Positions 1 to 64,000 of a stretch of 64,000 nt of DNA are shown piece by piece. The notes under the pieces are model-generated. The model made no database searches, was not told where the DNA came from, and saw nothing but the letters and a program-made list of their open reading frames with translations. The translations under genes were made by a program, and so were the position numbers. Within the stretch, counting starts at the first letter, position 1. Each line of letters begins with the position of its first letter. Source of the stretch: Granulicella sp. (GTDB taxonomy: Bacteria; Acidobacteriota; Terriglobia; Terriglobales; Acidobacteriaceae); the NCBI GenBank assembly GCA_025408425.1, contig JANXYX010000013.1, positions 186,001 to 250,000 on the forward strand. The letters are read 5' to 3'.

Positions 1-354
1 TCAATCGTAAGCCGCGACGGTAAAGACCCATTGAATAACAAAGCAGGACTCGATCTGTTCGCGGAGGCTTATCTCGCGGGTGCCCCACGCGAAACCCCAT
101 TTGCATCCCCAGCTTTTGCTGATGCTTCCAACCTTCCACCCGTTCTCATCCAGATAGGTGAAAATGAAGTCATGCTGAGCGAAGCTATGGAGCTTGCGGC
201 TCATCTCGGGGAGAGCAAGGTCCGAGTGATACTGGAAGTCTGGCCTGAGATGTTCCACGTGTGGCACTTCTTCTCTCATGTGCTGCCGGAAGGGAGGCAA
301 GCGATCGAGCACGCTGCTGCTTTTCTCGACGAAGCTATCCGCTTAGGCCGATAA
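1..354 (+). CDS. alpha/beta hydrolase (HSL/acetyl-esterase-like), C-terminal part, truncated by window start
   Basis: Frame 1 open from base 1 (SIVSRDGKDPLNNKAGLDLFAEAYL...LPPVLIQIGENEVMLSEAMELAAHL...FHVWHFF); resembles the C-terminal third of HSL-type esterases. Confidence 0.7.
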   Translation, partial: SIVSRDGKDPLNNKAGLDLFAEAYLAGAPRETPFASPAFADASNLPPVLIQIGENEVMLSEAMELAAHLGESKVRVILEVWPEMFHVWHFFSHVLPEGRQAIEHAAAFLDEAIRLGR

Positions 355-1026
355 AACCGTCGGAGTTGTCATGGACTGCCAGTCGAGCCGCCCGGTTCGG
401 CTGGCGTCGTCCACAATGAAGCAGCTCACGCCACGATCAAACATTATCCTTAGTATCGTTCCTGGTCGCTTAGGCGGTAAGCCGAGCACGCTGAGGAAGA
501 GCAGCAGGGTTCCTGCCAGGACGAGTGCCCAGCCGATGGGGGCCTGCACGACGGTTGAGTGCAGAGTGTCAACCTGGACTCCAAAGGCTATCGAGGCCAC
601 CAGGCAGCAGCTGACGCTAACCATGGCCGCTACCAAGCGCAGGAATGGGTTCCACTGCACGACGCGGCCTTTCAGGTGGAGCGAGAGCAGCGTTCCGGCG
701 GCGAAGAACTGAAACTGGACGAAGCTGTTCGTCCATTGGCTGCTGAAACCATTCGCTGGATGCATCGCGTAGAACACGACCGCCACGTACGAGACCGCGA
801 TTAGTACCAGCGAGACCGTCTTCACGCCAAAGCGGCGGCCGCAGAGGGCAATGATGGGGATGGCTATGTAGAACTGCTCCTTGACGGAGATGCTCCAGAG
901 GGGATTGACGGGAAAGGCAGGAACCCAACCGTGGAGGCATATCCACCAGTTGCCGGCAAAGAAGGTGAAGGTGAACCTGCCGGTGAAAGGCAAAGACCTG
1001 GGCTTCTTCGACCGCGAGGTACACAT
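343..1026 (-). pseudogene. acyltransferase family 3-like fragment lacking its N-terminus and probably its C-terminal TM helices
   Basis: Membrane segment 'NPLWSISVKEQFYIAIPIIAL' is typical of acyltransferase_3; ORF opens mid-domain next to the GH31 stop and ends in a non-membrane tail. Confidence 0.55.
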
Positions 1027-1038
1027 CGATTTCTACCT

Positions 1039-3219
1039 TTAAGCCGGTTGAGAATCTGTGGGAGATGCCGAGTTCCAAGTGGCTACCGTGTAGCGATAGT
1101 TTCCCTGCTGCTTTACCGTGCCGACTCGAGTAGCGGCGTTCCATGTGAGGTGAAGGGAATCGCCCTCTGGTGTGAGCAGCGAGAAGGGAAGGTGTCCGTC
1201 GCCGAAGACTCGGACTTCGAGATTGCGGCTTGCCGGATCGGCCGTGGAGTTGGTGATCGATGCTAGAGGGAAGACGGAGCCATCCATGACGAATACGGGG
1301 ATTTTGTGCGTCGCGGCGGGAATGTCGATGGTCGTGCCGCCAGCTACCGGTTCGCCCGTCCAGAAGTTATGCCACTGACCTGGAGGCAGCGTCAGCCGAC
1401 GACCAGGCTCTCCGGCAAATAGTGGAGCGACGAGCATACGGTCGCCAACCATCCAGGCATCTTCGGTCCTTGCGATGCCGGTATGATCGGGCCAGTCGAG
1501 TGCAAGGGCTCGGAATGGCGGCGTACCGTCAGTCGCATATCGGGCAAAGGCAGCGCGCAGATAGCAGATGAGTTGCATGCGCCAGCCAATGATTTCCCGG
1601 CAGCGGCCCTCAAGCTTTTCCCAGTTCGCCGCGAAATCGTTGGCATTGTTCTTCTTCCGGTCCAGTTGCTTCCAAGGTGGGCTCGGGATGTACCAACCAT
1701 TGATGAGCGCCAGCGGCGAAAACACAACAGTTTGAAGTCTGCGAATCAGGTCCTCTTCACTCTTTGCATCTCGAACCTCTGGGCACCAGAGCAGGCCGCT
1801 AAAGCCCGAGTTCACCAGCGCTCGCACGAACTGACGGTGGTCATATAAATCGCTGTACAGCACAAACGGATAAGGCGATGCAAGCGCTCCGCTCGACCGA
1901 ACCAGGCCGTAAGTCGACCTCTTGCGCTGTTCAAACTGTTTCCAAAGCGCGCTCTGATATCCGAGCCCAAAGAGACTGTGCATCTGTTCGCCATCGGGTC
2001 CAGAAGGAAACTGGCTCACCTCCGAGAACGACCAGGCGCCCGTGTAGTCTGAGTTGTCGCACTCGTCCAACTTGAATCCGTCGATACCGCTGTCGATCAA
2101 GGTCGTTCCATGAAAGTCGCCAAAGATCTGCCGCGCCTTCGGATCGTGAAAATCAGGAACAAGTCCACCCCAGACTCCTTTGTTGCCTGAAAGGTTCACC
2201 ATTGGCGTGAAAAGCGGAGAAGAGGGATGAATGAACGCATGCTCCCAAAGGTTAACGTGGTAATTCCGACTCTTCAGCTCCTTTATAAGCCCTACAGGGT
2301 CGGGGAACCGTTCTTTGTTCCAAACATACGTGCAGGAGTACGCGTGCGTCTGCCACCCTGGCTCCAACCCTAGTACATCGCATGGGATTTTCCGCTCACG
2401 GAACTCCTGTGCGAAGGCGACAAGATCCGAGTTGGTTGCGTTGGCTGAGGCTCGATACCAGAAGCCGAGTCCCCACTCCGGCGGATTCACGCCGCCACCT
2501 GAAAACAGGTTGTACCGCCTGACCGCGTCTAGCGTAGTTGGACCCCCAAAAAGATAAACGTCGACTCCACCCGCACCTGGTATATCGACCAGGATCTTTG
2601 AGCTCTGATTCTCTGATAGGCCTTTCGAATAAAGGCCTTCAGTGGACATCGGCAGCACACCTCCACTTTCAATATCGACGGCAAGGTCGGGCTTATCCCG
2701 TGACCCGCCACAATAGAAAGTTGCATAGCGTGCTGTGTCGACCAGTACGCCATACCCTAGACTGCTGACATAAAACGGCACCGGTGCATGGGATTCTCCT
2801 GTGTCGGAACGTGGGTCTGCATTCACGCGCAGCGTGCGCTTCTTACCGCGGTTCCGTACCGAAAAGAACTGCAGGCCGAAGCCATATATCTCCTCACCCG
2901 CTGCGAGCGGAAGTGTCAGCGATGTACCGCGCGGACGAATGCTACCTTCAGGGGGCGAAAGCGGTGGCTTGCCGACCAGAGTCGCCGCACGCAAGGCTTC
3001 CGAGCGAGGTTCAACGAGGCGCGACGAGACGGGAGAAATGGCTTCCGGCGATCCAATCGTCGCCTTCCAGATTCCCGGGCCAACCTGGCTCCATCGGCTA
3101 TCGAGTTGCCGCGTTCCCTTCGAATTTTTCTGCCCCAGCATACTGGGATCAAGAATGGCTAGCCCGGTGCCAGCAATGAGACCCATGCCAAGTTGTCTCC
3201 GATTGATTGACTTTGACAT
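1039..3219 (-). CDS. glycoside hydrolase family 31 (alpha-xylosidase/alpha-glucosidase-like), Tat-like signal
   Basis: Motifs GFWYRAS, DVLGLEPGWQ, LWEHAFIHPSSPLF, DGFKLDECD; N-terminus NRRQLGMGLIAGTGLA. Confidence 0.85.
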   Translation of the reverse strand: MSKSINRRQLGMGLIAGTGLAILDPSMLGQKNSKGTRQLDSRWSQVGPGIWKATIGSPEAISPVSSRLVEPRSEALRAATLVGKPPLSPPEGSIRPRGTSLTLPLAAGEEIYGFGLQFFSVRNRGKKRTLRVNADPRSDTGESHAPVPFYVSSLGYGVLVDTARYATFYCGGSRDKPDLAVDIESGGVLPMSTEGLYSKGLSENQSSKILVDIPGAGGVDVYLFGGPTTLDAVRRYNLFSGGGVNPPEWGLGFWYRASANATNSDLVAFAQEFRERKIPCDVLGLEPGWQTHAYSCTYVWNKERFPDPVGLIKELKSRNYHVNLWEHAFIHPSSPLFTPMVNLSGNKGVWGGLVPDFHDPKARQIFGDFHGTTLIDSGIDGFKLDECDNSDYTGAWSFSEVSQFPSGPDGEQMHSLFGLGYQSALWKQFEQRKRSTYGLVRSSGALASPYPFVLYSDLYDHRQFVRALVNSGFSGLLWCPEVRDAKSEEDLIRRLQTVVFSPLALINGWYIPSPPWKQLDRKKNNANDFAANWEKLEGRCREIIGWRMQLICYLRAAFARYATDGTPPFRALALDWPDHTGIARTEDAWMVGDRMLVAPLFAGEPGRRLTLPPGQWHNFWTGEPVAGGTTIDIPAATHKIPVFVMDGSVFPLASITNSTADPASRNLEVRVFGDGHLPFSLLTPEGDSLHLTWNAATRVGTVKQQGNYRYTVATWNSASPTDSQPA

Positions 3220-3276
3220 CGTCGTATTCCTTTCATTTGTTCGCCGCCACGTAGGGTGATTGCATACAACTGACTG

Positions 3277-5322
3277 TCAGTTGGACGTTAGCGACACGTG
3301 GTCGAAGCAGACCTCTGTTGTGATTTTATGGAGGCCTGAGTTCAGAAAGAGGCCGACACGAAGGCTTCTGTTAGGGATGTCCGTGGTTCCGATCTCAGAC
3401 CACTTACTGCCGTCCATCGAAACTGCCGCGTGCAGCGTTGTGTCGTCGAGTTCGAATCGAAGCGAGAGAGGCCCGGCCAGACGTCCAAAGGTGATGGTCG
3501 GAGCGGAAAGTTGACTAGTAATCACCGTATGCGAGGATGCTCCGGCCTCGTCAGTGCGTAGCAAAGAAGCCGACCATGCAGGCCGCTCCATTTCTCCACG
3601 GGACGAGAGCAAGAGCATCGCTTCGACAACGTTAGCTGCCCCATCACTAAGGACCGCTATGCCTAGTTGAAGGAACTGTGAGGCGATCAACGGGACGACG
3701 CGGGCAGTGAACGTACTCTTCGCCGGCATCTTGCGGTGCACTAGAAAGGCCGTGATGTGCTGGTTATTTTGAGGCACCCCCGCGGACCGAAGTCTGTAGG
3801 TCATTCCGTCAAATGAAGCTGTACTCTTGCCAGACAGCTGTCCTACTGTTTGCTCCTGCCAGTCGGCGGGAAGCCCAACCATTTCCTCGGCCGACGAGGA
3901 AGTTCTATTCGAGCCGACTGCGTTTACTCGGTAGGAATAGAGCCGCGAAGGCTTGACATCTGGATCGCGGTAAGTCGGCCCAACCGCATTCTTAGCGATC
4001 ACTGCATATCGAGTGTCGCCGTCCTCCGCACGGCTTATCGTGTAGCGCGTTGTACGGGCAAGAGGCACAAAATCGAGATCTATTGCTCCGTTGTTCGCTA
4101 GTGCGTGTAGGCCGGATGGCACAGCTACTGACGCAGCCTCATCCGTGTCAGGGCTGGCCTCACGTGTATACAGCAGGGTGCCAAAGCCGGTGTGGTCGGC
4201 TCCGAACCCAGCAACTTCGGGACGAAGCTTCTCAGCCGCGCGTTGAGTCCAGGGCGCTGGCAGTCCTCGCCGATGAACGTAGTGGTTGTATATCTGCTCG
4301 AAGACTGGTCTCAGAGTGCTCCTTGGCGAAATGGCGTTGTGGCGATATTTGCCGGTTTGGTCGATATCGGGCTCGAACGGAACGTCTTCCCCGAGATTGT
4401 AGCGGGCTGTGTATTCAAAGCCGAGAAGCAGTCGATTGTCGAGGTTGGCATAAAGGTCCAATCCCTGGTGCCATGCCATCTCGCAACAGTCGCCCATGTG
4501 CGCCAGTCCAAGTTGTGTGTGCTGTTGATCGCGACCGGTCTCCTGGCATTCGCCGTTAGCATAGATGTAGTGAGCGAGTTGGCCATCGCCGCAGCCAAAG
4601 CGGTAATACTGAAGCGCGCGATCGAATAGCGGATGGTCGTCGTCGTAGATGGCGATCGCCATCATCATCTTCAGGGCTGCTGTGTCCCAGTTTCCGTTTG
4701 CAAAGGGGGCGAAGTTGGCGACGACGGGGAGAACTATCTCGCGAAGCATTCTCCCGAATCGCTCCGCCTCGGCAGTAGCCCACCCGCTTTTTGTATGCCG
4801 CATGAGCTCCGCGGCATTCACCATCTTGAAACCTCCCAGTGCCGCGCAGAGCACTGAGTCTGAACCGGATATCACTCGCAGAGTCGTTGACCACGCGTTC
4901 AGAATGCCGATCGACACTTTCGCGTATGCGGGATCGCCAGTAATGCAGTTCATCAGAGCGCATTGATATGCGGCATTTGCGTCGCGATCGAACTCCTGGG
5001 AATGCACTGTGGGATTGCGCCCAATTTCTGCGAAGGCTCCTCCGCTGGCGTAAGTCAATTGCGAGAGAGGGTGGGCGCGTAGAGCCTCAAACCCGACAAG
5101 GATTGGTTGGGTTTGGTGTAGAACCCCCTCCCGCATTCTCGCCAGATCGCCATGGCTATGCAGCATTCCAGGATGTGAGAAAGCTTCAGATTTTTTGTCC
5201 GATTGAGAGACTTCGGGCAACGTGCCCTCGCCGAGCAGTGCCGGTGCGAGCGTATAACCAGCGCCCACCGAGAGTAGTAGAGTGTTGAAGCGGCGGCGGG
5301 AGAATATATCTATCGCGGGCAT
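3277..5322 (-). CDS. alginate lyase-domain family secreted protein (Tat-type signal)
   Basis: 'FSHPGMLHSHGDLARMREGV...' and 'GNWDTAALKMMMAIAIYDDDHPLFDRALQYY' resemble the alginate_lyase fold; N-terminal SRRRFNTLLLSVGAG twin-arginine motif supports the start at 5322 rather than 5397. Confidence 0.7.
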   Translation of the reverse strand: MPAIDIFSRRRFNTLLLSVGAGYTLAPALLGEGTLPEVSQSDKKSEAFSHPGMLHSHGDLARMREGVLHQTQPILVGFEALRAHPLSQLTYASGGAFAEIGRNPTVHSQEFDRDANAAYQCALMNCITGDPAYAKVSIGILNAWSTTLRVISGSDSVLCAALGGFKMVNAAELMRHTKSGWATAEAERFGRMLREIVLPVVANFAPFANGNWDTAALKMMMAIAIYDDDHPLFDRALQYYRFGCGDGQLAHYIYANGECQETGRDQQHTQLGLAHMGDCCEMAWHQGLDLYANLDNRLLLGFEYTARYNLGEDVPFEPDIDQTGKYRHNAISPRSTLRPVFEQIYNHYVHRRGLPAPWTQRAAEKLRPEVAGFGADHTGFGTLLYTREASPDTDEAASVAVPSGLHALANNGAIDLDFVPLARTTRYTISRAEDGDTRYAVIAKNAVGPTYRDPDVKPSRLYSYRVNAVGSNRTSSSAEEMVGLPADWQEQTVGQLSGKSTASFDGMTYRLRSAGVPQNNQHITAFLVHRKMPAKSTFTARVVPLIASQFLQLGIAVLSDGAANVVEAMLLLSSRGEMERPAWSASLLRTDEAGASSHTVITSQLSAPTITFGRLAGPLSLRFELDDTTLHAAVSMDGSKWSEIGTTDIPNRSLRVGLFLNSGLHKITTEVCFDHVSLTSN

Positions 5323-5519
5323 TGTCTGGGATTGTCCTCGGAGAATTGGGAGCGTTCTCTTACGGGTGCAGATAACGATATGTCTCAGGTCAACCATGTC
5401 AACCCACTACAAAGAGTAGGTGAAACATTAGCGCTCCAGGCGCAACCCCATTGATCTGGTTGAAGCTTGCCAACAATTTGAAATTTAGCAACAAGCTATA
5501 GTTAGCAGCGTGCCTGCGG

Positions 5520-6527
5520 TTACTTAGGATCTAGAACGGTTGTTATGCCGGTCTTGATGTCTAAGGTCCACGGTTTCGGTTCTGGCAGCTTTATCTGACC
5601 GCCACCGATCTCCAATGGCATCCATACATAGCGGCTATCCCACAGGGTCTTAGGCGTCCACCGGTCACCGGCGTAGATCACAGTAGTTGTCTGCGTGCCG
5701 GCAACCTTGATAAGCATGCTGGACTGCGAGTCATAAGTGTTTGCTTCGGGCGGAGCGATATCCTTGAACTCGATCCACGGACCTCCGAGTGCTTTCGCGC
5801 TAGCGTACACGTTGGGGTTAGCTTTCCATCCCGTGAGATGAGATCCCACGACGTAATAGAGCCCTTTGTAATGAACCAATGCACCGCCTTCAAGCGGTGC
5901 CTGGACAAAAGCCACCTGCTTTTCGACGGACATGTAGTCGTCTGAGAGCTTGGCGATGAAAAAGCCTTTCGTAGGTCGCGACTCAAAGATCAAGTAAGCG
6001 GAACCGTCATCGTCGATGAACTGACCGATATCGCGGCTCTCCTGATCCAAAGGACGAAAGCTTCGCACGTAGATGTAATCTCCGTCGACGCGATCACTGA
6101 CGGCAACAGCCACCCGGGCGAGTTTGTATCCCGGTCCGTCGAGGTGCAGATACATCACAAATTTCTTGGTTTTTGCGTTGTAAAACGCTTTGGGCCGTTC
6201 GAGAATCCAATTGCCGAGGTGCTCTGGATCACTCATTTTCAGCACTTGTTTGCGAAACTTCCAGTGAACTAAATCTGCGGACGAGTAACAAGCTACGTAT
6301 CGCTTATCAGGATCGTTAGTCTGGGTGCGATCCTCGCCAAACCAGAAATAAGTGTCTTTCAGCTTGATGATGCCGCCGCCATGAGCTTCGATCGGTTGAC
6401 CACGATCGTCGAGCCACGGCTTCCCGGGATGTACGACGTTATCCTGCGCAAGGGAAATCCTCGTTACAACAAGCAGCAGCAACAAAGCTAGGCGTTCGGG
6501 GAGAGTGCGGTGGAAATGACGTTGCAT
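5520..6527 (-). CDS. glycoside hydrolase family 43-like secreted enzyme
   Basis: Signal peptide then PWLDDRGQPIEAHGGGIIKLKDTYFWFGEDR...YSSADLVHWKF, GH43 five-blade motifs. Confidence 0.78.
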   Translation of the reverse strand: MQRHFHRTLPERLALLLLLVVTRISLAQDNVVHPGKPWLDDRGQPIEAHGGGIIKLKDTYFWFGEDRTQTNDPDKRYVACYSSADLVHWKFRKQVLKMSDPEHLGNWILERPKAFYNAKTKKFVMYLHLDGPGYKLARVAVAVSDRVDGDYIYVRSFRPLDQESRDIGQFIDDDGSAYLIFESRPTKGFFIAKLSDDYMSVEKQVAFVQAPLEGGALVHYKGLYYVVGSHLTGWKANPNVYASAKALGGPWIEFKDIAPPEANTYDSQSSMLIKVAGTQTTTVIYAGDRWTPKTLWDSRYVWMPLEIGGGQIKLPEPKPWTLDIKTGITTVLDPK

Positions 6528-6637
6528 CTTACGACCTCTCTTATTCTTAAGGCTGGAGCGATAAACCTTACTCTATTGGGGCACAGGTCTTGCGACCCAT
6601 CGCGTTTTCCGCTGTGGCTATCACCATCTCCGTCTCT

Positions 6638-8014
6638 TCATCTCGCCACGACGGGAGTGATAATCGTTCCGATCTTTGCTGCAGGTGATGCGATCGCCAC
6701 CGCGACGATAGTATCGACTGCTTCTGAATTTTCACTTAACGTCACCTTCAAACCCTCAGAGGTTTGTGCGCAGGTAGCCTTTCCTCCCGTAAGCGCCACA
6801 CAGCCCAGGACTTTCGTGGACGTGGGAAGGGAAGGCATCACAAGCGTCTTGCCGGTGAGATTGAGGATATGGAGAAAGATCGTCTGGTCATGATATGTAG
6901 AAACGCCAAAGTCTCCTGGAAGATACGGACCACCACGAGTCTTATAGATGCTTTGGCCATACTGCTTCAGCCAATCGCCAACTTCACTTAGGCGTTCGGC
7001 CTGTGCTGGCTCAATCTGACCATCGGGACGTGGCCCCACATTGAGCAGCAGGTTTCCATCGCGTCCGACGGCTCCAACCAGCAGGCGAATTACATCGTCT
7101 CGCGACTTAATCTTGGCGTTTGGCTGATAACCCCAAGCACCGGTGGTAAGTGTCGTGCAAAGTTCCCACGGATGTTTGTTGTCGAAACTTCCGATCGCAT
7201 TATCACCTTCGCGCGACAGAAAATCCGCCGGCGCATCGGTGCGGTCATTGACGATGATCGATGGCTGAGCGTTACGTAAGTTGTTAACTGCTTCAACGTC
7301 TTGCCAAGAGAACAAGCCCGCGTAATGCTGATCTTTCGGCCGCCGGTGCCATCCCCCCTTGAAGTTGACCCCGTTGAATCCAAGCCAATCCTCGCCACCA
7401 CCGTCGAACCACAGGATATCGAGCTTTCCATAATGCGTCGCCAATTCATTGAGTTGGCGATGGTACTGCTCGCGTAACTCCTTGGCGTTCGGTCGATAAA
7501 CATCTGGGAAGAAGAACCCAGGGAATCGCCAGTCGAGCGGAGAATAGTACAGCCCTACGCGCAAGCCAGTCTTGCGAACAGCGGCAACGTAATCGGCCAC
7601 AAAATCCCGGTGAGCCGCAGACTTCATCGCCGTAAAGCTGCTACCGGGATCGTCGAACAGCGCGAACCCATCGTGATGGCGTGCCGTTAGCACGGTGTAT
7701 CGCATGCCGGCGGCTTTGGCTACTGCGGCCCATGCATCCGGGTCGAACTTGTCCGGCTTGAACTGGTCGGCCAGCTTAGCATATTCGTCGACAGGAATCT
7801 GCTCATTCCACTGGACCCATTCACCACGGCCTGGAATGGAATAGACACCCCAATGCATGAAGAGTCCGAATTTAGCATCGCGCCACCAGGCTATACGCGC
7901 TGCGGCAGCTTCGTAGGAGATTGTGGTCTTCTGCTGCGCCGACGTGACAGATGTCATTACAATGAGGATTACTAAACCAACAATAATCTTTGAAATGAGT
8001 ACGGGCCTTCTCAT
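6638..8014 (-). CDS. alpha-L-fucosidase (GH29)
   Basis: 'RIAWWRDAKFGLFMHWGVYSIPGRGEW', 'YTVLTARHHDGFALF', 'LDILWFDGGGEDW', 'LLLNVGPRPDGQI'; start at internal Met before the signal peptide. Confidence 0.9.
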   Translation of the reverse strand: MRRPVLISKIIVGLVILIVMTSVTSAQQKTTISYEAAAARIAWWRDAKFGLFMHWGVYSIPGRGEWVQWNEQIPVDEYAKLADQFKPDKFDPDAWAAVAKAAGMRYTVLTARHHDGFALFDDPGSSFTAMKSAAHRDFVADYVAAVRKTGLRVGLYYSPLDWRFPGFFFPDVYRPNAKELREQYHRQLNELATHYGKLDILWFDGGGEDWLGFNGVNFKGGWHRRPKDQHYAGLFSWQDVEAVNNLRNAQPSIIVNDRTDAPADFLSREGDNAIGSFDNKHPWELCTTLTTGAWGYQPNAKIKSRDDVIRLLVGAVGRDGNLLLNVGPRPDGQIEPAQAERLSEVGDWLKQYGQSIYKTRGGPYLPGDFGVSTYHDQTIFLHILNLTGKTLVMPSLPTSTKVLGCVALTGGKATCAQTSEGLKVTLSENSEAVDTIVAVAIASPAAKIGTIITPVVAR

Positions 8015-8155
8015 TGATCTCCTTGGGTATGGTCGAGCATGTCTGGGCTGTGTTCTGCAAACGATCTCGCAGGGGTAATGGCACTGGATTAGAGACACAG
8101 TTTTTGAAGCGAGCCCACTACTTGTTCTAAAAGCAGGGGGCTCGTTCTGATGAAG

Positions 8156-11100
8156 TTACCAATTGAGTCTTGCCGACAACTGAAGATACCGCGGCAGGTT
8201 AGTAGGGCCAGTTGGCCCCTTTTGGATGGTGCCGAAGTCAATGCTCGTCGGAGATGCTTGGTAGCCCTGGTCCCAGTTCGGATGATTCAGTGCATTCAGG
8301 AAGTCAACACGGAGCTGTAGGTTCGTAGCCTCCGAAAGATAGATCTTAGATGCCTCCGGGATTTTGAAATTCTTTGCAAGCGCAACGTCGAGGTGATGCG
8401 CCCCAGGTTGACGAATTCCAAAATCGATATTGGCTCTCGTCACGGCATAGCCATTCGGCGCCGTCACGTATGGAATACTCGTACATCCTGCGGCTATCGC
8501 GGCGGCTCCAGGAATGATGGCACCTGTGTCAGTGTCTCGCGTGCCCACGCAAGGAGTCGCGCCGCGAAGACGAGTGAAACTGTGCGAACCGTCACGTGGG
8601 AGCACCGACTGAGCAACACCCATCGGTGCGCCACTGAGTTCCCAGTTTCCGCCAGGACGCCAAGGGAACCCACTGTAGTACGTATAAAGGGGACTGATCT
8701 GCCAGCCGTTGATTGCTTCATTTACCCACCGGTTTACATTCGACAAAAACAACCGATTCCTTCCGAAGGGAAGGTAAGCCACGCCGGAGAACGTAACGGA
8801 ATGCTTCACATCGTTTGACGTACTAACCTGCCTTGAGACAACGCGGTTGACGGTATCGAGAATCGAGCCGGCACTTAGTGCTTTGGCATGTGTATACGCT
8901 GCATGGAGCGACAGGCTCTTAGAGACCTGATGCGACATTGTCACCTGGAGGGAGTTGTACCAGTTTCGTCCATTGTTATATGCGCCGTTCTGGGTGATGG
9001 ACCCAAAGAGCGGATACGGGCGCGTAAAATTCGACCCGGAGAGGGTGCTGGATGAGTAATAACTCGTACCCTTGAACGCGGCGACTCCTAAATACGGGTT
9101 GGCAATCTGGCCTGTGGCAGTATCGTCGCAAAGATGACGGGCGCTTAGTTTCCCGGCTGCATAGCCGACACGCTCCACGTCGCACTGTGCGTTCCATAAA
9201 GGGGAAATGTGGTTGAGATCGTCGCTTACAGCCGTGTTTGTGCTTCGGTTGCCTACATAGCTCACCTCGATCACATCCCTTGCCGAAAGAGCCGCCTGGA
9301 AGGACAGGCTGTAGTTCCACTGAGACGGGATGTGATAACGAGGGTTATAGAAGCTGAGCGACGAGCCAAGACTCTGGTAGTAGCCGAGAGATGATCCAGT
9401 GGGTTGGAGCACGAACGGGATAGGATTGCTCAGGCCCTGGCCCGTCGTTGCGGTGTATGGAGTCAGTCCGTTATCCAGGGAGTTGGTGTAGCTAGTCGAG
9501 GAGCCGAATTCCACAGAGGGGTTCTCGGAAAAGTCGTTGATGAAGTCCTCACCAAGACCGCCGCGAAGTGACATCCTCGAACCGATCGCATATGCAAAAC
9601 CTATGCGCGGGGCAATGTTCAGCTTGTTCATTGCGTATGCGCCCCGCGACTGACCGTTCACGTTGGCGAACTCCAGTCCTCCCATCAGGCCTGGATGAGC
9701 TCCCAAAGCGGTCGTGCCGGACGGAATCTGAGCAGAAACCGGATTCAGGACGTTCGGATTGAAGATCGAGTTTAGTTTGTTGAAGCGTTCCACTCTGGAC
9801 GGCAGCAGATCCCAACGGACGCCCAGGTTCAGCGTGAGCCTCCGTGTCAGCTTCCAGTCGTCCTGGACCCACGGGGCGAAATAGTGCTGAGAATAGAACG
9901 GGTGGTTGTTCGAATACACCGTGCCGGAATTTGGGTAACCGAGCAACATCGAGGCAATCGCCGAGCCACTGGAATAGTTCGGCGCATCAGTCGAGTTATA
10001 AAACTGGTTCGAAAAATTATTGGAAAACGCAAATCGATCGTTGTTGGGGACGGCGTCCGGATTGTCCCACTGGTTGAAGCGCATTTCCAACCCCGCACGC
10101 ATAGTATGCGCTCCGTGAATGAAGGTCACGTTCGGTGTTGTTTGCAGAGAATGCGTAAGCCACTCGTTGACGGGCACAACGTAGCCCTCATTCGGATATC
10201 CGGAAGAATTTGGAAGGCCCGACGCGGTGATGTAGGGGAAATTATGGATATTCTGCAACTGGTTGTAATAGGCAGATGCGAATCCAAGAGTAGCGACGAA
10301 GTTGTTCCCGAACGTCGGCCCTTGAGGATTGCGGCTCTTCTGCGTACTTAGCGCCACACCTGCTGTCAGCAACAAATTAGGACTAAAAGTATGGACCCAT
10401 TGCAGGCCTGCCGCGTGGCCTGCGGGTTGTTCGCCGTCTCCATTCATATTGGCATCATTCTTAGGCGAGAGCCCGGTCCCACTGTTGGTATGTTTCCAGC
10501 GGCCCTGCCAGTTCCAACGAGCGGAGAGCTGATCGCTAGGCCTTGGAGCGTAGTCGAGTTTGATTGTTCCGTTACGCCATATGTCGTTCTCGATCTGCAG
10601 GGTGGTGTAGTTGTTGGTATAGGGGGCGAAACCCGCGCCAGGATTGACGATCTGACTCGGCTGGTCCGCATACACCTGCGTCAAATACTGCGCCAGTTTC
10701 ACGCCGACCGGATCGAGGCGGCCTATAGGAATCCGGTTCCCCGGAAACTGCGAGTGCGCCTGCTTGGTCTTCCCGTTGAGCGGATCAACGATCGTCACAA
10801 GCGGGGTAAGGGGATCGTAGATGTTGAGCGGCCGCAGGCTTTGCGTCGCGGTACTCCAGTACGTCGCCGTGCTGAAGTCACCCGTCAGCCACGCAGGATT
10901 CGGCAGGGAATAAGTACTATACGACGAGTTCGGCGCAATATCGATCATCTGCTCGTAGTTGACCATGTAGAACAGCTTGTTCCTGCCGTCGTACAAGTGC
11001 GGAATAATCACTGGACCGTCGAACTCGAAACCGTACTGGTCGCGCTTGTGGTCGGGCTTCCGTGACGCGGAATCAACTGGATAGGTATATTTGGTCTGCC

Positions 11101-12058
11101 ACGGAGTGGCGTCCAGCCACCTGCGGCGCATGTAGTAGCTTGCTACTCCGTGGAACGCGTTACCGCCGGATTTCAGAGCCACATCGATTGAGGAGCCCGC
11201 GGAATGCCCGTACGAAGCATCGTACGCATTCAGATTAATCTTGAATTCCTGAACAGAATCGATCGATGGCACCATGGCGGCATTCGTCTTGAAACCTGCC
11301 GTACTGTCTCCGCCTGCTTCCGCGGGAAGGCCGTCGATATTAAGTTGCGGCTGCTGCAGTGAACCGTTGGCATACTGGTTGTCGGTGACGCCATCGAACG
11401 GACGGGTGTATTGCGGATTGGAAAAGTCGTGAGTGCCAGGACTGAGACCGAAGAGGGCGTACGGGTTGCGCGAGTCCAGGGGCATCTCCGCGATGCGCTC
11501 TCCGTCGATTACCTCACCACGATCAGCTTTGGTCAGTTCGATTTGAGCCGCGCTGGCATTGACAGTGACAACCGCGCTCGACGTTCCGATCTTGAGGGCA
11601 AAGTCGATTGTCGAGGCTTGGTCAACCTGGAGAAGAATATCGGTCTTCTTCGTAGTCGTGAACCCGTCTTTGGACGCCGTTATGTCGTACATTCCCGGCT
11701 TAAGATACGGAGCGGTATAAACTCCTTGACCCGTCGTCCGGGTGATAACATCCACTCCGGTTGCTTGGTTGTGAACGACAATTTGCGCCATCGGGATAAG
11801 TGCTCCAGTGGAATCAAGAACATGCCCGGTAAATTGTTGCGCCGTCTGTGCTCCTGCGCTTCGCGCGTTCAGGATGCCAAAGATCAGCACCACTAGCCAC
11901 ATTGCAGTTCGATAACCCGTTCTTTGCCAGCTCTTCTCTGGCGCAGCGGCGCAATCTGGGCAGTAAATAGCCCTGTTAGACAAGCAATTTGATCGTTTGC
12001 CGGACAATGTTCCTTGCATGATGCCTCCGAAGTTTTCAAGCTTTTGCATTTCAGTCAC
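8156..12058 (-). CDS. TonB-dependent receptor with N-terminal carboxypeptidase-regulatory-like domain (Oar-like)
   Basis: 'FTGHVLDSTGALIPMAQIVVHNQATGV...YTAPYLKPGMYDITASKDGF' then plug 'ELTKADRGEVIDGERIAEMPLDSRN' and long beta-barrel; true start may be an internal Met. Confidence 0.88.
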   Translation of the reverse strand: MTEMQKLENFGGIMQGTLSGKRSNCLSNRAIYCPDCAAAPEKSWQRTGYRTAMWLVVLIFGILNARSAGAQTAQQFTGHVLDSTGALIPMAQIVVHNQATGVDVITRTTGQGVYTAPYLKPGMYDITASKDGFTTTKKTDILLQVDQASTIDFALKIGTSSAVVTVNASAAQIELTKADRGEVIDGERIAEMPLDSRNPYALFGLSPGTHDFSNPQYTRPFDGVTDNQYANGSLQQPQLNIDGLPAEAGGDSTAGFKTNAAMVPSIDSVQEFKINLNAYDASYGHSAGSSIDVALKSGGNAFHGVASYYMRRRWLDATPWQTKYTYPVDSASRKPDHKRDQYGFEFDGPVIIPHLYDGRNKLFYMVNYEQMIDIAPNSSYSTYSLPNPAWLTGDFSTATYWSTATQSLRPLNIYDPLTPLVTIVDPLNGKTKQAHSQFPGNRIPIGRLDPVGVKLAQYLTQVYADQPSQIVNPGAGFAPYTNNYTTLQIENDIWRNGTIKLDYAPRPSDQLSARWNWQGRWKHTNSGTGLSPKNDANMNGDGEQPAGHAAGLQWVHTFSPNLLLTAGVALSTQKSRNPQGPTFGNNFVATLGFASAYYNQLQNIHNFPYITASGLPNSSGYPNEGYVVPVNEWLTHSLQTTPNVTFIHGAHTMRAGLEMRFNQWDNPDAVPNNDRFAFSNNFSNQFYNSTDAPNYSSGSAIASMLLGYPNSGTVYSNNHPFYSQHYFAPWVQDDWKLTRRLTLNLGVRWDLLPSRVERFNKLNSIFNPNVLNPVSAQIPSGTTALGAHPGLMGGLEFANVNGQSRGAYAMNKLNIAPRIGFAYAIGSRMSLRGGLGEDFINDFSENPSVEFGSSTSYTNSLDNGLTPYTATTGQGLSNPIPFVLQPTGSSLGYYQSLGSSLSFYNPRYHIPSQWNYSLSFQAALSARDVIEVSYVGNRSTNTAVSDDLNHISPLWNAQCDVERVGYAAGKLSARHLCDDTATGQIANPYLGVAAFKGTSYYSSSTLSGSNFTRPYPLFGSITQNGAYNNGRNWYNSLQVTMSHQVSKSLSLHAAYTHAKALSAGSILDTVNRVVSRQVSTSNDVKHSVTFSGVAYLPFGRNRLFLSNVNRWVNEAINGWQISPLYTYYSGFPWRPGGNWELSGAPMGVAQSVLPRDGSHSFTRLRGATPCVGTRDTDTGAIIPGAAAIAAGCTSIPYVTAPNGYAVTRANIDFGIRQPGAHHLDVALAKNFKIPEASKIYLSEATNLQLRVDFLNALNHPNWDQGYQASPTSIDFGTIQKGPTGPTNLPRYLQLSARLNW

Positions 12059-12418
12059 TCAGCGGCAGTCAGTCATCGTGCGACCTTCAGTCGATAAACG
12101 ATTGCAGTTTGTTGAGCGAGGAGAACAGTACGCTTCGCTGAAGAGAATGCGCATCGTACAATCAGCAACAAAATGATGACGTTATCGATCCAGCAAAATA
12201 CTGTATAGATGGGCAGGCGAAGAGTAGTACAAATGGGCCATATGCGCCGCCGCTACGATTGCCATATCTACCGTCATATAAAGGGGCTATGCGCGTTTCC
12301 CTGGCCACCGTGTATTGTCAAAGAGCGCGTGCACCTGTCGATTTCGATAACCTGGATTTTCCCTGTAGGCAGGGATGTGCGAGGCCACAACCTATGACAG
12401 GACAAGGAGTACCGACAC

Positions 12419-13060
12419 ATGTCAAAACAGAGCAACAAGCCAATACGGATTTTGATCGTTGATGACCACCCCGTTGTCTGTTCCGGTCTAACAAGTATGT
12501 TGAACGCGCAATCAGGACTCGATATCGTTGGATCCGCCGCAAGCGGAGAAGAGGCGCTCGCAATCGTCAAACGCGATAAGCCTGATCTTCTGCTACTCGA
12601 CCTGCGCATGCCGGGGATGGACGGCATTGGTGTTTTGCAGGGACTCAAGCGTATAGATAATCCCCCTCGGGTGATTATGCTCACCAGCTTTGAGAAAGAC
12701 GAGGACATCTACCGTGCAGTACGCGCCGGCGCCCAAGGGTATCTGCTAAAAGATACGACAGAATCCGAAATGATCACCGCAATTACGGTGGTCCACTCAG
12801 GGAACCGCTATATCCCGCGTCATATTGCAGCACGCCTCGCCGACAGGATGATGCGTGCCGATCTGACTGCTCGTGAGCTGCAGATCCTCGAACACTTATC
12901 CAATGGATCAACGAATAAAGAAGTTGCTGAGGAGCTTCATATTAGCGACAACACTGTCCGACACCACGTTAATAGCATCATGGAGAAACTTCAGGTGTCT
13001 GACCGAACAGAAGCCGTGGCGACAGCTATTCGGAGCGGGGTGCTTTCAGGAACCGATTAG
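12419..13060 (+). CDS. LuxR/NarL-type response regulator
   Basis: REC domain (ILIVDDHPVVCSGL...LLLLDLRMPGMDG) plus C-terminal LuxR HTH (LTARELQILEHLSNGSTNKEVAEELHISDNTVRHHV). Confidence 0.93.
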   Translation: MSKQSNKPIRILIVDDHPVVCSGLTSMLNAQSGLDIVGSAASGEEALAIVKRDKPDLLLLDLRMPGMDGIGVLQGLKRIDNPPRVIMLTSFEKDEDIYRAVRAGAQGYLLKDTTESEMITAITVVHSGNRYIPRHIAARLADRMMRADLTARELQILEHLSNGSTNKEVAEELHISDNTVRHHVNSIMEKLQVSDRTEAVATAIRSGVLSGTD

Positions 13061-13363
13061 CGGCATGTTCGAAATCGAACGTGCCGAACCAATCTGGTGC
13101 TCATTTAGTACGTCCTGCGTACTCCATTACGGTTCTCAGCGTTCGAGCGAACACCAAGTAGACTTGTGGGTGCGTGCGGTCAACAATCCGGAATGCGCTT
13201 ATCAAAGGCAAGGGACGCTGAAGCGCCGCGCGGCATTGGAGTTAATCCCAGGAACAAAGAACGACCCGGCAATGCTCCGTTGTCGAACCTGCTGCTAGGC
13301 ACGATTCCGAGGCGGCACGCAAATTGGCTTCTGATTCGCATCAGGTCTAAAGTGTTACTGATC

Positions 13364-15499
13364 ATGAAGAGCATGGCGAATCCCTCACCCCAACGCATTG
13401 ACCTCCGCAGAAGAGTGGGGAATCTTGCCGTGTTTTTCGCTCTGGCGATTGGCTCTTCGCATTCGCTACGGGGCCTGCAGGCCGTCAATACTCCCCCACC
13501 GCTGGAGACCGCTGCATCGATACTATCCCTGACAAACGAACAGGCTAGGCAAGGCTACCCGGTACGACTACAGGGTGTTGTAACCCTGCGAGGCATGGTG
13601 ATTCAGGACAGCACAGCGGGAGTTTGGGTAAATTTTCCGCAGTCCGGCCAATTTGTTCCCGGCGACGTCGTGGAGGTTCAGGGCCATGTCGGACCCGGAG
13701 GATATTCGCCCGAAATCTGGGCAACATCTGCTCAAAAAGTTGGACATCGTCCGTTGCCTCCTCCTAAACCCGTAACGTTTAGAGAATTGAGTTCGGGGGA
13801 CGAAGACGCTCAATACGTTACGGTGTTCGGCCGGGTGCGCTCGATTCAATTGCCGAGAAGCACAATTCCATTTGCGCGGACTTGGCTCAAATTGGCGATG
13901 AAGGATGGGATTGTCGATGTCGCACTGAGAGATGCCGCGGGCATCTCTACGAATCTGCTTCTCGATGCCGATGTGCGGATCAACGCGGTGAGCTTGACGG
14001 CCAAAAATAAAGACAGACAATTGGCTTCTGTCGTTCTCGCAATGAGCGATCTGGACCAGATGACCGTATCGAAGGCCGCCGAGGAAGATCCCTTTCTCAA
14101 ACCTCTCGTTCCCTTGGGCGCCCTCATGCAGTACCGCTCCGGAACCGATTCATATCGACGCGTGCGTGTCGCCGGAGTCGTGAGCTACTCCGATCCGGAT
14201 AGACGACTCATGCTGCAGGATGGACAAAAGGCGATCCTGGTGATGACGCATCCTGCTTTCCCTATCGAGTTGGGAGACAGAATTGAGGTTTCGGGGTTCC
14301 CGGCCCTGGAAGACTCCGGACCAATTCTGGAGGATGCTGTGGTGCGGTTCAAGTCCCATGGGCCGCCGCCACTTCCCACGACGACCCAAGTTGCCGATGT
14401 GCTGTCTGGGGCCTCGCGATGCCGCTTGGTCCGTGTCGAAGGCCATATCGTTCGCAGCGTTAAAGAACCGTGGGGAGTCGAACTGCTCGTGCAGGGCGAA
14501 ACAGGACTCTTGGAGGCAGAACTTCGAAAGTCGTTAAACTCTCTTGGTTTGCTCAACCTGCGCGAGGGCACAAAGGTCGCCGTAACCGGTGTCAGCATGG
14601 TTGATGTAGAAGGGAAATGGGACTACGCCCCAAGCCAGCTGCACAGCAAGTTGCTGCTTCGTTCGGCAAGTGATATTGAGGTTCTCGAACTGCCGTCATG
14701 GTGGACAACCCGTCACGTCATTTACCTCGCGACGGTCTTCGGTCTGCTGATTCTGGTCCTCCTCGGCGTGGTTATTTACAACCAGATTGCTCGCTGGAAG
14801 CTGCAGGTTGTGTTCGACCAGCGCGAACGGATGGCCCACGATGTTCATGACACAATGTCTCAGAGCTTCGCCGGCATTGGCTTTCAACTCCAGGCAATCT
14901 TGAAAGCAATTCCTGAGGGCATGCCCGCTTTGGCGGAGAAGGTTAATCATGCTCGCGAACTGGTCCGCCACAGTCACAAAGAAGCCCGGAAGAGCTTTGT
15001 TCCAATTGAACCCGAAGCGGAGCATGTAATTGAACTGCTTCGTTCGCTTGAGTCCTTGGCGCACGAGATGGTAGCCGGAGGTGCCATCACAATCTCAGTC
15101 TCATCGGCCGGGAGCCCGCGAGCAATTCCAAAGAACGTCAGCAATGAACTTTTACGAATCGGGCAGGAAGCGATCGCAAATTCGGTTCGTCACGCAGACC
15201 CTCAACATCTCAATATCTTCATCGAATACGCTTCGGATTTCGTTCGACTCGAATTACAAGATGATGGGGTCGGCTTTGTGAAGAGTGGCGACTTGCTCGG
15301 CTTCGGCCTACGCGGGATGAGAAGGCGCGCTGCCGAGATTTCGGCCCAATTGAAAATCTACAGCGAGCCTGGACGTGGAACTCGTATAGAGGTCGTTGCG
15401 CCTCTGAAGTCTGCTTGGAGAACCCTACTTGATTTGAACCGATGGCTTGGGAAACTTGGAGCAAGGTCGAGAGCAGCCGGAATTGATCAACAGCTATAG
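13364..15499 (+). CDS. sensor histidine kinase (HisKA_3/HATPase) with large extracytoplasmic sensor
   Basis: RMAHDVHDTMSQSFAGIGFQL phosphoacceptor, HATPase motifs (NELLRIGQEAIANSVRHA, DDGVGF, GFGLRGMRRRA), single TM YLATVFGLLILVLLGVVIYN; start at MKSMANPS. Confidence 0.85.
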   Translation: MKSMANPSPQRIDLRRRVGNLAVFFALAIGSSHSLRGLQAVNTPPPLETAASILSLTNEQARQGYPVRLQGVVTLRGMVIQDSTAGVWVNFPQSGQFVPGDVVEVQGHVGPGGYSPEIWATSAQKVGHRPLPPPKPVTFRELSSGDEDAQYVTVFGRVRSIQLPRSTIPFARTWLKLAMKDGIVDVALRDAAGISTNLLLDADVRINAVSLTAKNKDRQLASVVLAMSDLDQMTVSKAAEEDPFLKPLVPLGALMQYRSGTDSYRRVRVAGVVSYSDPDRRLMLQDGQKAILVMTHPAFPIELGDRIEVSGFPALEDSGPILEDAVVRFKSHGPPPLPTTTQVADVLSGASRCRLVRVEGHIVRSVKEPWGVELLVQGETGLLEAELRKSLNSLGLLNLREGTKVAVTGVSMVDVEGKWDYAPSQLHSKLLLRSASDIEVLELPSWWTTRHVIYLATVFGLLILVLLGVVIYNQIARWKLQVVFDQRERMAHDVHDTMSQSFAGIGFQLQAILKAIPEGMPALAEKVNHARELVRHSHKEARKSFVPIEPEAEHVIELLRSLESLAHEMVAGGAITISVSSAGSPRAIPKNVSNELLRIGQEAIANSVRHADPQHLNIFIEYASDFVRLELQDDGVGFVKSGDLLGFGLRGMRRRAAEISAQLKIYSEPGRGTRIEVVAPLKSAWRTLLDLNRWLGKLGARSRAAGIDQQL

Positions 15500-15725
15500 T
15501 TGCGTGCTGCAACGGTCACCATTACCTGTTGCCGGCATCCCCACGATGGTTCTCAGTGCGGCGGGAGATCGCATCTTCCCCCCAAAGTATGGGAGGCGGC
15601 TCGCAGCTTCCATTCCCGAAGCACAATACGTCGAGATTCCCGACTCAGCGCACGGAGTCACGATCCAATCAGTCGAAGCCGTAAACCGCGAACTGCTGGA
15701 ACACTTCATCGCCGTCGCTGACTAG
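15447..15725 (+). pseudogene. alpha/beta hydrolase C-terminal remnant
   Basis: 'VAGIPTMVLSAAGDRIFPPKYGRRLAASIPEAQYVEIPDSAHGVTIQSVEAVNRELLEHF' is the C-terminal Asp/His portion of an alpha/beta hydrolase with no N-terminal half; overlaps the kinase 3' end. Confidence 0.6.
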
Positions 15726-15906
15726 ATCAAAGATAGGTATGCCTTTTCAGTGTGCCGGGTGACTGTAGAAGAAGCTCATCATCGGGTTATTCGCGACGAG
15801 CGGGACAATGCTCTCTGCCTCACTCGCCTTACAGCAGTTGTCGCACGCACGATTCAGACATCAACCTGAACGTAGACGAACGCGTGAGTGAAGATATGAA
15901 GAAATG

Positions 15907-16260
15907 TGGTGGAGGCGGGGAGAATCGAACTCCCGTCCGAAGAAACCAACGACAGAGAGCATTCATGCTTTTCCCAGGTTCATCTTTGTCTCGTAGCCAG
16001 CCCTGAGAACGGGCGAAGATGAGTTGGCCACCAGCCTGATCGATCTCGTCATTGCCGTCCAGGCGGAACAGCTTTGACCAGCCTACTGTGCGACGATCGG
16101 TACAAGCCCGTAGGCGAAGCCTGAGCGATCGGCTACTTAATTATTAAGCAGCAAGCGCGAATTGAGGTTCGGCACTTATAGTTTTGTGAGCGATTACGGG
16201 TGTCCACACCCCGGCATGCCTCTCTGCCACAAGCAACCCCGTCGAAACCATGACGCCCCC
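15907..16260 (-). ncRNA. ssrA: tmRNA (ssrA), canonical copy A
   Basis: Minus strand: 5' GGGGGCGTCATGGTTTCGACGGGG...; tag AHKTISAEPQFALAA followed by TAATAATTAA; 3' GGACGGGAGTTCGATTCTCCCCGCCTCCACCA pairs with the 5' end (including G3.U) with encoded CCA. Confidence 0.96.
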
Positions 16261-16317
16261 ACATAGTGGAGCAGCTTCGAGCGTTGCATTCTGCAGCGCT
16301 GTCAAAGAACTAAATCG

Positions 16318-16323
16318 AGTATA
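16318..16323 (-). promoter_or_regulatory. putative -10 (TATACT) of tmRNA copy A
   Basis: TATACTCGATTTAGTTCTTTGA about 60 nt upstream of copy A; the TAGTTCTTTGA segment is also found upstream of copy B. Confidence 0.4.
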
Positions 16324-16682
16324 GATGACGACATCTCTTGGAGTCGAACCCACGTCCGAAAAAACTTCCAACAGAGAGCTTTCATGCTTTTTCACGTTCA
16401 TCTTTGTCTCGTCATCGACGCTTAGAACGGACGAAGACGCGGCGACGACCAGTCTGATCAATCTCGTCCGACCCGCTCAGACGGAGCAGGGAAGACCAGC
16501 CTACTGTGCGACGATCGGTACAGGCCCGTAGGCGAAGCTTGAGCGATCGGCTACTTATTTAATTAAGCAGCAAGAGCGAACTGAGGTTCGGCACTTATAG
16601 TTTTGTGAGCGATTACGGGTGTCCACACCCCGGCATGCCTCTCTGCCACATGCAATCCCGTCGAAGCCGTGACGCCCCCATC
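16324..16682 (-). ncRNA. second tmRNA-like copy B, tandem, degenerate 3' acceptor
   Basis: 5' GGGGGCGTCACGGCTTCGACGGG, identical tag peptide AHKTISAEPQFALAA, shared pseudoknot region; T-loop GGTTCGACTCC retained but no CGCCTCCACCA 3' end. Confidence 0.85.
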
Positions 16683-16729
16683 TGGAGACTGGCACCAACA
16701 TTGCGTTGGGCACTCAAAGAACTATACCT

Positions 16730-16735
16730 ATTATA
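16730..16735 (-). promoter_or_regulatory. putative -10 (TATAAT) of tmRNA copy B
   Basis: TATAATAGGTATAGTTCTTTGA about 50 nt upstream of copy B, paralogous to the copy A upstream sequence. Confidence 0.45.
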
Positions 16736-16748
16736 GGCTAATCTGCGG

Positions 16749-17168
16749 CTATGCGAATGCCAGCACCACTGCGCCAATCGTGATCAGCGATGCGCCGCCA
16801 ATCTTCATCGGTGTCAGATGCTCCCCCAGAAACAGCCACGCCCCCAGGATCACCAGCACCACGCTCAACTTGTCCACCGGAGCCACGCTTGAGGCAGGAC
16901 CCATCTGCAGCGCTCTGAAATAGCAGAGCCAGGAGAGTCCTGTGCATACCCCGGACAGCACTAAGAACACCCAACCACGCCGCCCAATCTGCGCTAGGCC
17001 GTTGTGCTTCTCCATGCCAATTGCTATGGCCCACGTGAACACCAGGATCACGCTCGTGCGGATGGCCGTCGCGAGATTGGAATCAATCCCAGCCACCCCA
17101 ACCTTAGCCAGCAACGCCGTCGCAGCAGCAAACAACGCGGATAGTAGCGCCCAGAATACCCAAGTCAT
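16749..17168 (-). CDS. EamA/DMT-superfamily small transporter (single EamA domain)
   Basis: MTWVFWALLSALFAAATALLAKVGV...LSWLCYFRALQMGPASSVAPVDKLSVVLVILGAWLFLGE. Confidence 0.85.
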   Translation of the reverse strand: MTWVFWALLSALFAAATALLAKVGVAGIDSNLATAIRTSVILVFTWAIAIGMEKHNGLAQIGRRGWVFLVLSGVCTGLSWLCYFRALQMGPASSVAPVDKLSVVLVILGAWLFLGEHLTPMKIGGASLITIGAVVLAFA

Positions 17169-17307
17169 ACCTCTCAAGATACGCGAGATGCGATTTATCC
17201 TGGTGGTTGACCCGGCATGCAAGAGCAGCGTAACAACTTTCCTTAGCAGCCGATTTCTCTGCGAAAGCTGAAGCTGTCACACCCTGCGCTGCGAACTGAC
17301 CCCAACC

Positions 17308-17745
17308 CTAGAGCGCTGCCGCTTCCAGATCGACGTTCTGCCATTCACCGCGCTCAATCCCAGCGCGAATCTGTGCAGGTGTTCTGCCCTTCTGCGTCTG
17401 CTGGTACGCGTAGACCGCCTCGCGCATGCACGTAGAGCAGGCCGCTCCGTGCGTCCCTTCAAAGCAGCTATGTAGGCTGTTGTGACCCAGCGCCCGGTCG
17501 CAGCGGCAGTAGCAAGGCTGCTGATGCAGCACCGCAGGAATCTTCGCCGCCATCTTGTACACGACGACCTGGTAGGGGTGTGAAAAGTACTCCCCCTTCA
17601 GTTGCTCGCCGCTCATCACGGGCTTCAAAGGCTTCACTGGAGGCTTGGCGTTATACGCCGGTATATCGTCGGACGGGTTCGTCCACTGTGCCGATGCACC
17701 CATCGTCACCAGTCCAAGCACCACACATCCCAGTATCCGTTTCAT
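17308..17745 (-). CDS. CYCXC-family secreted cysteine-rich protein
   Basis: Signal peptide then QQPCYCRCDRALGHNSLHSCFEGTHGAACSTCMREA; start at MKRILG. Confidence 0.65.
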   Translation of the reverse strand: MKRILGCVVLGLVTMGASAQWTNPSDDIPAYNAKPPVKPLKPVMSGEQLKGEYFSHPYQVVVYKMAAKIPAVLHQQPCYCRCDRALGHNSLHSCFEGTHGAACSTCMREAVYAYQQTQKGRTPAQIRAGIERGEWQNVDLEAAAL

Positions 17746-18067
17746 CACTTCATCATAAAGCCGGAAGGTATCTTGCCCCAAGTGTAAAGCTACCAATACG
17801 CACTGTTTCCGGTGAATTGTGCGTGAGGAAAGACTTGAAATATCAAAGTAAGGGTGGGGAAGAAGTTCCTCGTAGCGCACAAAAAAAAGGCGGCACACAC
17901 GATGATTTGTATGTGCCGGGAGGCCAGTGACGCAACTTGTATCAGCCTTGTACTTCCATATTCACGGCTGAAAATATTTCACGGGCGGAAAATCACGCTT
18001 ACCGTTATTGAAAGAGTATCACGTTCCTGCTATTTCGTCGCCATCCCTGAACAGAAATATGTAGATC

Positions 18068-18619
18068 GTGCCCCTGATCGTACAGTTTTTAGTAGACTGG
18101 GCAATCAAGTCTCTCCCATCTCAGTTTGGATTCTCCCCCTTGAACGAGCGCTATACCTTTGTAATTGCGGCACTTGTGGCAGATCTGGGCGCCTCCGTCC
18201 TCTTATACGAGATCGCGCCCGCCAACCCTCTCTGCGCTGTTTCTCCCGATCTTTTAAGCTATGCCGGTCAGCACATTTCGTTTGCATGCATCCTTTGGCT
18301 CCTCGTTCTGACGGGAGCGTGGCTCTACAGCGGCTCTCAATTGGTACGAATTCGCCAGAACCTGTCGACCAAGCTGACTCTTCTCGTCAAATTGGGCGTA
18401 GCCGGCATCCTGATTGATAACGCCGTTAGCATTTATCTATTGTCCAGCGCGCTTCAAGGTAGTCCCGGCACAGCCTCCGCCTCGGCTGTAGCTCCTGCTT
18501 TGGCTGGGCGATCCATCCTTTACGTCATCGGCTTCTCTGCCGTCGTCTTGATTTCATTCCTCATCAGCCGCAATCGGAAGCCGATCGTAACCCCCCCACC
18601 GCGCTTTGGCCGGGAGTAG
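18068..18619 (+). CDS. hypothetical membrane protein (about 4 TM)
   Basis: GTG-start ORF with several hydrophobic segments. Confidence 0.6.
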   Translation: MPLIVQFLVDWAIKSLPSQFGFSPLNERYTFVIAALVADLGASVLLYEIAPANPLCAVSPDLLSYAGQHISFACILWLLVLTGAWLYSGSQLVRIRQNLSTKLTLLVKLGVAGILIDNAVSIYLLSSALQGSPGTASASAVAPALAGRSILYVIGFSAVVLISFLISRNRKPIVTPPPRFGRE

Positions 18620-18633
18620 GGTCCAGGATCATC

Positions 18634-18912
18634 TCAAGACACTGCACTGATCCGTGCTGCCATTCGCGCATCCCGCTCCGTAATTCCTCCAGCATCGTGC
18701 GATACCAGCCCCAGCCGAACATGGTTATAGCGAATATCAATGTCTGGATGATGACCAGCCTCTTCCGCCACCACTGCAATCCGATTAACAAACTCCATCG
18801 CCTTCACAAAATCGGCAAAGGTCCAGTCTCGTACCAGCTTGCCATCCTCTAGCTTCCACTCCGGTTCGCTGGCCAGTGCAGCTTTGATCTCTGACTCACT
18901 CATAGTTCGCAT
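18634..18912 (-). CDS. 4a-hydroxytetrahydrobiopterin (pterin-4a-carbinolamine) dehydratase
   Basis: W.....L.R.W.F.DF..A..F...IA..AE...HHPDIDIRYN.V...L..H.AGGIT..D motif. Confidence 0.9.
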   Translation of the reverse strand: MRTMSESEIKAALASEPEWKLEDGKLVRDWTFADFVKAMEFVNRIAVVAEEAGHHPDIDIRYNHVRLGLVSHDAGGITERDARMAARISAVS

Positions 18913-18941
18913 ATTCGCCTCCTGCGTCTGCGATGCTAGCC

Positions 18942-20054
18942 TCACTGAATCTCCCGCGCAACCATCGGCCGGCACAGCTTTGCCGACAGCGCTACGGGCG
19001 ATAGTCGTTCCAACTCCGCTCGCAACTCACTCCACAACTCGACCGGCATCTGCAGAAACACTTCCACGATCTTCGGGTCGAACTGCCCCCCCGCGCACTG
19101 CGCGATCTCCTCCATAGCAGCTGCGAAGCTCGTTCCCTTGCGATACGGACGGTCCGAAGTCATTGCGTCCAGCGTGTCAGCAACTGCAAATATCCTTGCT
19201 CCCAGAGGGATAGCCTCACCGCTCAATCCGCGAGGATAGCCCTTGCCATCGAATCGCTCATGATGCGCATAAACGATCTCTGCGGCATCACTCAGGAATG
19301 GAATTTTGCACACAATTTCGTAGCCACGTGCACAATGCTCCTGCATCACCGCCATCTCTTCGTCATCCAGCCTGCCCGGCTTCAGCAGAATGGCATCCGG
19401 AGTCGCGATCTTTCCCAGATCATGAAGAAATGCTCCGCGGGCGATCAACTTCAGTTTGTCAGCGTTCAGCCCCAACGCCCGCCCTAACTCGATCGTATAA
19501 GCCGTCACCCGCTTCGAGTGACCCTGGGTCTCCTCATCCCGCAGATCGAGAGCATTTCCCATCGCCTCCAGCGTCGTGTCATAGCTGCGTTCCAGATCCT
19601 GCATCGTTGCACGCAACCGCCCCGTCCGCGCTGACACCATCTCCTCCAGGTTCTGTCGGTACGCTGCATTCTGCTTCATCAGGCGGCCATGATCCATTGC
19701 CCGCGTCACTACGGTCTCCAACTGGGACCGCGCAAACGGCTTCAGCAGATAGTCGATTGCACCACTGCGAAAGGCATTCATCGCGACCTGCACATCCTGC
19801 ACCGCCGTGATCATCACCACCGGAGTACCCGGATGCTCGGTGCAAATCTGCTGCAACAGGCTCAGACCATCGGTGCCCGGCATCATGATGTCAGAGAGAA
19901 CGAGGTCGTAGGCAGGCCCCTCCTGCATCCGCGTCAATGCTGCTTCAGCACCGTCAGCCAGCGTAGTCGAGTACCCGCTCCGCTCCAGCAGCGCGCCCAC
20001 CAGCCCACGCACCGACTCCTCATCATCAACTACCAGGATTCGTTCTTGCGTCAT
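18942..20054 (-). CDS. response regulator with HD-GYP domain (c-di-GMP phosphodiesterase-like)
   Basis: REC domain plus HDLGKIATPDAIL...HHERFDGKGYPRGLSGEAIPLGARI. Confidence 0.92.
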   Translation of the reverse strand: MTQERILVVDDEESVRGLVGALLERSGYSTTLADGAEAALTRMQEGPAYDLVLSDIMMPGTDGLSLLQQICTEHPGTPVVMITAVQDVQVAMNAFRSGAIDYLLKPFARSQLETVVTRAMDHGRLMKQNAAYRQNLEEMVSARTGRLRATMQDLERSYDTTLEAMGNALDLRDEETQGHSKRVTAYTIELGRALGLNADKLKLIARGAFLHDLGKIATPDAILLKPGRLDDEEMAVMQEHCARGYEIVCKIPFLSDAAEIVYAHHERFDGKGYPRGLSGEAIPLGARIFAVADTLDAMTSDRPYRKGTSFAAAMEEIAQCAGGQFDPKIVEVFLQMPVELWSELRAELERLSPVALSAKLCRPMVAREIQ

Positions 20055-20159
20055 TGGCAGACACTCCCGAGAATCGCAGAATCCCCTCAGATAGCGGATT
20101 CTGCGATCACCAAGTCTCTATCGGCCAGATACGTCCCGCGCATCAGCAGTTGGACAGCC

Positions 20160-21584
20160 TCAACTATTCTTCTTCGCTTCCATTGCGGTCCGTCGTTTCG
20201 CAGCCCATCCCGGCTTCGTCACCTGACGGCTTCGCCCCAATGCCAACGACCCAGCTGGCACATCCTCCGTAATACAACTCCCAGCGGCAACATAAGATCC
20301 ATCCCCAAGCGTCACCGGGGCTACCAGCGTCGAGTCCGATCCTACAAACACTCCGTCCCCAATCGTCGTCAGGTGCTTATGCACGCCGTCATAGTTGCAG
20401 GTAATCGCACCGGCCCCAATGTTCACCCCGGCGCCAATAACCGCATCTCCAAGATAGTTCAGGTGGTTCGCCTTAGACCCCTTACCCATCGTCACCTTCT
20501 TCGTCTCGACGAAGTTGCCCACATGCGCGCCCTCGCCAATCCGGCTCTCCGGACGCAGATGCGCGTAGGGCCCCAGCACCGCTAGATCGCTTACCAGGGC
20601 ACCGTCCAGCACGCAGCCATTCCGGACCAGCACTCCATCTCCAAGGGTCGAATTCTGCACCACAGAATACGAGCGCACGCGGCTCTCCACACCAATCTTC
20701 GTCGCTCCCAGCAACTGCACATACGGCTCGATGACCGTATCCGCTCCCACCTCAACCTGTGCATCGATCACACACGTCTCTGGCCGGAAAATCGTTACGC
20801 CCTGCGCCATCAACCGCCGCGCCGTTGCCAGCCGCATCGCCGCATCCAGATGCATCATCTCCGCAATGGTATTCGCGCCCAGCACCTCGTCGACGCTCTC
20901 AGCCTTGACTGCCACGACTCGCAAGCCATCCGCGACCATCATCGCCGCCACATCCGTCAGGTAGTACTCTCCGTGGGCGTTGTTCGTCGATAGGGAATCG
21001 AGCCGCGCAAACAGTTCCTTCGTCTCAAAGCAGTAGATCCCTGAGTTGATCTCTGGCGAAGATAGCTGGTCCGGAGCCAGAGATTTCTGCTCCACAATCG
21101 CAGTCACTTCAGCGCCACCCTCTCGAACCCGCAGCACTCGTCCATAGCCGGTCGGGTCCTGTGGAACCGCAGTCAGAATCGTCATCGCTGCCCGCTCGGC
21201 CAGATGCAACTCGCAGATCGCCGCTATCGTCTCCGGCCGGATCAGCGGGACATCGCCCGACAGCACCAGCAGATGCTCCGGTAAAGCGTCTCCAGAGATA
21301 GCAAAGTAAGCCTTCACCATCTGCAGCGCATGCCCTGTGCCGCGCTGCTCCTCCTGCATCACAAACTTCACGCCGGTCGGTGCCACTGCAGCCTTAACGC
21401 GGTCAGCCTCATGCCCCACAATGCAATAAATACGATCTGCCGGAACCACCGTCCTGGCTGCCGCAATCACATGCCGCAGCAGCGCCTGCCCGCCAATCTC
21501 ATGCAGAACCTTCGGCCTCTTACTCTTCAGCCGCGTACCCTTACCCGCAGCCATGATTGCAATCGCAAATCCGGTCTTTTCCAT
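20160..21584 (-). CDS. glmU: bifunctional GlmU (UDP-GlcNAc pyrophosphorylase / GlcN-1-P acetyltransferase)
   Basis: IAIMAAGKGTRLKSKRPKVLHEIGG...; hexapeptide repeats; start at MEKTGFA. Confidence 0.95.
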   Translation of the reverse strand: MEKTGFAIAIMAAGKGTRLKSKRPKVLHEIGGQALLRHVIAAARTVVPADRIYCIVGHEADRVKAAVAPTGVKFVMQEEQRGTGHALQMVKAYFAISGDALPEHLLVLSGDVPLIRPETIAAICELHLAERAAMTILTAVPQDPTGYGRVLRVREGGAEVTAIVEQKSLAPDQLSSPEINSGIYCFETKELFARLDSLSTNNAHGEYYLTDVAAMMVADGLRVVAVKAESVDEVLGANTIAEMMHLDAAMRLATARRLMAQGVTIFRPETCVIDAQVEVGADTVIEPYVQLLGATKIGVESRVRSYSVVQNSTLGDGVLVRNGCVLDGALVSDLAVLGPYAHLRPESRIGEGAHVGNFVETKKVTMGKGSKANHLNYLGDAVIGAGVNIGAGAITCNYDGVHKHLTTIGDGVFVGSDSTLVAPVTLGDGSYVAAGSCITEDVPAGSLALGRSRQVTKPGWAAKRRTAMEAKKNS

Positions 21585-21671
21585 GGTCGTTATCTTCTCA
21601 CGCCGACCACAGCGGACCACTCCCACCTTGGTGAGGTTTCCCGTAACCCGTTCAACCGCCTCACCAAAAAG

Positions 21672-21704
21672 CAACGGGGCAGGGAATCAATCCCCGCCCC
21701 GTTG
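21672..21704 (-). terminator. rho-independent terminator downstream of the M16 operon
   Basis: CAACGGGGC...GCCCCGTTG stem with inner GGGAAT/ATCCCC; TTTTT follows on the minus strand. Confidence 0.8.
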
Positions 21705-21710
21705 ACGGCT

Positions 21711-23231
21711 TTAATTCTTTACCTTCCCTGGCGGTGGCGGAATCGTAATGTCCACGTTCGTCACCTTGCCCAGCTTGGAGAGTGGCGTGTTCAACTCCGC
21801 CTCATTTCCTACCACCACAATAGCCAGCTTTGACAGGTCGACATACTTGTTCGCCACGCGCGAAACATCCGCTGACGTCACACTTTCAATCCCAGTCTTG
21901 TACTTCTCCAGCGTATCCGGCGGATACCCATAGAACGCCAGGACGACCTGCTCATTCAGTGTCTTCTCCCGCGAGTCGTAGTTGAAGATAAAGGAGTTCA
22001 ACACCTGCTCCTTTGCCTTCCGCAACTCGTCTGCTGTGGGGGGCAAGGTCTTCAGCCGTCCAATCTCATCCAGCATGGCTTGTGTTGCAGCCACGGTACT
22101 GCTGCTCTTTGTCCCTGCGCCCACGCGGAATAGTCCGGGGTGGTCATAGGCTGCGCCAAAGCTTCCCCCTACGCTGTACGCCAGGCCCAGCTTCGTCCGA
22201 ACACTCTGCATCACACGCGATCCGAACCCGCCTGAGAAGATCTCGTTCATCACGCTCAACGCGTAGTAGTCAGGATTGCTCCGCTCCGTGCCAAGCCCCA
22301 CGATAAAAACGTTGGACTGATCCACATCGCTCTTATTGACGAAGTAAACTCCCGGCAACGGCCCTGCAAAATCAACCTTGGCCGATTGCAGCCGAGTCCC
22401 CATCGGCAGTGGCTCAAAAGCCTTGCGCAGGGTAGTCTCCATCGCCGCTCCATCAAAGTCGCCACTTACGTCCACAATCATGTTCTCCGGCACTAAAGTG
22501 CGTTCATGCCACGCCTTCAGGTCGTCTAAAGTGACAGCCTCGACCGTCGCATACTCAGCATGTCGGGCATAAGGGCTGTTCGCCCCATAAACCACTCGCG
22601 CCGACTCTCGCGAGGCAATCTCGTTGGCATCGTCATTCCGCCGAGCGATGCCCGTCTCCATCTGTCGCTTGGCCAACAGCAGTTTGTCCTTGCTAAACGC
22701 CGGATGCAGCAGCAGATCCATCGCCGTTGAAAATACACTGTCGAAGTCGCCCTTCAGGCTGTTCCAGGCCAGCGACGTGGTCGCAGTCCCGCCCCTCGTC
22801 TCGATGCTCGCAGCCTTGGCCTCCAGCCGGTCATCCAGCACGTCGCCATTCACGGCAGCGGTGCCGCTGGTGCGCCAGGTCTGGCCGTAAAGGTTCACCA
22901 GACCAACCTTGTCTGCTGGCTCGTCTCGGCTGCCGCCACGAATCAGAATTGACCCGCTGACAAATGGCAGTTCGTGATCCTCCTGCAGAAAGAGCACCAG
23001 TCCGTTTGCCAGTTCAATTCGCTTGGGCTGTACCGGCTTGAACGCGTGCAGCGGAGGAATTGGAATCTTCTTCCACGGCTGCGCCGCCGCTGGCACCTTC
23101 GCTCTAACCGACCCCTTCGCTGGAGCTTTTGCCGCAGCGGGAGCACTCGCCGCAGCTTGACCGAAAGCCAGATGCCCGCTCAAAAGAAGTCCCGCGCCGA
23201 TCACACCAAATCCGCTCAAAGTGATCTTCAC
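21711..23231 (-). CDS. M16-family peptidase-like, non-catalytic subunit
   Basis: M16 architecture (FVSGSILIRGGSRDEPADKVGL..., NVFIVGLGTERSNPDYYALSVMNEIFSGGFGSR) without HxxEH. Confidence 0.85.
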   Translation of the reverse strand: MKITLSGFGVIGAGLLLSGHLAFGQAAASAPAAAKAPAKGSVRAKVPAAAQPWKKIPIPPLHAFKPVQPKRIELANGLVLFLQEDHELPFVSGSILIRGGSRDEPADKVGLVNLYGQTWRTSGTAAVNGDVLDDRLEAKAASIETRGGTATTSLAWNSLKGDFDSVFSTAMDLLLHPAFSKDKLLLAKRQMETGIARRNDDANEIASRESARVVYGANSPYARHAEYATVEAVTLDDLKAWHERTLVPENMIVDVSGDFDGAAMETTLRKAFEPLPMGTRLQSAKVDFAGPLPGVYFVNKSDVDQSNVFIVGLGTERSNPDYYALSVMNEIFSGGFGSRVMQSVRTKLGLAYSVGGSFGAAYDHPGLFRVGAGTKSSSTVAATQAMLDEIGRLKTLPPTADELRKAKEQVLNSFIFNYDSREKTLNEQVVLAFYGYPPDTLEKYKTGIESVTSADVSRVANKYVDLSKLAIVVVGNEAELNTPLSKLGKVTNVDITIPPPPGKVKN

Positions 23232-24823
23232 TGGGCACCTCCCGCGTTCGCCGCGTCTTTTGTTTGAGGGGCCTGAAACTCGATTCGCGCGCTGGTACGG
23301 TTGCTCTCAACAAAGATCTTGTTTGCCACTCGTCGCACATCCGCCTTCGTCACTGCATCCACCTTCTTCAACTGGTTGAACAACTCCCGCCAGTCGCCAA
23401 ACCGTGTCTGATACTCCGCCAGTTGATGCGCAAGCCCTTCATTGTCGGCCAGTCCGCGCAGCAGATCGGCCTTGGTCCGCGTCTTGTATCGAGCCAGCTC
23501 TTCGTCTGAAATGTCTTCCGTCTTCAGCCGCTCCAGCTCCTTCTCGATAGACACCCGCATCTCCTCGGGAGTGTGTCCCGGCAACGGCACCGCGTAGAAC
23601 GCGAACAGCCCTGGATACTTCACCCCTGGAAATCCGCTGAAACCTTCTGCCGCCGCTGCAATCCGCTGGTCTCTTACCAGGCTGCGGTACAACCGCGCCG
23701 TCCGGCCATTTGAAAAAACATCCGTAATCGCGTCGTACACGGAGTCATCCGGATCGCGGTAGTCGGGCCGGTGATACCCCTCGATGTAGAACGGTTGTGT
23801 CGCCTCACGAATCACCACCGACTTCTCCGCAAACTGTGGAGGCTCAATCGTCGACATCGGTTCCGGCTTCGGTCCTGCCGGTATCGGCGAGAAGTACTTC
23901 ACCAGCACCGGCATCGTCTCACTGGCCTTCACATCCCCTACCACCGCAATCACTATGTTCGATGGCACATAGTACTTCTTGTGGAACGCCGCAGCGTCGG
24001 TCGCTGTCACCTGGCTGATCTCGCTCTCCCAACCAACGCCGCTCCGTCCATACGAATGCGCTACGTATGCCGTAGCCAGAAACTGCTCCACCATCCGGCC
24101 AATCGGCGAGGAGTCGATCCTCATCCGCCGCTCCTCCTGCACCACGTCCCGCTCCTTGTAGAACTCTCGTGCCACTGGATGTCCGATTCGTCCGCTTTCC
24201 AGATATGCCCACAACTCCAGTCGGTTCGAAGGCATGCTCCAGAAGTACTGCGTCGAATCCTCACCCGTCGAAGCATTCAGATTCACCGCACCGTTCTGCT
24301 CCGCAATCTCTGAAAACTGATTTGGAACGACGTACTTCCCAGCCGCTTCCACAGCAGCATCAAATTTCTTCTTCAACTCCTGCAGTTTGACTGGGTTCGC
24401 GCCCACCAGCTTCCTCTGCTCGGCGTTGTAAGCCGCATACGCAACTTCCGCCTTATCCAGCGCCACTTTCTCCGCTGCATAGTTGGTCGTTCCTACCTCG
24501 GTCGTTCCCTTGAAGGCGATGTGTTCGAACATGTGCGCCAGTCCGCTATCGCTCTGCGGATCGTCCGCCGACCCCGCATCCACCAGTGTGTAAAAGCTGA
24601 ACACCGGAGCCTCAGGCCGCTCACACACAATCAAAGTCAGTCCGTTCGGCAGCACCTTCACCGTTGTCCGTCGCTCAAAACTTGCCAGATCCTGGCCGGA
24701 GACGTTCACCGCTCCCATCGCCAGAGCAATCAAACAGGGAATTACACGCAATAGTCTCAATCGACATCCTCCACAGAAGAACCTTAACAATAACGGATAG
24801 GGAATATCACCGCGCGGAACCAC
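23228..24823 (-). CDS. M16-family zinc peptidase, catalytic subunit
   Basis: GLAHMFEHIAFKGT (HxxEH inverted zinc motif); 4-nt overlap with the following M16 gene. Confidence 0.9.
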   Translation of the reverse strand: MVPRGDIPYPLLLRFFCGGCRLRLLRVIPCLIALAMGAVNVSGQDLASFERRTTVKVLPNGLTLIVCERPEAPVFSFYTLVDAGSADDPQSDSGLAHMFEHIAFKGTTEVGTTNYAAEKVALDKAEVAYAAYNAEQRKLVGANPVKLQELKKKFDAAVEAAGKYVVPNQFSEIAEQNGAVNLNASTGEDSTQYFWSMPSNRLELWAYLESGRIGHPVAREFYKERDVVQEERRMRIDSSPIGRMVEQFLATAYVAHSYGRSGVGWESEISQVTATDAAAFHKKYYVPSNIVIAVVGDVKASETMPVLVKYFSPIPAGPKPEPMSTIEPPQFAEKSVVIREATQPFYIEGYHRPDYRDPDDSVYDAITDVFSNGRTARLYRSLVRDQRIAAAAEGFSGFPGVKYPGLFAFYAVPLPGHTPEEMRVSIEKELERLKTEDISDEELARYKTRTKADLLRGLADNEGLAHQLAEYQTRFGDWRELFNQLKKVDAVTKADVRRVANKIFVESNRTSARIEFQAPQTKDAANAGGAQ

Positions 24824-24864
24824 CGCAGCAAAGTTCCGGACAGTACATCAAGCTTATAGACGGC

Positions 24865-25488
24865 TCATCGCCGCCAAAGGCTCCGAATCCAATTCCATGC
24901 CCGTGCCAGCCAACTCTCCGCCTCCGCCTTGATCGTCCCCACCACCGCCGCCAGAAACTGCTCTCGCGTCCATATATTCCGAGCCGCGCTCGGCCCATGC
25001 CGAGTGCACTCTGCCGCCGCCTCCGTCCACGCACCCTTCTCCACCGCCTCCACCAGTCGCGGATACCCTGCAAATAGCCCCGCAGGCCCAAGGTTGTAAG
25101 CCATATCCAGCAAGGCCATCTTCACTCCATCCGGGAACCGGTCATACCCCACCATCCGCGTCTTCAAATGGCCTTCAAATCCCACCAGCATCTCCAGCAA
25201 CCTGGCGTCGATGGTCTCCGCTGCCAACTCCGGTGACCCGCCACGCCGGTAGAAACTCGCAGCCCTACCCTCCGCCAGTCCTGTCACTCGTCCAAACTCC
25301 GCAGAAATCTCCTCCTGCGTAGCCGCCCGCCCTCCCGCCACAAACGGTAGCCCCTCCGCCGCTGCGGAATCCGGTAGCATCAAGCCCACACCTACCGTCA
25401 CCTTGCCCACCGTGTCGCGATACATCCACGGCACACAGCCCTCAAAATCTTTCAACTTAGCCAGCGATTGCTCTATATAGGTCGCCAT
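24865..25488 (-). CDS. phage-type lysozyme (GH24/T4-like) orphan
   Basis: FEGCVPWMYRDTVGKVTVGVG places E-x8-D-x5-T as in T4 lysozyme; MALLDMAYNLGP. Confidence 0.8.
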   Translation of the reverse strand: MATYIEQSLAKLKDFEGCVPWMYRDTVGKVTVGVGLMLPDSAAAEGLPFVAGGRAATQEEISAEFGRVTGLAEGRAASFYRRGGSPELAAETIDARLLEMLVGFEGHLKTRMVGYDRFPDGVKMALLDMAYNLGPAGLFAGYPRLVEAVEKGAWTEAAAECTRHGPSAARNIWTREQFLAAVVGTIKAEAESWLARAWNWIRSLWRR

Positions 25489-25542
25489 AGTTTCACAACC
25501 CTAGCATGCCCTGCAGTTTCACCAATCATTTACTTGACGGAA

Positions 25543-25556
25543 TGAATGACCGTTCA
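25543..25556 (+). promoter_or_regulatory. candidate TetR/FadR-type operator upstream of fadN
   Basis: TGAATGACCGTTCA (TGAA-N6-TTCA) located between TTGACG (25534-25539) and a weak -10. Confidence 0.4.
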
Positions 25557-25601
25557 GTATCCTCACCGCGTTCGGGATTATCGCCCGCCGGAGTCCGCAA
25601 C

Positions 25602-28094
25602 ATGCCGCCCAGCAGCACCTCTCCCTCCACGCAGATCCGCAAAGTAGCCGTCCTTGGCGCCGGAACCATGGGCTCCCGCATCGCCGCCCACATCACCAAC
25701 GCCGGCCTGCCCGTCGTCCTGCTCGATATCGTACCTCCCGGCACCGCTCCCGACGCCCCCAAAGCCGAGCGCAACAAGTTCCTCCTCGCTGCCCTCGATG
25801 GACTGAAGAAGTCCAGGCCCGCTGCCTTCTACCATCCCGACAGCGCCCGCCTCATCACCATCGGTAACTTCGACGACGACCTCGCCCTCCTCGCCGACTG
25901 CGACTGGATCATCGAAGCCGTCGCCGAGAACCTCGACATCAAGCACGCCCTCCTCAACAAAGTGCAGCAGCACCGTCGTCCCGGGGCCATCCTCACCACC
26001 AACACCAGTGGCCTCCCCATCGCGAGCGTCGCCGCTGGCCTCTCCGACGAGGCCAAGTCACACTTCTTCGGCACCCACTTCTTCAACCCCCCACGCTACA
26101 TGCGTCTGCTCGAAATCATCCCCACGCCCCATACCGATTCGGCCGACATCGCAACGATCTCTCACTTCTGCGACCAGCGTCTCGGCAAGGCCATCGTCCA
26201 CTCCCACGACACCCCAAACTTCATCGCCAACCGCGTCGGCACCTTCAGCATGATGAACGCCGTCCGCCTGATGATGGCGCAAGGTCTCACCATCGAAGAG
26301 ATCGACGCCCTCACCGGCTCCGCCCTCGGCTGGCCACGCACCGGAACCTTCCGCCTTGGCGACATGGTCGGTGTCGACATCCTCGCCCACGTAGCCAGCA
26401 ACTTCTCCGCGAAGGCTGTCGCTATCAAAGACGAGCGCGCTGAAGTGGGCCTCGCGCCCTTCATCTCAAAGATGCTCGAGAACAAGTGGCTCGGCGACAA
26501 GACCAGGCAGGGCTTCTATAAAAAAATAGACCGATCGAATCAAGTTGAGACCGGCAAGGACGAGCAAGGCCGCGACATCCGCCTGGTCCTCGACTGGCAG
26601 ACCCTCGAGTACAAGCCCAGCGCCCGTCCCAAATTCCCCGCACTCGACATGGCCAGGAACGTCGAGTCCACCGCCGCCCGCATCCCCCAACTCCTCCACG
26701 CCGATCCTCGCGCCGACAGGGCCGCCGCCTTCTACTGGCCAGCGCTCACCGAACTCTTCACCTACGCCGCCAACCGTGTCCCCCCTTTGGAAAACCCGAT
26801 CGCAGACAACATCGCAGAGATCGACACCGCCATGCGCACCGGCTTCAACTGGGAGCTAGGCCCCTTCGAGATGATGGACGCTGCCGGAGTCCGCACCACC
26901 ACCGAGAAGATGCGCGCCGCCGCAGCCCCCATCTCCCCCAACGTCGAAAAGCTCTTAGCTGTCGGCGAAACCTGGTACAAGGACGACCCCACCACCCCCT
27001 CTGGCCGCCAGTTCTTCGACCCCGTTACCAGCACCTACAAACCCGTCCCCGTCGCCGAGGGCGTCACCTCGCTCGCCACCATCAAGAAGTCCCACGGCGT
27101 CGTCAAGAAGAACGCCGGAGCCTCCGTCATCGATCTCGGCAACGGCGTCGCTGCCATCGAACTCCACTCCAAGATGAACGCCCTCGGCGACGACATCGTC
27201 AACCTCATCACCCAAACCCTCAAGCCCTCAAGCGAAACCGTCGCCAACTTCGAAGCCTTCGTCATCACCGGCGACTCCGCCAACTTCTCCGTCGGCGCCA
27301 ACCTCATGCAACTCCTCCTCACCATTCAGGACGAGGAGTGGGACGACGTCGAACTCGCCGTCCGCGCCTTCCAGAACATGACCCAGACCATCAAGTTCTG
27401 TCCGCGCCCCGTCGTCGTCGCACCCTACGGCATGTGCCTCGGCGGTGGCGTTGAGATCTCGCTCCACGCTGCCGCCCGTCAGCCCCACGCCGAGCTCTAC
27501 ATGGGCCTCGTCGAAGCCGGCGTCGGCCTCATCCCCGGCGGCGGCGGCTGCAAGGAGATGGTCCTCCGCTCCATCGAAGCCGGAACCTCCATCCGCCCCG
27601 ACGCCCGCGGCGAAGGCGTAGAAGTCTTCGAGGCCATCAAGAAAAACTTCGAGACCATCGCCAAGGCCACCGTCTCCACCTCCGCAGCTGAAGCCCGCTC
27701 CCTCGGCTTCCTCCGCCCCTCTGACAGCATCACCATGAACCGCGAACGCCTCATCACCGACGCCAGGCACCGTGCACGCGACCTCGCCGACAACGGCTAC
27801 TCCGCCCCCATCCCGCGCACCGACATCCCCGCCCCCGGCGAGTCCGTCCTCGCCACTCTCAAGCTCGCCGTCTACACCATGCGCGAAGGCCAGTACATCT
27901 CCGATCACGACGCCAAGGTCGCCAACTGGGTCGCCTACGCCCTCGCTGGAGGCAACATCACCCCCGGCACCCTCGTCAGCGAACAATATCTCCTCGACCT
28001 CGAACGCGAAGCCTTCCTCTCCCTCTGCGGCGAAAAGAAGACCCAGGAACGCATCGCCTTCACCCTCAAAACCGGCAAGCCACTCCGCAATTAG
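25602..28094 (+). CDS. fadN: 3-hydroxyacyl-CoA dehydrogenase / enoyl-CoA hydratase fusion (FadN type)
   Basis: N-terminal KVAVLGAGTMGSRIAAHI Rossmann, then C-terminal crotonase region (CLGGGVEISLHAA...GLIPGGGG). Confidence 0.88.
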   Translation: MPPSSTSPSTQIRKVAVLGAGTMGSRIAAHITNAGLPVVLLDIVPPGTAPDAPKAERNKFLLAALDGLKKSRPAAFYHPDSARLITIGNFDDDLALLADCDWIIEAVAENLDIKHALLNKVQQHRRPGAILTTNTSGLPIASVAAGLSDEAKSHFFGTHFFNPPRYMRLLEIIPTPHTDSADIATISHFCDQRLGKAIVHSHDTPNFIANRVGTFSMMNAVRLMMAQGLTIEEIDALTGSALGWPRTGTFRLGDMVGVDILAHVASNFSAKAVAIKDERAEVGLAPFISKMLENKWLGDKTRQGFYKKIDRSNQVETGKDEQGRDIRLVLDWQTLEYKPSARPKFPALDMARNVESTAARIPQLLHADPRADRAAAFYWPALTELFTYAANRVPPLENPIADNIAEIDTAMRTGFNWELGPFEMMDAAGVRTTTEKMRAAAAPISPNVEKLLAVGETWYKDDPTTPSGRQFFDPVTSTYKPVPVAEGVTSLATIKKSHGVVKKNAGASVIDLGNGVAAIELHSKMNALGDDIVNLITQTLKPSSETVANFEAFVITGDSANFSVGANLMQLLLTIQDEEWDDVELAVRAFQNMTQTIKFCPRPVVVAPYGMCLGGGVEISLHAAARQPHAELYMGLVEAGVGLIPGGGGCKEMVLRSIEAGTSIRPDARGEGVEVFEAIKKNFETIAKATVSTSAAEARSLGFLRPSDSITMNRERLITDARHRARDLADNGYSAPIPRTDIPAPGESVLATLKLAVYTMREGQYISDHDAKVANWVAYALAGGNITPGTLVSEQYLLDLEREAFLSLCGEKKTQERIAFTLKTGKPLRN

Positions 28095-28110
28095 CCTTAC
28101 CGGTGGGAGC

Positions 28111-28165
28111 AGGGGGCTTTAGCCCTCTGAAAAACGTCGAACCAACAAGAGGGGCTTTAGCCCCG
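28111..28165. repeat. two GGGGCTTTAGCCCC-type palindromes
   Basis: AGGGGGCTTTAGCCCTCT and AGAGGGGCTTTAGCCCCGGG in the fadN-fadA gap. Confidence 0.7.
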
Positions 28166-28195
28166 GGCCTTCTTCACCGCACCACCGAGGTTCCA

Positions 28196-29383
28196 ATGAA
28201 CGAAGTCATCATCGCATCCGCCGTCCGCACCGCCATCGGCAAAGCCCCTCGCGGAACCCTCCGCACCACGCGCCCCGACGACCTCGCCGCCATCGCCATC
28301 AACGGAGCCCTCAGCCGCATCCCGCAACTCGACCGCAACGAGATCGAAGACGTCATCCTCGGCTGTGCCATGCCCGAGGCCGAGCAGGGAATGAACGTCG
28401 CCCGCGTAGCCAGCTTCCGCGCCGGCCTCCCCATCACCACCTCTGCCATGACCATCAACCGTTACTGCGCCTCTGGCCTGCAATCCATTGCATTGGCAGC
28501 AGATCGCATCCGTGGCGGTGGCGCCGAGGTCATCCTCGCTGGCGGCACCGAGTCCATGTCCTGCGTCCCCTTCGGCGGCAACAAGATCTCCATCAACCCC
28601 TGGCTGGTCGAAAACTACCCCGGCTCCTACATGTCTATGGGCCTCACCGCAGAGCGCGTCGCCGCCCACTACGGCATCACCCGCGAGCAGCAAGACGAGT
28701 TCTCCTACAACTCCCACCAGAAGGCCCTCGCCGCCATCGCCTCCGGCAAGTTCGCAGACGAGATCGTCCCCGTCACCATCACCACCACCACGCCCAGCGG
28801 AAAAGGCAAGCCCCAGCCAGTCGAGTCCATCTTCCAGCAGGACGAAGGCCCCCGCGCCGACACCTCCCTCGAAGCCCTTGCCAAACTCAAGCCCGTCTTC
28901 CACGCCAAGGGCACCGTCACCGCCGGCAACTCCAGCCAGACCTCCGACGGAGCCGCCGCCGCTATCGTCATGTCGCGCACCCGAGCCGACGCCCTTGGCA
29001 TCAAGCCGATGGCAAAGTTCATCGCCTTCGCCTACGCCGGCTGCGACCCCGAAGAGATGGGCATCGGCCCCATCTACGCCATCCCCAAAGCCCTCAAGAT
29101 GGCCGGCCTCACCCTCGACCAGATCGACGTGATCGAACTCAACGAAGCCTTCGCCGCCCAGTCCCTCGCCGTCATCAAGGTCCTCGGCATCGACCCCAGC
29201 AAACTCAACGTCAATGGAGGAGCCATCGCCCTCGGCCACCCCCTCGGCTGCACCGGAGCCAAACTCACCGCCACCCTCCTCCGCGAGATGCCCCGCCGCA
29301 AAGCAAAGTACGGCATGGTAACCATGTGCGTAGGCGGAGGCATGGGTGCGGCGGGAATTTTCGAGGCCGTGGGTGAAAACTGA
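28196..29383 (+). CDS. fadA: acetyl-CoA acyltransferase (thiolase)
   Basis: [12 protein letters not shown] active site Cys, [31 protein letters not shown]. Confidence 0.93.
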
Positions 29384-29786
29384 TTCGAACAAATTCGAAG
29401 GTGTTAGAACTTACCCTGTTGTTACGGGACTGGCACTCTTTGCAGGATTGTTCATCACGGGTATTCAGGTAGTCTTTGTTCTTCCGGTGCCAACCGGTTC
29501 GTATGCTTACTTTCGGCTGATTACGTGTGCAGGAGCGACTTTATGTTTGCTCTTAGGCACATTTTTGTTTCGCTTGAATTATCAAGCAATCTTTTATGTT
29601 GCAGGCGCCGGGTCAGTGATTCTCATTCTCAATATGCTTGAACTCCTCGTAAGAATCACGTCAACTGCGCAAGGTAACAACGATTCGGGAGAGATTTTCT
29701 GGTTTCTGGTACTGCCGATGGTCCCGTTTTTCTGGCAGGCGTCTCTCACCTATTTAAAACTTCACAATCGACATAGTCCGAGGTAA
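29373..29786 (+). CDS. small hypothetical membrane protein
   Basis: Four hydrophobic segments; probable GTG start overlapping the fadA stop; composition visibly more AT-rich than its neighbours. Confidence 0.6.
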
Positions 29787-29790
29787 CACC

Positions 29791-31617
29791 ATGGCCACAC
29801 TAACCACCCCGACCGCCCAGAAGATCATCCCCGGCGGTTCTTTCCTCATCACTAACCCCACCCCCGCCGACTGCTTCTTCCCCGAAGACTTCACCGAAGA
29901 GCATCGTCAGATCGCCCAGACCACCGCTGACTTTGCCACCAACGAGATACTCCCCGTCTCCGACCAGATCGAGGCCAAGGACTTCGCCGTCACCCGCCGC
30001 CTCATCAAGGAAGCCGCCGACCTCGGCCTCACCTCCGTCGATATCCCCGAGGAGTACGGCGGTCTCGAGATGGACAAGATGACCTCCGCCATCATTGCCG
30101 ACAACATCGCCAAGCAGGGCAGCTTCTCCGTCGCCTTCTCCGGCCACGTCGGCATCGGCACCCTCCCTCTCGTCTGGTACGGCACCGCCGAGCAGAAGCA
30201 GAAGTACCTCCCCAAGCTAGCCGACGGCACCTTCGTCGGAGCCTACGCACTCTCCGAGTCCACCTCCGGCTCCGACGCCGTCAACGCCCGCACCCGCGCC
30301 GTCCTCTCCGCAGACGGCACCACCTACACCCTCAACGGCGAAAAGATGTGGATCACCAACGCAGGCTTCGCCGACATCTTCACCATCTTCGCCAAGTGCG
30401 AGGTCAAGGAAGGCAAGGACGCAGGCAAAGAGAAACTAACCGCCTTCCTCGTCGAAAAAGGCACCCCCGGCTTCACCATCGGCAAGGAAGAGCACAAGCT
30501 GGGCATCCGCGGCAGCAGCACCTGCCCCCTTATCCTCGCGGACTGCAAGATCCCTGCCGCCAACCTCCTCGGCGAGGTCGGCAAAGGCCACCACATCGCC
30601 TTCAACATCCTCAACGTCGGCCGTTACAAGCTCGGCAACGCTGCCGTCGGTGGTGCTCGCGTTGCCCTCGGCCGTGGCATCGCCTACGCCAAGGACCGCA
30701 AGGCCTTCGGCAAATCCATCTCCGAGTTCGGCCTCATCCAGGAGAAACTCGCCGACTGCGCCGTAGGCGTCTTCGTCGGCGAAGCCCTCAGCTACCGTAC
30801 CGTCGGCCTCATCGACGCGGCCCTCGCCAACGTCGACAAGCACGACACCGCCGCCATCCAGAAAGCCATCGAGGACTACGCCGTCGAGTGCTCCATCGTC
30901 AAAGTCTGGGACTCCGAGATGCTCGACCGCGTAGTCGACGAGGTCCTCCAGATCTTCGGCGGCTACGGCTACGTCGAGGAGTATCCCGCCGAGCGAGCCT
31001 ACCGCGACGCCCGCATCAACCGCATCTTCGAAGGCACCAACGAGATCAACCGCCTCATCATCACCGGCTGGCTCATGAAGTCTGCCATGTCCGGCAAGCT
31101 CGCCCTCATGCCCGCCATCAAATCCCTGATGGACGAAGTCATGGCCGGCCCTTCCCCCAAGGAAGACCGCGAAGGCCCCCTCGCCGAAGAGTTCAACCTC
31201 CTTGACCAGGCCAAAAAGCTCACCCTCTTCGCCGCCGGCGCCGCCACCCAGAAGTACATGGCCAAGCTAGCGGACGAACAGGAAGTCATGGGAGCCATCG
31301 CCGACCAGATCATCGAGGTCTTCGCCATGGAGTCCGCCATCCTCCGCGCCCAGAAGCTGGCAGCCGGGAAGGGAAGCAGCGCCGCGGCCGCCAACTCAGC
31401 CATCGCAATCGCCATGGCCCGCATCTACGCCTCCACCGCCTTCGAGAAGATCGAGCTGGCCGCCCGCAAGATCATCTCCGCCGTCGCTGAGGGCGACATG
31501 CTCCGCACCCAGCTCACCATCCTCCGCCGCCTCTCCAAACACGACGGCACCGACACCATCAGCCTCCGCCGCCAGGTGGCCCAGCATGTCATCAAGGCCG
31601 GAAAGTACGCGATCTAA
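29791..31617 (+). CDS. fadE: acyl-CoA dehydrogenase
   Basis: GAYALSESTSGSDAVNARTRA, GEKMWITNAGFAD, QIFGGYGYVEEYPAERAYRDARINRIFEGTNEINR. Confidence 0.93.
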   Translation: MATLTTPTAQKIIPGGSFLITNPTPADCFFPEDFTEEHRQIAQTTADFATNEILPVSDQIEAKDFAVTRRLIKEAADLGLTSVDIPEEYGGLEMDKMTSAIIADNIAKQGSFSVAFSGHVGIGTLPLVWYGTAEQKQKYLPKLADGTFVGAYALSESTSGSDAVNARTRAVLSADGTTYTLNGEKMWITNAGFADIFTIFAKCEVKEGKDAGKEKLTAFLVEKGTPGFTIGKEEHKLGIRGSSTCPLILADCKIPAANLLGEVGKGHHIAFNILNVGRYKLGNAAVGGARVALGRGIAYAKDRKAFGKSISEFGLIQEKLADCAVGVFVGEALSYRTVGLIDAALANVDKHDTAAIQKAIEDYAVECSIVKVWDSEMLDRVVDEVLQIFGGYGYVEEYPAERAYRDARINRIFEGTNEINRLIITGWLMKSAMSGKLALMPAIKSLMDEVMAGPSPKEDREGPLAEEFNLLDQAKKLTLFAAGAATQKYMAKLADEQEVMGAIADQIIEVFAMESAILRAQKLAAGKGSSAAAANSAIAIAMARIYASTAFEKIELAARKIISAVAEGDMLRTQLTILRRLSKHDGTDTISLRRQVAQHVIKAGKYAI

Positions 31618-31664
31618 ATTTGCTCCGTCCGGACACCATCTTCTATCCAGCGGAATACCACAAA

Positions 31665-31698
31665 AGCACCAGCTAAAGCACCCCCTTTAGCTGGTGTT
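31665..31698. terminator. strong hairpin downstream of fadE
   Basis: AGCACCAGCTAAAG-CACCCC-CTTTAGCTGGTGTT, 13/14 Watson-Crick plus one G.T. Confidence 0.6.
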
Positions 31699-31744
31699 AG
31701 CCATTGCCTTTTGAGTAGCCCTCTGTAAGCATCGATGGGACACT

Positions 31745-34741
31745 ATGCTTACTTTGCAGCCTCTGACCGGCGGACTCCGCACGCTACGCTCCTTCGCAAC
31801 GATGACTGCCGCCCTGCTCGGGCTCCTCTTCTTCGCGCCTTCTGTAACTCTCCATGCCCAGCGCGTTACCGTGCCCAGCAGAGCTGTAACCCTTGTAAAC
31901 ACTGGTGTTCTCGCCGATACCCCGCTCGATGCCGGTCTGCTGCCCACCTCGCAGCCGCTCCAGATCACCCTCCATATCGCTCCCACGCCAGAGCGCGCCG
32001 CAGCCCTCGACCAACTGCTCGTCGATCAGACCAACACTGCCTCCTCCAACTACCACCAGTGGATTACGCCTCAGCAGTTCGCCGCCAACTACGGCGCCAC
32101 CGACGATCAAATCAACACACTAACCTCCTGGGCCCAATCACAGGGCCTCACTGTTCAGGGCCTCTCCACCGGCAAGACGCGCCTTACCCTTTCCGGTTCT
32201 ACCGCCCAGGTACAGCAAGCCTTTGCAGTCAGCCTGCATCACTACTTGGTGTCGGGAACAGTGCACTTTGCAAACACCGCAAGCCCCTCCGTTCCTCTAG
32301 CGGTTGCACCACTTATCGCGAGCATCTCGGGCCTTGACGATCTCTCCACCGCAGCGTCTGCGACTGTCTCCACCCCTGTCGGACACAGTATTGCGGCGAC
32401 GGATCCCGACCCTCTTACCGTGGCGGCCTCCGCCGTGGATGCGAATACATCCCCTGTTCTCACCTTCAACACCAGTGCCTGCTCCACCGACTTCGCCCCG
32501 TCGGACATCGCCGCTTATCAGGCAATCTTCCGTCAGGCCAACGCGCAGGGCATCACCGTACTGGCCAGTAGTTCCTGCGGAACTCGCAGCACCGGCAGCT
32601 TTCCAGCCAGTCTGCCGGAGGTCACAGCTCTTGCCACTGCCCCTACGGCCGCGTCCTTTACCGCAATTGCGCCGCGCCCCGTATGGCAGGTCGCTCCGGG
32701 ACTCCCCGTCGATGGCAATCGCTATGAGCCTGATCTCACCACCACCTCAGTCGCCGCGTTCAACCAGACCCTTGCGACAATACTTCTACAGTCGGGGGGG
32801 CGCCAGGGAAACATCAACGCTATCCTTTACAGTCTCGCCACCAGCCCGGGCCTCTACACCCAGCCCGATAACGCCGCCGCTGGCACCTGGGAGCCAAGCA
32901 CAGGTCTTGGCCTTATCAATCTGGCCGTCCTCGCCAAGGTCTTTCCGCGCGCCACTGGGCCAATTTCAACCACTACTTCGCTGATCTCCAGCAGCTACTC
33001 TGTCAGCTATGGCCAGTCATTCACGCTTACCGCAAAAGTACTGCCAAGTTCCTTTGCCAGTGCCAATCCCACCGAGACAATTACCTTTAGCGCCAACCCG
33101 CAGGGAGTCCTCGGTACCGGAACGCTCGACAGCAGTGGTACGGCGACCTTTACCTCGACCACCGCCCTCAATGTCGGTTCCTACAATCTCACCGCAACCT
33201 ACGGTGGCGATACGAACTATGCAGGCAGCGCCAGCACGACCAGCGTCATCGTAAGCGTCAGTTCGGTCAACGCATCGTTAGCGGCCACCATCTCGCCCAC
33301 CTCCAACGTTCCCTACGGCAGTACTGCAACCGTCACCGCAACTGTAACCCTGCCCTCGGCGAATGCAGCCCCCACTGGAACCGTTTCTGCTGCGATACAG
33401 GGCATCACCGGATCGGTCTTCACGGCCACGCTCAGCCCGAATCCCGGCGGTAACAGCGGCACTGCCAACATCGTTGTCGCGGCTCCCCCACCCGGTACCT
33501 ATCAGGTCCAGGTGACGTGCGCGGGCAACGCGAACTTTCAATGCCAGACGCCGGTCAACCTTTCGTTTATGACCGTCAAGGGCAACACGATCACCACCGT
33601 CTCTACCTTTCCCGCCGCACCCCAGGCGGGCCAACCGGTGACGCTCACCGCGACGATTGCTGATAACGGTAATGGCCCCGGCCCTTACAGCTTCATCGGC
33701 AACGTGACGTTTTACGACAACGGTAAGCTTCTCGCCACCGCTGCCGTGGGCTCCAATCAGGCCTCTACCGCTGTGACTCTTTCCGGCAATGTCTCGCACA
33801 ATATCGTCGCTGCCTACAGCGGAGACAATAACTGGATTGGCAGTACCTCGACGGCCCAGGTCGTCAATCCAACTCTCCTGCCTTCCACTCTCACCCTCTC
33901 CTCGAATGTGGCCAGCGCGCTTGCTGGAGTCAATATCGTCTTCACCGCTACGGTCTACACCACGGTCAGTAATACCGTTGGTCCAACGGGTACGGTCAGC
34001 TTTTACGACACCTACAACGGCAGCATCGTCCAGCTTGGCGGTACCGCCGGAGCTGTAGCGCTTACCCCAAATGGCCCCAACCAGTCGATCGCTCGCTTCA
34101 CCACCACTGGTCTGTTGCCGGGCACTCACAGCCTCTACGCCATCTACAACGGCGATGCCAACTTTGCCCCCGCCACCTCATCCACCCTGCCGCTTATCAT
34201 CACCGATTTCAACCTCACCATGATCCCCCAAACCCTGACCCTGAAGGCTGGCCAGACCGGTCAAGTGGTCATACTCCTGGGGCTGGTTGGCGGCTTCAAC
34301 GGTACGGTCAGTTTCGGTTGCACACCGCCCGCCAGTTCCGAGGCAACCTGTTCCTTCAGTAATGTCTCGCTCACCGGCGGCGGCAGCACCACGATGAGTA
34401 TCGTCACAACTGCCCCTCACGCCACCAAACCAACCCAGCAGGCCAGTCGTAGCGGTCCGTGGCGGATAGCCGCTGGCTCTGCCCTCGCCATGCTGTTCTG
34501 CTTTGCTCTACCCTGCCGCCGCCGTGCCATCCCGATTCTTTTCACGGCATTTCTGGCGGTCTCTCTGGCTTCCAGCATGGGCTGTGGGCTTGGCGGGACG
34601 ATCCCGGCCGACCCAACAACGACCACCCCAGCCGACCCCGGCACTCCCTCCGGCACCCAGATATTCACCATTACCACCGCAGGCAGCGACGGCGTTAACA
34701 CGGTTCGTCACACCTATCAGTACCAGGTCACCATCCAGTAA
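31745..34741 (+). CDS. S53-protease-like protein (pro-kumamolisin N-domain, degenerate peptidase domain) with Ig-like repeats
   Basis: QPLQITLHIAPTPERAAALDQLLVDQTNTASSNYHQWITPQQFAANYG activation domain; Ig-like repeats (TETITFSANPQGVLGTGTL...YNLTATYGGDTNYAGS). Confidence 0.8.
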   Translation: MLTLQPLTGGLRTLRSFATMTAALLGLLFFAPSVTLHAQRVTVPSRAVTLVNTGVLADTPLDAGLLPTSQPLQITLHIAPTPERAAALDQLLVDQTNTASSNYHQWITPQQFAANYGATDDQINTLTSWAQSQGLTVQGLSTGKTRLTLSGSTAQVQQAFAVSLHHYLVSGTVHFANTASPSVPLAVAPLIASISGLDDLSTAASATVSTPVGHSIAATDPDPLTVAASAVDANTSPVLTFNTSACSTDFAPSDIAAYQAIFRQANAQGITVLASSSCGTRSTGSFPASLPEVTALATAPTAASFTAIAPRPVWQVAPGLPVDGNRYEPDLTTTSVAAFNQTLATILLQSGGRQGNINAILYSLATSPGLYTQPDNAAAGTWEPSTGLGLINLAVLAKVFPRATGPISTTTSLISSSYSVSYGQSFTLTAKVLPSSFASANPTETITFSANPQGVLGTGTLDSSGTATFTSTTALNVGSYNLTATYGGDTNYAGSASTTSVIVSVSSVNASLAATISPTSNVPYGSTATVTATVTLPSANAAPTGTVSAAIQGITGSVFTATLSPNPGGNSGTANIVVAAPPPGTYQVQVTCAGNANFQCQTPVNLSFMTVKGNTITTVSTFPAAPQAGQPVTLTATIADNGNGPGPYSFIGNVTFYDNGKLLATAAVGSNQASTAVTLSGNVSHNIVAAYSGDNNWIGSTSTAQVVNPTLLPSTLTLSSNVASALAGVNIVFTATVYTTVSNTVGPTGTVSFYDTYNGSIVQLGGTAGAVALTPNGPNQSIARFTTTGLLPGTHSLYAIYNGDANFAPATSSTLPLIITDFNLTMIPQTLTLKAGQTGQVVILLGLVGGFNGTVSFGCTPPASSEATCSFSNVSLTGGGSTTMSIVTTAPHATKPTQQASRSGPWRIAAGSALAMLFCFALPCRRRAIPILFTAFLAVSLASSMGCGLGGTIPADPTTTTPADPGTPSGTQIFTITTAGSDGVNTVRHTYQYQVTIQ

Positions 34742-34980
34742 TTGCCAGGGAGACGGCCGCAAGTCGTTCTCCCATTTTGGCCCTATCTCCTTTCCCACCT
34801 GCAAGCCGTCAAAACTTCCGCAACATTTTCGCTCATACTTGGTCTAACCAGAGGCTAGCTCTTAAGGTCTTAGGAGATCCTTGTTCCAGCTTATAGAGGT
34901 AGACTTAAGCGTCTCTGATTCGCGCCGTTCGAAGTCTCGCGCAACACCACTTTTTAGCGAAGCAAGACAAGGGAATATCC

Positions 34981-37806
34981 ATGCGTAGCCGATTGCTCTC
35001 TCTCCTGGCCCTATCAGCACTCGTATTTGCCGCTTCCATCAGCCCCAGCTACGCAGCAGTGCAAAGCCGTATCGCCGCAGTCAGCTCCACCAGCCGGGTT
35101 GCAGTGCGCCACACCGTACCCGCCCAGGCCATGGCCGCAACCGATCTCGGCGCCGCCCCGGCCAACCAGGTACTCGACTCCGTCACCCTCCACTTCAATA
35201 TGACGGATGCCCAGCAGGCAGCCCTCAACCAGCTACTTATTGACCAGCAGAACCCCAGCTCCCCCCGCTACCATCAGTGGCTCACCCCAGAGCAGTTCGG
35301 GGCGCAGTTCGGCCTCAGCAGCCAGGATCTCGCCAAGGTCTCCGCGTGGCTCACCAGTCAGGGCTTAACCATTACCAGCACCTCTCGCAGCAACACCTTT
35401 ATCAGAGTCAGCGGGAGCGTCGCGCAGATCCAGCAGGCCCTCGGAACCAGCATCCACTCGCTCGTCTCAAACGGTGAGCAGCACATCGCTAACGTCTCTG
35501 ATCCCCTGTTGCCCTCCGGCATCGCGGGCGTTGTTGCCAGCATCACCGGCCTGCATGACTTCCGGATCAAGCCCCGCGCCCACACCCGTCAGGTTCCCGC
35601 TACCGCCCAGGCCGATTCGCTGCACACCCAGTTCACGTCGTCCATCAGCGGAAGCCACTTCATCTCTCCCACTGACTTCTACACCATCTATGACATCCCC
35701 AACCCTCTCACCAGCGGCAATCTCAATGGCACAGGAGTCAGCATCGCCGTTGTCGGCCAGGTAGATATCAGTCTCTCGGATGTAGCTGCCTTCCGCGCAG
35801 CCGCAGGCCTCCCGGCCAATCCGCCCACTACGAAGCTCTACGGAGCCGTGGACCCCGGCACTGCTACTTCCAGCACCAGCACCCCCAGCACTGGCGATCT
35901 GCAAGAGGCGCAACTCGATGTCGAATGGGCTGGTGCCGCCGCTCCCTCGGCCAGCATCATCTACGTCAACTCCAAGGACGTTTTGAACCTCTCGCTCGTC
36001 AATGCCATCACCAACAACGCCGCGCCCATCGTCAGCATTAGTTATGGTCTGTGCGAAGCAGGTGCTGGCACGGCCAATCTCGCCGCCTTCAATCAGCTAT
36101 TTCAGCAGGCTAACGCTCAGGGCATCACCGTTGTCGCTCCAACCGGCGACGCGGGTGCGACTGATTGCGACTATGCCACCAGCGTCGCCTCCTCCGGGCT
36201 CGCCGTGGACTTTCCCGCCAGCTCTCCGAACGTCACCGCAGTCGGTGGATCGATGTTCAATGAGGGCGCCGGCACTTACGCTACCACCTACTGGAATGGC
36301 AACACGAGCACAGATATCGTCGGCTCCGCCAAAAGCTACATTCCTGAGGCCGCCTGGAATGAATCCGGCAGCAACGGTCTTAGCGCGGGCGGTGGTGGCG
36401 CCAGTAACTTCTTTACAAAGCCCACCTGGCAGACCGGGACCGGTGTACCCGCCGACTCCGCTCGCGATGTCCCGGATGTGGCCCTCAACTCGGCTTCCGG
36501 CCATGACGGCTATCTCTACTGCGCGCAGGGATTCTGCACCAGTGGCTTTCGCAATGCTTCCAACAACCTCGATGTAGTGGGCGGCACCTCGGTTTCTACA
36601 CCCTCCTTCGCTGGCATTCTCGCGCTGGTCGAGCAGAAGATCGGCTCTCGCATCGGTAACGCCAACCCAACGATCTATGGCCTCGCCAACAGCACCTTCT
36701 ACAACAACGTCTTCCACGACATCGCCACGGGTAACAATGACAGCCCCTGCATCGCAGGATCCAACAACTGCCCCAGCGGTGGCAGCATTGGTTACAACGC
36801 AACCCAGGGCTATGACCTGGCCACTGGCTGGGGCAGTATCGATGCCTACAACATGGCAAACAACTGGACCTCCGTCACCCCTGCAGGCACCATCAACGCC
36901 ACATCCCAGTTGAGTTCCTACACTACGGTCACCACTTCCACCTCGCTCTGTGCTTTGTCCAGCGGTAGCATGGCCCTCAACGTCACGGTCGCCAATGGCG
37001 GTCCCAGCTCAACCATCAAACCTACCGGCACCGTTCAATTTCTTGTTGATAACGTTGCTGTCGGCACTCCTGTTGCGCTCACGAACGGCACTGCAAGCTA
37101 CACACTCAACACCACTGCGCTCTCCTCGGGCGGTCACACCATCAGCGCCACCTACTCCGGCGATACCACCTACGCCGGGTCCCGCGGCACACTGCTTGAC
37201 TCCACCGGCTTGCCCGCACCGGTAGATATCATCGCTTCTGCATCTGATTTTTCCCTCACCGCCTGCTCAGCTTCTACCTCCGTGATTGCCGGGGGCACAG
37301 CGCCGGGAGTCACCTTCACCATCACACCCTTCCATGGCTTCACCGGCGCTGTCATCATGAGCGCGAGCACCGCTGATACCGTCGCCGCCACCTACACCTT
37401 CTCGGTCACCCCAGTGACCATTAGCTCCACGACCGGCGTTACCACTTCCTTTGTGCTCAAAGCATTTCAAACCAATGCTCAGGGCGCTACTGGTCAGCTC
37501 AAAGTCGGCTCCAACAGTCAGCCCCATGGCGGCATTCCCTGGTATATCCCCGGCTCTGGAGCCACGCTTGCCTGCATGCTTCTCATAACACTCCCCCGTC
37601 GCAGACGCTGGGGAGCTCTACTCGCCGTCGTACTCTCCGTTGCTGCCCTGGGCGCAGTTGGCTGTGGCTCGAACAGCCTTTCCAATCAGACCAGCACCAC
37701 CACCGGAACCACTACCAACGCAACCAAGGGAACTTATAACATCACGGTCACCGCTACTTCGGGCACACTGGTGCACAGCGCAAACGTAACCTTCACGGTT
37801 CAGTAG
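34981..37806 (+). CDS. S53-family (kumamolisin/sedolisin-like) serine-carboxyl peptidase with Ig-like domain
   Basis: LQEAQLDVEWA, VVAPTGDAGATDCD, GGTSVSTPSFAGILALV catalytic motifs; pro-kumamolisin N-domain. Confidence 0.93.
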   Translation: MRSRLLSLLALSALVFAASISPSYAAVQSRIAAVSSTSRVAVRHTVPAQAMAATDLGAAPANQVLDSVTLHFNMTDAQQAALNQLLIDQQNPSSPRYHQWLTPEQFGAQFGLSSQDLAKVSAWLTSQGLTITSTSRSNTFIRVSGSVAQIQQALGTSIHSLVSNGEQHIANVSDPLLPSGIAGVVASITGLHDFRIKPRAHTRQVPATAQADSLHTQFTSSISGSHFISPTDFYTIYDIPNPLTSGNLNGTGVSIAVVGQVDISLSDVAAFRAAAGLPANPPTTKLYGAVDPGTATSSTSTPSTGDLQEAQLDVEWAGAAAPSASIIYVNSKDVLNLSLVNAITNNAAPIVSISYGLCEAGAGTANLAAFNQLFQQANAQGITVVAPTGDAGATDCDYATSVASSGLAVDFPASSPNVTAVGGSMFNEGAGTYATTYWNGNTSTDIVGSAKSYIPEAAWNESGSNGLSAGGGGASNFFTKPTWQTGTGVPADSARDVPDVALNSASGHDGYLYCAQGFCTSGFRNASNNLDVVGGTSVSTPSFAGILALVEQKIGSRIGNANPTIYGLANSTFYNNVFHDIATGNNDSPCIAGSNNCPSGGSIGYNATQGYDLATGWGSIDAYNMANNWTSVTPAGTINATSQLSSYTTVTTSTSLCALSSGSMALNVTVANGGPSSTIKPTGTVQFLVDNVAVGTPVALTNGTASYTLNTTALSSGGHTISATYSGDTTYAGSRGTLLDSTGLPAPVDIIASASDFSLTACSASTSVIAGGTAPGVTFTITPFHGFTGAVIMSASTADTVAATYTFSVTPVTISSTTGVTTSFVLKAFQTNAQGATGQLKVGSNSQPHGGIPWYIPGSGATLACMLLITLPRRRRWGALLAVVLSVAALGAVGCGSNSLSNQTSTTTGTTTNATKGTYNITVTATSGTLVHSANVTFTVQ

Positions 37807-37817
37807 AGCCCTTGAAA

Positions 37818-37854
37818 GCAAAGAGGCCGCGCTTCGAAAGCGCGGCCTCTTTGC
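37818..37854. terminator. bidirectional terminator between S53 gene (+) and ppk (-)
   Basis: 16-bp perfect stem GCAAAGAGGCCGCGCT-TCGAA-AGCGCGGCCTCTTTGC. Confidence 0.9.
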
Positions 37855-37883
37855 TTGTCTTCATCGTGAATCGCGAACGCGAC

Positions 37884-40055
37884 TCAGCCCTTGGTGACGT
37901 GTCCCGCTGACGGCGCATGACTCGGAACCGCTTCTTCCGCACCGCTCGCGATCCGCATGAAGAAGTCCTGTGCACTGAACGCGAGCCCAACCTTCGGAGC
38001 CTTGACGTACTCTCCGTCGGGTTGCAGCAGCCGCGTCTTGGTGTTGTCCGCCAGATACGCTGCGAGAATCTCATCACGCAGCCGTTTGGACAAGTCCGGC
38101 TGCTTCACCGGAAACATCACCTCGCACCGCTCGATCAGGTTGCGCGGCATCCAGTCTGCGCTTCCACAGTAAACCTCGAACTTGCCGCCATTGGCAAAAC
38201 TGAAGATGCGGCTATGCTCCAGAAACCGCCCCACGATGCTGCGCACCCGGATTCGTTCACTGAGCCCCTTCACTCCGGGCCGCAGCGAACACATCCCCCG
38301 CACAATCAGGTCGATCTCGACACCCGCCTGCGATGCCGCATACAGCGCCTCGATAACGCGACGATCTAGCAGCCCGTTCATCTTTGCAACGATAGAGGCT
38401 GGGCGTCCGGCCTTGGCATGCGCCGTCTCGCGTTCAACCAACTCCGTGACTCCATCCCACAGTGTCAAGGGCGCAACCAGCAAGGGATTGTACGTCGCAG
38501 CTTCGGTCTCCGCAGTCAGGTAGTTGAACACCCGGTGCACCATCTCCGTCAGCTCCGTCCGCGATGTCATCAGGCTTATATCGGTGTAAAAACGCGCAGT
38601 CACTGGGTTGTAGTTGCCCGTTCCCAGATGAGCATAGCGGCGCACGACGCCGTCAGGATCGCGCCGCACCAGCAGTGCCAGCTTGCAGTGAGTCTTCAGT
38701 CCAAAGATCCCGTGGAATACTCCTACGCCGGCGTCTTCCAGCTCCCGCGCCCAGCGAATATTCGAGTCCTCATCGAACCGTGCCATCAACTCCACCACCA
38801 CCGTCACTTCCTTGCTCTGTCCTGCCTCAATCAGCGCACGGAAGATCGGCGAGTCCTTGCTCGTTCGGTACAGCGTCTGCTTCATTGAGATCACTGCTGG
38901 GTCGTTGGCACCCGCCTCAATAAACTCCTCCACCGTCCCATACGAGTCGAAGGGATGATGCAGCAAAACATCATGCTTTCGCAGGTCTTCAAACAGATCC
39001 ACGGACTTCGGCAATAGCTTGTGCTCTTTGGCCGTAAACGGCTCGTACTTCAGCTCCGGCAGCTTCACCTCGGAGTACAGGTTCATCAGCCTCGACAAGT
39101 TCACCGGCCCATTCGTCCGGAACACCTGAGAATGCTCTAGTTCAAAGTTCGTCCTCAGCCGCTCGACGATCTCTTCCGCTGCCGAGCTCTCGATCTCCAA
39201 TCGAACCGCGTCGCCCTTGCGCCGGTTGTGCAACTCCGCGCGCACACTTTCCAGCACGCTTCGCGATTCTTCCTCCTGCATATACAGGTTGCTGTTGCGT
39301 GTCACCCGGAACGCAGACTGTGACAATACCTCGTATCCGCGGAACATGTGCTCCGCTTGCGACTCAATCAGCTCATGCAGAAAGATAAAGTCGAAATGGC
39401 CCGCTTCTGTAGGCAGCGAAATCAGCCTCGGCAGCGCCCGTGGAACGGTCACCACCCCCAGTGCTGTCCCTGGCCGTACGCCATTCGATCCTTTGCGCTT
39501 ATGCCGCAGCAGCAATGCAATGCACAGGGCCTTGTTCAACACCCGCGGAAAAGGATGGGACGGATCGATCGTCACCGGCGTCAGCAGGGGATCCACCTCA
39601 CGCTCAAAGAACGACAACGCGTACGTGCGCGCGGTCTCATCCAGTTCAGTCCACCGCAGTACCCGAATGCCATGGGCCGCCATCGCTGGGATAAGCTGCT
39701 CGTTCCAGCACTTGTACTGTTCCTGCACAAATCGCTCAATCTGTTCGCTTAGACGGTCCAGCCTCTCCTGCGGTCGCAGACCACCCTCGTCCAGAGGCTG
39801 CGCAAGATCATAGCCATCCTCAATCCGTTGCAGAAAACTCGCCACCCGGATCTCGACAAACTCATCCAGGTTACTGGCCGTAATAGCCAGAAATTTCACC
39901 CGCTCCAGAACTGGATTCGTCGCATCCTGGGCCTCTTCCAGAACCCGCTGGTTGAAGCGCAGCCACGATTCGTCTCGGCTGAAAAACAGGTTCTCGACAA
40001 CCCTCGTCTTCTTCGTGGCAGTGGAGCTTGCGGCACTGGAGCGTTTAACCGGCAT
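37884..40055 (-). CDS. ppk1: polyphosphate kinase 1
   Basis: NLFFSRDESWLRFNQRVLEEA; VISMKQTLYRTSKDSPIFRAL; VFHGIFGLKTHCKLALLVRRD; HLGTGNYNP. Confidence 0.95.
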   Translation of the reverse strand: MPVKRSSAASSTATKKTRVVENLFFSRDESWLRFNQRVLEEAQDATNPVLERVKFLAITASNLDEFVEIRVASFLQRIEDGYDLAQPLDEGGLRPQERLDRLSEQIERFVQEQYKCWNEQLIPAMAAHGIRVLRWTELDETARTYALSFFEREVDPLLTPVTIDPSHPFPRVLNKALCIALLLRHKRKGSNGVRPGTALGVVTVPRALPRLISLPTEAGHFDFIFLHELIESQAEHMFRGYEVLSQSAFRVTRNSNLYMQEEESRSVLESVRAELHNRRKGDAVRLEIESSAAEEIVERLRTNFELEHSQVFRTNGPVNLSRLMNLYSEVKLPELKYEPFTAKEHKLLPKSVDLFEDLRKHDVLLHHPFDSYGTVEEFIEAGANDPAVISMKQTLYRTSKDSPIFRALIEAGQSKEVTVVVELMARFDEDSNIRWARELEDAGVGVFHGIFGLKTHCKLALLVRRDPDGVVRRYAHLGTGNYNPVTARFYTDISLMTSRTELTEMVHRVFNYLTAETEAATYNPLLVAPLTLWDGVTELVERETAHAKAGRPASIVAKMNGLLDRRVIEALYAASQAGVEIDLIVRGMCSLRPGVKGLSERIRVRSIVGRFLEHSRIFSFANGGKFEVYCGSADWMPRNLIERCEVMFPVKQPDLSKRLRDEILAAYLADNTKTRLLQPDGEYVKAPKVGLAFSAQDFFMRIASGAEEAVPSHAPSAGHVTKG

Positions 40056-40100
40056 AAGTACTCAGAGAATAATCCCTCTATATGAATAGCAAATATAAAA

Positions 40101-40132
40101 GGGAGTAGCTTTGCACAAACAAAGCTACTCCC
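40101..40132 (-). terminator. terminator downstream of the isomerase gene
   Basis: GGGAGTAGCTTTG-CACAAA-CAAAGCTACTCCC followed on the minus strand by TTTTATATTT. Confidence 0.8.
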
Positions 40133-40164
40133 TCAGTGAATCTATCCACTATCCAACCAGCGTG

Positions 40165-41577
40165 TTACCGATGCCAGTGCATCTTCCAGCCAAGATACTT
40201 GGTCGCTGCCTCGTGTACCGGAGCGGCAGTCGTCGAGAAGTTTGCCGCAACGTGGTGCTCAAACCCATTCTCGCAGATATACCGTAGCAACTCCTGCATC
40301 TTGGGAATTTCGACGACGCCCGCGCCACCAAAAGTGGTCAGGGGATCATTCGTGAATGCTCCCTCGCCCACATAGCCAGTGATCTGACCGTTGAAGTCAT
40401 CCGTCGAGAAGCGCGCAAAGCTCATTGCTCCTGCCTTCACGGTGCCATCCAGCGTCCCATGCGTGTTCTCCTTGCCTACCGTCCCCGCAATGATCAACTG
40501 ATAGTCCATCTTCACTCCTTCATTGAAGAAGTGCTTTGGCAGGTTGGAGCAGTGGAAGCACACAGCCTTGTCAGGGTTGTCCCCATAGTTGTTGTTCCAG
40601 TCCAGCAGGGCACTCGGAGTCTCGCTCGCCAGCGTCAGGGCATACATGCTCAAAGTTCCCAGCACATCGACCTCGCACGCCGAAGGAATCAGGTTCTCAC
40701 TCATCATGCTCATGACAGTGCAGGGAACAATGCCCAGAAATTCCTCAATTGAGGTCCAGCACTGCACCGCGCTCACCGTCAGCTCGCTTGCCTTCATCCA
40801 GTGATCGATCACCGCGCCCAGCTTCGCCATCTTCAGCAGAGCAGCCTCGGGCGTCTGACCCACGGGAATGTACTTCTTGATCGCTGCCAGCTTCTCTTGC
40901 GCCGCATCGTCATTGTCTTTCATCCGGCCAATCCGCCCCATCACCTCAGACAGATCCAAAGTTTCGACCGTAATGCCGCTCTTCTCCAGAAGTTTCTCTG
41001 AGTAGCGAACCGTATTGAACGCAGTAGGACGTGCTCCAATCGCGCCGAACCGCACGTTCTTTAGACCCTTCACCACCCGACACACACCTGAAAACCACTC
41101 CAGGTCAGCCTTGAACTCCACAGAATCCGGTGCTTCCGTATGTAGCCGCGTCAGCGAGTAGGGAATCCCATATTGCTTCAGGTTGTTGCAGATCGACATC
41201 TTTCCGCAGAAGCTATCACGGCGAAACGCGATCGACATCTTCCCTGCATGGTCCGGCGTTGCCTGGATCAGTACCGGAACCTGCAGATTCGAGAGTCGCA
41301 GCGCGTCCGCCAGCCCGCGCTCCTCGCCAAAGTTTGGCAGCGTGATGATGATGCCGTCGATCTCGGAGGCATGCGCCTTGAACAGCACCGCACATTTCTT
41401 CGCGTCTTCATACGTCTCGACCGCCCCATGCGCCGTTACTTCCGGCGTCAAAACAATGGGTTTGATCCCTGCTGCTTCAAGGGCGGCAATCATCTCCAAC
41501 CGCCCACTAGTCGCAAGGTGGCTCGGAAAAAATCCACGGTTGCCTACAATTACGCCCATCGTCATTTGCTTCGCCAT
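40165..41577 (-). CDS. L-fucose/L-arabinose isomerase family protein
   Basis: MGVIVGNRGFFPSHLATSGRLEMI...; 'GIVPCTVMSMMSENLIPSACEVDVLGTLSMYAL' isomerase core; 'KAVCFHCSNLP'. Confidence 0.82.
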   Translation of the reverse strand: MAKQMTMGVIVGNRGFFPSHLATSGRLEMIAALEAAGIKPIVLTPEVTAHGAVETYEDAKKCAVLFKAHASEIDGIIITLPNFGEERGLADALRLSNLQVPVLIQATPDHAGKMSIAFRRDSFCGKMSICNNLKQYGIPYSLTRLHTEAPDSVEFKADLEWFSGVCRVVKGLKNVRFGAIGARPTAFNTVRYSEKLLEKSGITVETLDLSEVMGRIGRMKDNDDAAQEKLAAIKKYIPVGQTPEAALLKMAKLGAVIDHWMKASELTVSAVQCWTSIEEFLGIVPCTVMSMMSENLIPSACEVDVLGTLSMYALTLASETPSALLDWNNNYGDNPDKAVCFHCSNLPKHFFNEGVKMDYQLIIAGTVGKENTHGTLDGTVKAGAMSFARFSTDDFNGQITGYVGEGAFTNDPLTTFGGAGVVEIPKMQELLRYICENGFEHHVAANFSTTAAPVHEAATKYLGWKMHWHR

Positions 41578-41673
41578 AACTCTCCATCGCCCAAAGGGCT
41601 CTCACCAGTCTATCCATAGAACACGCGGCATCCCCGTCATTAGGGCGATACCGCGCAAAATTACTTCACGTTG

Positions 41674-41883
41674 TTACGCTTTGCCCGGTCTGAATCGAAT
41701 CGTGTAGAACCCACCGAACGCCGTCAGCAGCACTCCCCACCAAAGCGTGGGATGAAGTTCTGCCAGAACCGTTGGAGGAGGGTTGTGCAACTCCGTCAAT
41801 CCAGTTGCGATCAGCACGACGCCGTACGCGAGCATCAAGATGCCGCAGAAAAACCAGATTGAGATCTCACCATGTTTCGTCAT
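41674..41883 (-). CDS. small two-TM membrane protein
   Basis: MTKHGEISIWFFCGILMLAYGVVLIATGL...LWWGVLLTAFGGFYTIRF between symporter and isomerase genes. Confidence 0.65.
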   Translation of the reverse strand: MTKHGEISIWFFCGILMLAYGVVLIATGLTELHNPPPTVLAELHPTLWWGVLLTAFGGFYTIRFRPGKA

Positions 41884-41917
41884 TACCAGCCTCACTCATA
41901 ACTGCTATTTAAGTTAC

Positions 41918-43651
41918 TTAGAAGAAGATCAAATTCAGGATAAAGAACACCGTAATCACCACGCAGGCCCAGAATAGCGGCTTCTGCCAGATTGAGGTTG
42001 CTCCGTCATCCGGAATCGGCGTTACACCGTAGACCAGATTGGCAAGCTCCGCAGTTGGTACCGGCTTCGTCACCAGACTGACCAGCACTGTTACCACGAC
42101 GCAGATGATCCAGCTCCATAACGCGCGATACAGGTTCTCTGCCATCGGCTTAGCATCCGCGCTCATGGCGATGTAGCGCAGCGCGCTCCCATCCGTCTGA
42201 ACCCAGATAAACATACCGATCGAAGAAGCCGTGCCAGCAAGCAGACCCCAGAAGCCGCCCGCATGCGTAGCCCGTTTCCACATCATTCCAAGAATCACCG
42301 TTCCGAACAGCGGTGCGATGAAAAAGCTGAACAACGCCTGCACATAGTCCATGATGCTGTTGGCATTCATCACCAGGTACGCCGTCATAATCGACACCAG
42401 CATACCGATCACCGTCGACCAACGGCCCATCGCCACATAGTGAGAATCGCTGGCTTTCTTGTTGATGAATGCGCCGTAGATGTCATACGTCCACACCGTC
42501 GAGAACGCGCTCACATTGCCGGCCATGCCGCTCATAAAGCCTGCCACCAAAGCCGTGATTCCCAGTCCCAGCAGCCCCGGTCCGCAGTACCGGATCAGCA
42601 TCAACGGGAGTACTTCGTCGTAGCTGTGCATCCCTGGAGTCGACTTGGCGATGTTGCTCGCGACCAGATGCATGACGCTGCCGTCTGCGTTCTTCAGCAC
42701 GGCCAAAGCCAGCAGGCCCGGCACAATGACGATAAACGGAACAGCCATCTTGAATGCGGCACCAATCACTGGAGCCATCTTGGCTGCACGCAGATTATTA
42801 GCGCTCAGAACCCGCTGCACGACCAGAAAGTCCGTCGTCCAATATCCGAAGCTGATTACAAATCCCAGCCCGAATACGATCCCTGTCCAGTGCACGCCCA
42901 TCGGATTGGAGCTGAAGTGGCCCAGCGTCGTCCACATATGCGTGTAATCGCTGCTTCCCACGTTTACGGCGATCTGCGCCTTCAGCTTGGACCAGCCACC
43001 CGCCTCGATCAAACCAAGAATCGGAATCATCGCCGCGCCAGCCCAGATCAGAACAAACTGCAGCACTTCATTGATAATTGCTGACCGCAGCCCGCCCAGC
43101 ATGACGTACAGTGCCACTGTGCCCGCGCCCACCCAGATGCTGAACGTAATGTTCCATCCCAGCACTGTTTGCATCACGACGGCCATCGCGTACATATTTA
43201 CGCCGCTCATCAGGATGGTCATCAGAGCAAACGACACAGCAGACAAAGCGCGAGCGCCGTTTCCAAATCGCAGATGCAGATATCCAGGCACAGAATGAGT
43301 CTTGGATATGTAGTAGAACGGCATCATCACAATGCCCAGAAACAACATCGCAGGAATCGCGCCAATCCAGTACCAGTGGGCCGCCAGTATTCCGTACTGA
43401 TATGCGGACCCAGCCCAGCCCATCAGTTCCAGTGAGCCTAGGTTTGCGGATACAAAGCTCAAGCCTGCGATCCACGCCGTCATCTCACGGCCAGCCAGAA
43501 AGAAGTCTTCGCTGGTGTTCGCCTTGCCCTTGGCATAGAACCCGATGAAGACCACCAAACCGAAGTAAAGGACGAGAATCACTATGTCAACGGGGGACAG
43601 CTTGGTGAGCTGGTGGCCGGCAAACATCATAAGAACTGCGGAAGCCTGCAT
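41918..43651 (-). CDS. sodium:solute symporter (SSS/SGLT family)
   Basis: DFFLAGREMTAWIAGLSFVSANLGSLELMGWAGSAYQYG...; many TM helices. Confidence 0.92.
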   Translation of the reverse strand: MQASAVLMMFAGHQLTKLSPVDIVILVLYFGLVVFIGFYAKGKANTSEDFFLAGREMTAWIAGLSFVSANLGSLELMGWAGSAYQYGILAAHWYWIGAIPAMLFLGIVMMPFYYISKTHSVPGYLHLRFGNGARALSAVSFALMTILMSGVNMYAMAVVMQTVLGWNITFSIWVGAGTVALYVMLGGLRSAIINEVLQFVLIWAGAAMIPILGLIEAGGWSKLKAQIAVNVGSSDYTHMWTTLGHFSSNPMGVHWTGIVFGLGFVISFGYWTTDFLVVQRVLSANNLRAAKMAPVIGAAFKMAVPFIVIVPGLLALAVLKNADGSVMHLVASNIAKSTPGMHSYDEVLPLMLIRYCGPGLLGLGITALVAGFMSGMAGNVSAFSTVWTYDIYGAFINKKASDSHYVAMGRWSTVIGMLVSIMTAYLVMNANSIMDYVQALFSFFIAPLFGTVILGMMWKRATHAGGFWGLLAGTASSIGMFIWVQTDGSALRYIAMSADAKPMAENLYRALWSWIICVVVTVLVSLVTKPVPTAELANLVYGVTPIPDDGATSIWQKPLFWACVVITVFFILNLIFF

Positions 43652-43962
43652 AAATTATCTGTACCGTGCAACGTTCCCCGGCGCTCGGGAAAACGTTTAC
43701 GTCCTCTCTCTCAATTCATATCACTCGTGAGCCTATAACGCATCTACAAACCTTTTGTAGGATCTATTTTCTTCCAGACCGGCTGCCAGCCAGACTTTGC
43801 TGCGTCAGCAAATATACAGGAATCCATACAGCCTGCGCTCTTAAAAAATACCTAATAAAGCGCTTTACTAAAGCGAGATACAACCCGGTACCGCTCTCAT
43901 CGAATCAAACCATTTGAAGCACTCACTCACAATACCTGCCCGACAACTAATTGGAGAAAATA

Positions 43963-44223
43963 ATGAACGTTCCAAAGATCCAAAAGATAGGTGGACTCTT
44001 CCTCGCCGCCGCCATCGTCATAAGCACCTCCAGCAGCATCGCACTCGCCCAAAACGATAGCGGTGCCAAACAGAGCATGAAGGATGCCGGAACCGAAACC
44101 AAAGACGCCGCAAAAGACGCTGGTCACGGCATTAAGCAGGGCACCAAGAAGGCGTATCACAAGACCAAAAGCGAAGTTAAAAAGGCACATCGCAAGATGG
44201 ACCCAGACACCCCAAAGAACTAG
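43963..44223 (+). CDS. small secreted Lys/Ala-rich protein
   Basis: Signal peptide MNVPKIQKIGGLFLAAAIVISTSSSIALA then repetitive KDAGTETKDAAKDAGHGIKQGTKKAYHKTKSEVKKAHRK. Confidence 0.7.
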   Translation: MNVPKIQKIGGLFLAAAIVISTSSSIALAQNDSGAKQSMKDAGTETKDAAKDAGHGIKQGTKKAYHKTKSEVKKAHRKMDPDTPKN

Positions 44224-44250
44224 TGCCTAATCACCTTGCTGCTGTTAGGC

Positions 44251-44279
44251 CGGCGCATTTCCTAATATGGAATGCGCCG
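44251..44279 (+). terminator. terminator of the small secreted protein gene
   Basis: CGGCGCATTTC...GGAATGCGCCG then GTTTCTTATT. Confidence 0.7.
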
Positions 44280-44302
44280 TTTCTTATTCATGCCCCGCTA
44301 GT

Positions 44303-45247
44303 CTAAGCTGCTGAGATTCTTGATTGGACCGTCTTTGGCCACACGATCTCGGCAGCCAGCCCTACCAACGCCACCCAGTAGATATCAGCTCCCAGCAGGT
44401 GCACCACCTGCATCCAGGTAGGCGCCAGCAGCAGAACATCGGCCACTCCCAGCAAAATCTGTAACACCAGCAGCCAAGCCACCACAGCGCTCAGTGTGGT
44501 CCTCACTCGCCGAGCCAGCAGTACCACGCACACCAGCCCGACCAGGGCCGCTGCCGGATGCACCCATCGCATCCGTATCAACAGCGGAGAAGTTGCAGCA
44601 AAATCCTCCATCAATCCAGCCCACAGGCTTGGCGATGGAAATAGTGTGTCTGCCAGCGCCGCCAACGATCCCGTCGCCCCCACCAGAATCGTAGCTGCGA
44701 CTGCCACCAGAGCCGTTGTGCGCGCCCCTTCGACAACGGGAATTGCTTGCTCATTTCGCCTCGCTAAGAACCAGGCGGTCAGGGAAAGCGCACCCAGTAA
44801 CAGCATCGTGTTCGTAAAGTGGATGGACTGCATCACTACCCGCCCTGTAGAGATGTTGTTCTCCACGTAGTGCAGTAGTACCAGCGCAGCGCCTAGCAAT
44901 GCCTCCGTAACCAGCAGCACCATCGACCACACCACCGACCGCCGGGCCGCATGACCGCGCTCGGTCCCCCAAAAAGTCCAGGCTGCCAGCGCCATCACTA
45001 GAAACGTGCAGACGCCCGTCATCGATCGATGCGTAAATTCAATGACGGTCGCAAGTCTTGGGTGATGCGGAAAGAAATCGCCGTTGCATAAGGGCCAGTT
45101 TGCACCACAACCCGCGCCAGATCCCGTCGCCCGAACCACGGCACCCCACAGAACGACCAGAACCATGAACCCCAGCGTCAACCAGGCGAACCCCACCAAC
45201 GCTCGGGTAGGAACCTTACTTTGCACAGGAACGCTGATCGTAGCCAT
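44303..45247 (-). CDS. ctaA: heme A synthase (COX15/CtaA family)
   Basis: VRATGSGAGCGANWPLCNGDFFP, EFTHRSMTG, QSIHFTNTMLLL, HLLGADIYW. Confidence 0.93.
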   Translation of the reverse strand: MATISVPVQSKVPTRALVGFAWLTLGFMVLVVLWGAVVRATGSGAGCGANWPLCNGDFFPHHPRLATVIEFTHRSMTGVCTFLVMALAAWTFWGTERGHAARRSVVWSMVLLVTEALLGAALVLLHYVENNISTGRVVMQSIHFTNTMLLLGALSLTAWFLARRNEQAIPVVEGARTTALVAVAATILVGATGSLAALADTLFPSPSLWAGLMEDFAATSPLLIRMRWVHPAAALVGLVCVVLLARRVRTTLSAVVAWLLVLQILLGVADVLLLAPTWMQVVHLLGADIYWVALVGLAAEIVWPKTVQSRISAA

Positions 45248-45310
45248 AACCTCATTCTAACGGTTTCGCCCGGCGTCGTTCCCGTGCAATTTGTCTCGGA
45301 GGCCGAGAGC

Positions 45311-46174
45311 CTAGCCGTTCGCCAGTTCCTTCGCCCGTTGCGTAGCCCTCTTCACTGCTTTGATCAGAGTCACACGCAAGCCGCCTTCTTCCAACTCCAG
45401 AATCCCATCGACCGTGCAGCCTGCTGGCGTCGTTACGGCATCCTTCAGCAGCGCCGGATGGTATCCAGTCTCCAGCACCATTCGTGCCGAACCAAGCGTC
45501 GTCTGCGCTGCCAGTAGCGTCGCCACATCACGTGGCAATCCGACGTTTACGCCGGCCTCCGCCAGCGCCTCGATAATGATGTACAAGAACGCCGGTCCCG
45601 AACCAGACAAGCCAGTTACCGCGTCCATATGCTTTTCATCCACTACCACGGTACGTCCCACGGTCTGGAAGATCCGTTGCGCCATCATCATCTGCTCCTG
45701 CGAGACGAACCGCCCACTGCACAGCGCGGTAACACCGGCGGCAATCATCGCTGGCGTATTAGGCATGGCCCGAATCACAGCAAGATCACAACCGGCTGCA
45801 TCTTCGATACTGCGGGTCTTTACCGACGCCGCGATTGAAATCACGGTCTTCTGCGCTGTCAACGCGGGTTGAATCTGCAGCATCAAGTCCGGTACCTGGA
45901 TCGGCTTCACGCCCAGCAAAATCACATCTGCCTGCTCGGCGGCAGCCAGGTTATCCGTCGTCACCTTGACCCCGAACTGTGCCGATAGTGCCTGCGCCCT
46001 GTCCGGGTGCTGTACCGTCGCAAAGATCTGATCCGCGGACACCAGATTGTTCTTGAGAAAGGCTTGCAGCAGAATGCCGCCCATCTTGCCCGCGCCAATG
46101 ATCGCTACCTTCAAACCCGGCATCGAAACCGGAACTGCAACCGGAACCACAAACGTCTCGTCGCTCATATCCAA
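45311..46174 (-). CDS. proC: pyrroline-5-carboxylate reductase
   Basis: VAIIGAGKMGGILLQAF; VIRAMPNTPAMIAAGVTAL; DAVTGLSGSGPAF; VTTPAGCTVDGILELEEGG. Confidence 0.95.
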   Translation of the reverse strand: MDMSDETFVVPVAVPVSMPGLKVAIIGAGKMGGILLQAFLKNNLVSADQIFATVQHPDRAQALSAQFGVKVTTDNLAAAEQADVILLGVKPIQVPDLMLQIQPALTAQKTVISIAASVKTRSIEDAAGCDLAVIRAMPNTPAMIAAGVTALCSGRFVSQEQMMMAQRIFQTVGRTVVVDEKHMDAVTGLSGSGPAFLYIIIEALAEAGVNVGLPRDVATLLAAQTTLGSARMVLETGYHPALLKDAVTTPAGCTVDGILELEEGGLRVTLIKAVKRATQRAKELANG

Positions 46175-46188
46175 AGGCTACCAGATAC

Positions 46189-48021
46189 CTATTCCTTTAC
46201 TGCTCCAGTCTTCTCCCGCTCAATCCAGCGCCCAACCCGCTCATCCAGAACATCCAGCGGCAGCGCCCCAGAGTCCAGCACCTCATCATGAAAAGCCCTC
46301 AAGTCGAACTTTGTTCCTAGGGCCGCCTGAGCCTTTTGCCGCAGTTCCAGAAGCTTCAACTGGCCCATCTTGTAGCCCAGCGCCTGCCCCGGCCACGCGA
46401 TGTACCGGTCTACTTCAGCCTGAATAGTCGTCTCGTCGATTGCTGAGTGTGCATGGAAATAATCCACCATCTGTTGGCGTGTCCAGTGTTGCGAGTGCAC
46501 GCCAGTGTCTACCACCAGCCGAATTGCACGCCACATATCGGCTTCCAGACGACCGTAGTCACTGTAGGGATCCTTGTAAAAGCCAATCTCTTTGCCGAGA
46601 CGCTCGCTATAAAGGCCCCAGCCCTCCGTGTACGCCGTATAGCCAAGTTGTTTGCGAAACTCTGGAATCCCCGTCAGCTCCTGGGCAATCGAAATCTGCA
46701 GATGATGCCCAGGTAGGCCTTCGTGATAAGCCACAACCTCTACCGAAGCCAAAGAACGATCTGCAAAGTTATACGTATTGATGTTCACGCGGCCAGGACG
46801 GCTGCCATCCGGCGTCCCCTGCTCGTAGTACGCCGGAGCCTTGCCCTTCTCAATGTAAGAGGGAATTGCCACTACCTCCAGCGGAGCCTTTGGCAGCCGT
46901 CCAAATAGCTCCGGCAACCTGGGCTTCATCTGCGCAATGTATCCCCGATATGCTTCCAGTAACTGATCCTTTGATGTCGGATGCTCCTTCGGATTTGTCT
47001 TCAATGCTGCACTGAAGCTTTGCAAGTCGGCGAACCCCATCTTGTGAATGATCGCCAGCATCTCGGCCTCGTCTCGCTTCACCTCATCCAGGCCGATCTG
47101 GTGAATCTCCGCAGCCGACTTATTCAGCGTCGTGCTCTGACGAATCCGGTAGGCATAGTAAGCTTCGCCGTCTGGCAGCGCCCAGGCCCCCAAATCCTTC
47201 CGTCCCTTTGGCACGTATTGGACTTTCAGAAACTTTACAAATCGCTGGTAAGAAGGGAGCACGTCCGTCTCAATTGCACTTAGCATCTCATCCGAAATGC
47301 GCTTCTGATCCGCAGCAGTCACACTCTTCGGAAACTTCTTCAGCGGCAGCGAAAAAGGACTGTCGGCAGCTTTCTGATTCGCCAGCGTCTCCGCCTGCAC
47401 CACAGCTTTTTCGAGTAAGAACTGCGGCGGCATCCGGCCGTCGTCCATGCCGAACTCCATGTTCGTTCGAATCTGAGAGAAGGCCTTCGGAATCTTTTTC
47501 AGGCGCGCAATGTAGTCGTCATAGTCCTTTACGCCATTGAACTGCAGTTGATTTACCAACTGAGGCAGGGAAGTATGCAGGCCGTCGTACTGATTGACGG
47601 GCATCTCCCATTCCTTGAAGCGGGATCCCTCCTGGGCGTCTATGAGTGAGCGCAGCATCAGATCTTTCGAGAGTTGCTCCTGCTCTGACAAGCCAGCAGT
47701 ATCGATCTCGCTCAGCTGCTGAATGTAGCCCGCGCCACGCGCCAGCGACGCATTCACTTCCTGAGCAGAGTAGTCAGAGAGCTGGTCGTTGTATCGCTTG
47801 TCTCCCAGGGTCGACGCCAACTCCGGAGAGTGCTTCAGCGTGTCCTCCCAAATCTGGGACAGAAGTTTCGATAATGCTTTACTACGCTCAGCGACCGAAG
47901 TGGCAGACGACGTGGCGGCGGTCTGTACCTCTGCCCGCACAGGCAAAACATTCGTGCCGTTCATCAGCGTCAATCCAGCAACCAGACCCAGCGATATTCT
48001 TCTCATGCGAACCCTCGACAT
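46189..48021 (-). CDS. DUF885 family protein
   Basis: PGRVNINTYNFADRSLASVEVVAYHEGLPGHHLQISIAQEL; YTEGWGLYSERLGKEIG. Confidence 0.88.
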   Translation of the reverse strand: MSRVRMRRISLGLVAGLTLMNGTNVLPVRAEVQTAATSSATSVAERSKALSKLLSQIWEDTLKHSPELASTLGDKRYNDQLSDYSAQEVNASLARGAGYIQQLSEIDTAGLSEQEQLSKDLMLRSLIDAQEGSRFKEWEMPVNQYDGLHTSLPQLVNQLQFNGVKDYDDYIARLKKIPKAFSQIRTNMEFGMDDGRMPPQFLLEKAVVQAETLANQKAADSPFSLPLKKFPKSVTAADQKRISDEMLSAIETDVLPSYQRFVKFLKVQYVPKGRKDLGAWALPDGEAYYAYRIRQSTTLNKSAAEIHQIGLDEVKRDEAEMLAIIHKMGFADLQSFSAALKTNPKEHPTSKDQLLEAYRGYIAQMKPRLPELFGRLPKAPLEVVAIPSYIEKGKAPAYYEQGTPDGSRPGRVNINTYNFADRSLASVEVVAYHEGLPGHHLQISIAQELTGIPEFRKQLGYTAYTEGWGLYSERLGKEIGFYKDPYSDYGRLEADMWRAIRLVVDTGVHSQHWTRQQMVDYFHAHSAIDETTIQAEVDRYIAWPGQALGYKMGQLKLLELRQKAQAALGTKFDLRAFHDEVLDSGALPLDVLDERVGRWIEREKTGAVKE

Positions 48022-48069
48022 CTCAGACTGTTTGCAGTGTATCGCGCACCCACGACCGTCCAGATATGC

Positions 48070-49080
48070 TTAGACCACACCAGCGCTTGAGCCAGCACAC
48101 GAGTCCAACATCCGATACAAAGTAGATCGGCTGATTCCCAGCAACTCCGCCGCCCGCACCTTGTTCCCCTCGCAGCACTTCAGCACGTACAAGACATGTT
48201 GCTCGATTACCTCCTGCAACTTCGACGGTCTGCTATTCAAACCCGCTGCGGCTCCCACACCCGCATGATCAAGCGACATCGCCACATGCTGCAGGTCGAT
48301 TACGCCGTCCCCACTCTCCACCACACACCGGCGCACAAGGTTCTCCAACTCCCGCACATTGCCCGGCCACCCATACTGCATCAGTCGATCCAGCGCCTCT
48401 CCTGTCATCCGGCTGCCACCCTCGTAGTCGAGCTCGCCACCTCTCCGGAGAAAGTGTTGCGCTAACAAGGGCAGATCTTCCATCCGCTTTCGCAATGGCG
48501 GAATCCGAATCTCCACCGTGGCGATTCGGTAGTACAGGTCTTCACGAAACCGCCCCGTACTCGCCAGCACGCGCAAGTCCTGTCTCGTAGAAGCAATCAG
48601 CTGGACTCTCTCCCCCTTCCTCTCGATCGAGCCGCGTGCCATCAGTTCCCTCAGTTGCAATACATGCAGCAGTTGCGTCTGCATCGCTACCGGCATCTCC
48701 CCAATTTGATCGAAATAGAGCGTTCCACTGCGGGCTGCTTGCAACAGGGCTTCCACGTCATCCGTCGCGGTCGGCAGCGACTCCGCAGACCCCTGCCACT
48801 CCACCACTGCCTCGCCCACCCTGGCAGCGTTGAACACCACAAAAGGTCCATCCGCAGCAGGACTAAACCGGTGCAGCTCCCGCGCAGCCAACTCCTTGCC
48901 AGTGCCAGTCTCCCCCGTTAGCAGCACAGTGCGAAAGTGAGGGCCCAGCCTCATCAGCTGCGTCCGCAGATGCTGCATCGCAACCCCATCGCCCACCATT
49001 GTTTGGAATTCCCGGGGGAACTGCGTCCTGCCAGGATCTGACATAGGAGGAAACGCTGCAATGGAGCTGGAGGTCGACAT
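48070..49080 (-). CDS. sigma-54-interaction-type AAA+ regulator with Fis-type HTH, no receiver, degenerate motifs
   Basis: LLTGETGTGKELAARELH Walker A; GTLYFDQIGEMP; RFREDLYYRI; YGWPGNVRELENLVRR; C-terminal NKVRAAELLGISRSTLYRML. Confidence 0.88.
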   Translation of the reverse strand: MSTSSSIAAFPPMSDPGRTQFPREFQTMVGDGVAMQHLRTQLMRLGPHFRTVLLTGETGTGKELAARELHRFSPAADGPFVVFNAARVGEAVVEWQGSAESLPTATDDVEALLQAARSGTLYFDQIGEMPVAMQTQLLHVLQLRELMARGSIERKGERVQLIASTRQDLRVLASTGRFREDLYYRIATVEIRIPPLRKRMEDLPLLAQHFLRRGGELDYEGGSRMTGEALDRLMQYGWPGNVRELENLVRRCVVESGDGVIDLQHVAMSLDHAGVGAAAGLNSRPSKLQEVIEQHVLYVLKCCEGNKVRAAELLGISRSTLYRMLDSCAGSSAGVV

Positions 49081-49152
49081 GGTTACTCCCTACATCGGCG
49101 AAAGTCGCCTTCAGGTGAGCCACCAGTCGCAAAGAAAGTATGCAAACCAAAT

Positions 49153-49186
49153 CCGGGCAGCCACTGTACTTCCAGTAGCTGCCCGG
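49153..49186 (-). terminator. hairpin between bacilliredoxin gene and AAA+ regulator
   Basis: CCGGGCAGC...GCTGCCCGG with inner ACTG/CAGT. Confidence 0.6.
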
Positions 49187-49206
49187 ACGTTTTCGTTCTT
49201 TAAGTT

Positions 49207-49632
49207 CTAAGCAGTGGTCGGAGCGCAATACGTATCGAATGCACGCGCCAGTTCCGCTGCAATCGCGGGAGCAGTAGAAGTTTCAATCGCCGAACGCTGC
49301 ATCAGGTAAACAAGCTGTCCGTCGCGCAGAATGGCAATCGCAGGGGAAGTCGGAGGATGGCCGCCAAAGTAGCTGCGCGCCCGCTCGGTCGCCTCGCGGT
49401 CCTGGCCCGCAAATACGGTCACTGCGTGGTCCGGCTTCGCGCCATGCTGCATCGCCAGTCGAACGCCGGGACGCATCTTCCCTGCTGCGCATCCGCAGAT
49501 CGAGTTCACTACTAACATCGTCGTTCCGGGTTGGGCTACGGCAGTGTCAACCTCGGCGGCACTACGAACTTCCTTCAAACCCGCGCGCGTCAACTCTTCA
49601 CGCATCGGAATCACCATAATCTCTGGGTACAT
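49207..49632 (-). CDS. BrxA/BrxB-family bacilliredoxin
   Basis: NSICGCAAGKMRPGVRLAMQ, REATERARSYFGGHPPTSPAIAILRDGQLVY. Confidence 0.9.
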   Translation of the reverse strand: MYPEIMVIPMREELTRAGLKEVRSAAEVDTAVAQPGTTMLVVNSICGCAAGKMRPGVRLAMQHGAKPDHAVTVFAGQDREATERARSYFGGHPPTSPAIAILRDGQLVYLMQRSAIETSTAPAIAAELARAFDTYCAPTTA

Positions 49633-49739
49633 AGTCGTCTCTCCTCGGTCGCGGGTGAAAGCCGCGCCTCACATGATTGTACGGTCAGATTCCCCGCCAC
49701 GCCAGCCAGTCTCGGCCAGCAATGTTGTAACCTCAACCC

Positions 49740-50813
49740 GTGCAGTCCCAAACCCTTCACATGCAGGAATCCGTCTCACTCGCCCCGTACACCACCTTCG
49801 GCATCGGTGGTCCCGCCCGCTTTTTCTGCGAAGTCACCAGCGAGGCTCAGCTCCTCGAAGCGATCCACTTCGCCCGGCAGCAAAAGCTCGAAGTCTTCGT
49901 ACTCGGCGGGGGCAGCAATCTCCTCATCAGTGACGCCGGCTTCAACGGCCTCGTCCTGCACATCGCCCTCGACGCCCCAATTCAGTCAGCCGCCTCTGGT
50001 CCATTCGTCGATTACACCGTCCCCGCCGGACTCGACTGGAACACCTTTGTCCTCCACATCTGCGAACAGGGAATCAGCGGCATCGAGTGTCTTGCCGGCA
50101 TCCCCGGCTCCGTTGGAGGCACCCCCGTCCAGAACGTCGGGGCCTACGGTCAAGAGGTCGCCGAGACGATCCAATCCGTCCGTGCACTCGACCTCGAAAC
50201 CCTCACCTTCGTCACGCTCTCCCGCGAGGCCTGCGGCTTCGCCTACCGTCAAAGTATCTTCAACTCGACCCATCGCGGCCGTTATATCGTGACCCAGGTC
50301 ACCTTCCGGTTCAACCTCACCGCCACGCCCAACCTCACCTACGCCGACCTCACCAGACACTTCGCCCCACAGCTTGCAACCGGCCAGCCTCCCAGTCCTC
50401 TCGAGGTCTACCACGCCGTTCGAGAGATTCGTCACGCGAAAGGCATGCTCCTCGTCGAAGGAGAACAGGACTGCCGTAGCGCCGGCTCCTTCTTCAAAAA
50501 TCCCATCATCCCCGCAACCACCCTCACTCATATCGCCGAAGCTCTCCAGTTGGACCCCGCCACCATTCCCCACTGGTCCGTGGCAGACGGTCAGATAAAG
50601 CTCCCCGCCGCATGGCTCCTCGAGTGCGCCGGCTTCCGCAAAGGATTTATCCTCGGAGCCGCAGGAATCTCATCTCGCCACACCCTCGCGCTAATCAACA
50701 GGGGTCATGCCACCGCCGCTGACATCACTGCTCTCAGCGACCTCATCCGCCAGGAAGTCCGCCGTCGCTTCGACATAAAGCTCGAACAGGAACCCGTCCA
50801 GCTCGGACAGTAG
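49740..50813 (+). CDS. murB: UDP-N-acetylmuramate dehydrogenase
   Basis: YTTFGIGGPARFF, VLGGGSNLLISDAGFNGLVL, CLAGIPGSVGGTPVQNVGAYGQE. Confidence 0.95.
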   Translation: MQSQTLHMQESVSLAPYTTFGIGGPARFFCEVTSEAQLLEAIHFARQQKLEVFVLGGGSNLLISDAGFNGLVLHIALDAPIQSAASGPFVDYTVPAGLDWNTFVLHICEQGISGIECLAGIPGSVGGTPVQNVGAYGQEVAETIQSVRALDLETLTFVTLSREACGFAYRQSIFNSTHRGRYIVTQVTFRFNLTATPNLTYADLTRHFAPQLATGQPPSPLEVYHAVREIRHAKGMLLVEGEQDCRSAGSFFKNPIIPATTLTHIAEALQLDPATIPHWSVADGQIKLPAAWLLECAGFRKGFILGAAGISSRHTLALINRGHATAADITALSDLIRQEVRRRFDIKLEQEPVQLGQ

Positions 50814-51554
50814 TTATCCCACCCGCAACTGCTCCATCAAACGCCTCCGCTCCTCTGCAAGCACCTGGGACACAGGCCCCTGCGCGGCCACCCGCCCGTG
50901 TGCAATCTTGATAACCTCTGCCCCTAGTTGAAACGCCTCGCCCACATCATGCGTCACCGAGAGCACCGGAATCTTCCATCGCATCACCCAGTCTCGCAAC
51001 TCTGCCAGCAGATCATCCCGCATCGCACTGTCCAACCCTGAGAACGGCTCGTCCATCAGCAGCAAGGCACTCCCCGGTCCCGCAAAGGTTGTCGCTGACA
51101 CCACCGCTCGAGCCGTCGAAACCCTCTCTCTCTCGCCTCCACTCAACTCGCGCGGCATCCGCCCAGTGAGTTCTTGCAGCCGGAATAACGCCACCACTTC
51201 CTCGGCAATCCTCATCACCTCGTCAGGCTTTGAAGGCCATCCCCCGCCGTACAAGACGTTCTGTCTCACCGTCATATGGGGGAACAATCGGGCAGTCTGC
51301 CCCGCACTACGTACCGGCCTCTCGTGGGCAGGAACAAAAACACCAGCCTCCCGATCGACCAGAACGCTCGTTCCACGCAAAATCCTGCCTGTATCCGGCT
51401 GCACAAAACCCGCTATCGCTCGCAGCACTGTCGTCTTCCCGCTGCCCGAAGGTCCAAACAGTACAGTCCACGGCTGCGTCAGCTCGAACGCCACATTCAA
51501 CGCAAGCGCCCCCACCTGATGCTCGATCCTCGCCGTCAGCACGCTATCGGACAA
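50814..51554 (-). CDS. modC: molybdate ABC transporter ATP-binding protein
   Basis: FGPSGSGKTTVLRAIAGF; PRELSGGERERVSTARAV; LLMDEPFSGLD; operon with modA/modB. Confidence 0.88.
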   Translation of the reverse strand: MSDSVLTARIEHQVGALALNVAFELTQPWTVLFGPSGSGKTTVLRAIAGFVQPDTGRILRGTSVLVDREAGVFVPAHERPVRSAGQTARLFPHMTVRQNVLYGGGWPSKPDEVMRIAEEVVALFRLQELTGRMPRELSGGERERVSTARAVVSATTFAGPGSALLLMDEPFSGLDSAMRDDLLAELRDWVMRWKIPVLSVTHDVGEAFQLGAEVIKIAHGRVAAQGPVSQVLAEERRRLMEQLRVG

Positions 51555-52230
51555 CGTCGGCCTGCCTTCCAGCCAGCTTCCGCGCGCTCGGCAGTAGATA
51601 AATTGCCATCAACGCCAGCAGCGAAAACCCAACCAGCACCAGTGCTGTCCGATTAGCGGCGGCATAATTCCCGTCCTGCACCAGATCGTAGAGCGAGATC
51701 GAAAGCGTCCGCGTCGCACCTGGAATATTGCCCCCCAGCATCAACACCACGCCAAACTCTCCCACCGTATGGGTAAACGCCAGCACGGAACTCGTCAGCA
51801 GGGAAGCGCGCGTCATCGGCAGCACAACGGAAAGAAATACCTTGCCCGGTCTCGCTCCAAGTCCTGCCGCAGCTTCAACGTACTCGCGATCCACTCCGGC
51901 GAATCCCGCCACTAACGGCTGCACCGCAAAAGGCAGGCTGTACAGAATCGAACCCACCAGCAGCCCACCAAAGCTGAAAGCCAGCGGATGACCAACCACT
52001 CGCATCAGTACTCGCCCCACCGGTGTCAGCGGACCAAGCATTACCAACAAAAAGAAGCCAAGCACGGTAGGCGGTAACACCAGCGGCAACGCCACCATCG
52101 CCTGCACAAAAGCCCGCGCCACGCTCTTTCCAGACGCAATCCACCATGCCAGAGGCAGCGCGACCAGCAGCAGAATCACCGTCGTGCTCAACGCCAGCCG
52201 CAATGTCAACCACAGTGCCTCAACGTCCAT
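51544..52230 (-). CDS. modB: molybdate ABC transporter permease
   Basis: LPLVLPPTVLGFFLLVMLG; HTVGEFGVVLMLGGNIPGATRTLSI. Confidence 0.93.
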   Translation of the reverse strand: MDVEALWLTLRLALSTTVILLLVALPLAWWIASGKSVARAFVQAMVALPLVLPPTVLGFFLLVMLGPLTPVGRVLMRVVGHPLAFSFGGLLVGSILYSLPFAVQPLVAGFAGVDREYVEAAAGLGARPGKVFLSVVLPMTRASLLTSSVLAFTHTVGEFGVVLMLGGNIPGATRTLSISLYDLVQDGNYAAANRTALVLVGFSLLALMAIYLLPSARKLAGRQADVVR

Positions 52231-52278
52231 GCTGCCGTAAGTCTATACACTCCCATGCTGTTGCCGTCATTCAGACCA

Positions 52279-53106
52279 CTACCGCACCGCGCCCAGCCCA
52301 AAATCCCGCAGTGTGCCCTGCACCCCAGCTGTCAGTAACCAGTCCAGAAACGCATGTGCATCTGCCTTCCGGTCAGTCTTCATTACCACTGCGCATTGCA
52401 GAATCTCTGGGTACACCTTAGGCACCAGCACAAACGTACCCGTCTCCTTGAACCGCTGCGAACTCGCCAGCGTCAACGAAATCAAACCCATCTGCGCGTT
52501 CCCCGACTCCACAAATTGACCTGCTTGCGCAACATTCTCCGCGATCACAAGATGCGGCTGAGTCTTCTCGTAAAGCTTTAGTTTCTTCAGCGCGCTTACC
52601 GCAGCCCGTCCATACGGAGCGTGCATTTCATCCGCAATCGCAATCGACTTCACCCGCGGATCGTCAATCTTCTCCATACTGATCGGTTGCAGTGGTGAGT
52701 CCTTCCGTGCCCACAGCACCAGTGTTCCCTTGGCATACGGTGTAGGAGACGTCCCGTCTGCCAGCCCTGCTGCCACAATCTTCTCGGGAAACACGAAATC
52801 CGCCCCAAGGAAGATATCCATCGGAGCCCCATTCAATATCTGCGTGGTCAACGTTCCCGAAGCCCCATAGCTCACCACCAGCTTTACGCCGGTAGCCTTC
52901 TCATACGCGTCCGCCAGAACCGGCAGTACCGGCTGCAGATCGGATGCTGCCGCCACCCTCACGATCTTCTGGCCCTCTGCCGTGTTGGCTCGCAAAAGCC
53001 CCGAAAATCCGCAAACCATCAGACCAATCCACACTGCGGCGCACGGGAACTTGGGTCTGCTCCGGTGTTTACGATAGGCTAGAAGAACGAATGAGCTTAG
53101 AGACAC
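52279..53106 (-). CDS. modA: molybdate ABC transporter substrate-binding protein (start may be internal)
   Basis: VRVAAASDLQPVLPVLADAYEKATGVKLVVSYGASGTLTTQILNGAPMDIFLGADF. Confidence 0.9.
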   Translation of the reverse strand: MSLSSFVLLAYRKHRSRPKFPCAAVWIGLMVCGFSGLLRANTAEGQKIVRVAAASDLQPVLPVLADAYEKATGVKLVVSYGASGTLTTQILNGAPMDIFLGADFVFPEKIVAAGLADGTSPTPYAKGTLVLWARKDSPLQPISMEKIDDPRVKSIAIADEMHAPYGRAAVSALKKLKLYEKTQPHLVIAENVAQAGQFVESGNAQMGLISLTLASSQRFKETGTFVLVPKVYPEILQCAVVMKTDRKADAHAFLDWLLTAGVQGTLRDFGLGAVR

Positions 53107-54497
53107 ATCAACTCCGATGCACAGAATGCGGCACCAGGATAGCTGGCACTGCCGTCAATAGTATCTTTCGTTGCCCAGACTGCAACGGCTTGTACGACGT
53201 CATCTACCCCTGGTCGCCTCTTCCGACTTCTTCATCGGGCGGCACTGAAAATAAACTCCCCAATCCCAGCGCTCTCCGCTGGCTTTGGCAGGAGCGTCGC
53301 ACCTCGACCATGCCCATCGACCAGAGCGGCGTCTGGCGGTTTCGCGACCTCTTTCCCATCGTCAAGGATCAGAGCATCGTCACCCTCCGCGAGGGTAACA
53401 CCCCCCTCTACGACCTGCCCCGATGTGCCAAATCCGTCGGCCTCGACTGGCTGCTCGCTAAGCATCAGGGCATGAACCCCACCGGTTCCTTCAAGGACAC
53501 CGGCATGACCGCCGCTCTCTCTGTCGCCGCAGAGCGTGGCTTCGAGTGGGTTGCCTGCGCCTCGACCGGCAATACCTCCGCCGCCATGGCAGCCTACGCT
53601 GCCCGCGGTGGCCTCCGCAGCATCGTCTTCATTCCAGAGGGCAAGATCGCCTGGGGGAAGCTCTCCCAATCCATGGACTATGGCGCTCTTACCATCCAGC
53701 TCAAGACAGACTTTGACGGCTGCGTCCGCGTTCTGACTGATCTCGTCACACGCTTCCCCATCTTCCTGCTCAACTCCGTCAACCCCTACCGACTCGAAGG
53801 CCAGAAGACCCCCGCCTTTGAATTGGTCGAGCAATTGGAGTGGCAGGTCCCCGAACACGTCATCGTCCCCGGCGGCAACCTCGCCAACGGTGCTGCCCTC
53901 GGCAAGGGGTTCGCCGAAATGCATCATCTCGGCCTTATTTCACGAGTTCCCAAGATCAGCATCATCCAGGCCGAAGGCGCAAACCCCCTCTACCGTAGCC
54001 TGCAGGAGAACGGCGGAGAGCACCTCATCCCAGTCAAGGCCAACACCCGCGCCACCGCCATTCGCATCGGAAACCCCGCCTCCTGGCGCAAGGCGCTCCG
54101 CACCCTTCAGGCCACCGGTGGATGGTGCGAGCAGGTCACCGAGCAGGAGATCGCTCTTGCCAAGGCCGAGATCGGCGCGGAAGGCGTCGGCTGTGAACCA
54201 GCTTCCGCCGTCACTTTCGCCGGACTCAAGAAGCTCGTGGCCCAGGGTAAGATCACCCGCGAGGAGCGCGTAGTCCTCATCCTGACCGGACACACCCTCA
54301 AAGACTCTCAGTACACCATCGACTACCACCGGGGCGAACTGCTCACCGACGCGGAATCCGCAGAAGCTACTCCGCTCCAGCAGGCCCAGCACACCGTGCT
54401 TCGCAAGCCCCCAGTTGTCCTCGAAGCCGACTCGGACATCGTCCTCCGTACCCTTGAGGCCCATATGAAGATCAGCCAGTCCGTCCAGCCTGCATGA
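53091..54497 (+). CDS. thrC: threonine synthase
   Basis: LRCTECGTRIAG; LLAKHQGMNPTGSFKDTGMT PLP site; VACASTGNTSAAMAAYAARGG. Confidence 0.93.
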   Translation: MSLETHQLRCTECGTRIAGTAVNSIFRCPDCNGLYDVIYPWSPLPTSSSGGTENKLPNPSALRWLWQERRTSTMPIDQSGVWRFRDLFPIVKDQSIVTLREGNTPLYDLPRCAKSVGLDWLLAKHQGMNPTGSFKDTGMTAALSVAAERGFEWVACASTGNTSAAMAAYAARGGLRSIVFIPEGKIAWGKLSQSMDYGALTIQLKTDFDGCVRVLTDLVTRFPIFLLNSVNPYRLEGQKTPAFELVEQLEWQVPEHVIVPGGNLANGAALGKGFAEMHHLGLISRVPKISIIQAEGANPLYRSLQENGGEHLIPVKANTRATAIRIGNPASWRKALRTLQATGGWCEQVTEQEIALAKAEIGAEGVGCEPASAVTFAGLKKLVAQGKITREERVVLILTGHTLKDSQYTIDYHRGELLTDAESAEATPLQQAQHTVLRKPPVVLEADSDIVLRTLEAHMKISQSVQPA

Positions 54498-55411
54498 CCA
54501 CCACCGTCGCTCCGCTGCACCTCCGTCTACCCGCCACATCGGCAAACCTTGGCCCCGGCTTCGACGCGCTTGGCCTCGCCATGGCGCTCTACCTCACCGT
54601 AGACGCCACCGTCGCCCCTGCCTTTCACATTGACGCCACCGGCCGCGATGCAGCCCTCTGCGCCCGTCTCGACAACAACCTCATCCTCTCCACCTACACC
54701 GGAATCCTTACCGCAGCAGGGAAGCCGGTAACCCCCCTTCACCTCCAGCTTCAGAACGAGATTCCTCTTGGCATGGGCTGTGGCTCCAGCGCCGCCGCCC
54801 TGCTGTCCGGTGTCCTCCTCGCCAATCACTTTGGCGATCTCGGCTGGACCAGCCAGCAAATCCTCGAAGAAGCATGTCGTCGTGAAGGCCACCCCGACAA
54901 CGTAGCCGCCTGCTGGCTCGGCAGCATGACCGCATCGGCAATGGTTGGAAGCAGTGTAATTACAGCAACATGCGGTGAAAACATAACCTGGAACCTTATG
55001 CTTGCGCTGCCTCCCGCCAGCCTCGCCACTGAGAAAGCCCGCGCACTCCTGCCACCCACCTACTCCCGCGCCGACGCCGTCACCAACGTTCAGAACACCG
55101 CGCTGCTCGTGGCGGCCTTCGCTCTCAACCGAGGGGATCTCCTTCGCACGGCAATGGTCGATTGCATCCATCAGCCTTATCGCCAACAGGCCTGCCCCCT
55201 CCTACCCTTGCTCCTTCCCCTTATCCAGCACCCCGGAGTCCTCGGCGTCGCCCTTAGCGGCGCTGGACCATCAGTTCTCCTCATCACGGAAAACCCTTTC
55301 TTTACTGATTCCATCACCGATGCCATCCGCCGCGCGGCCAATGATCCCTCGATTGAAATCATTCAGACCGCCATCACAACCGGTGCCATTAATACCTGGG
55401 TGCATAAGTAA
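54494..55411 (+). CDS. thrB: homoserine kinase
   Basis: LPATSANLGPGFDALGLAM; EIPLGMGCGSSAAALLSGVL; GVALSGAGPSVLL; ATGA overlap with thrC. Confidence 0.94.
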   Translation: MTTTVAPLHLRLPATSANLGPGFDALGLAMALYLTVDATVAPAFHIDATGRDAALCARLDNNLILSTYTGILTAAGKPVTPLHLQLQNEIPLGMGCGSSAAALLSGVLLANHFGDLGWTSQQILEEACRREGHPDNVAACWLGSMTASAMVGSSVITATCGENITWNLMLALPPASLATEKARALLPPTYSRADAVTNVQNTALLVAAFALNRGDLLRTAMVDCIHQPYRQQACPLLPLLLPLIQHPGVLGVALSGAGPSVLLITENPFFTDSITDAIRRAANDPSIEIIQTAITTGAINTWVHK

Positions 55412-55514
55412 TCAACCCGGTAACAAAGTGACAAGTTACCTAAGATTTCTTTACCTTCTGCATCTATATCCGTAACTTAGCCCTTGTTAGCAGTTCTGGG
55501 GAGGGCTGCTACGC

Positions 55515-55558
55515 CGCCCGTTGACCTCTTCAATAGAGGTCCGGGCGTTTGCCTTTTT
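55515..55558 (+). terminator. terminator after thrCB
   Basis: CGCCCG..GACCTCT...AGAGGTC..CGGGCG followed by TTTGCCTTTTTT. Confidence 0.85.
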
Positions 55559-55670
55559 TGGCAGTAACTTGCCTACTTGAAACTACTGCTGGCTTTCAGC
55601 ATCTATTATTGAAAGAAGACTGCGCTGAACCCAGGATACGTCCCAGGGCAGAGCGGCTGGAGGACGTTAC

Positions 55671-56003
55671 ATGGCAGGACAGTTTGTCACTGAAGTAAGC
55701 GATGCATCTTTTGAAAAAGATGTTTTGCAATCGGATCAACCCGTACTCGTAGATTTTTGGGCTGCTTGGTGTGGCCCTTGCCGCGCTCTAGCTCCTGTCG
55801 TCGATGAAGTCGCTACTTCCTACCAGGGCAAGATCAAGGTTATGAAGATGGATGTCGACTCGAACACTGCTACCCCAATGCGTTATGGCATCCGTGGCAT
55901 TCCCGCTCTACTACTCTTCAAAGGTGGCAAGGTAGCCGATCAGATCGTTGGTTTCGTCCCCAAGGACACCATCGACAAGTCGATCCTCAAGGTTCTCGCC
56001 TAA
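55671..56003 (+). CDS. trxA: thioredoxin
   Basis: VLVDFWAAWCGPCRALAPVVDEVA; GIRGIPALLLFKGGK. Confidence 0.96.
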   Translation: MAGQFVTEVSDASFEKDVLQSDQPVLVDFWAAWCGPCRALAPVVDEVATSYQGKIKVMKMDVDSNTATPMRYGIRGIPALLLFKGGKVADQIVGFVPKDTIDKSILKVLA

Positions 56004-56128
56004 TTCTCGTAGAGAGAGTAATCACGGCCCGGTGAGCATCTTCGCCGGGCCGCTCTCATTTAATCAACTGGCATCACGATTTACTCCTTGTGCTGTTCTC
56101 CCCGTCCTGACTGCACTACACTGCGTTA

Positions 56129-57547
56129 ATGCTGGAATGGATGCTTTTCCGCGCGATCATGGTGGCCTTCTTCATCCTGGCCACCAGCTTCTTCGTGGCT
56201 GCGGAGTTCGCTCTAATCAGCGTCCGCGAGACCCGCATCCAGCAACTTATCGATCTTGGCCGCCCCGGCGCCCGCACTGCTCTCCAACTCAAGCACGCCA
56301 TCGACGAGTTCCTTCCCGCTGTTCAATTTGGTGTCACTCTCGCCAGCCTTGCCCTCGGCTGGGTTGGTGAACCTGCCATCGCCGAGATCATCCTGCGCCT
56401 CGCCTCCGTGCTTCTTCCCGTGTTGCCGCCACACGCGGTCGTCTACGCCCACACCATCGCCATAATTCTTGCCTTCTCTCTCATCACCTACCTTGAGGTC
56501 CTGCTTGGAGAACTCGTCCCAAAATCCCTCGCCCTCCAGCGTGCTGAGCGCATCGCCCTGGCTGTAGCCGGTCCCATGGACGTCTTCATCCGCATCTCGC
56601 GTCCTGCGGTCAAGATCATGAATGGCTCCGCAACCATCGTGCTGCGGCTCTTCCGCGCTCCTCTACGTGGTGAAGGTGCCGTGCACTCGCCGGAAGAACT
56701 CAAGCTCATCGCCACCGCCACTCGCCGCATGGGCCTGCTCCCGGCATTTCAGGAAGAGATCATCCATCGCGCCATTGAGCTGAACCACGTCACGGTGCGC
56801 GAGATCATGACGCCCCGCGGCAAGATCTTCTCTCTCCCTGCAGACATGCCCATCGAGCAGGCCAGCGCTCGCATCGTTGAAGAGCAGCACTCCCGCGTCC
56901 CCGTCTACGATCCCCACGGTGGCCCAGAGAGCATCATCGGCATCGTCTACTCCAAGGACATCTCTCGACTCATGCACTTCCGCAGCGTTGCTCTATCCCT
57001 TGGCGGTAAAGGTCACTCTGGTCTCACTCTCCTCCAGGTCATGCGCGAGGTCATCGTCGTACCGGAAACTAAGCTCGCCGTCGAACTCCTGCAGGAATTC
57101 CAGGAACGCCGCCGCCAAATCGCCATCGTCGTCGACGAATTCGGCTCCACCGTCGGCATAGTCACTGCTGAGGACGCCCTCGAGCAGATCGTCGGCGAGC
57201 TCGAAGACGAGTTTGATATCGCCAGTAAGACATCTCTGCTTACCAGCGCTGGCGTCATGTCGCTTGACGGTAGCACCACGCTCCGCGACCTCAGCACCCA
57301 GCTCCGCTGGATCTTCCCCCGCGAAGCCGGCGTGGAGACCCTCGCAGGCTTCCTCCTTCTGCGCCTCGGACACATCCCCCACGCAGGCGAGACCATGGAC
57401 TACGATGGCCGCCGCTATGTCGTCGCCGAGATGGCTGGTCGGCGCATCAGCCGCGTCCGTATCGAAACCCTCGCTGAATCGAAGGACCTCGCCTCCCCTG
57501 CATCCATATCCCCTACCGAAAATCCCAGCAGGGAAGCCACCGCATGA
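56129..57547 (+). CDS. CNNM/HlyC-CorC family transporter (DUF21, CBS, CorC-HlyC domains)
   Basis: N-terminal TM DUF21, VREIMTPRGKIFSLPAD CBS, EFGSTVGIVTAEDALEQIVGELEDEFD. Confidence 0.93.
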   Translation: MLEWMLFRAIMVAFFILATSFFVAAEFALISVRETRIQQLIDLGRPGARTALQLKHAIDEFLPAVQFGVTLASLALGWVGEPAIAEIILRLASVLLPVLPPHAVVYAHTIAIILAFSLITYLEVLLGELVPKSLALQRAERIALAVAGPMDVFIRISRPAVKIMNGSATIVLRLFRAPLRGEGAVHSPEELKLIATATRRMGLLPAFQEEIIHRAIELNHVTVREIMTPRGKIFSLPADMPIEQASARIVEEQHSRVPVYDPHGGPESIIGIVYSKDISRLMHFRSVALSLGGKGHSGLTLLQVMREVIVVPETKLAVELLQEFQERRRQIAIVVDEFGSTVGIVTAEDALEQIVGELEDEFDIASKTSLLTSAGVMSLDGSTTLRDLSTQLRWIFPREAGVETLAGFLLLRLGHIPHAGETMDYDGRRYVVAEMAGRRISRVRIETLAESKDLASPASISPTENPSREATA

Positions 57548-58494
57548 CCTCTGCTGCCCTCTGGAAGCCCGTTCGCCGTATCCTTGTCACCCTCCCCGTC
57601 CTCTGGGTCGTCGTCTCTGTCGTCTTCCTCCTCATCCACCTCGTCCCCGGCGATCCCATCATCCAGATGCTCGGCGAAGGTGCTACCGCCGCCGACGTCT
57701 CGGTTCTGCGCCACACCTACGGCCTCGATGCTCCACTCAGCCAGCAGTACGCCCACTACTGGAACGGCATCCTCCATGCCGACCTGGGCCAGTCCCTGCG
57801 CCTCCACGACTCTGTCACTCGCCTTGTCGCTCAGCGCTACCCCTACACGCTCGCCCTTACGCTCGCAGCCCTCCTTATCGGAATCGCCGCTGCAGTCCCA
57901 GCAGGGGTGCTCTCCGCCCTCCACCGCAGCCGCTGGCCAGATCGCACTCTGGGCCTGGTCTCTCTCGTGGGCCTCTCCTTTCCCAACTTCGCCCTAGGCC
58001 CGCTCCTCATCCTCCTCTTCTCCATCCGCCTCGGCTGGCTGCCGGTCTCCGGTGCAGGCACAGGTGGCACCGCAGACTTCCTTCTCCACCTCATCCTGCC
58101 TGCCCTCACCCTGGCTCTAGGTCTTGCGGCCATTCTCACCCGCATGGTTCGCACCGCGATGCTCGAAGAGCTCTCCCAGGACTACATCCGTACCGCCCGC
58201 GCCAAGGGCCTGCCCGAGAATCAGGTCGTCTACCGACATGCCCTGCGCAACGCCCTCATCCCCGTCCTCACCGTCGTAGGACTCCAGTTCGGCAGTCTTC
58301 TCGCCGGAGCCATCGTGACCGAAACCATCTTCAGTTGGCCCGGTATCGGGCGTCTCACCCTCTCTGCAATCTCCAATCGCGACTATGCCCTCGTCCAGGG
58401 GTGCATCCTCACCGTCGGTCTTACTTATGTCGCTGTAAACCTGCTCACCGACGTCGCCTACACCATAGCCAACCCGCGCATGCGCACCCAATAG
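57544..58494 (+). CDS. ABC transporter permease, DppB/OppB family
   Basis: FLLIHLVPGDPIIQMLGEGAT; DYIRTARAKGLPENQVVYRHALRNALIPVLTVVGLQFGSLLAGAIVTETIFSWPGIG. Confidence 0.93.
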   Translation: MTSAALWKPVRRILVTLPVLWVVVSVVFLLIHLVPGDPIIQMLGEGATAADVSVLRHTYGLDAPLSQQYAHYWNGILHADLGQSLRLHDSVTRLVAQRYPYTLALTLAALLIGIAAAVPAGVLSALHRSRWPDRTLGLVSLVGLSFPNFALGPLLILLFSIRLGWLPVSGAGTGGTADFLLHLILPALTLALGLAAILTRMVRTAMLEELSQDYIRTARAKGLPENQVVYRHALRNALIPVLTVVGLQFGSLLAGAIVTETIFSWPGIGRLTLSAISNRDYALVQGCILTVGLTYVAVNLLTDVAYTIANPRMRTQ

Positions 58495-58540
58495 CCATCC
58501 TCGCCCGTCTTAGACTTGCTGTCATAAACTAGAAAGAAGC

Positions 58541-59173
58541 ATGAAGCTCACCACCCAACTCCTCCCTCTTGCCGTGCTGCTGCTCGCAGCATTGACACCT
58601 CAAGCTCACGCGCAGCTCAAGTCCGCCATCACCGCAGAGCCCCAGACCCCACCTGCCCGCAGTTTCCACGATCCCCACTCGGGCATAACCTTCCAGGTTC
58701 CCGCCGGCTGGAACCTCACCCGCAGGGACGGCGATGTCAGCACCTTCTCGCTCGACGCCCGCTCCGCCACCAGGACCACGCAACTCCGCGCCGTGGCCAA
58801 CATCACCTTCAATCCTTTCCCTCAGTCCACCTTCAGCGGAGCTTATTTCTACACCAGCGTCACCCCGCACCTCTCCGACGCCGACTGCGTCCATCAGGCC
58901 TCTGCGCGCAACCCACGCCCTGTCAACACCAACTCAGTCGCCGGCATCCCCTTCACCCACGGCTACGACGAGCACGGCGGCGTCTGCACCGAGTCTCGCG
59001 ACGAAATCTACACCGCTCCCCACAACGGCTCCTGCTACCGCTTCGATCTCGTCATCAACAATTTCTGTGGCGGCGACGTCAGCGGCGTCAAAGACATCTC
59101 CCCCAAAGAACTCGACAGCGTCCGCAAGCGCCTGGAATCCATCCTCGCCACCGTCCACCTCGACTCAAAGTAG
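58541..59173 (+). CDS. hypothetical secreted protein
   Basis: Signal peptide MKLTTQLLPLAVLLLAALTPQAHAQ; 'FHDPHSGITFQVPAGWNLTRRDGDVSTF'. Confidence 0.75.
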   Translation: MKLTTQLLPLAVLLLAALTPQAHAQLKSAITAEPQTPPARSFHDPHSGITFQVPAGWNLTRRDGDVSTFSLDARSATRTTQLRAVANITFNPFPQSTFSGAYFYTSVTPHLSDADCVHQASARNPRPVNTNSVAGIPFTHGYDEHGGVCTESRDEIYTAPHNGSCYRFDLVINNFCGGDVSGVKDISPKELDSVRKRLESILATVHLDSK

Positions 59174-59212
59174 TTTTTGCAATCAGCGGAGAAGCGCAGC
59201 CCGGCGATGTGC

Positions 59213-59671
59213 CTATTGCAGTATCTGCACAATCCGCGCCGCCAGCGTGTCCCCTGCAATCTCAACTATCGCCACCGTAACCGGTAGTTGAAACCGTCGT
59301 GGTCCGGCGCTACCCGGATTGAGATACATCACGCCATCCCGCGTCTCAATCCCTGGCCGGTGCGAGTGCCCGCTTACTACCACCGCCACTCCAGCCACCT
59401 CTGGCTTAATGTCCAGATCATGCACCGAGTGCACCAGGTAGAACAGCTTCCCACCCAACTCCACCGCATCGGTTGCAGGTAGTTCCGCGCACGCCCCCCA
59501 CAGATCCACGTTCCCGCGAATCGCAGTCACCGGGGCGATCCCGCGCAGCGCATCCAGAATCTCTGCATCGCCTACATCTCCGGCATGCAAAATATGCTGC
59601 GCCCCAGCCAGCGCAACCAGCGCTTCAGGACGCAGCAATCCATGCGTATCGGAGATAATCCCAATCATCAT
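59213..59671 (-). CDS. metallophosphoesterase, YfcE/MJ0936-like
   Basis: IGIISDTHGLLRPEAL; HILHAGDVGD; VVSGHSHRPG; YLNPGSAGPRRF. Confidence 0.92.
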   Translation of the reverse strand: MMIGIISDTHGLLRPEALVALAGAQHILHAGDVGDAEILDALRGIAPVTAIRGNVDLWGACAELPATDAVELGGKLFYLVHSVHDLDIKPEVAGVAVVVSGHSHRPGIETRDGVMYLNPGSAGPRRFQLPVTVAIVEIAGDTLAARIVQILQ

Positions 59672-59682
59672 CGCAATTGCAA

Positions 59683-60162
59683 CTAAGCCAGTTTCAGACT
59701 CTGCAGCGAAGCATAGTTTTGGCTCTTCGCCGACTCGTGGCTCCGGTCCGGATCGATCCGCAACTCCAGCGTCGTAATCCCGTTCAGATCCACCGTATAG
59801 TCTTCAAACTCTTCTGTCGTTCCATGCGGGCTGAAGTTCCACTGTTGCCGAACGATCTCCTGCAACTCTGTTCCCTCGCCGGCGAACAACGCAAACTCCT
59901 GCGTACGCTCTGCCGCACGATCGACGAAGTGCAGCTGAATCCGCCGAAATGCCTGCGGCTCATCAAAGTGCAGCCGGATCACCTGTGGCCCTGTCGATGC
60001 CGCGCGCCACCCAGTCGTCACAGTCTTCCCTAGTGCATGCTCAATCGGAAATGCTTCATCTTCCGATGTAATCTCAACCCGGGCAATCCGTTCCAGGTCC
60101 CGCCACAAATCATCAAGCGGTGCCTTCGCGGCGGCGTTCTGTGAAACGATACTCTTACGCAT
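59683..60162 (-). CDS. hypothetical cytoplasmic protein with discoidin/CBM-like fold
   Basis: 'TGPQVIRLHFDEPQAFRRIQLHFVDRAAERTQEFALFAGEG...YTVDLNGITTLELRIDPD' resembles F5/8-type modules; no signal peptide. Confidence 0.55.
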   Translation of the reverse strand: MRKSIVSQNAAAKAPLDDLWRDLERIARVEITSEDEAFPIEHALGKTVTTGWRAASTGPQVIRLHFDEPQAFRRIQLHFVDRAAERTQEFALFAGEGTELQEIVRQQWNFSPHGTTEEFEDYTVDLNGITTLELRIDPDRSHESAKSQNYASLQSLKLA

Positions 60163-60237
60163 TCAAATGCCCTCGCACATCAAAGCCAAGCATATCCGAT
60201 AACACTACCCACCGCTGCTCACTCTTGCTCAAAACGC

Positions 60238-61107
60238 TCACAACCCTGCCGACAACCTCGTCCGCGGGTCCATATAATCCCGCAACGCATCCCCAATAAA
60301 GTTGAACGAGAGCACACACAGCATCACTGCCATCGCCGGAAAGACTACCAGGTGCGGCGAGTCGAACAGATGCGACCGCGCATCATTCAGCATTGACCCC
60401 CAGCTAGCCGCCGGCGGAGGAATCCCTAATCCCAGAAAGCTCAGCGTAGCCTCCGCCAGCACCGCGCCAGCCATCCCAATCGCTGCCTGCACGATCAGTG
60501 GCTGCACGATATTTGGCAGCACATGCCGCACCAGAATCCGCACATCGCTCGCCCCCAGCGCCCGCGCCGCCTCCACAAACTCCTTGTCCTTCACCGCCAT
60601 CACCTGCGCACGCACCAGCCGCGCATACCCCACCCATCCCGAGATCGCCAGCGCCAGGATCAGATTCCCCAGCCCCGGCCCCAGGAACGCCACAAACGCA
60701 ATCGCCAGCAGAATCCCCGGCAGCGCCAGAAACGCATTCGTCACATAAACGTTCAGCACTGTATCGATCCACCCGCCATAGAACCCTGCCACACACCCCG
60801 CCACCAGCCCCAGCGCCAGCGACAAACCCACCACACTCACCGCCACCACCAGCGAGATCCTCGCCCCATACAACGTCCGCGAAAGAATATCCCTCCCCAA
60901 CTCATCGGTCCCAAACCAGTGCGCCCCACTCGGCCCCACCAGCCGTCCCGTCAGGTCCAACTGCGCCGGGTCCTGCGGAGCCAGCCACGGCGCAAACACC
61001 GCACACACTACAAACGTCAGTAGCAGTGCTAGTCCCAGCGCAGCCAACGGTTGCTGCCGCGCGCGCCCAAACAATTCCATCTTCACTCCATCACCCATCT
61101 TGTCCAA
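60238..61107 (-). CDS. ABC transporter permease, DppC/OppC family
   Basis: LDLTGRLVGPSGAHWFGTDELGRDILSRTLYGARISL; EAARALGASDVRILVRHVLPNIVQPLIVQAAIGMAGAVLAEATLSFLGLG. Confidence 0.94.
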   Translation of the reverse strand: MDKMGDGVKMELFGRARQQPLAALGLALLLTFVVCAVFAPWLAPQDPAQLDLTGRLVGPSGAHWFGTDELGRDILSRTLYGARISLVVAVSVVGLSLALGLVAGCVAGFYGGWIDTVLNVYVTNAFLALPGILLAIAFVAFLGPGLGNLILALAISGWVGYARLVRAQVMAVKDKEFVEAARALGASDVRILVRHVLPNIVQPLIVQAAIGMAGAVLAEATLSFLGLGIPPPAASWGSMLNDARSHLFDSPHLVVFPAMAVMLCVLSFNFIGDALRDYMDPRTRLSAGL

Positions 61108-61214
61108 GAATGCGGCACTGCGGATGCAAGTGCAAGGCCAGCTTCACAAATTCTCCGACCATCGATAAGAACGAATCATCGTCATCCCTCTAATCCGTGG
61201 TCGCTTGTCTCGGT

Positions 61215-62546
61215 ATGATCGAAGTCAGAGGAACAAGTTTGCGCATCCTGATCTACGGCATCAACTATGCCCCCGAGCTCACCGGCATCGGCAAATACAC
61301 CGGCGAGATGTCCTCCTGGCTCGCCGCCCGCGGCCACGACGTCCGCGTCGTCACCGCCCCCCCGTACTACCCCGCGTGGAGCATCCGCGAGGACTACCGC
61401 GGCAAGCTCTACCGCACCGAGAACGCCTCCAGACAAAATCCCGCCGAGCCCATCGTCTTCCGCACCCCCCTCTACGTCCCCGCCGTCCCCACAGGTCTCA
61501 AACGCATGGCGCACCTCTTCTCCTTCATGCTCGGCAGCCTCCCCGTCATGCTCCGCCAGGCCGCATGGCAGCCAGAGATCGTCTTCACCGTCGAGCCCAC
61601 CTTCTTCTGCGCACCGCTAGCCCTGCTTGTCGCTCAAGCCTCCGGCGCAGCCTCGTGGCTCCACGTGCAGGACTTCGAAGTCGACGCCGCCTTCGACCTC
61701 GGCCTCCTGCCCGCCCAGGGTCCCGTCCACGCCCTCGCCCTCGGCCTTGAAAAGTTCTTCACCCGCGCCTTCACCCGCGTCTCCAGCATCTCCACCAAGA
61801 TGCTCGAACGCGCCCTCACCAAAGGCATCCCCGCCCACCACGCCATCCTCTTTCCAAACTGGGTCGACATCGATGCCGTCCACCCACAAGACCCCACCCA
61901 GCCCAACACCTTACGCACTGAGCTAGGCCTTGAAGAAAAGATCCTCCTCCTCTACTCCGGCAACATGGGCGCCAAGCAAGGCCTCGAACTCCTTGCCCCC
62001 CTTGCCGCAGCCTTTGCCCCCGGTGGCGCTTACGCTGATCCCCGTGTTCACTTCCTCTTCTGTGGCGACGGAGCCTTCCGCCCCCAACTCGAAGCTCTCG
62101 TAGCCCATCGCCCCAACGTCACCCTCCTCCCACTCCAGCCCCTTAGCCGCCTCAACGACCTGCTCAACGCCGCCGACATCCACCTCCTCCCCCAGCGCGC
62201 CGGCGCCGCCGACCTCGTCATGCCCTCCAAACTCACCGGCATGCTCTCCAGCGGCCGCCCTGTCATCGCAACAGCCGACCCCGGCACCCAGGTGGCTCAC
62301 GTCGTAGGAGGCAATGGTCTCATCCCACACGAGCCCTGCGGACTCGTAGTCCCCGCTGAAGACCCCGCCGCTCTCCATGCAGCCACCGCCCGCCTCATCG
62401 CTGACGCACCTTTGCGCTCCAGTCTCGGCACCGCCGCCCGTAGCTATGCGGTCCAGCATCTAGGCAAGCAACAAGTCCTCGAAGCTTTCGAAAGCCACCT
62501 CATGGCAGCCAACCGCTCGCCCCAACCAACGGGTGTCCCATCTTAG
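61215..62546 (+). CDS. WcaI-like glycosyltransferase family 4
   Basis: RILIYGINYAPELTGIGKYTGEMSSWLAARGHDVRVVTAPPYYPAW; LLYSGNMGAKQGLELL; LTGMLSSGRPVIATADPGTQVA. Confidence 0.9.
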   Translation: MIEVRGTSLRILIYGINYAPELTGIGKYTGEMSSWLAARGHDVRVVTAPPYYPAWSIREDYRGKLYRTENASRQNPAEPIVFRTPLYVPAVPTGLKRMAHLFSFMLGSLPVMLRQAAWQPEIVFTVEPTFFCAPLALLVAQASGAASWLHVQDFEVDAAFDLGLLPAQGPVHALALGLEKFFTRAFTRVSSISTKMLERALTKGIPAHHAILFPNWVDIDAVHPQDPTQPNTLRTELGLEEKILLLYSGNMGAKQGLELLAPLAAAFAPGGAYADPRVHFLFCGDGAFRPQLEALVAHRPNVTLLPLQPLSRLNDLLNAADIHLLPQRAGAADLVMPSKLTGMLSSGRPVIATADPGTQVAHVVGGNGLIPHEPCGLVVPAEDPAALHAATARLIADAPLRSSLGTAARSYAVQHLGKQQVLEAFESHLMAANRSPQPTGVPS

Positions 62547-62572
62547 GCGCAGCCCCATCGCGCTAAGGTGGG
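62537..62572. repeat. palindromic hairpin element, copy 1 (5' arm includes the stop codon of the glycosyltransferase)
   Basis: CCCATCTTAG-GCGCAGCCCCATCGCG-CTAAGGTGGG. Confidence 0.85.
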
Positions 62573-62630
62573 GAGTCCTTTTGTTGTCATTCCGCAGCGA
62601 TCCGCTTTTGCTCTTGCCGTTGCCGGGTGC

Positions 62631-62667
62631 CCCATTCATGGCGCAGTCTCATCGCGACATGAGTGGG
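62631..62667. repeat. palindromic hairpin element, copy 2
   Basis: CCCATTCATG-GCGCAGTCTCATCGCGA-CATGAGTGGG; loop conserved with copy 1, stem covaries. Confidence 0.85.
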
Positions 62668-62727
62668 AATCGATACCCTCTCCCTCACCTGCTCTTGCCT
62701 CTGCTTTTGCTGTTGTTTGTTTTACGC

Positions 62728-62764
62728 GTCATCCTGAGCGCAGCGAAGGACCCCTGTATTTCGC
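62728..62764. repeat. GTCATCCTGAGCGCAGCGAAGGACCCCTG-type intergenic repeat unit
   Basis: Sequence matches a motif remembered as widely dispersed in bacterial intergenic regions; single clear copy here. Confidence 0.45.
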
Positions 62765-63183
62765 CTTTTGCTTTTGCTCTTGAACCCCACCCCAAACTTT
62801 TTTCTGCCAATTTACTCAGCAAAATCGCATGTCAAGCCCCCAAACCACCTAAATCATTCAAAACAAACCAAATAGAGACTGCCGATTAGTTATCCCCAAT
62901 CCGATAAAATAGAACTAGGAAAGAAAAAAGACAGGCTCGGCATACCATCCGAGCTTATCTCTTTTGTTTACAATAATTTGTCCGCAACCCATTTGTTTGG
63001 AGCAATTTAGAGGGGATCGATTTTGCATCCCGTTGTAATCAGACAACTTAGCAGGGGTAACCCCCCAGGGGGTACCCCCCTCAAAGAAGCAATAATTGCC
63101 GCATCCACCTGAGATCCAGGTCCCGCACATCCTAAAGTAGAATCACCAAAGCCGATTACGGCCACGAAGGAGAGCCCCACGCT

Positions 63184-64000
63184 TTGAAGAAAGCCCTCAT
63201 CACAGGAGTCACCGGCCAGGACGGGGCCTATCTCGCAGAGTTCCTCCTCGCCAAAGGTTACGAAGTCCACGGTATTAAGCGACGCAGCTCACTCTTCAAC
63301 ACCGCCCGCATCGACCATATCTACGAAGATCCGCATAACCCCCATCCCAAATTCATCCTCCACTACGGTGACCTCACCGACTCCTCGTCCCTTATCCACA
63401 TCGTCCAGAAGGTCCAACCCGACGAGATCTACAACCTCGGCGCTCAGTCCCACGTCCAGGTCTCCTTCGAGCAGCCCGAGTACACCGCTGATACTGACGC
63501 TCTCGGCCCTCTCCGCCTCCTCGAAGCCATCCGCATCCTCGGCCTCGAAAAGAAGACCAGGTTCTATCAGGCCAGCACCTCCGAGCTCTACGGCCTCGTC
63601 CAGGAGATCCCCCAGAAGGAGACCACCCCCTTCTACCCCCGCAGCCCCTACGCTGTAGCCAAGATGTACGCCTACTGGATCTGCGTGAACTACCGCGAAG
63701 CCTACGGCATCTACGCCTGCAACGGCATTCTCTTCAACCACGAGTCACCTCTCCGTGGCGAGACCTTCGTTACCCGCAAGATCACCCGTGGCCTTGCCCG
63801 CATCAAGGTAGGTCTGCAGGATCAACTCTTCCTCGGCAACCTCAGCGCCCGGCGCGACTGGGGCCATGCCCGCGACTACATCGAGATGCAGTGGCTCATG
63901 CTCCAGCAGGACAAGCCGCAGGACTACGTCATCGCCACCGGGGTTCAATACTCTGTCCGAGACTTTGTCCAGCGTTGTGCTGAAATCCTTGAGCTTGACC
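63184..64000 (+). CDS. gmd: GDP-mannose 4,6-dehydratase, TTG start, truncated by window end
   Basis: [50 protein letters not shown]...; open to base 64000. Confidence 0.94.

Follow-up and report, generated by a model that had tools for sequence, protein, structure and literature searches.

The two tmRNA (ssrA) sequences that lie in tandem at this locus are probably the outcome of a xenologous replacement in which one ssrA took the place of another at the integration site; the complete downstream gene (copy B) would be the working gene and the upstream sequence (copy A) a recently broken relic. Replacement is favoured because A is native and syntenic with the genes of its congeners, B belongs to another allele type, the cut falls at a T-loop heptamer, integrases adjoin ssrA in relatives, and Silvibacterium bohemicum offers a related case.

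Two tmRNA matches in tandem

The window, the whole stretch of 64,000 nucleotides analysed, is contig 13:186001-250000 of a draft genome (53 contigs) that is 99.7% complete with 0% contamination. On its minus strand, the Rfam tmRNA model RF00023 has two matches, 15907-16260 (155.2 bits) and 16339-16671 (110.5 bits), both far above the cut-off of 47 bits. A profile search of the whole 4.23-Mb assembly returned no third match above the cut-off. This agrees with an earlier sequence-only reading, which had described two minus-strand tmRNA-like sequences. Its description of both as tmRNA genes holds for B, which is whole and is called by ARAGORN, but not for A, which ends in the T-loop and is not called. 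The separation, estimated at about 60 nt, is 79 nt.

The 5′ start, the helices, the common tag ORF and the related leader that had been reported for both copies are all present in the sequence. The copies have a common 5′ end, GGGGGCGTCA, and the same tag, AEPQFALAA, with two synonymous differences between them. Ahead of each is a promoter-leader unit with a TATAAT (A) or TATACT (B) box followed by GTTCTTTGA. Overall, A and B are 85.6% identical. The features of the locus are listed below in window coordinates, from upstream to downstream of ssrA.

16749..17222, minus strand: gene of the EamA family immediately upstream of A, forming the native left flank (PF00892; syntenic in congeners)
16730..16735, minus strand: -10 box TATAAT of A (promoter-like match 10/12)
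16714..16722, minus strand: GTTCTTTGA motif in the leader of A, similar to boxA (conserved across almost every ssrA leader compared)
16340..16679, minus strand: copy A, native ssrA that runs from its 5′ end as far as the T-loop and lacks the 3′ end (RF00023, congener identity)
16563..16592, minus strand: tag ORF of A, AEPQFALAA stop (read from the sequence)
16340..16346, minus strand: CGACTCC, the last seven bases that A has in common with relatives and the putative integrase crossover core (displaced fragments L082, L136)
16261..16339, minus strand: spacer with the B promoter TATACT (16318-16323) and the B-type leader GTTCTTTGACAGCGCTGCA..GCAACGCTCGAAGCTGCTCCAC (homology to B-type loci)
16302-16310, minus strand: GTTCTTTGA leader motif of B
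15907..16260, minus strand: copy B, complete B-type ssrA with CCA (ARAGORN; RF00023, 155.2 bits)
16144..16173, minus strand: tag ORF of B, AEPQFALAA stop (ARAGORN coding part 88-120)
15447..15725, plus strand: alpha/beta hydrolase C-terminal fragment downstream of B (PF00561 positions 182-240 of 245 only)

The GTTCTTTGA motif, with a short inverted repeat (16302-16310, 16714-16722), precedes ssrA in nearly all relatives compared. It is similar to boxA, an antitermination element that is found in rRNA leaders. The permuted tmRNA model RF04321 is weakly matched (61.6 bits) at 16144-16387, but this was rejected, as the acceptor 3′ strand is absent in A and B is an ordinary one-piece gene. The match is an artefact that arises because the 3′ part of A adjoins the 5′ part of B.

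Copy A, a native ssrA without its 3′ end

Copy A is, as judged from its sequence and surroundings, the inherited, vertically transmitted ssrA of this genome. Its own 5′ end is at 16679, beyond the RF00023 match edge at 16671. What remains of it matches the single ssrA of congeners (G002, G378, G031 and others) at 97% identity over its whole length, and a tree of 72 sequences places it among nine sequences that form a same-genus clade (support 99/89). Upstream of A lie glmU and genes for an HD-domain response regulator, a pterin dehydratase, a PCYCGC protein and an EamA transporter, in an order that is also found in congeners.

The 5′ part, the tag ORF and the pseudoknot region of RF00023 are present in A; the acceptor stem, T-stem and CCA are absent. 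The gene reads ...CGGACGTGGGTTCGACTCC, then AAGAGATGTCGTCATC where CACCGCCTCCACCA would stand, and the non-ssrA sequence that follows CGACTCC in the window is AAGAGATG. As the T-stem 3′ strand, the acceptor 3′ strand and CCA are absent, a transcript of A would not be chargeable. The earlier suggestion that one copy is in decay was thus right in substance, since the upstream copy has lost its aminoacylated part. The same losses speak against the proposed second, specialised trans-translation RNA, as does the comparison with related genomes that had been put forward as a check: a pair of this kind was found in none of the congeners sampled.

The columns that are invariant in the 71 other sequences are all unchanged in A, with the exception of the lost 3′ end. 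This lack of point decay implies either that the cut is recent or that constraint still acts on the remainder of A. The best reading of A is that of a promoter-bearing relic that would have been broken recently.

Copy B, a complete ssrA of another allele type

By its 3′ end and its closest matches, copy B is of a different allele type from A, one that occurs mainly in other genera of the family. It has the acceptor stem, T-arm, CCA and tag ORF of a tmRNA, covers RF00023 positions 1-374 and shows zero changes at invariant columns. B is 90-94% identical to the ssrA of other Acidobacteriaceae genera; the value is 92-94% for G286 (genus g48), G318 and G350 (g81), and G358, a same-genus genome in which B-type ssrA is thus also present. 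The B-type genes have a common T-arm, GGGAG-TTCGATT-CTCCC, and most have a common leader, TTCTTTGACAGCGCTGCA..GCAACGCTCGAAGC. The 3′ end of B is of this type, unlike the native CCCAC end. In the tree of 72 sequences, B groups with the B-type ssrA genes (8 rows, support 92/99), in what is a rough tree of a recombining 350-nt gene whose bootstrap has not settled.

Approximately 64 nt upstream of B are similar in G286, G344, G318, G358, G200 and three g48 genomes, and the similarity fades by 16326. The two parts of the allele type do not always coincide. G350 has a B-type T-arm with an A-type leader and is without the shared promoter/leader of ~64 nt, and G006, G291 and G217 have a B-type leader with an A-type T-arm; the alleles therefore recombine. 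SmpB is encoded by a single-copy gene.

A plasmid, phage or virus was considered as the carrier of B and rejected: plasmids and phages gave no match at the sensitivity used, and a 24-base ssrA motif gave none in viral contigs. So many bacteria have the B-type T-arm pattern that it cannot by itself pinpoint carriers, and its single viral match is only a gene end at a contig end. The histidine kinase downstream of B was likewise discarded as a tracer of the donor, its nearest homologue being 40% identical. The hydrolase fragment at 15447-15725 overlaps the end of the histidine-kinase gene and resembles a gene remnant right of B. The flank beyond B has zero genes in common with the loci of relatives, and this downstream region is variable in all of them.

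No terminator-like site was found between A and B, so transcription from the A promoter may extend into B. The T-loop of the broken A contains a -35-like hexamer of B, TCGACT (16342-16347), so that the join may have made part of the B promoter.

The cut site and integrases at ssrA

A tyrosine integrase gene or fragment (PF00589) lies at most 4 kb downstream of ssrA in 10 of the 32 same-genus loci. Such a gene or fragment is found within the same distance in 12 of the 37 loci with an A-type T-arm versus none of the nine with a B-type T-arm (Fisher p = 0.086). The DUF2961 protein beside B-type genes (L139) was ruled out as an integrase by Pfam. Displaced ssrA 3′ fragments occur in G025 (L082) and G200 (L136), where they start exactly with CGACTCCCGCCGCCTCCACCA and are preceded by unrelated sequence. 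Recombination in these elements therefore takes place within or at the edge of the T-loop heptamer CGACTCC, a core defined by the two displaced fragments only, with the window junction as one case.

Copy A retains ssrA to the last base of CGACTCC and nothing beyond, and the chance of a breakpoint on exactly that base is approximately 1 in 340. As A ends there, the cut was most likely made by site-specific integration at the heptamer. The B-type heptamer, CGATTCT, differs from the core at two positions.

In keeping with an island, A is a gene fragment broken at the attachment core. An island would also be expected to restore the target gene by supplying the same gene end from its own sequence, which is not seen here. 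There is no integrase between A and B, which are separated by just 79 nt, or near the locus, and the displaced native 3′ end of A was not found in the assembly within 3 mismatches. In a congener, a 76-nt ssrA 3′ fragment that is 87% identical to B (L177, G288:C7 412346-412421) lies on a contig other than that of ssrA. The A-B junction is absent from all relatives compared and is therefore a single case. A pattern that finds the window returned no other instance of the tandem layout in an 85,488-species collection, and no other locus has a B-type promoter preceded by CGACTCC.

Complete ssrA genes as apparent island cargo

Two complete ssrA genes are present in Silvibacterium bohemicum S15 (G200), of the family Acidobacteriaceae. 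An integrase follows the native gene, which is at 894.6-894.2 kb. A displaced ssrA 3′ fragment with the same orientation lies at 691.5 kb, with another integrase behind it. The T-stem half of this fragment, CCCGC, matches the native gene, and there is no further ssrA fragment between the two. Inside the interval, at 696 kb and 4.2 kb from the displaced fragment, resides a complete B-type ssrA with its promoter. It is adjoined by a Gabija pair, GajA-GajB, which occupies 4227-7933 of L136 (G200:C12 687690-704102), between the B-type ssrA and the displaced fragment.

The 14.5 kb around the B-type ssrA has almost no DNA match in seven congeners, with the exception of ssrA itself and one gene-sized stretch of ~1.9 kb. 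Outside the interval, the sequence that flanks the native ssrA is well conserved in the same seven. The B-type ssrA thus lies in strain-specific DNA within an interval that has the signature of an ssrA island, which suggests that islands carry entire ssrA genes as cargo. The interval of ~203 kb may be an array rather than one element.

Other genomes also have two ssrA genes. G263 (g48) has two complete, diverged copies on C4, at 939 kb and 1207 kb (L142, L143), which are 268 kb apart in opposite orientation and have an unusual leader ending GTTCTTTGAGATGT. On G344:C1, two near-identical B-type ssrA genes with near-identical flanks (L132, 2949 kb; L133, 2488 kb) are 460 kb apart. Other genes are repeated at the same 460-kb spacing, which indicates a large duplication or an assembly fault.

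Probable replacement of ssrA and alternative explanations

The proposed sequence of events would begin with site-specific recombination by a tyrosine integrase at the T-loop of A. By this event A would have been fused to incoming DNA that carries B and begins a short way ahead of the B promoter, with mobile DNA as the presumed delivery route. With A no longer chargeable, B would take over trans-translation with the single SmpB. A would persist as a promoter-bearing relic whose promoter may read into B, and the integrase and the displaced 3′ end of A would since have been lost or would lie outside the assembly. Several points count against this model: a classic island would restore the 3′ end of A, which is not restored; neither an integrase near the locus nor, within 3 mismatches, the displaced 3′ end was found; the A-B junction is a single case; just two displaced fragments define the core; no other B-type promoter is preceded by CGACTCC; and B-type ssrA is also present in a congener (G358). 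An extension of the model is that B-type ssrA genes on Acidobacteriaceae islands, through their altered T-arm (CGATTCT for CGACTCC), replace the broken host gene and resist the same integrases. This is rather improbable; if true, an ssrA island would rescue its host and at the same time close the site to competitors.

The most serious rival, though an unlikely one, is that incoming DNA, for example transformed DNA, was joined by illegitimate or homology-assisted recombination with no integrase, and that the stop in the T-loop is a coincidence. The variable downstream region in all relatives and the lack of an integrase or displaced fragment near the locus fit such a join. However, it leaves to chance that the end of A coincides exactly with the final base of the heptamer, a single position in ~340, and ssrA is an island target in Acidobacteriaceae. 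It is considerably more doubtful that A has been kept as a non-chargeable RNA with a role of its own, perhaps as a regulator or as a leader in the transcription of B. Its good promoter (10/12), the lack of a terminator before B and the retention of every otherwise invariant position, save for the lost 3′ end, would suit a retained RNA; yet the same conservation is expected from a recent cut, no relative keeps such a pair, and the acceptor 3′ strand, T-stem and CCA are absent.

The earlier interpretation as a tandem duplicate bearing its own promoter accounts for the common orientation, the spacing of 79 nt and the promoter and leader on both copies. In-place duplication of ssrA and its promoter, with subsequent decay of one copy, was nevertheless rejected on the identities and the tree, and can be given hardly any credence. 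The copies are 85.6% identical to each other versus 92-97% for each to genes elsewhere. A is closer to congeners than to B, and B is closer to other genera than to A, which argues for replacement and not duplication. An assembly artefact that joins two strains or contigs is conceivable in a draft genome of 53 contigs, but is extremely unlikely: the junction (16339/16340) lies inside a 253-kb contig, contamination is 0%, and the join lacks any long stretch of shared sequence. Replacement at the integration site thus stays the probable explanation.

Comparison with known systems

The ssrA gene is near-universal and normally single-copy, and for this reason the replacement of one version by another is rarely seen. 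Here, the incoming gene and the broken native gene appear to be preserved side by side. The locus suggests that integration hot spots can drive the replacement of a core RNA gene and not only its repair, and it cautions that a second tmRNA match need not signify a duplication. Neither the literature searched nor, with the pattern used, the 85,488 species yielded a broken native ssrA with a complete foreign one immediately behind it.

A survey of tmRNA genes has reported one ssrA in most bacteria and a second or third allele in some; the duplicate calls rejected there were pseudogenes missing one end or fragments from island integration (Hudson et al. 2014, PMC4131195). A resembles such a pseudogene and B such a second allele, although here the two are immediate neighbours in tandem, and one is recognisable as the native type and the other as a foreign type. 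The islands recorded by Islander restore their target gene, and have a 3′ fragment in 3760 cases versus a 5′ fragment in 159 of 3919 (PMC4383910). The ssrA target, the tyrosine integrases beside the ssrA of relatives and the gene fragment that marks the cut are all shared with these islands, and 5′ fragments like A are a recorded minority among them. In contrast, the cut gene here is unrestored, and a complete foreign gene stands behind it with no integrase or island interior between.

The ssrA islands of Dehalococcoides also insert in the T-loop, but use a serine recombinase and leave a complete ssrA (PMC3146451). Complete ssrA genes are carried by phages, as in mycobacteriophages (PMC4131195) and Melnitz (PMC9004378). 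These resemble B as a complete ssrA on a mobile element, whereas B has no phage, virus or plasmid match at the sensitivity used. The permuted tmRNA of RF04321 is matched (61.6 bits) in that the 3′ part of A is followed by the 5′ part of B, but A is without the acceptor 3′ strand and CCA, and B is a one-piece gene. Island-made ssrA fragments and second ssrA alleles are therefore already known, and the present case, in which a complete foreign gene would have replaced the native one at the cut, is a variant of them.
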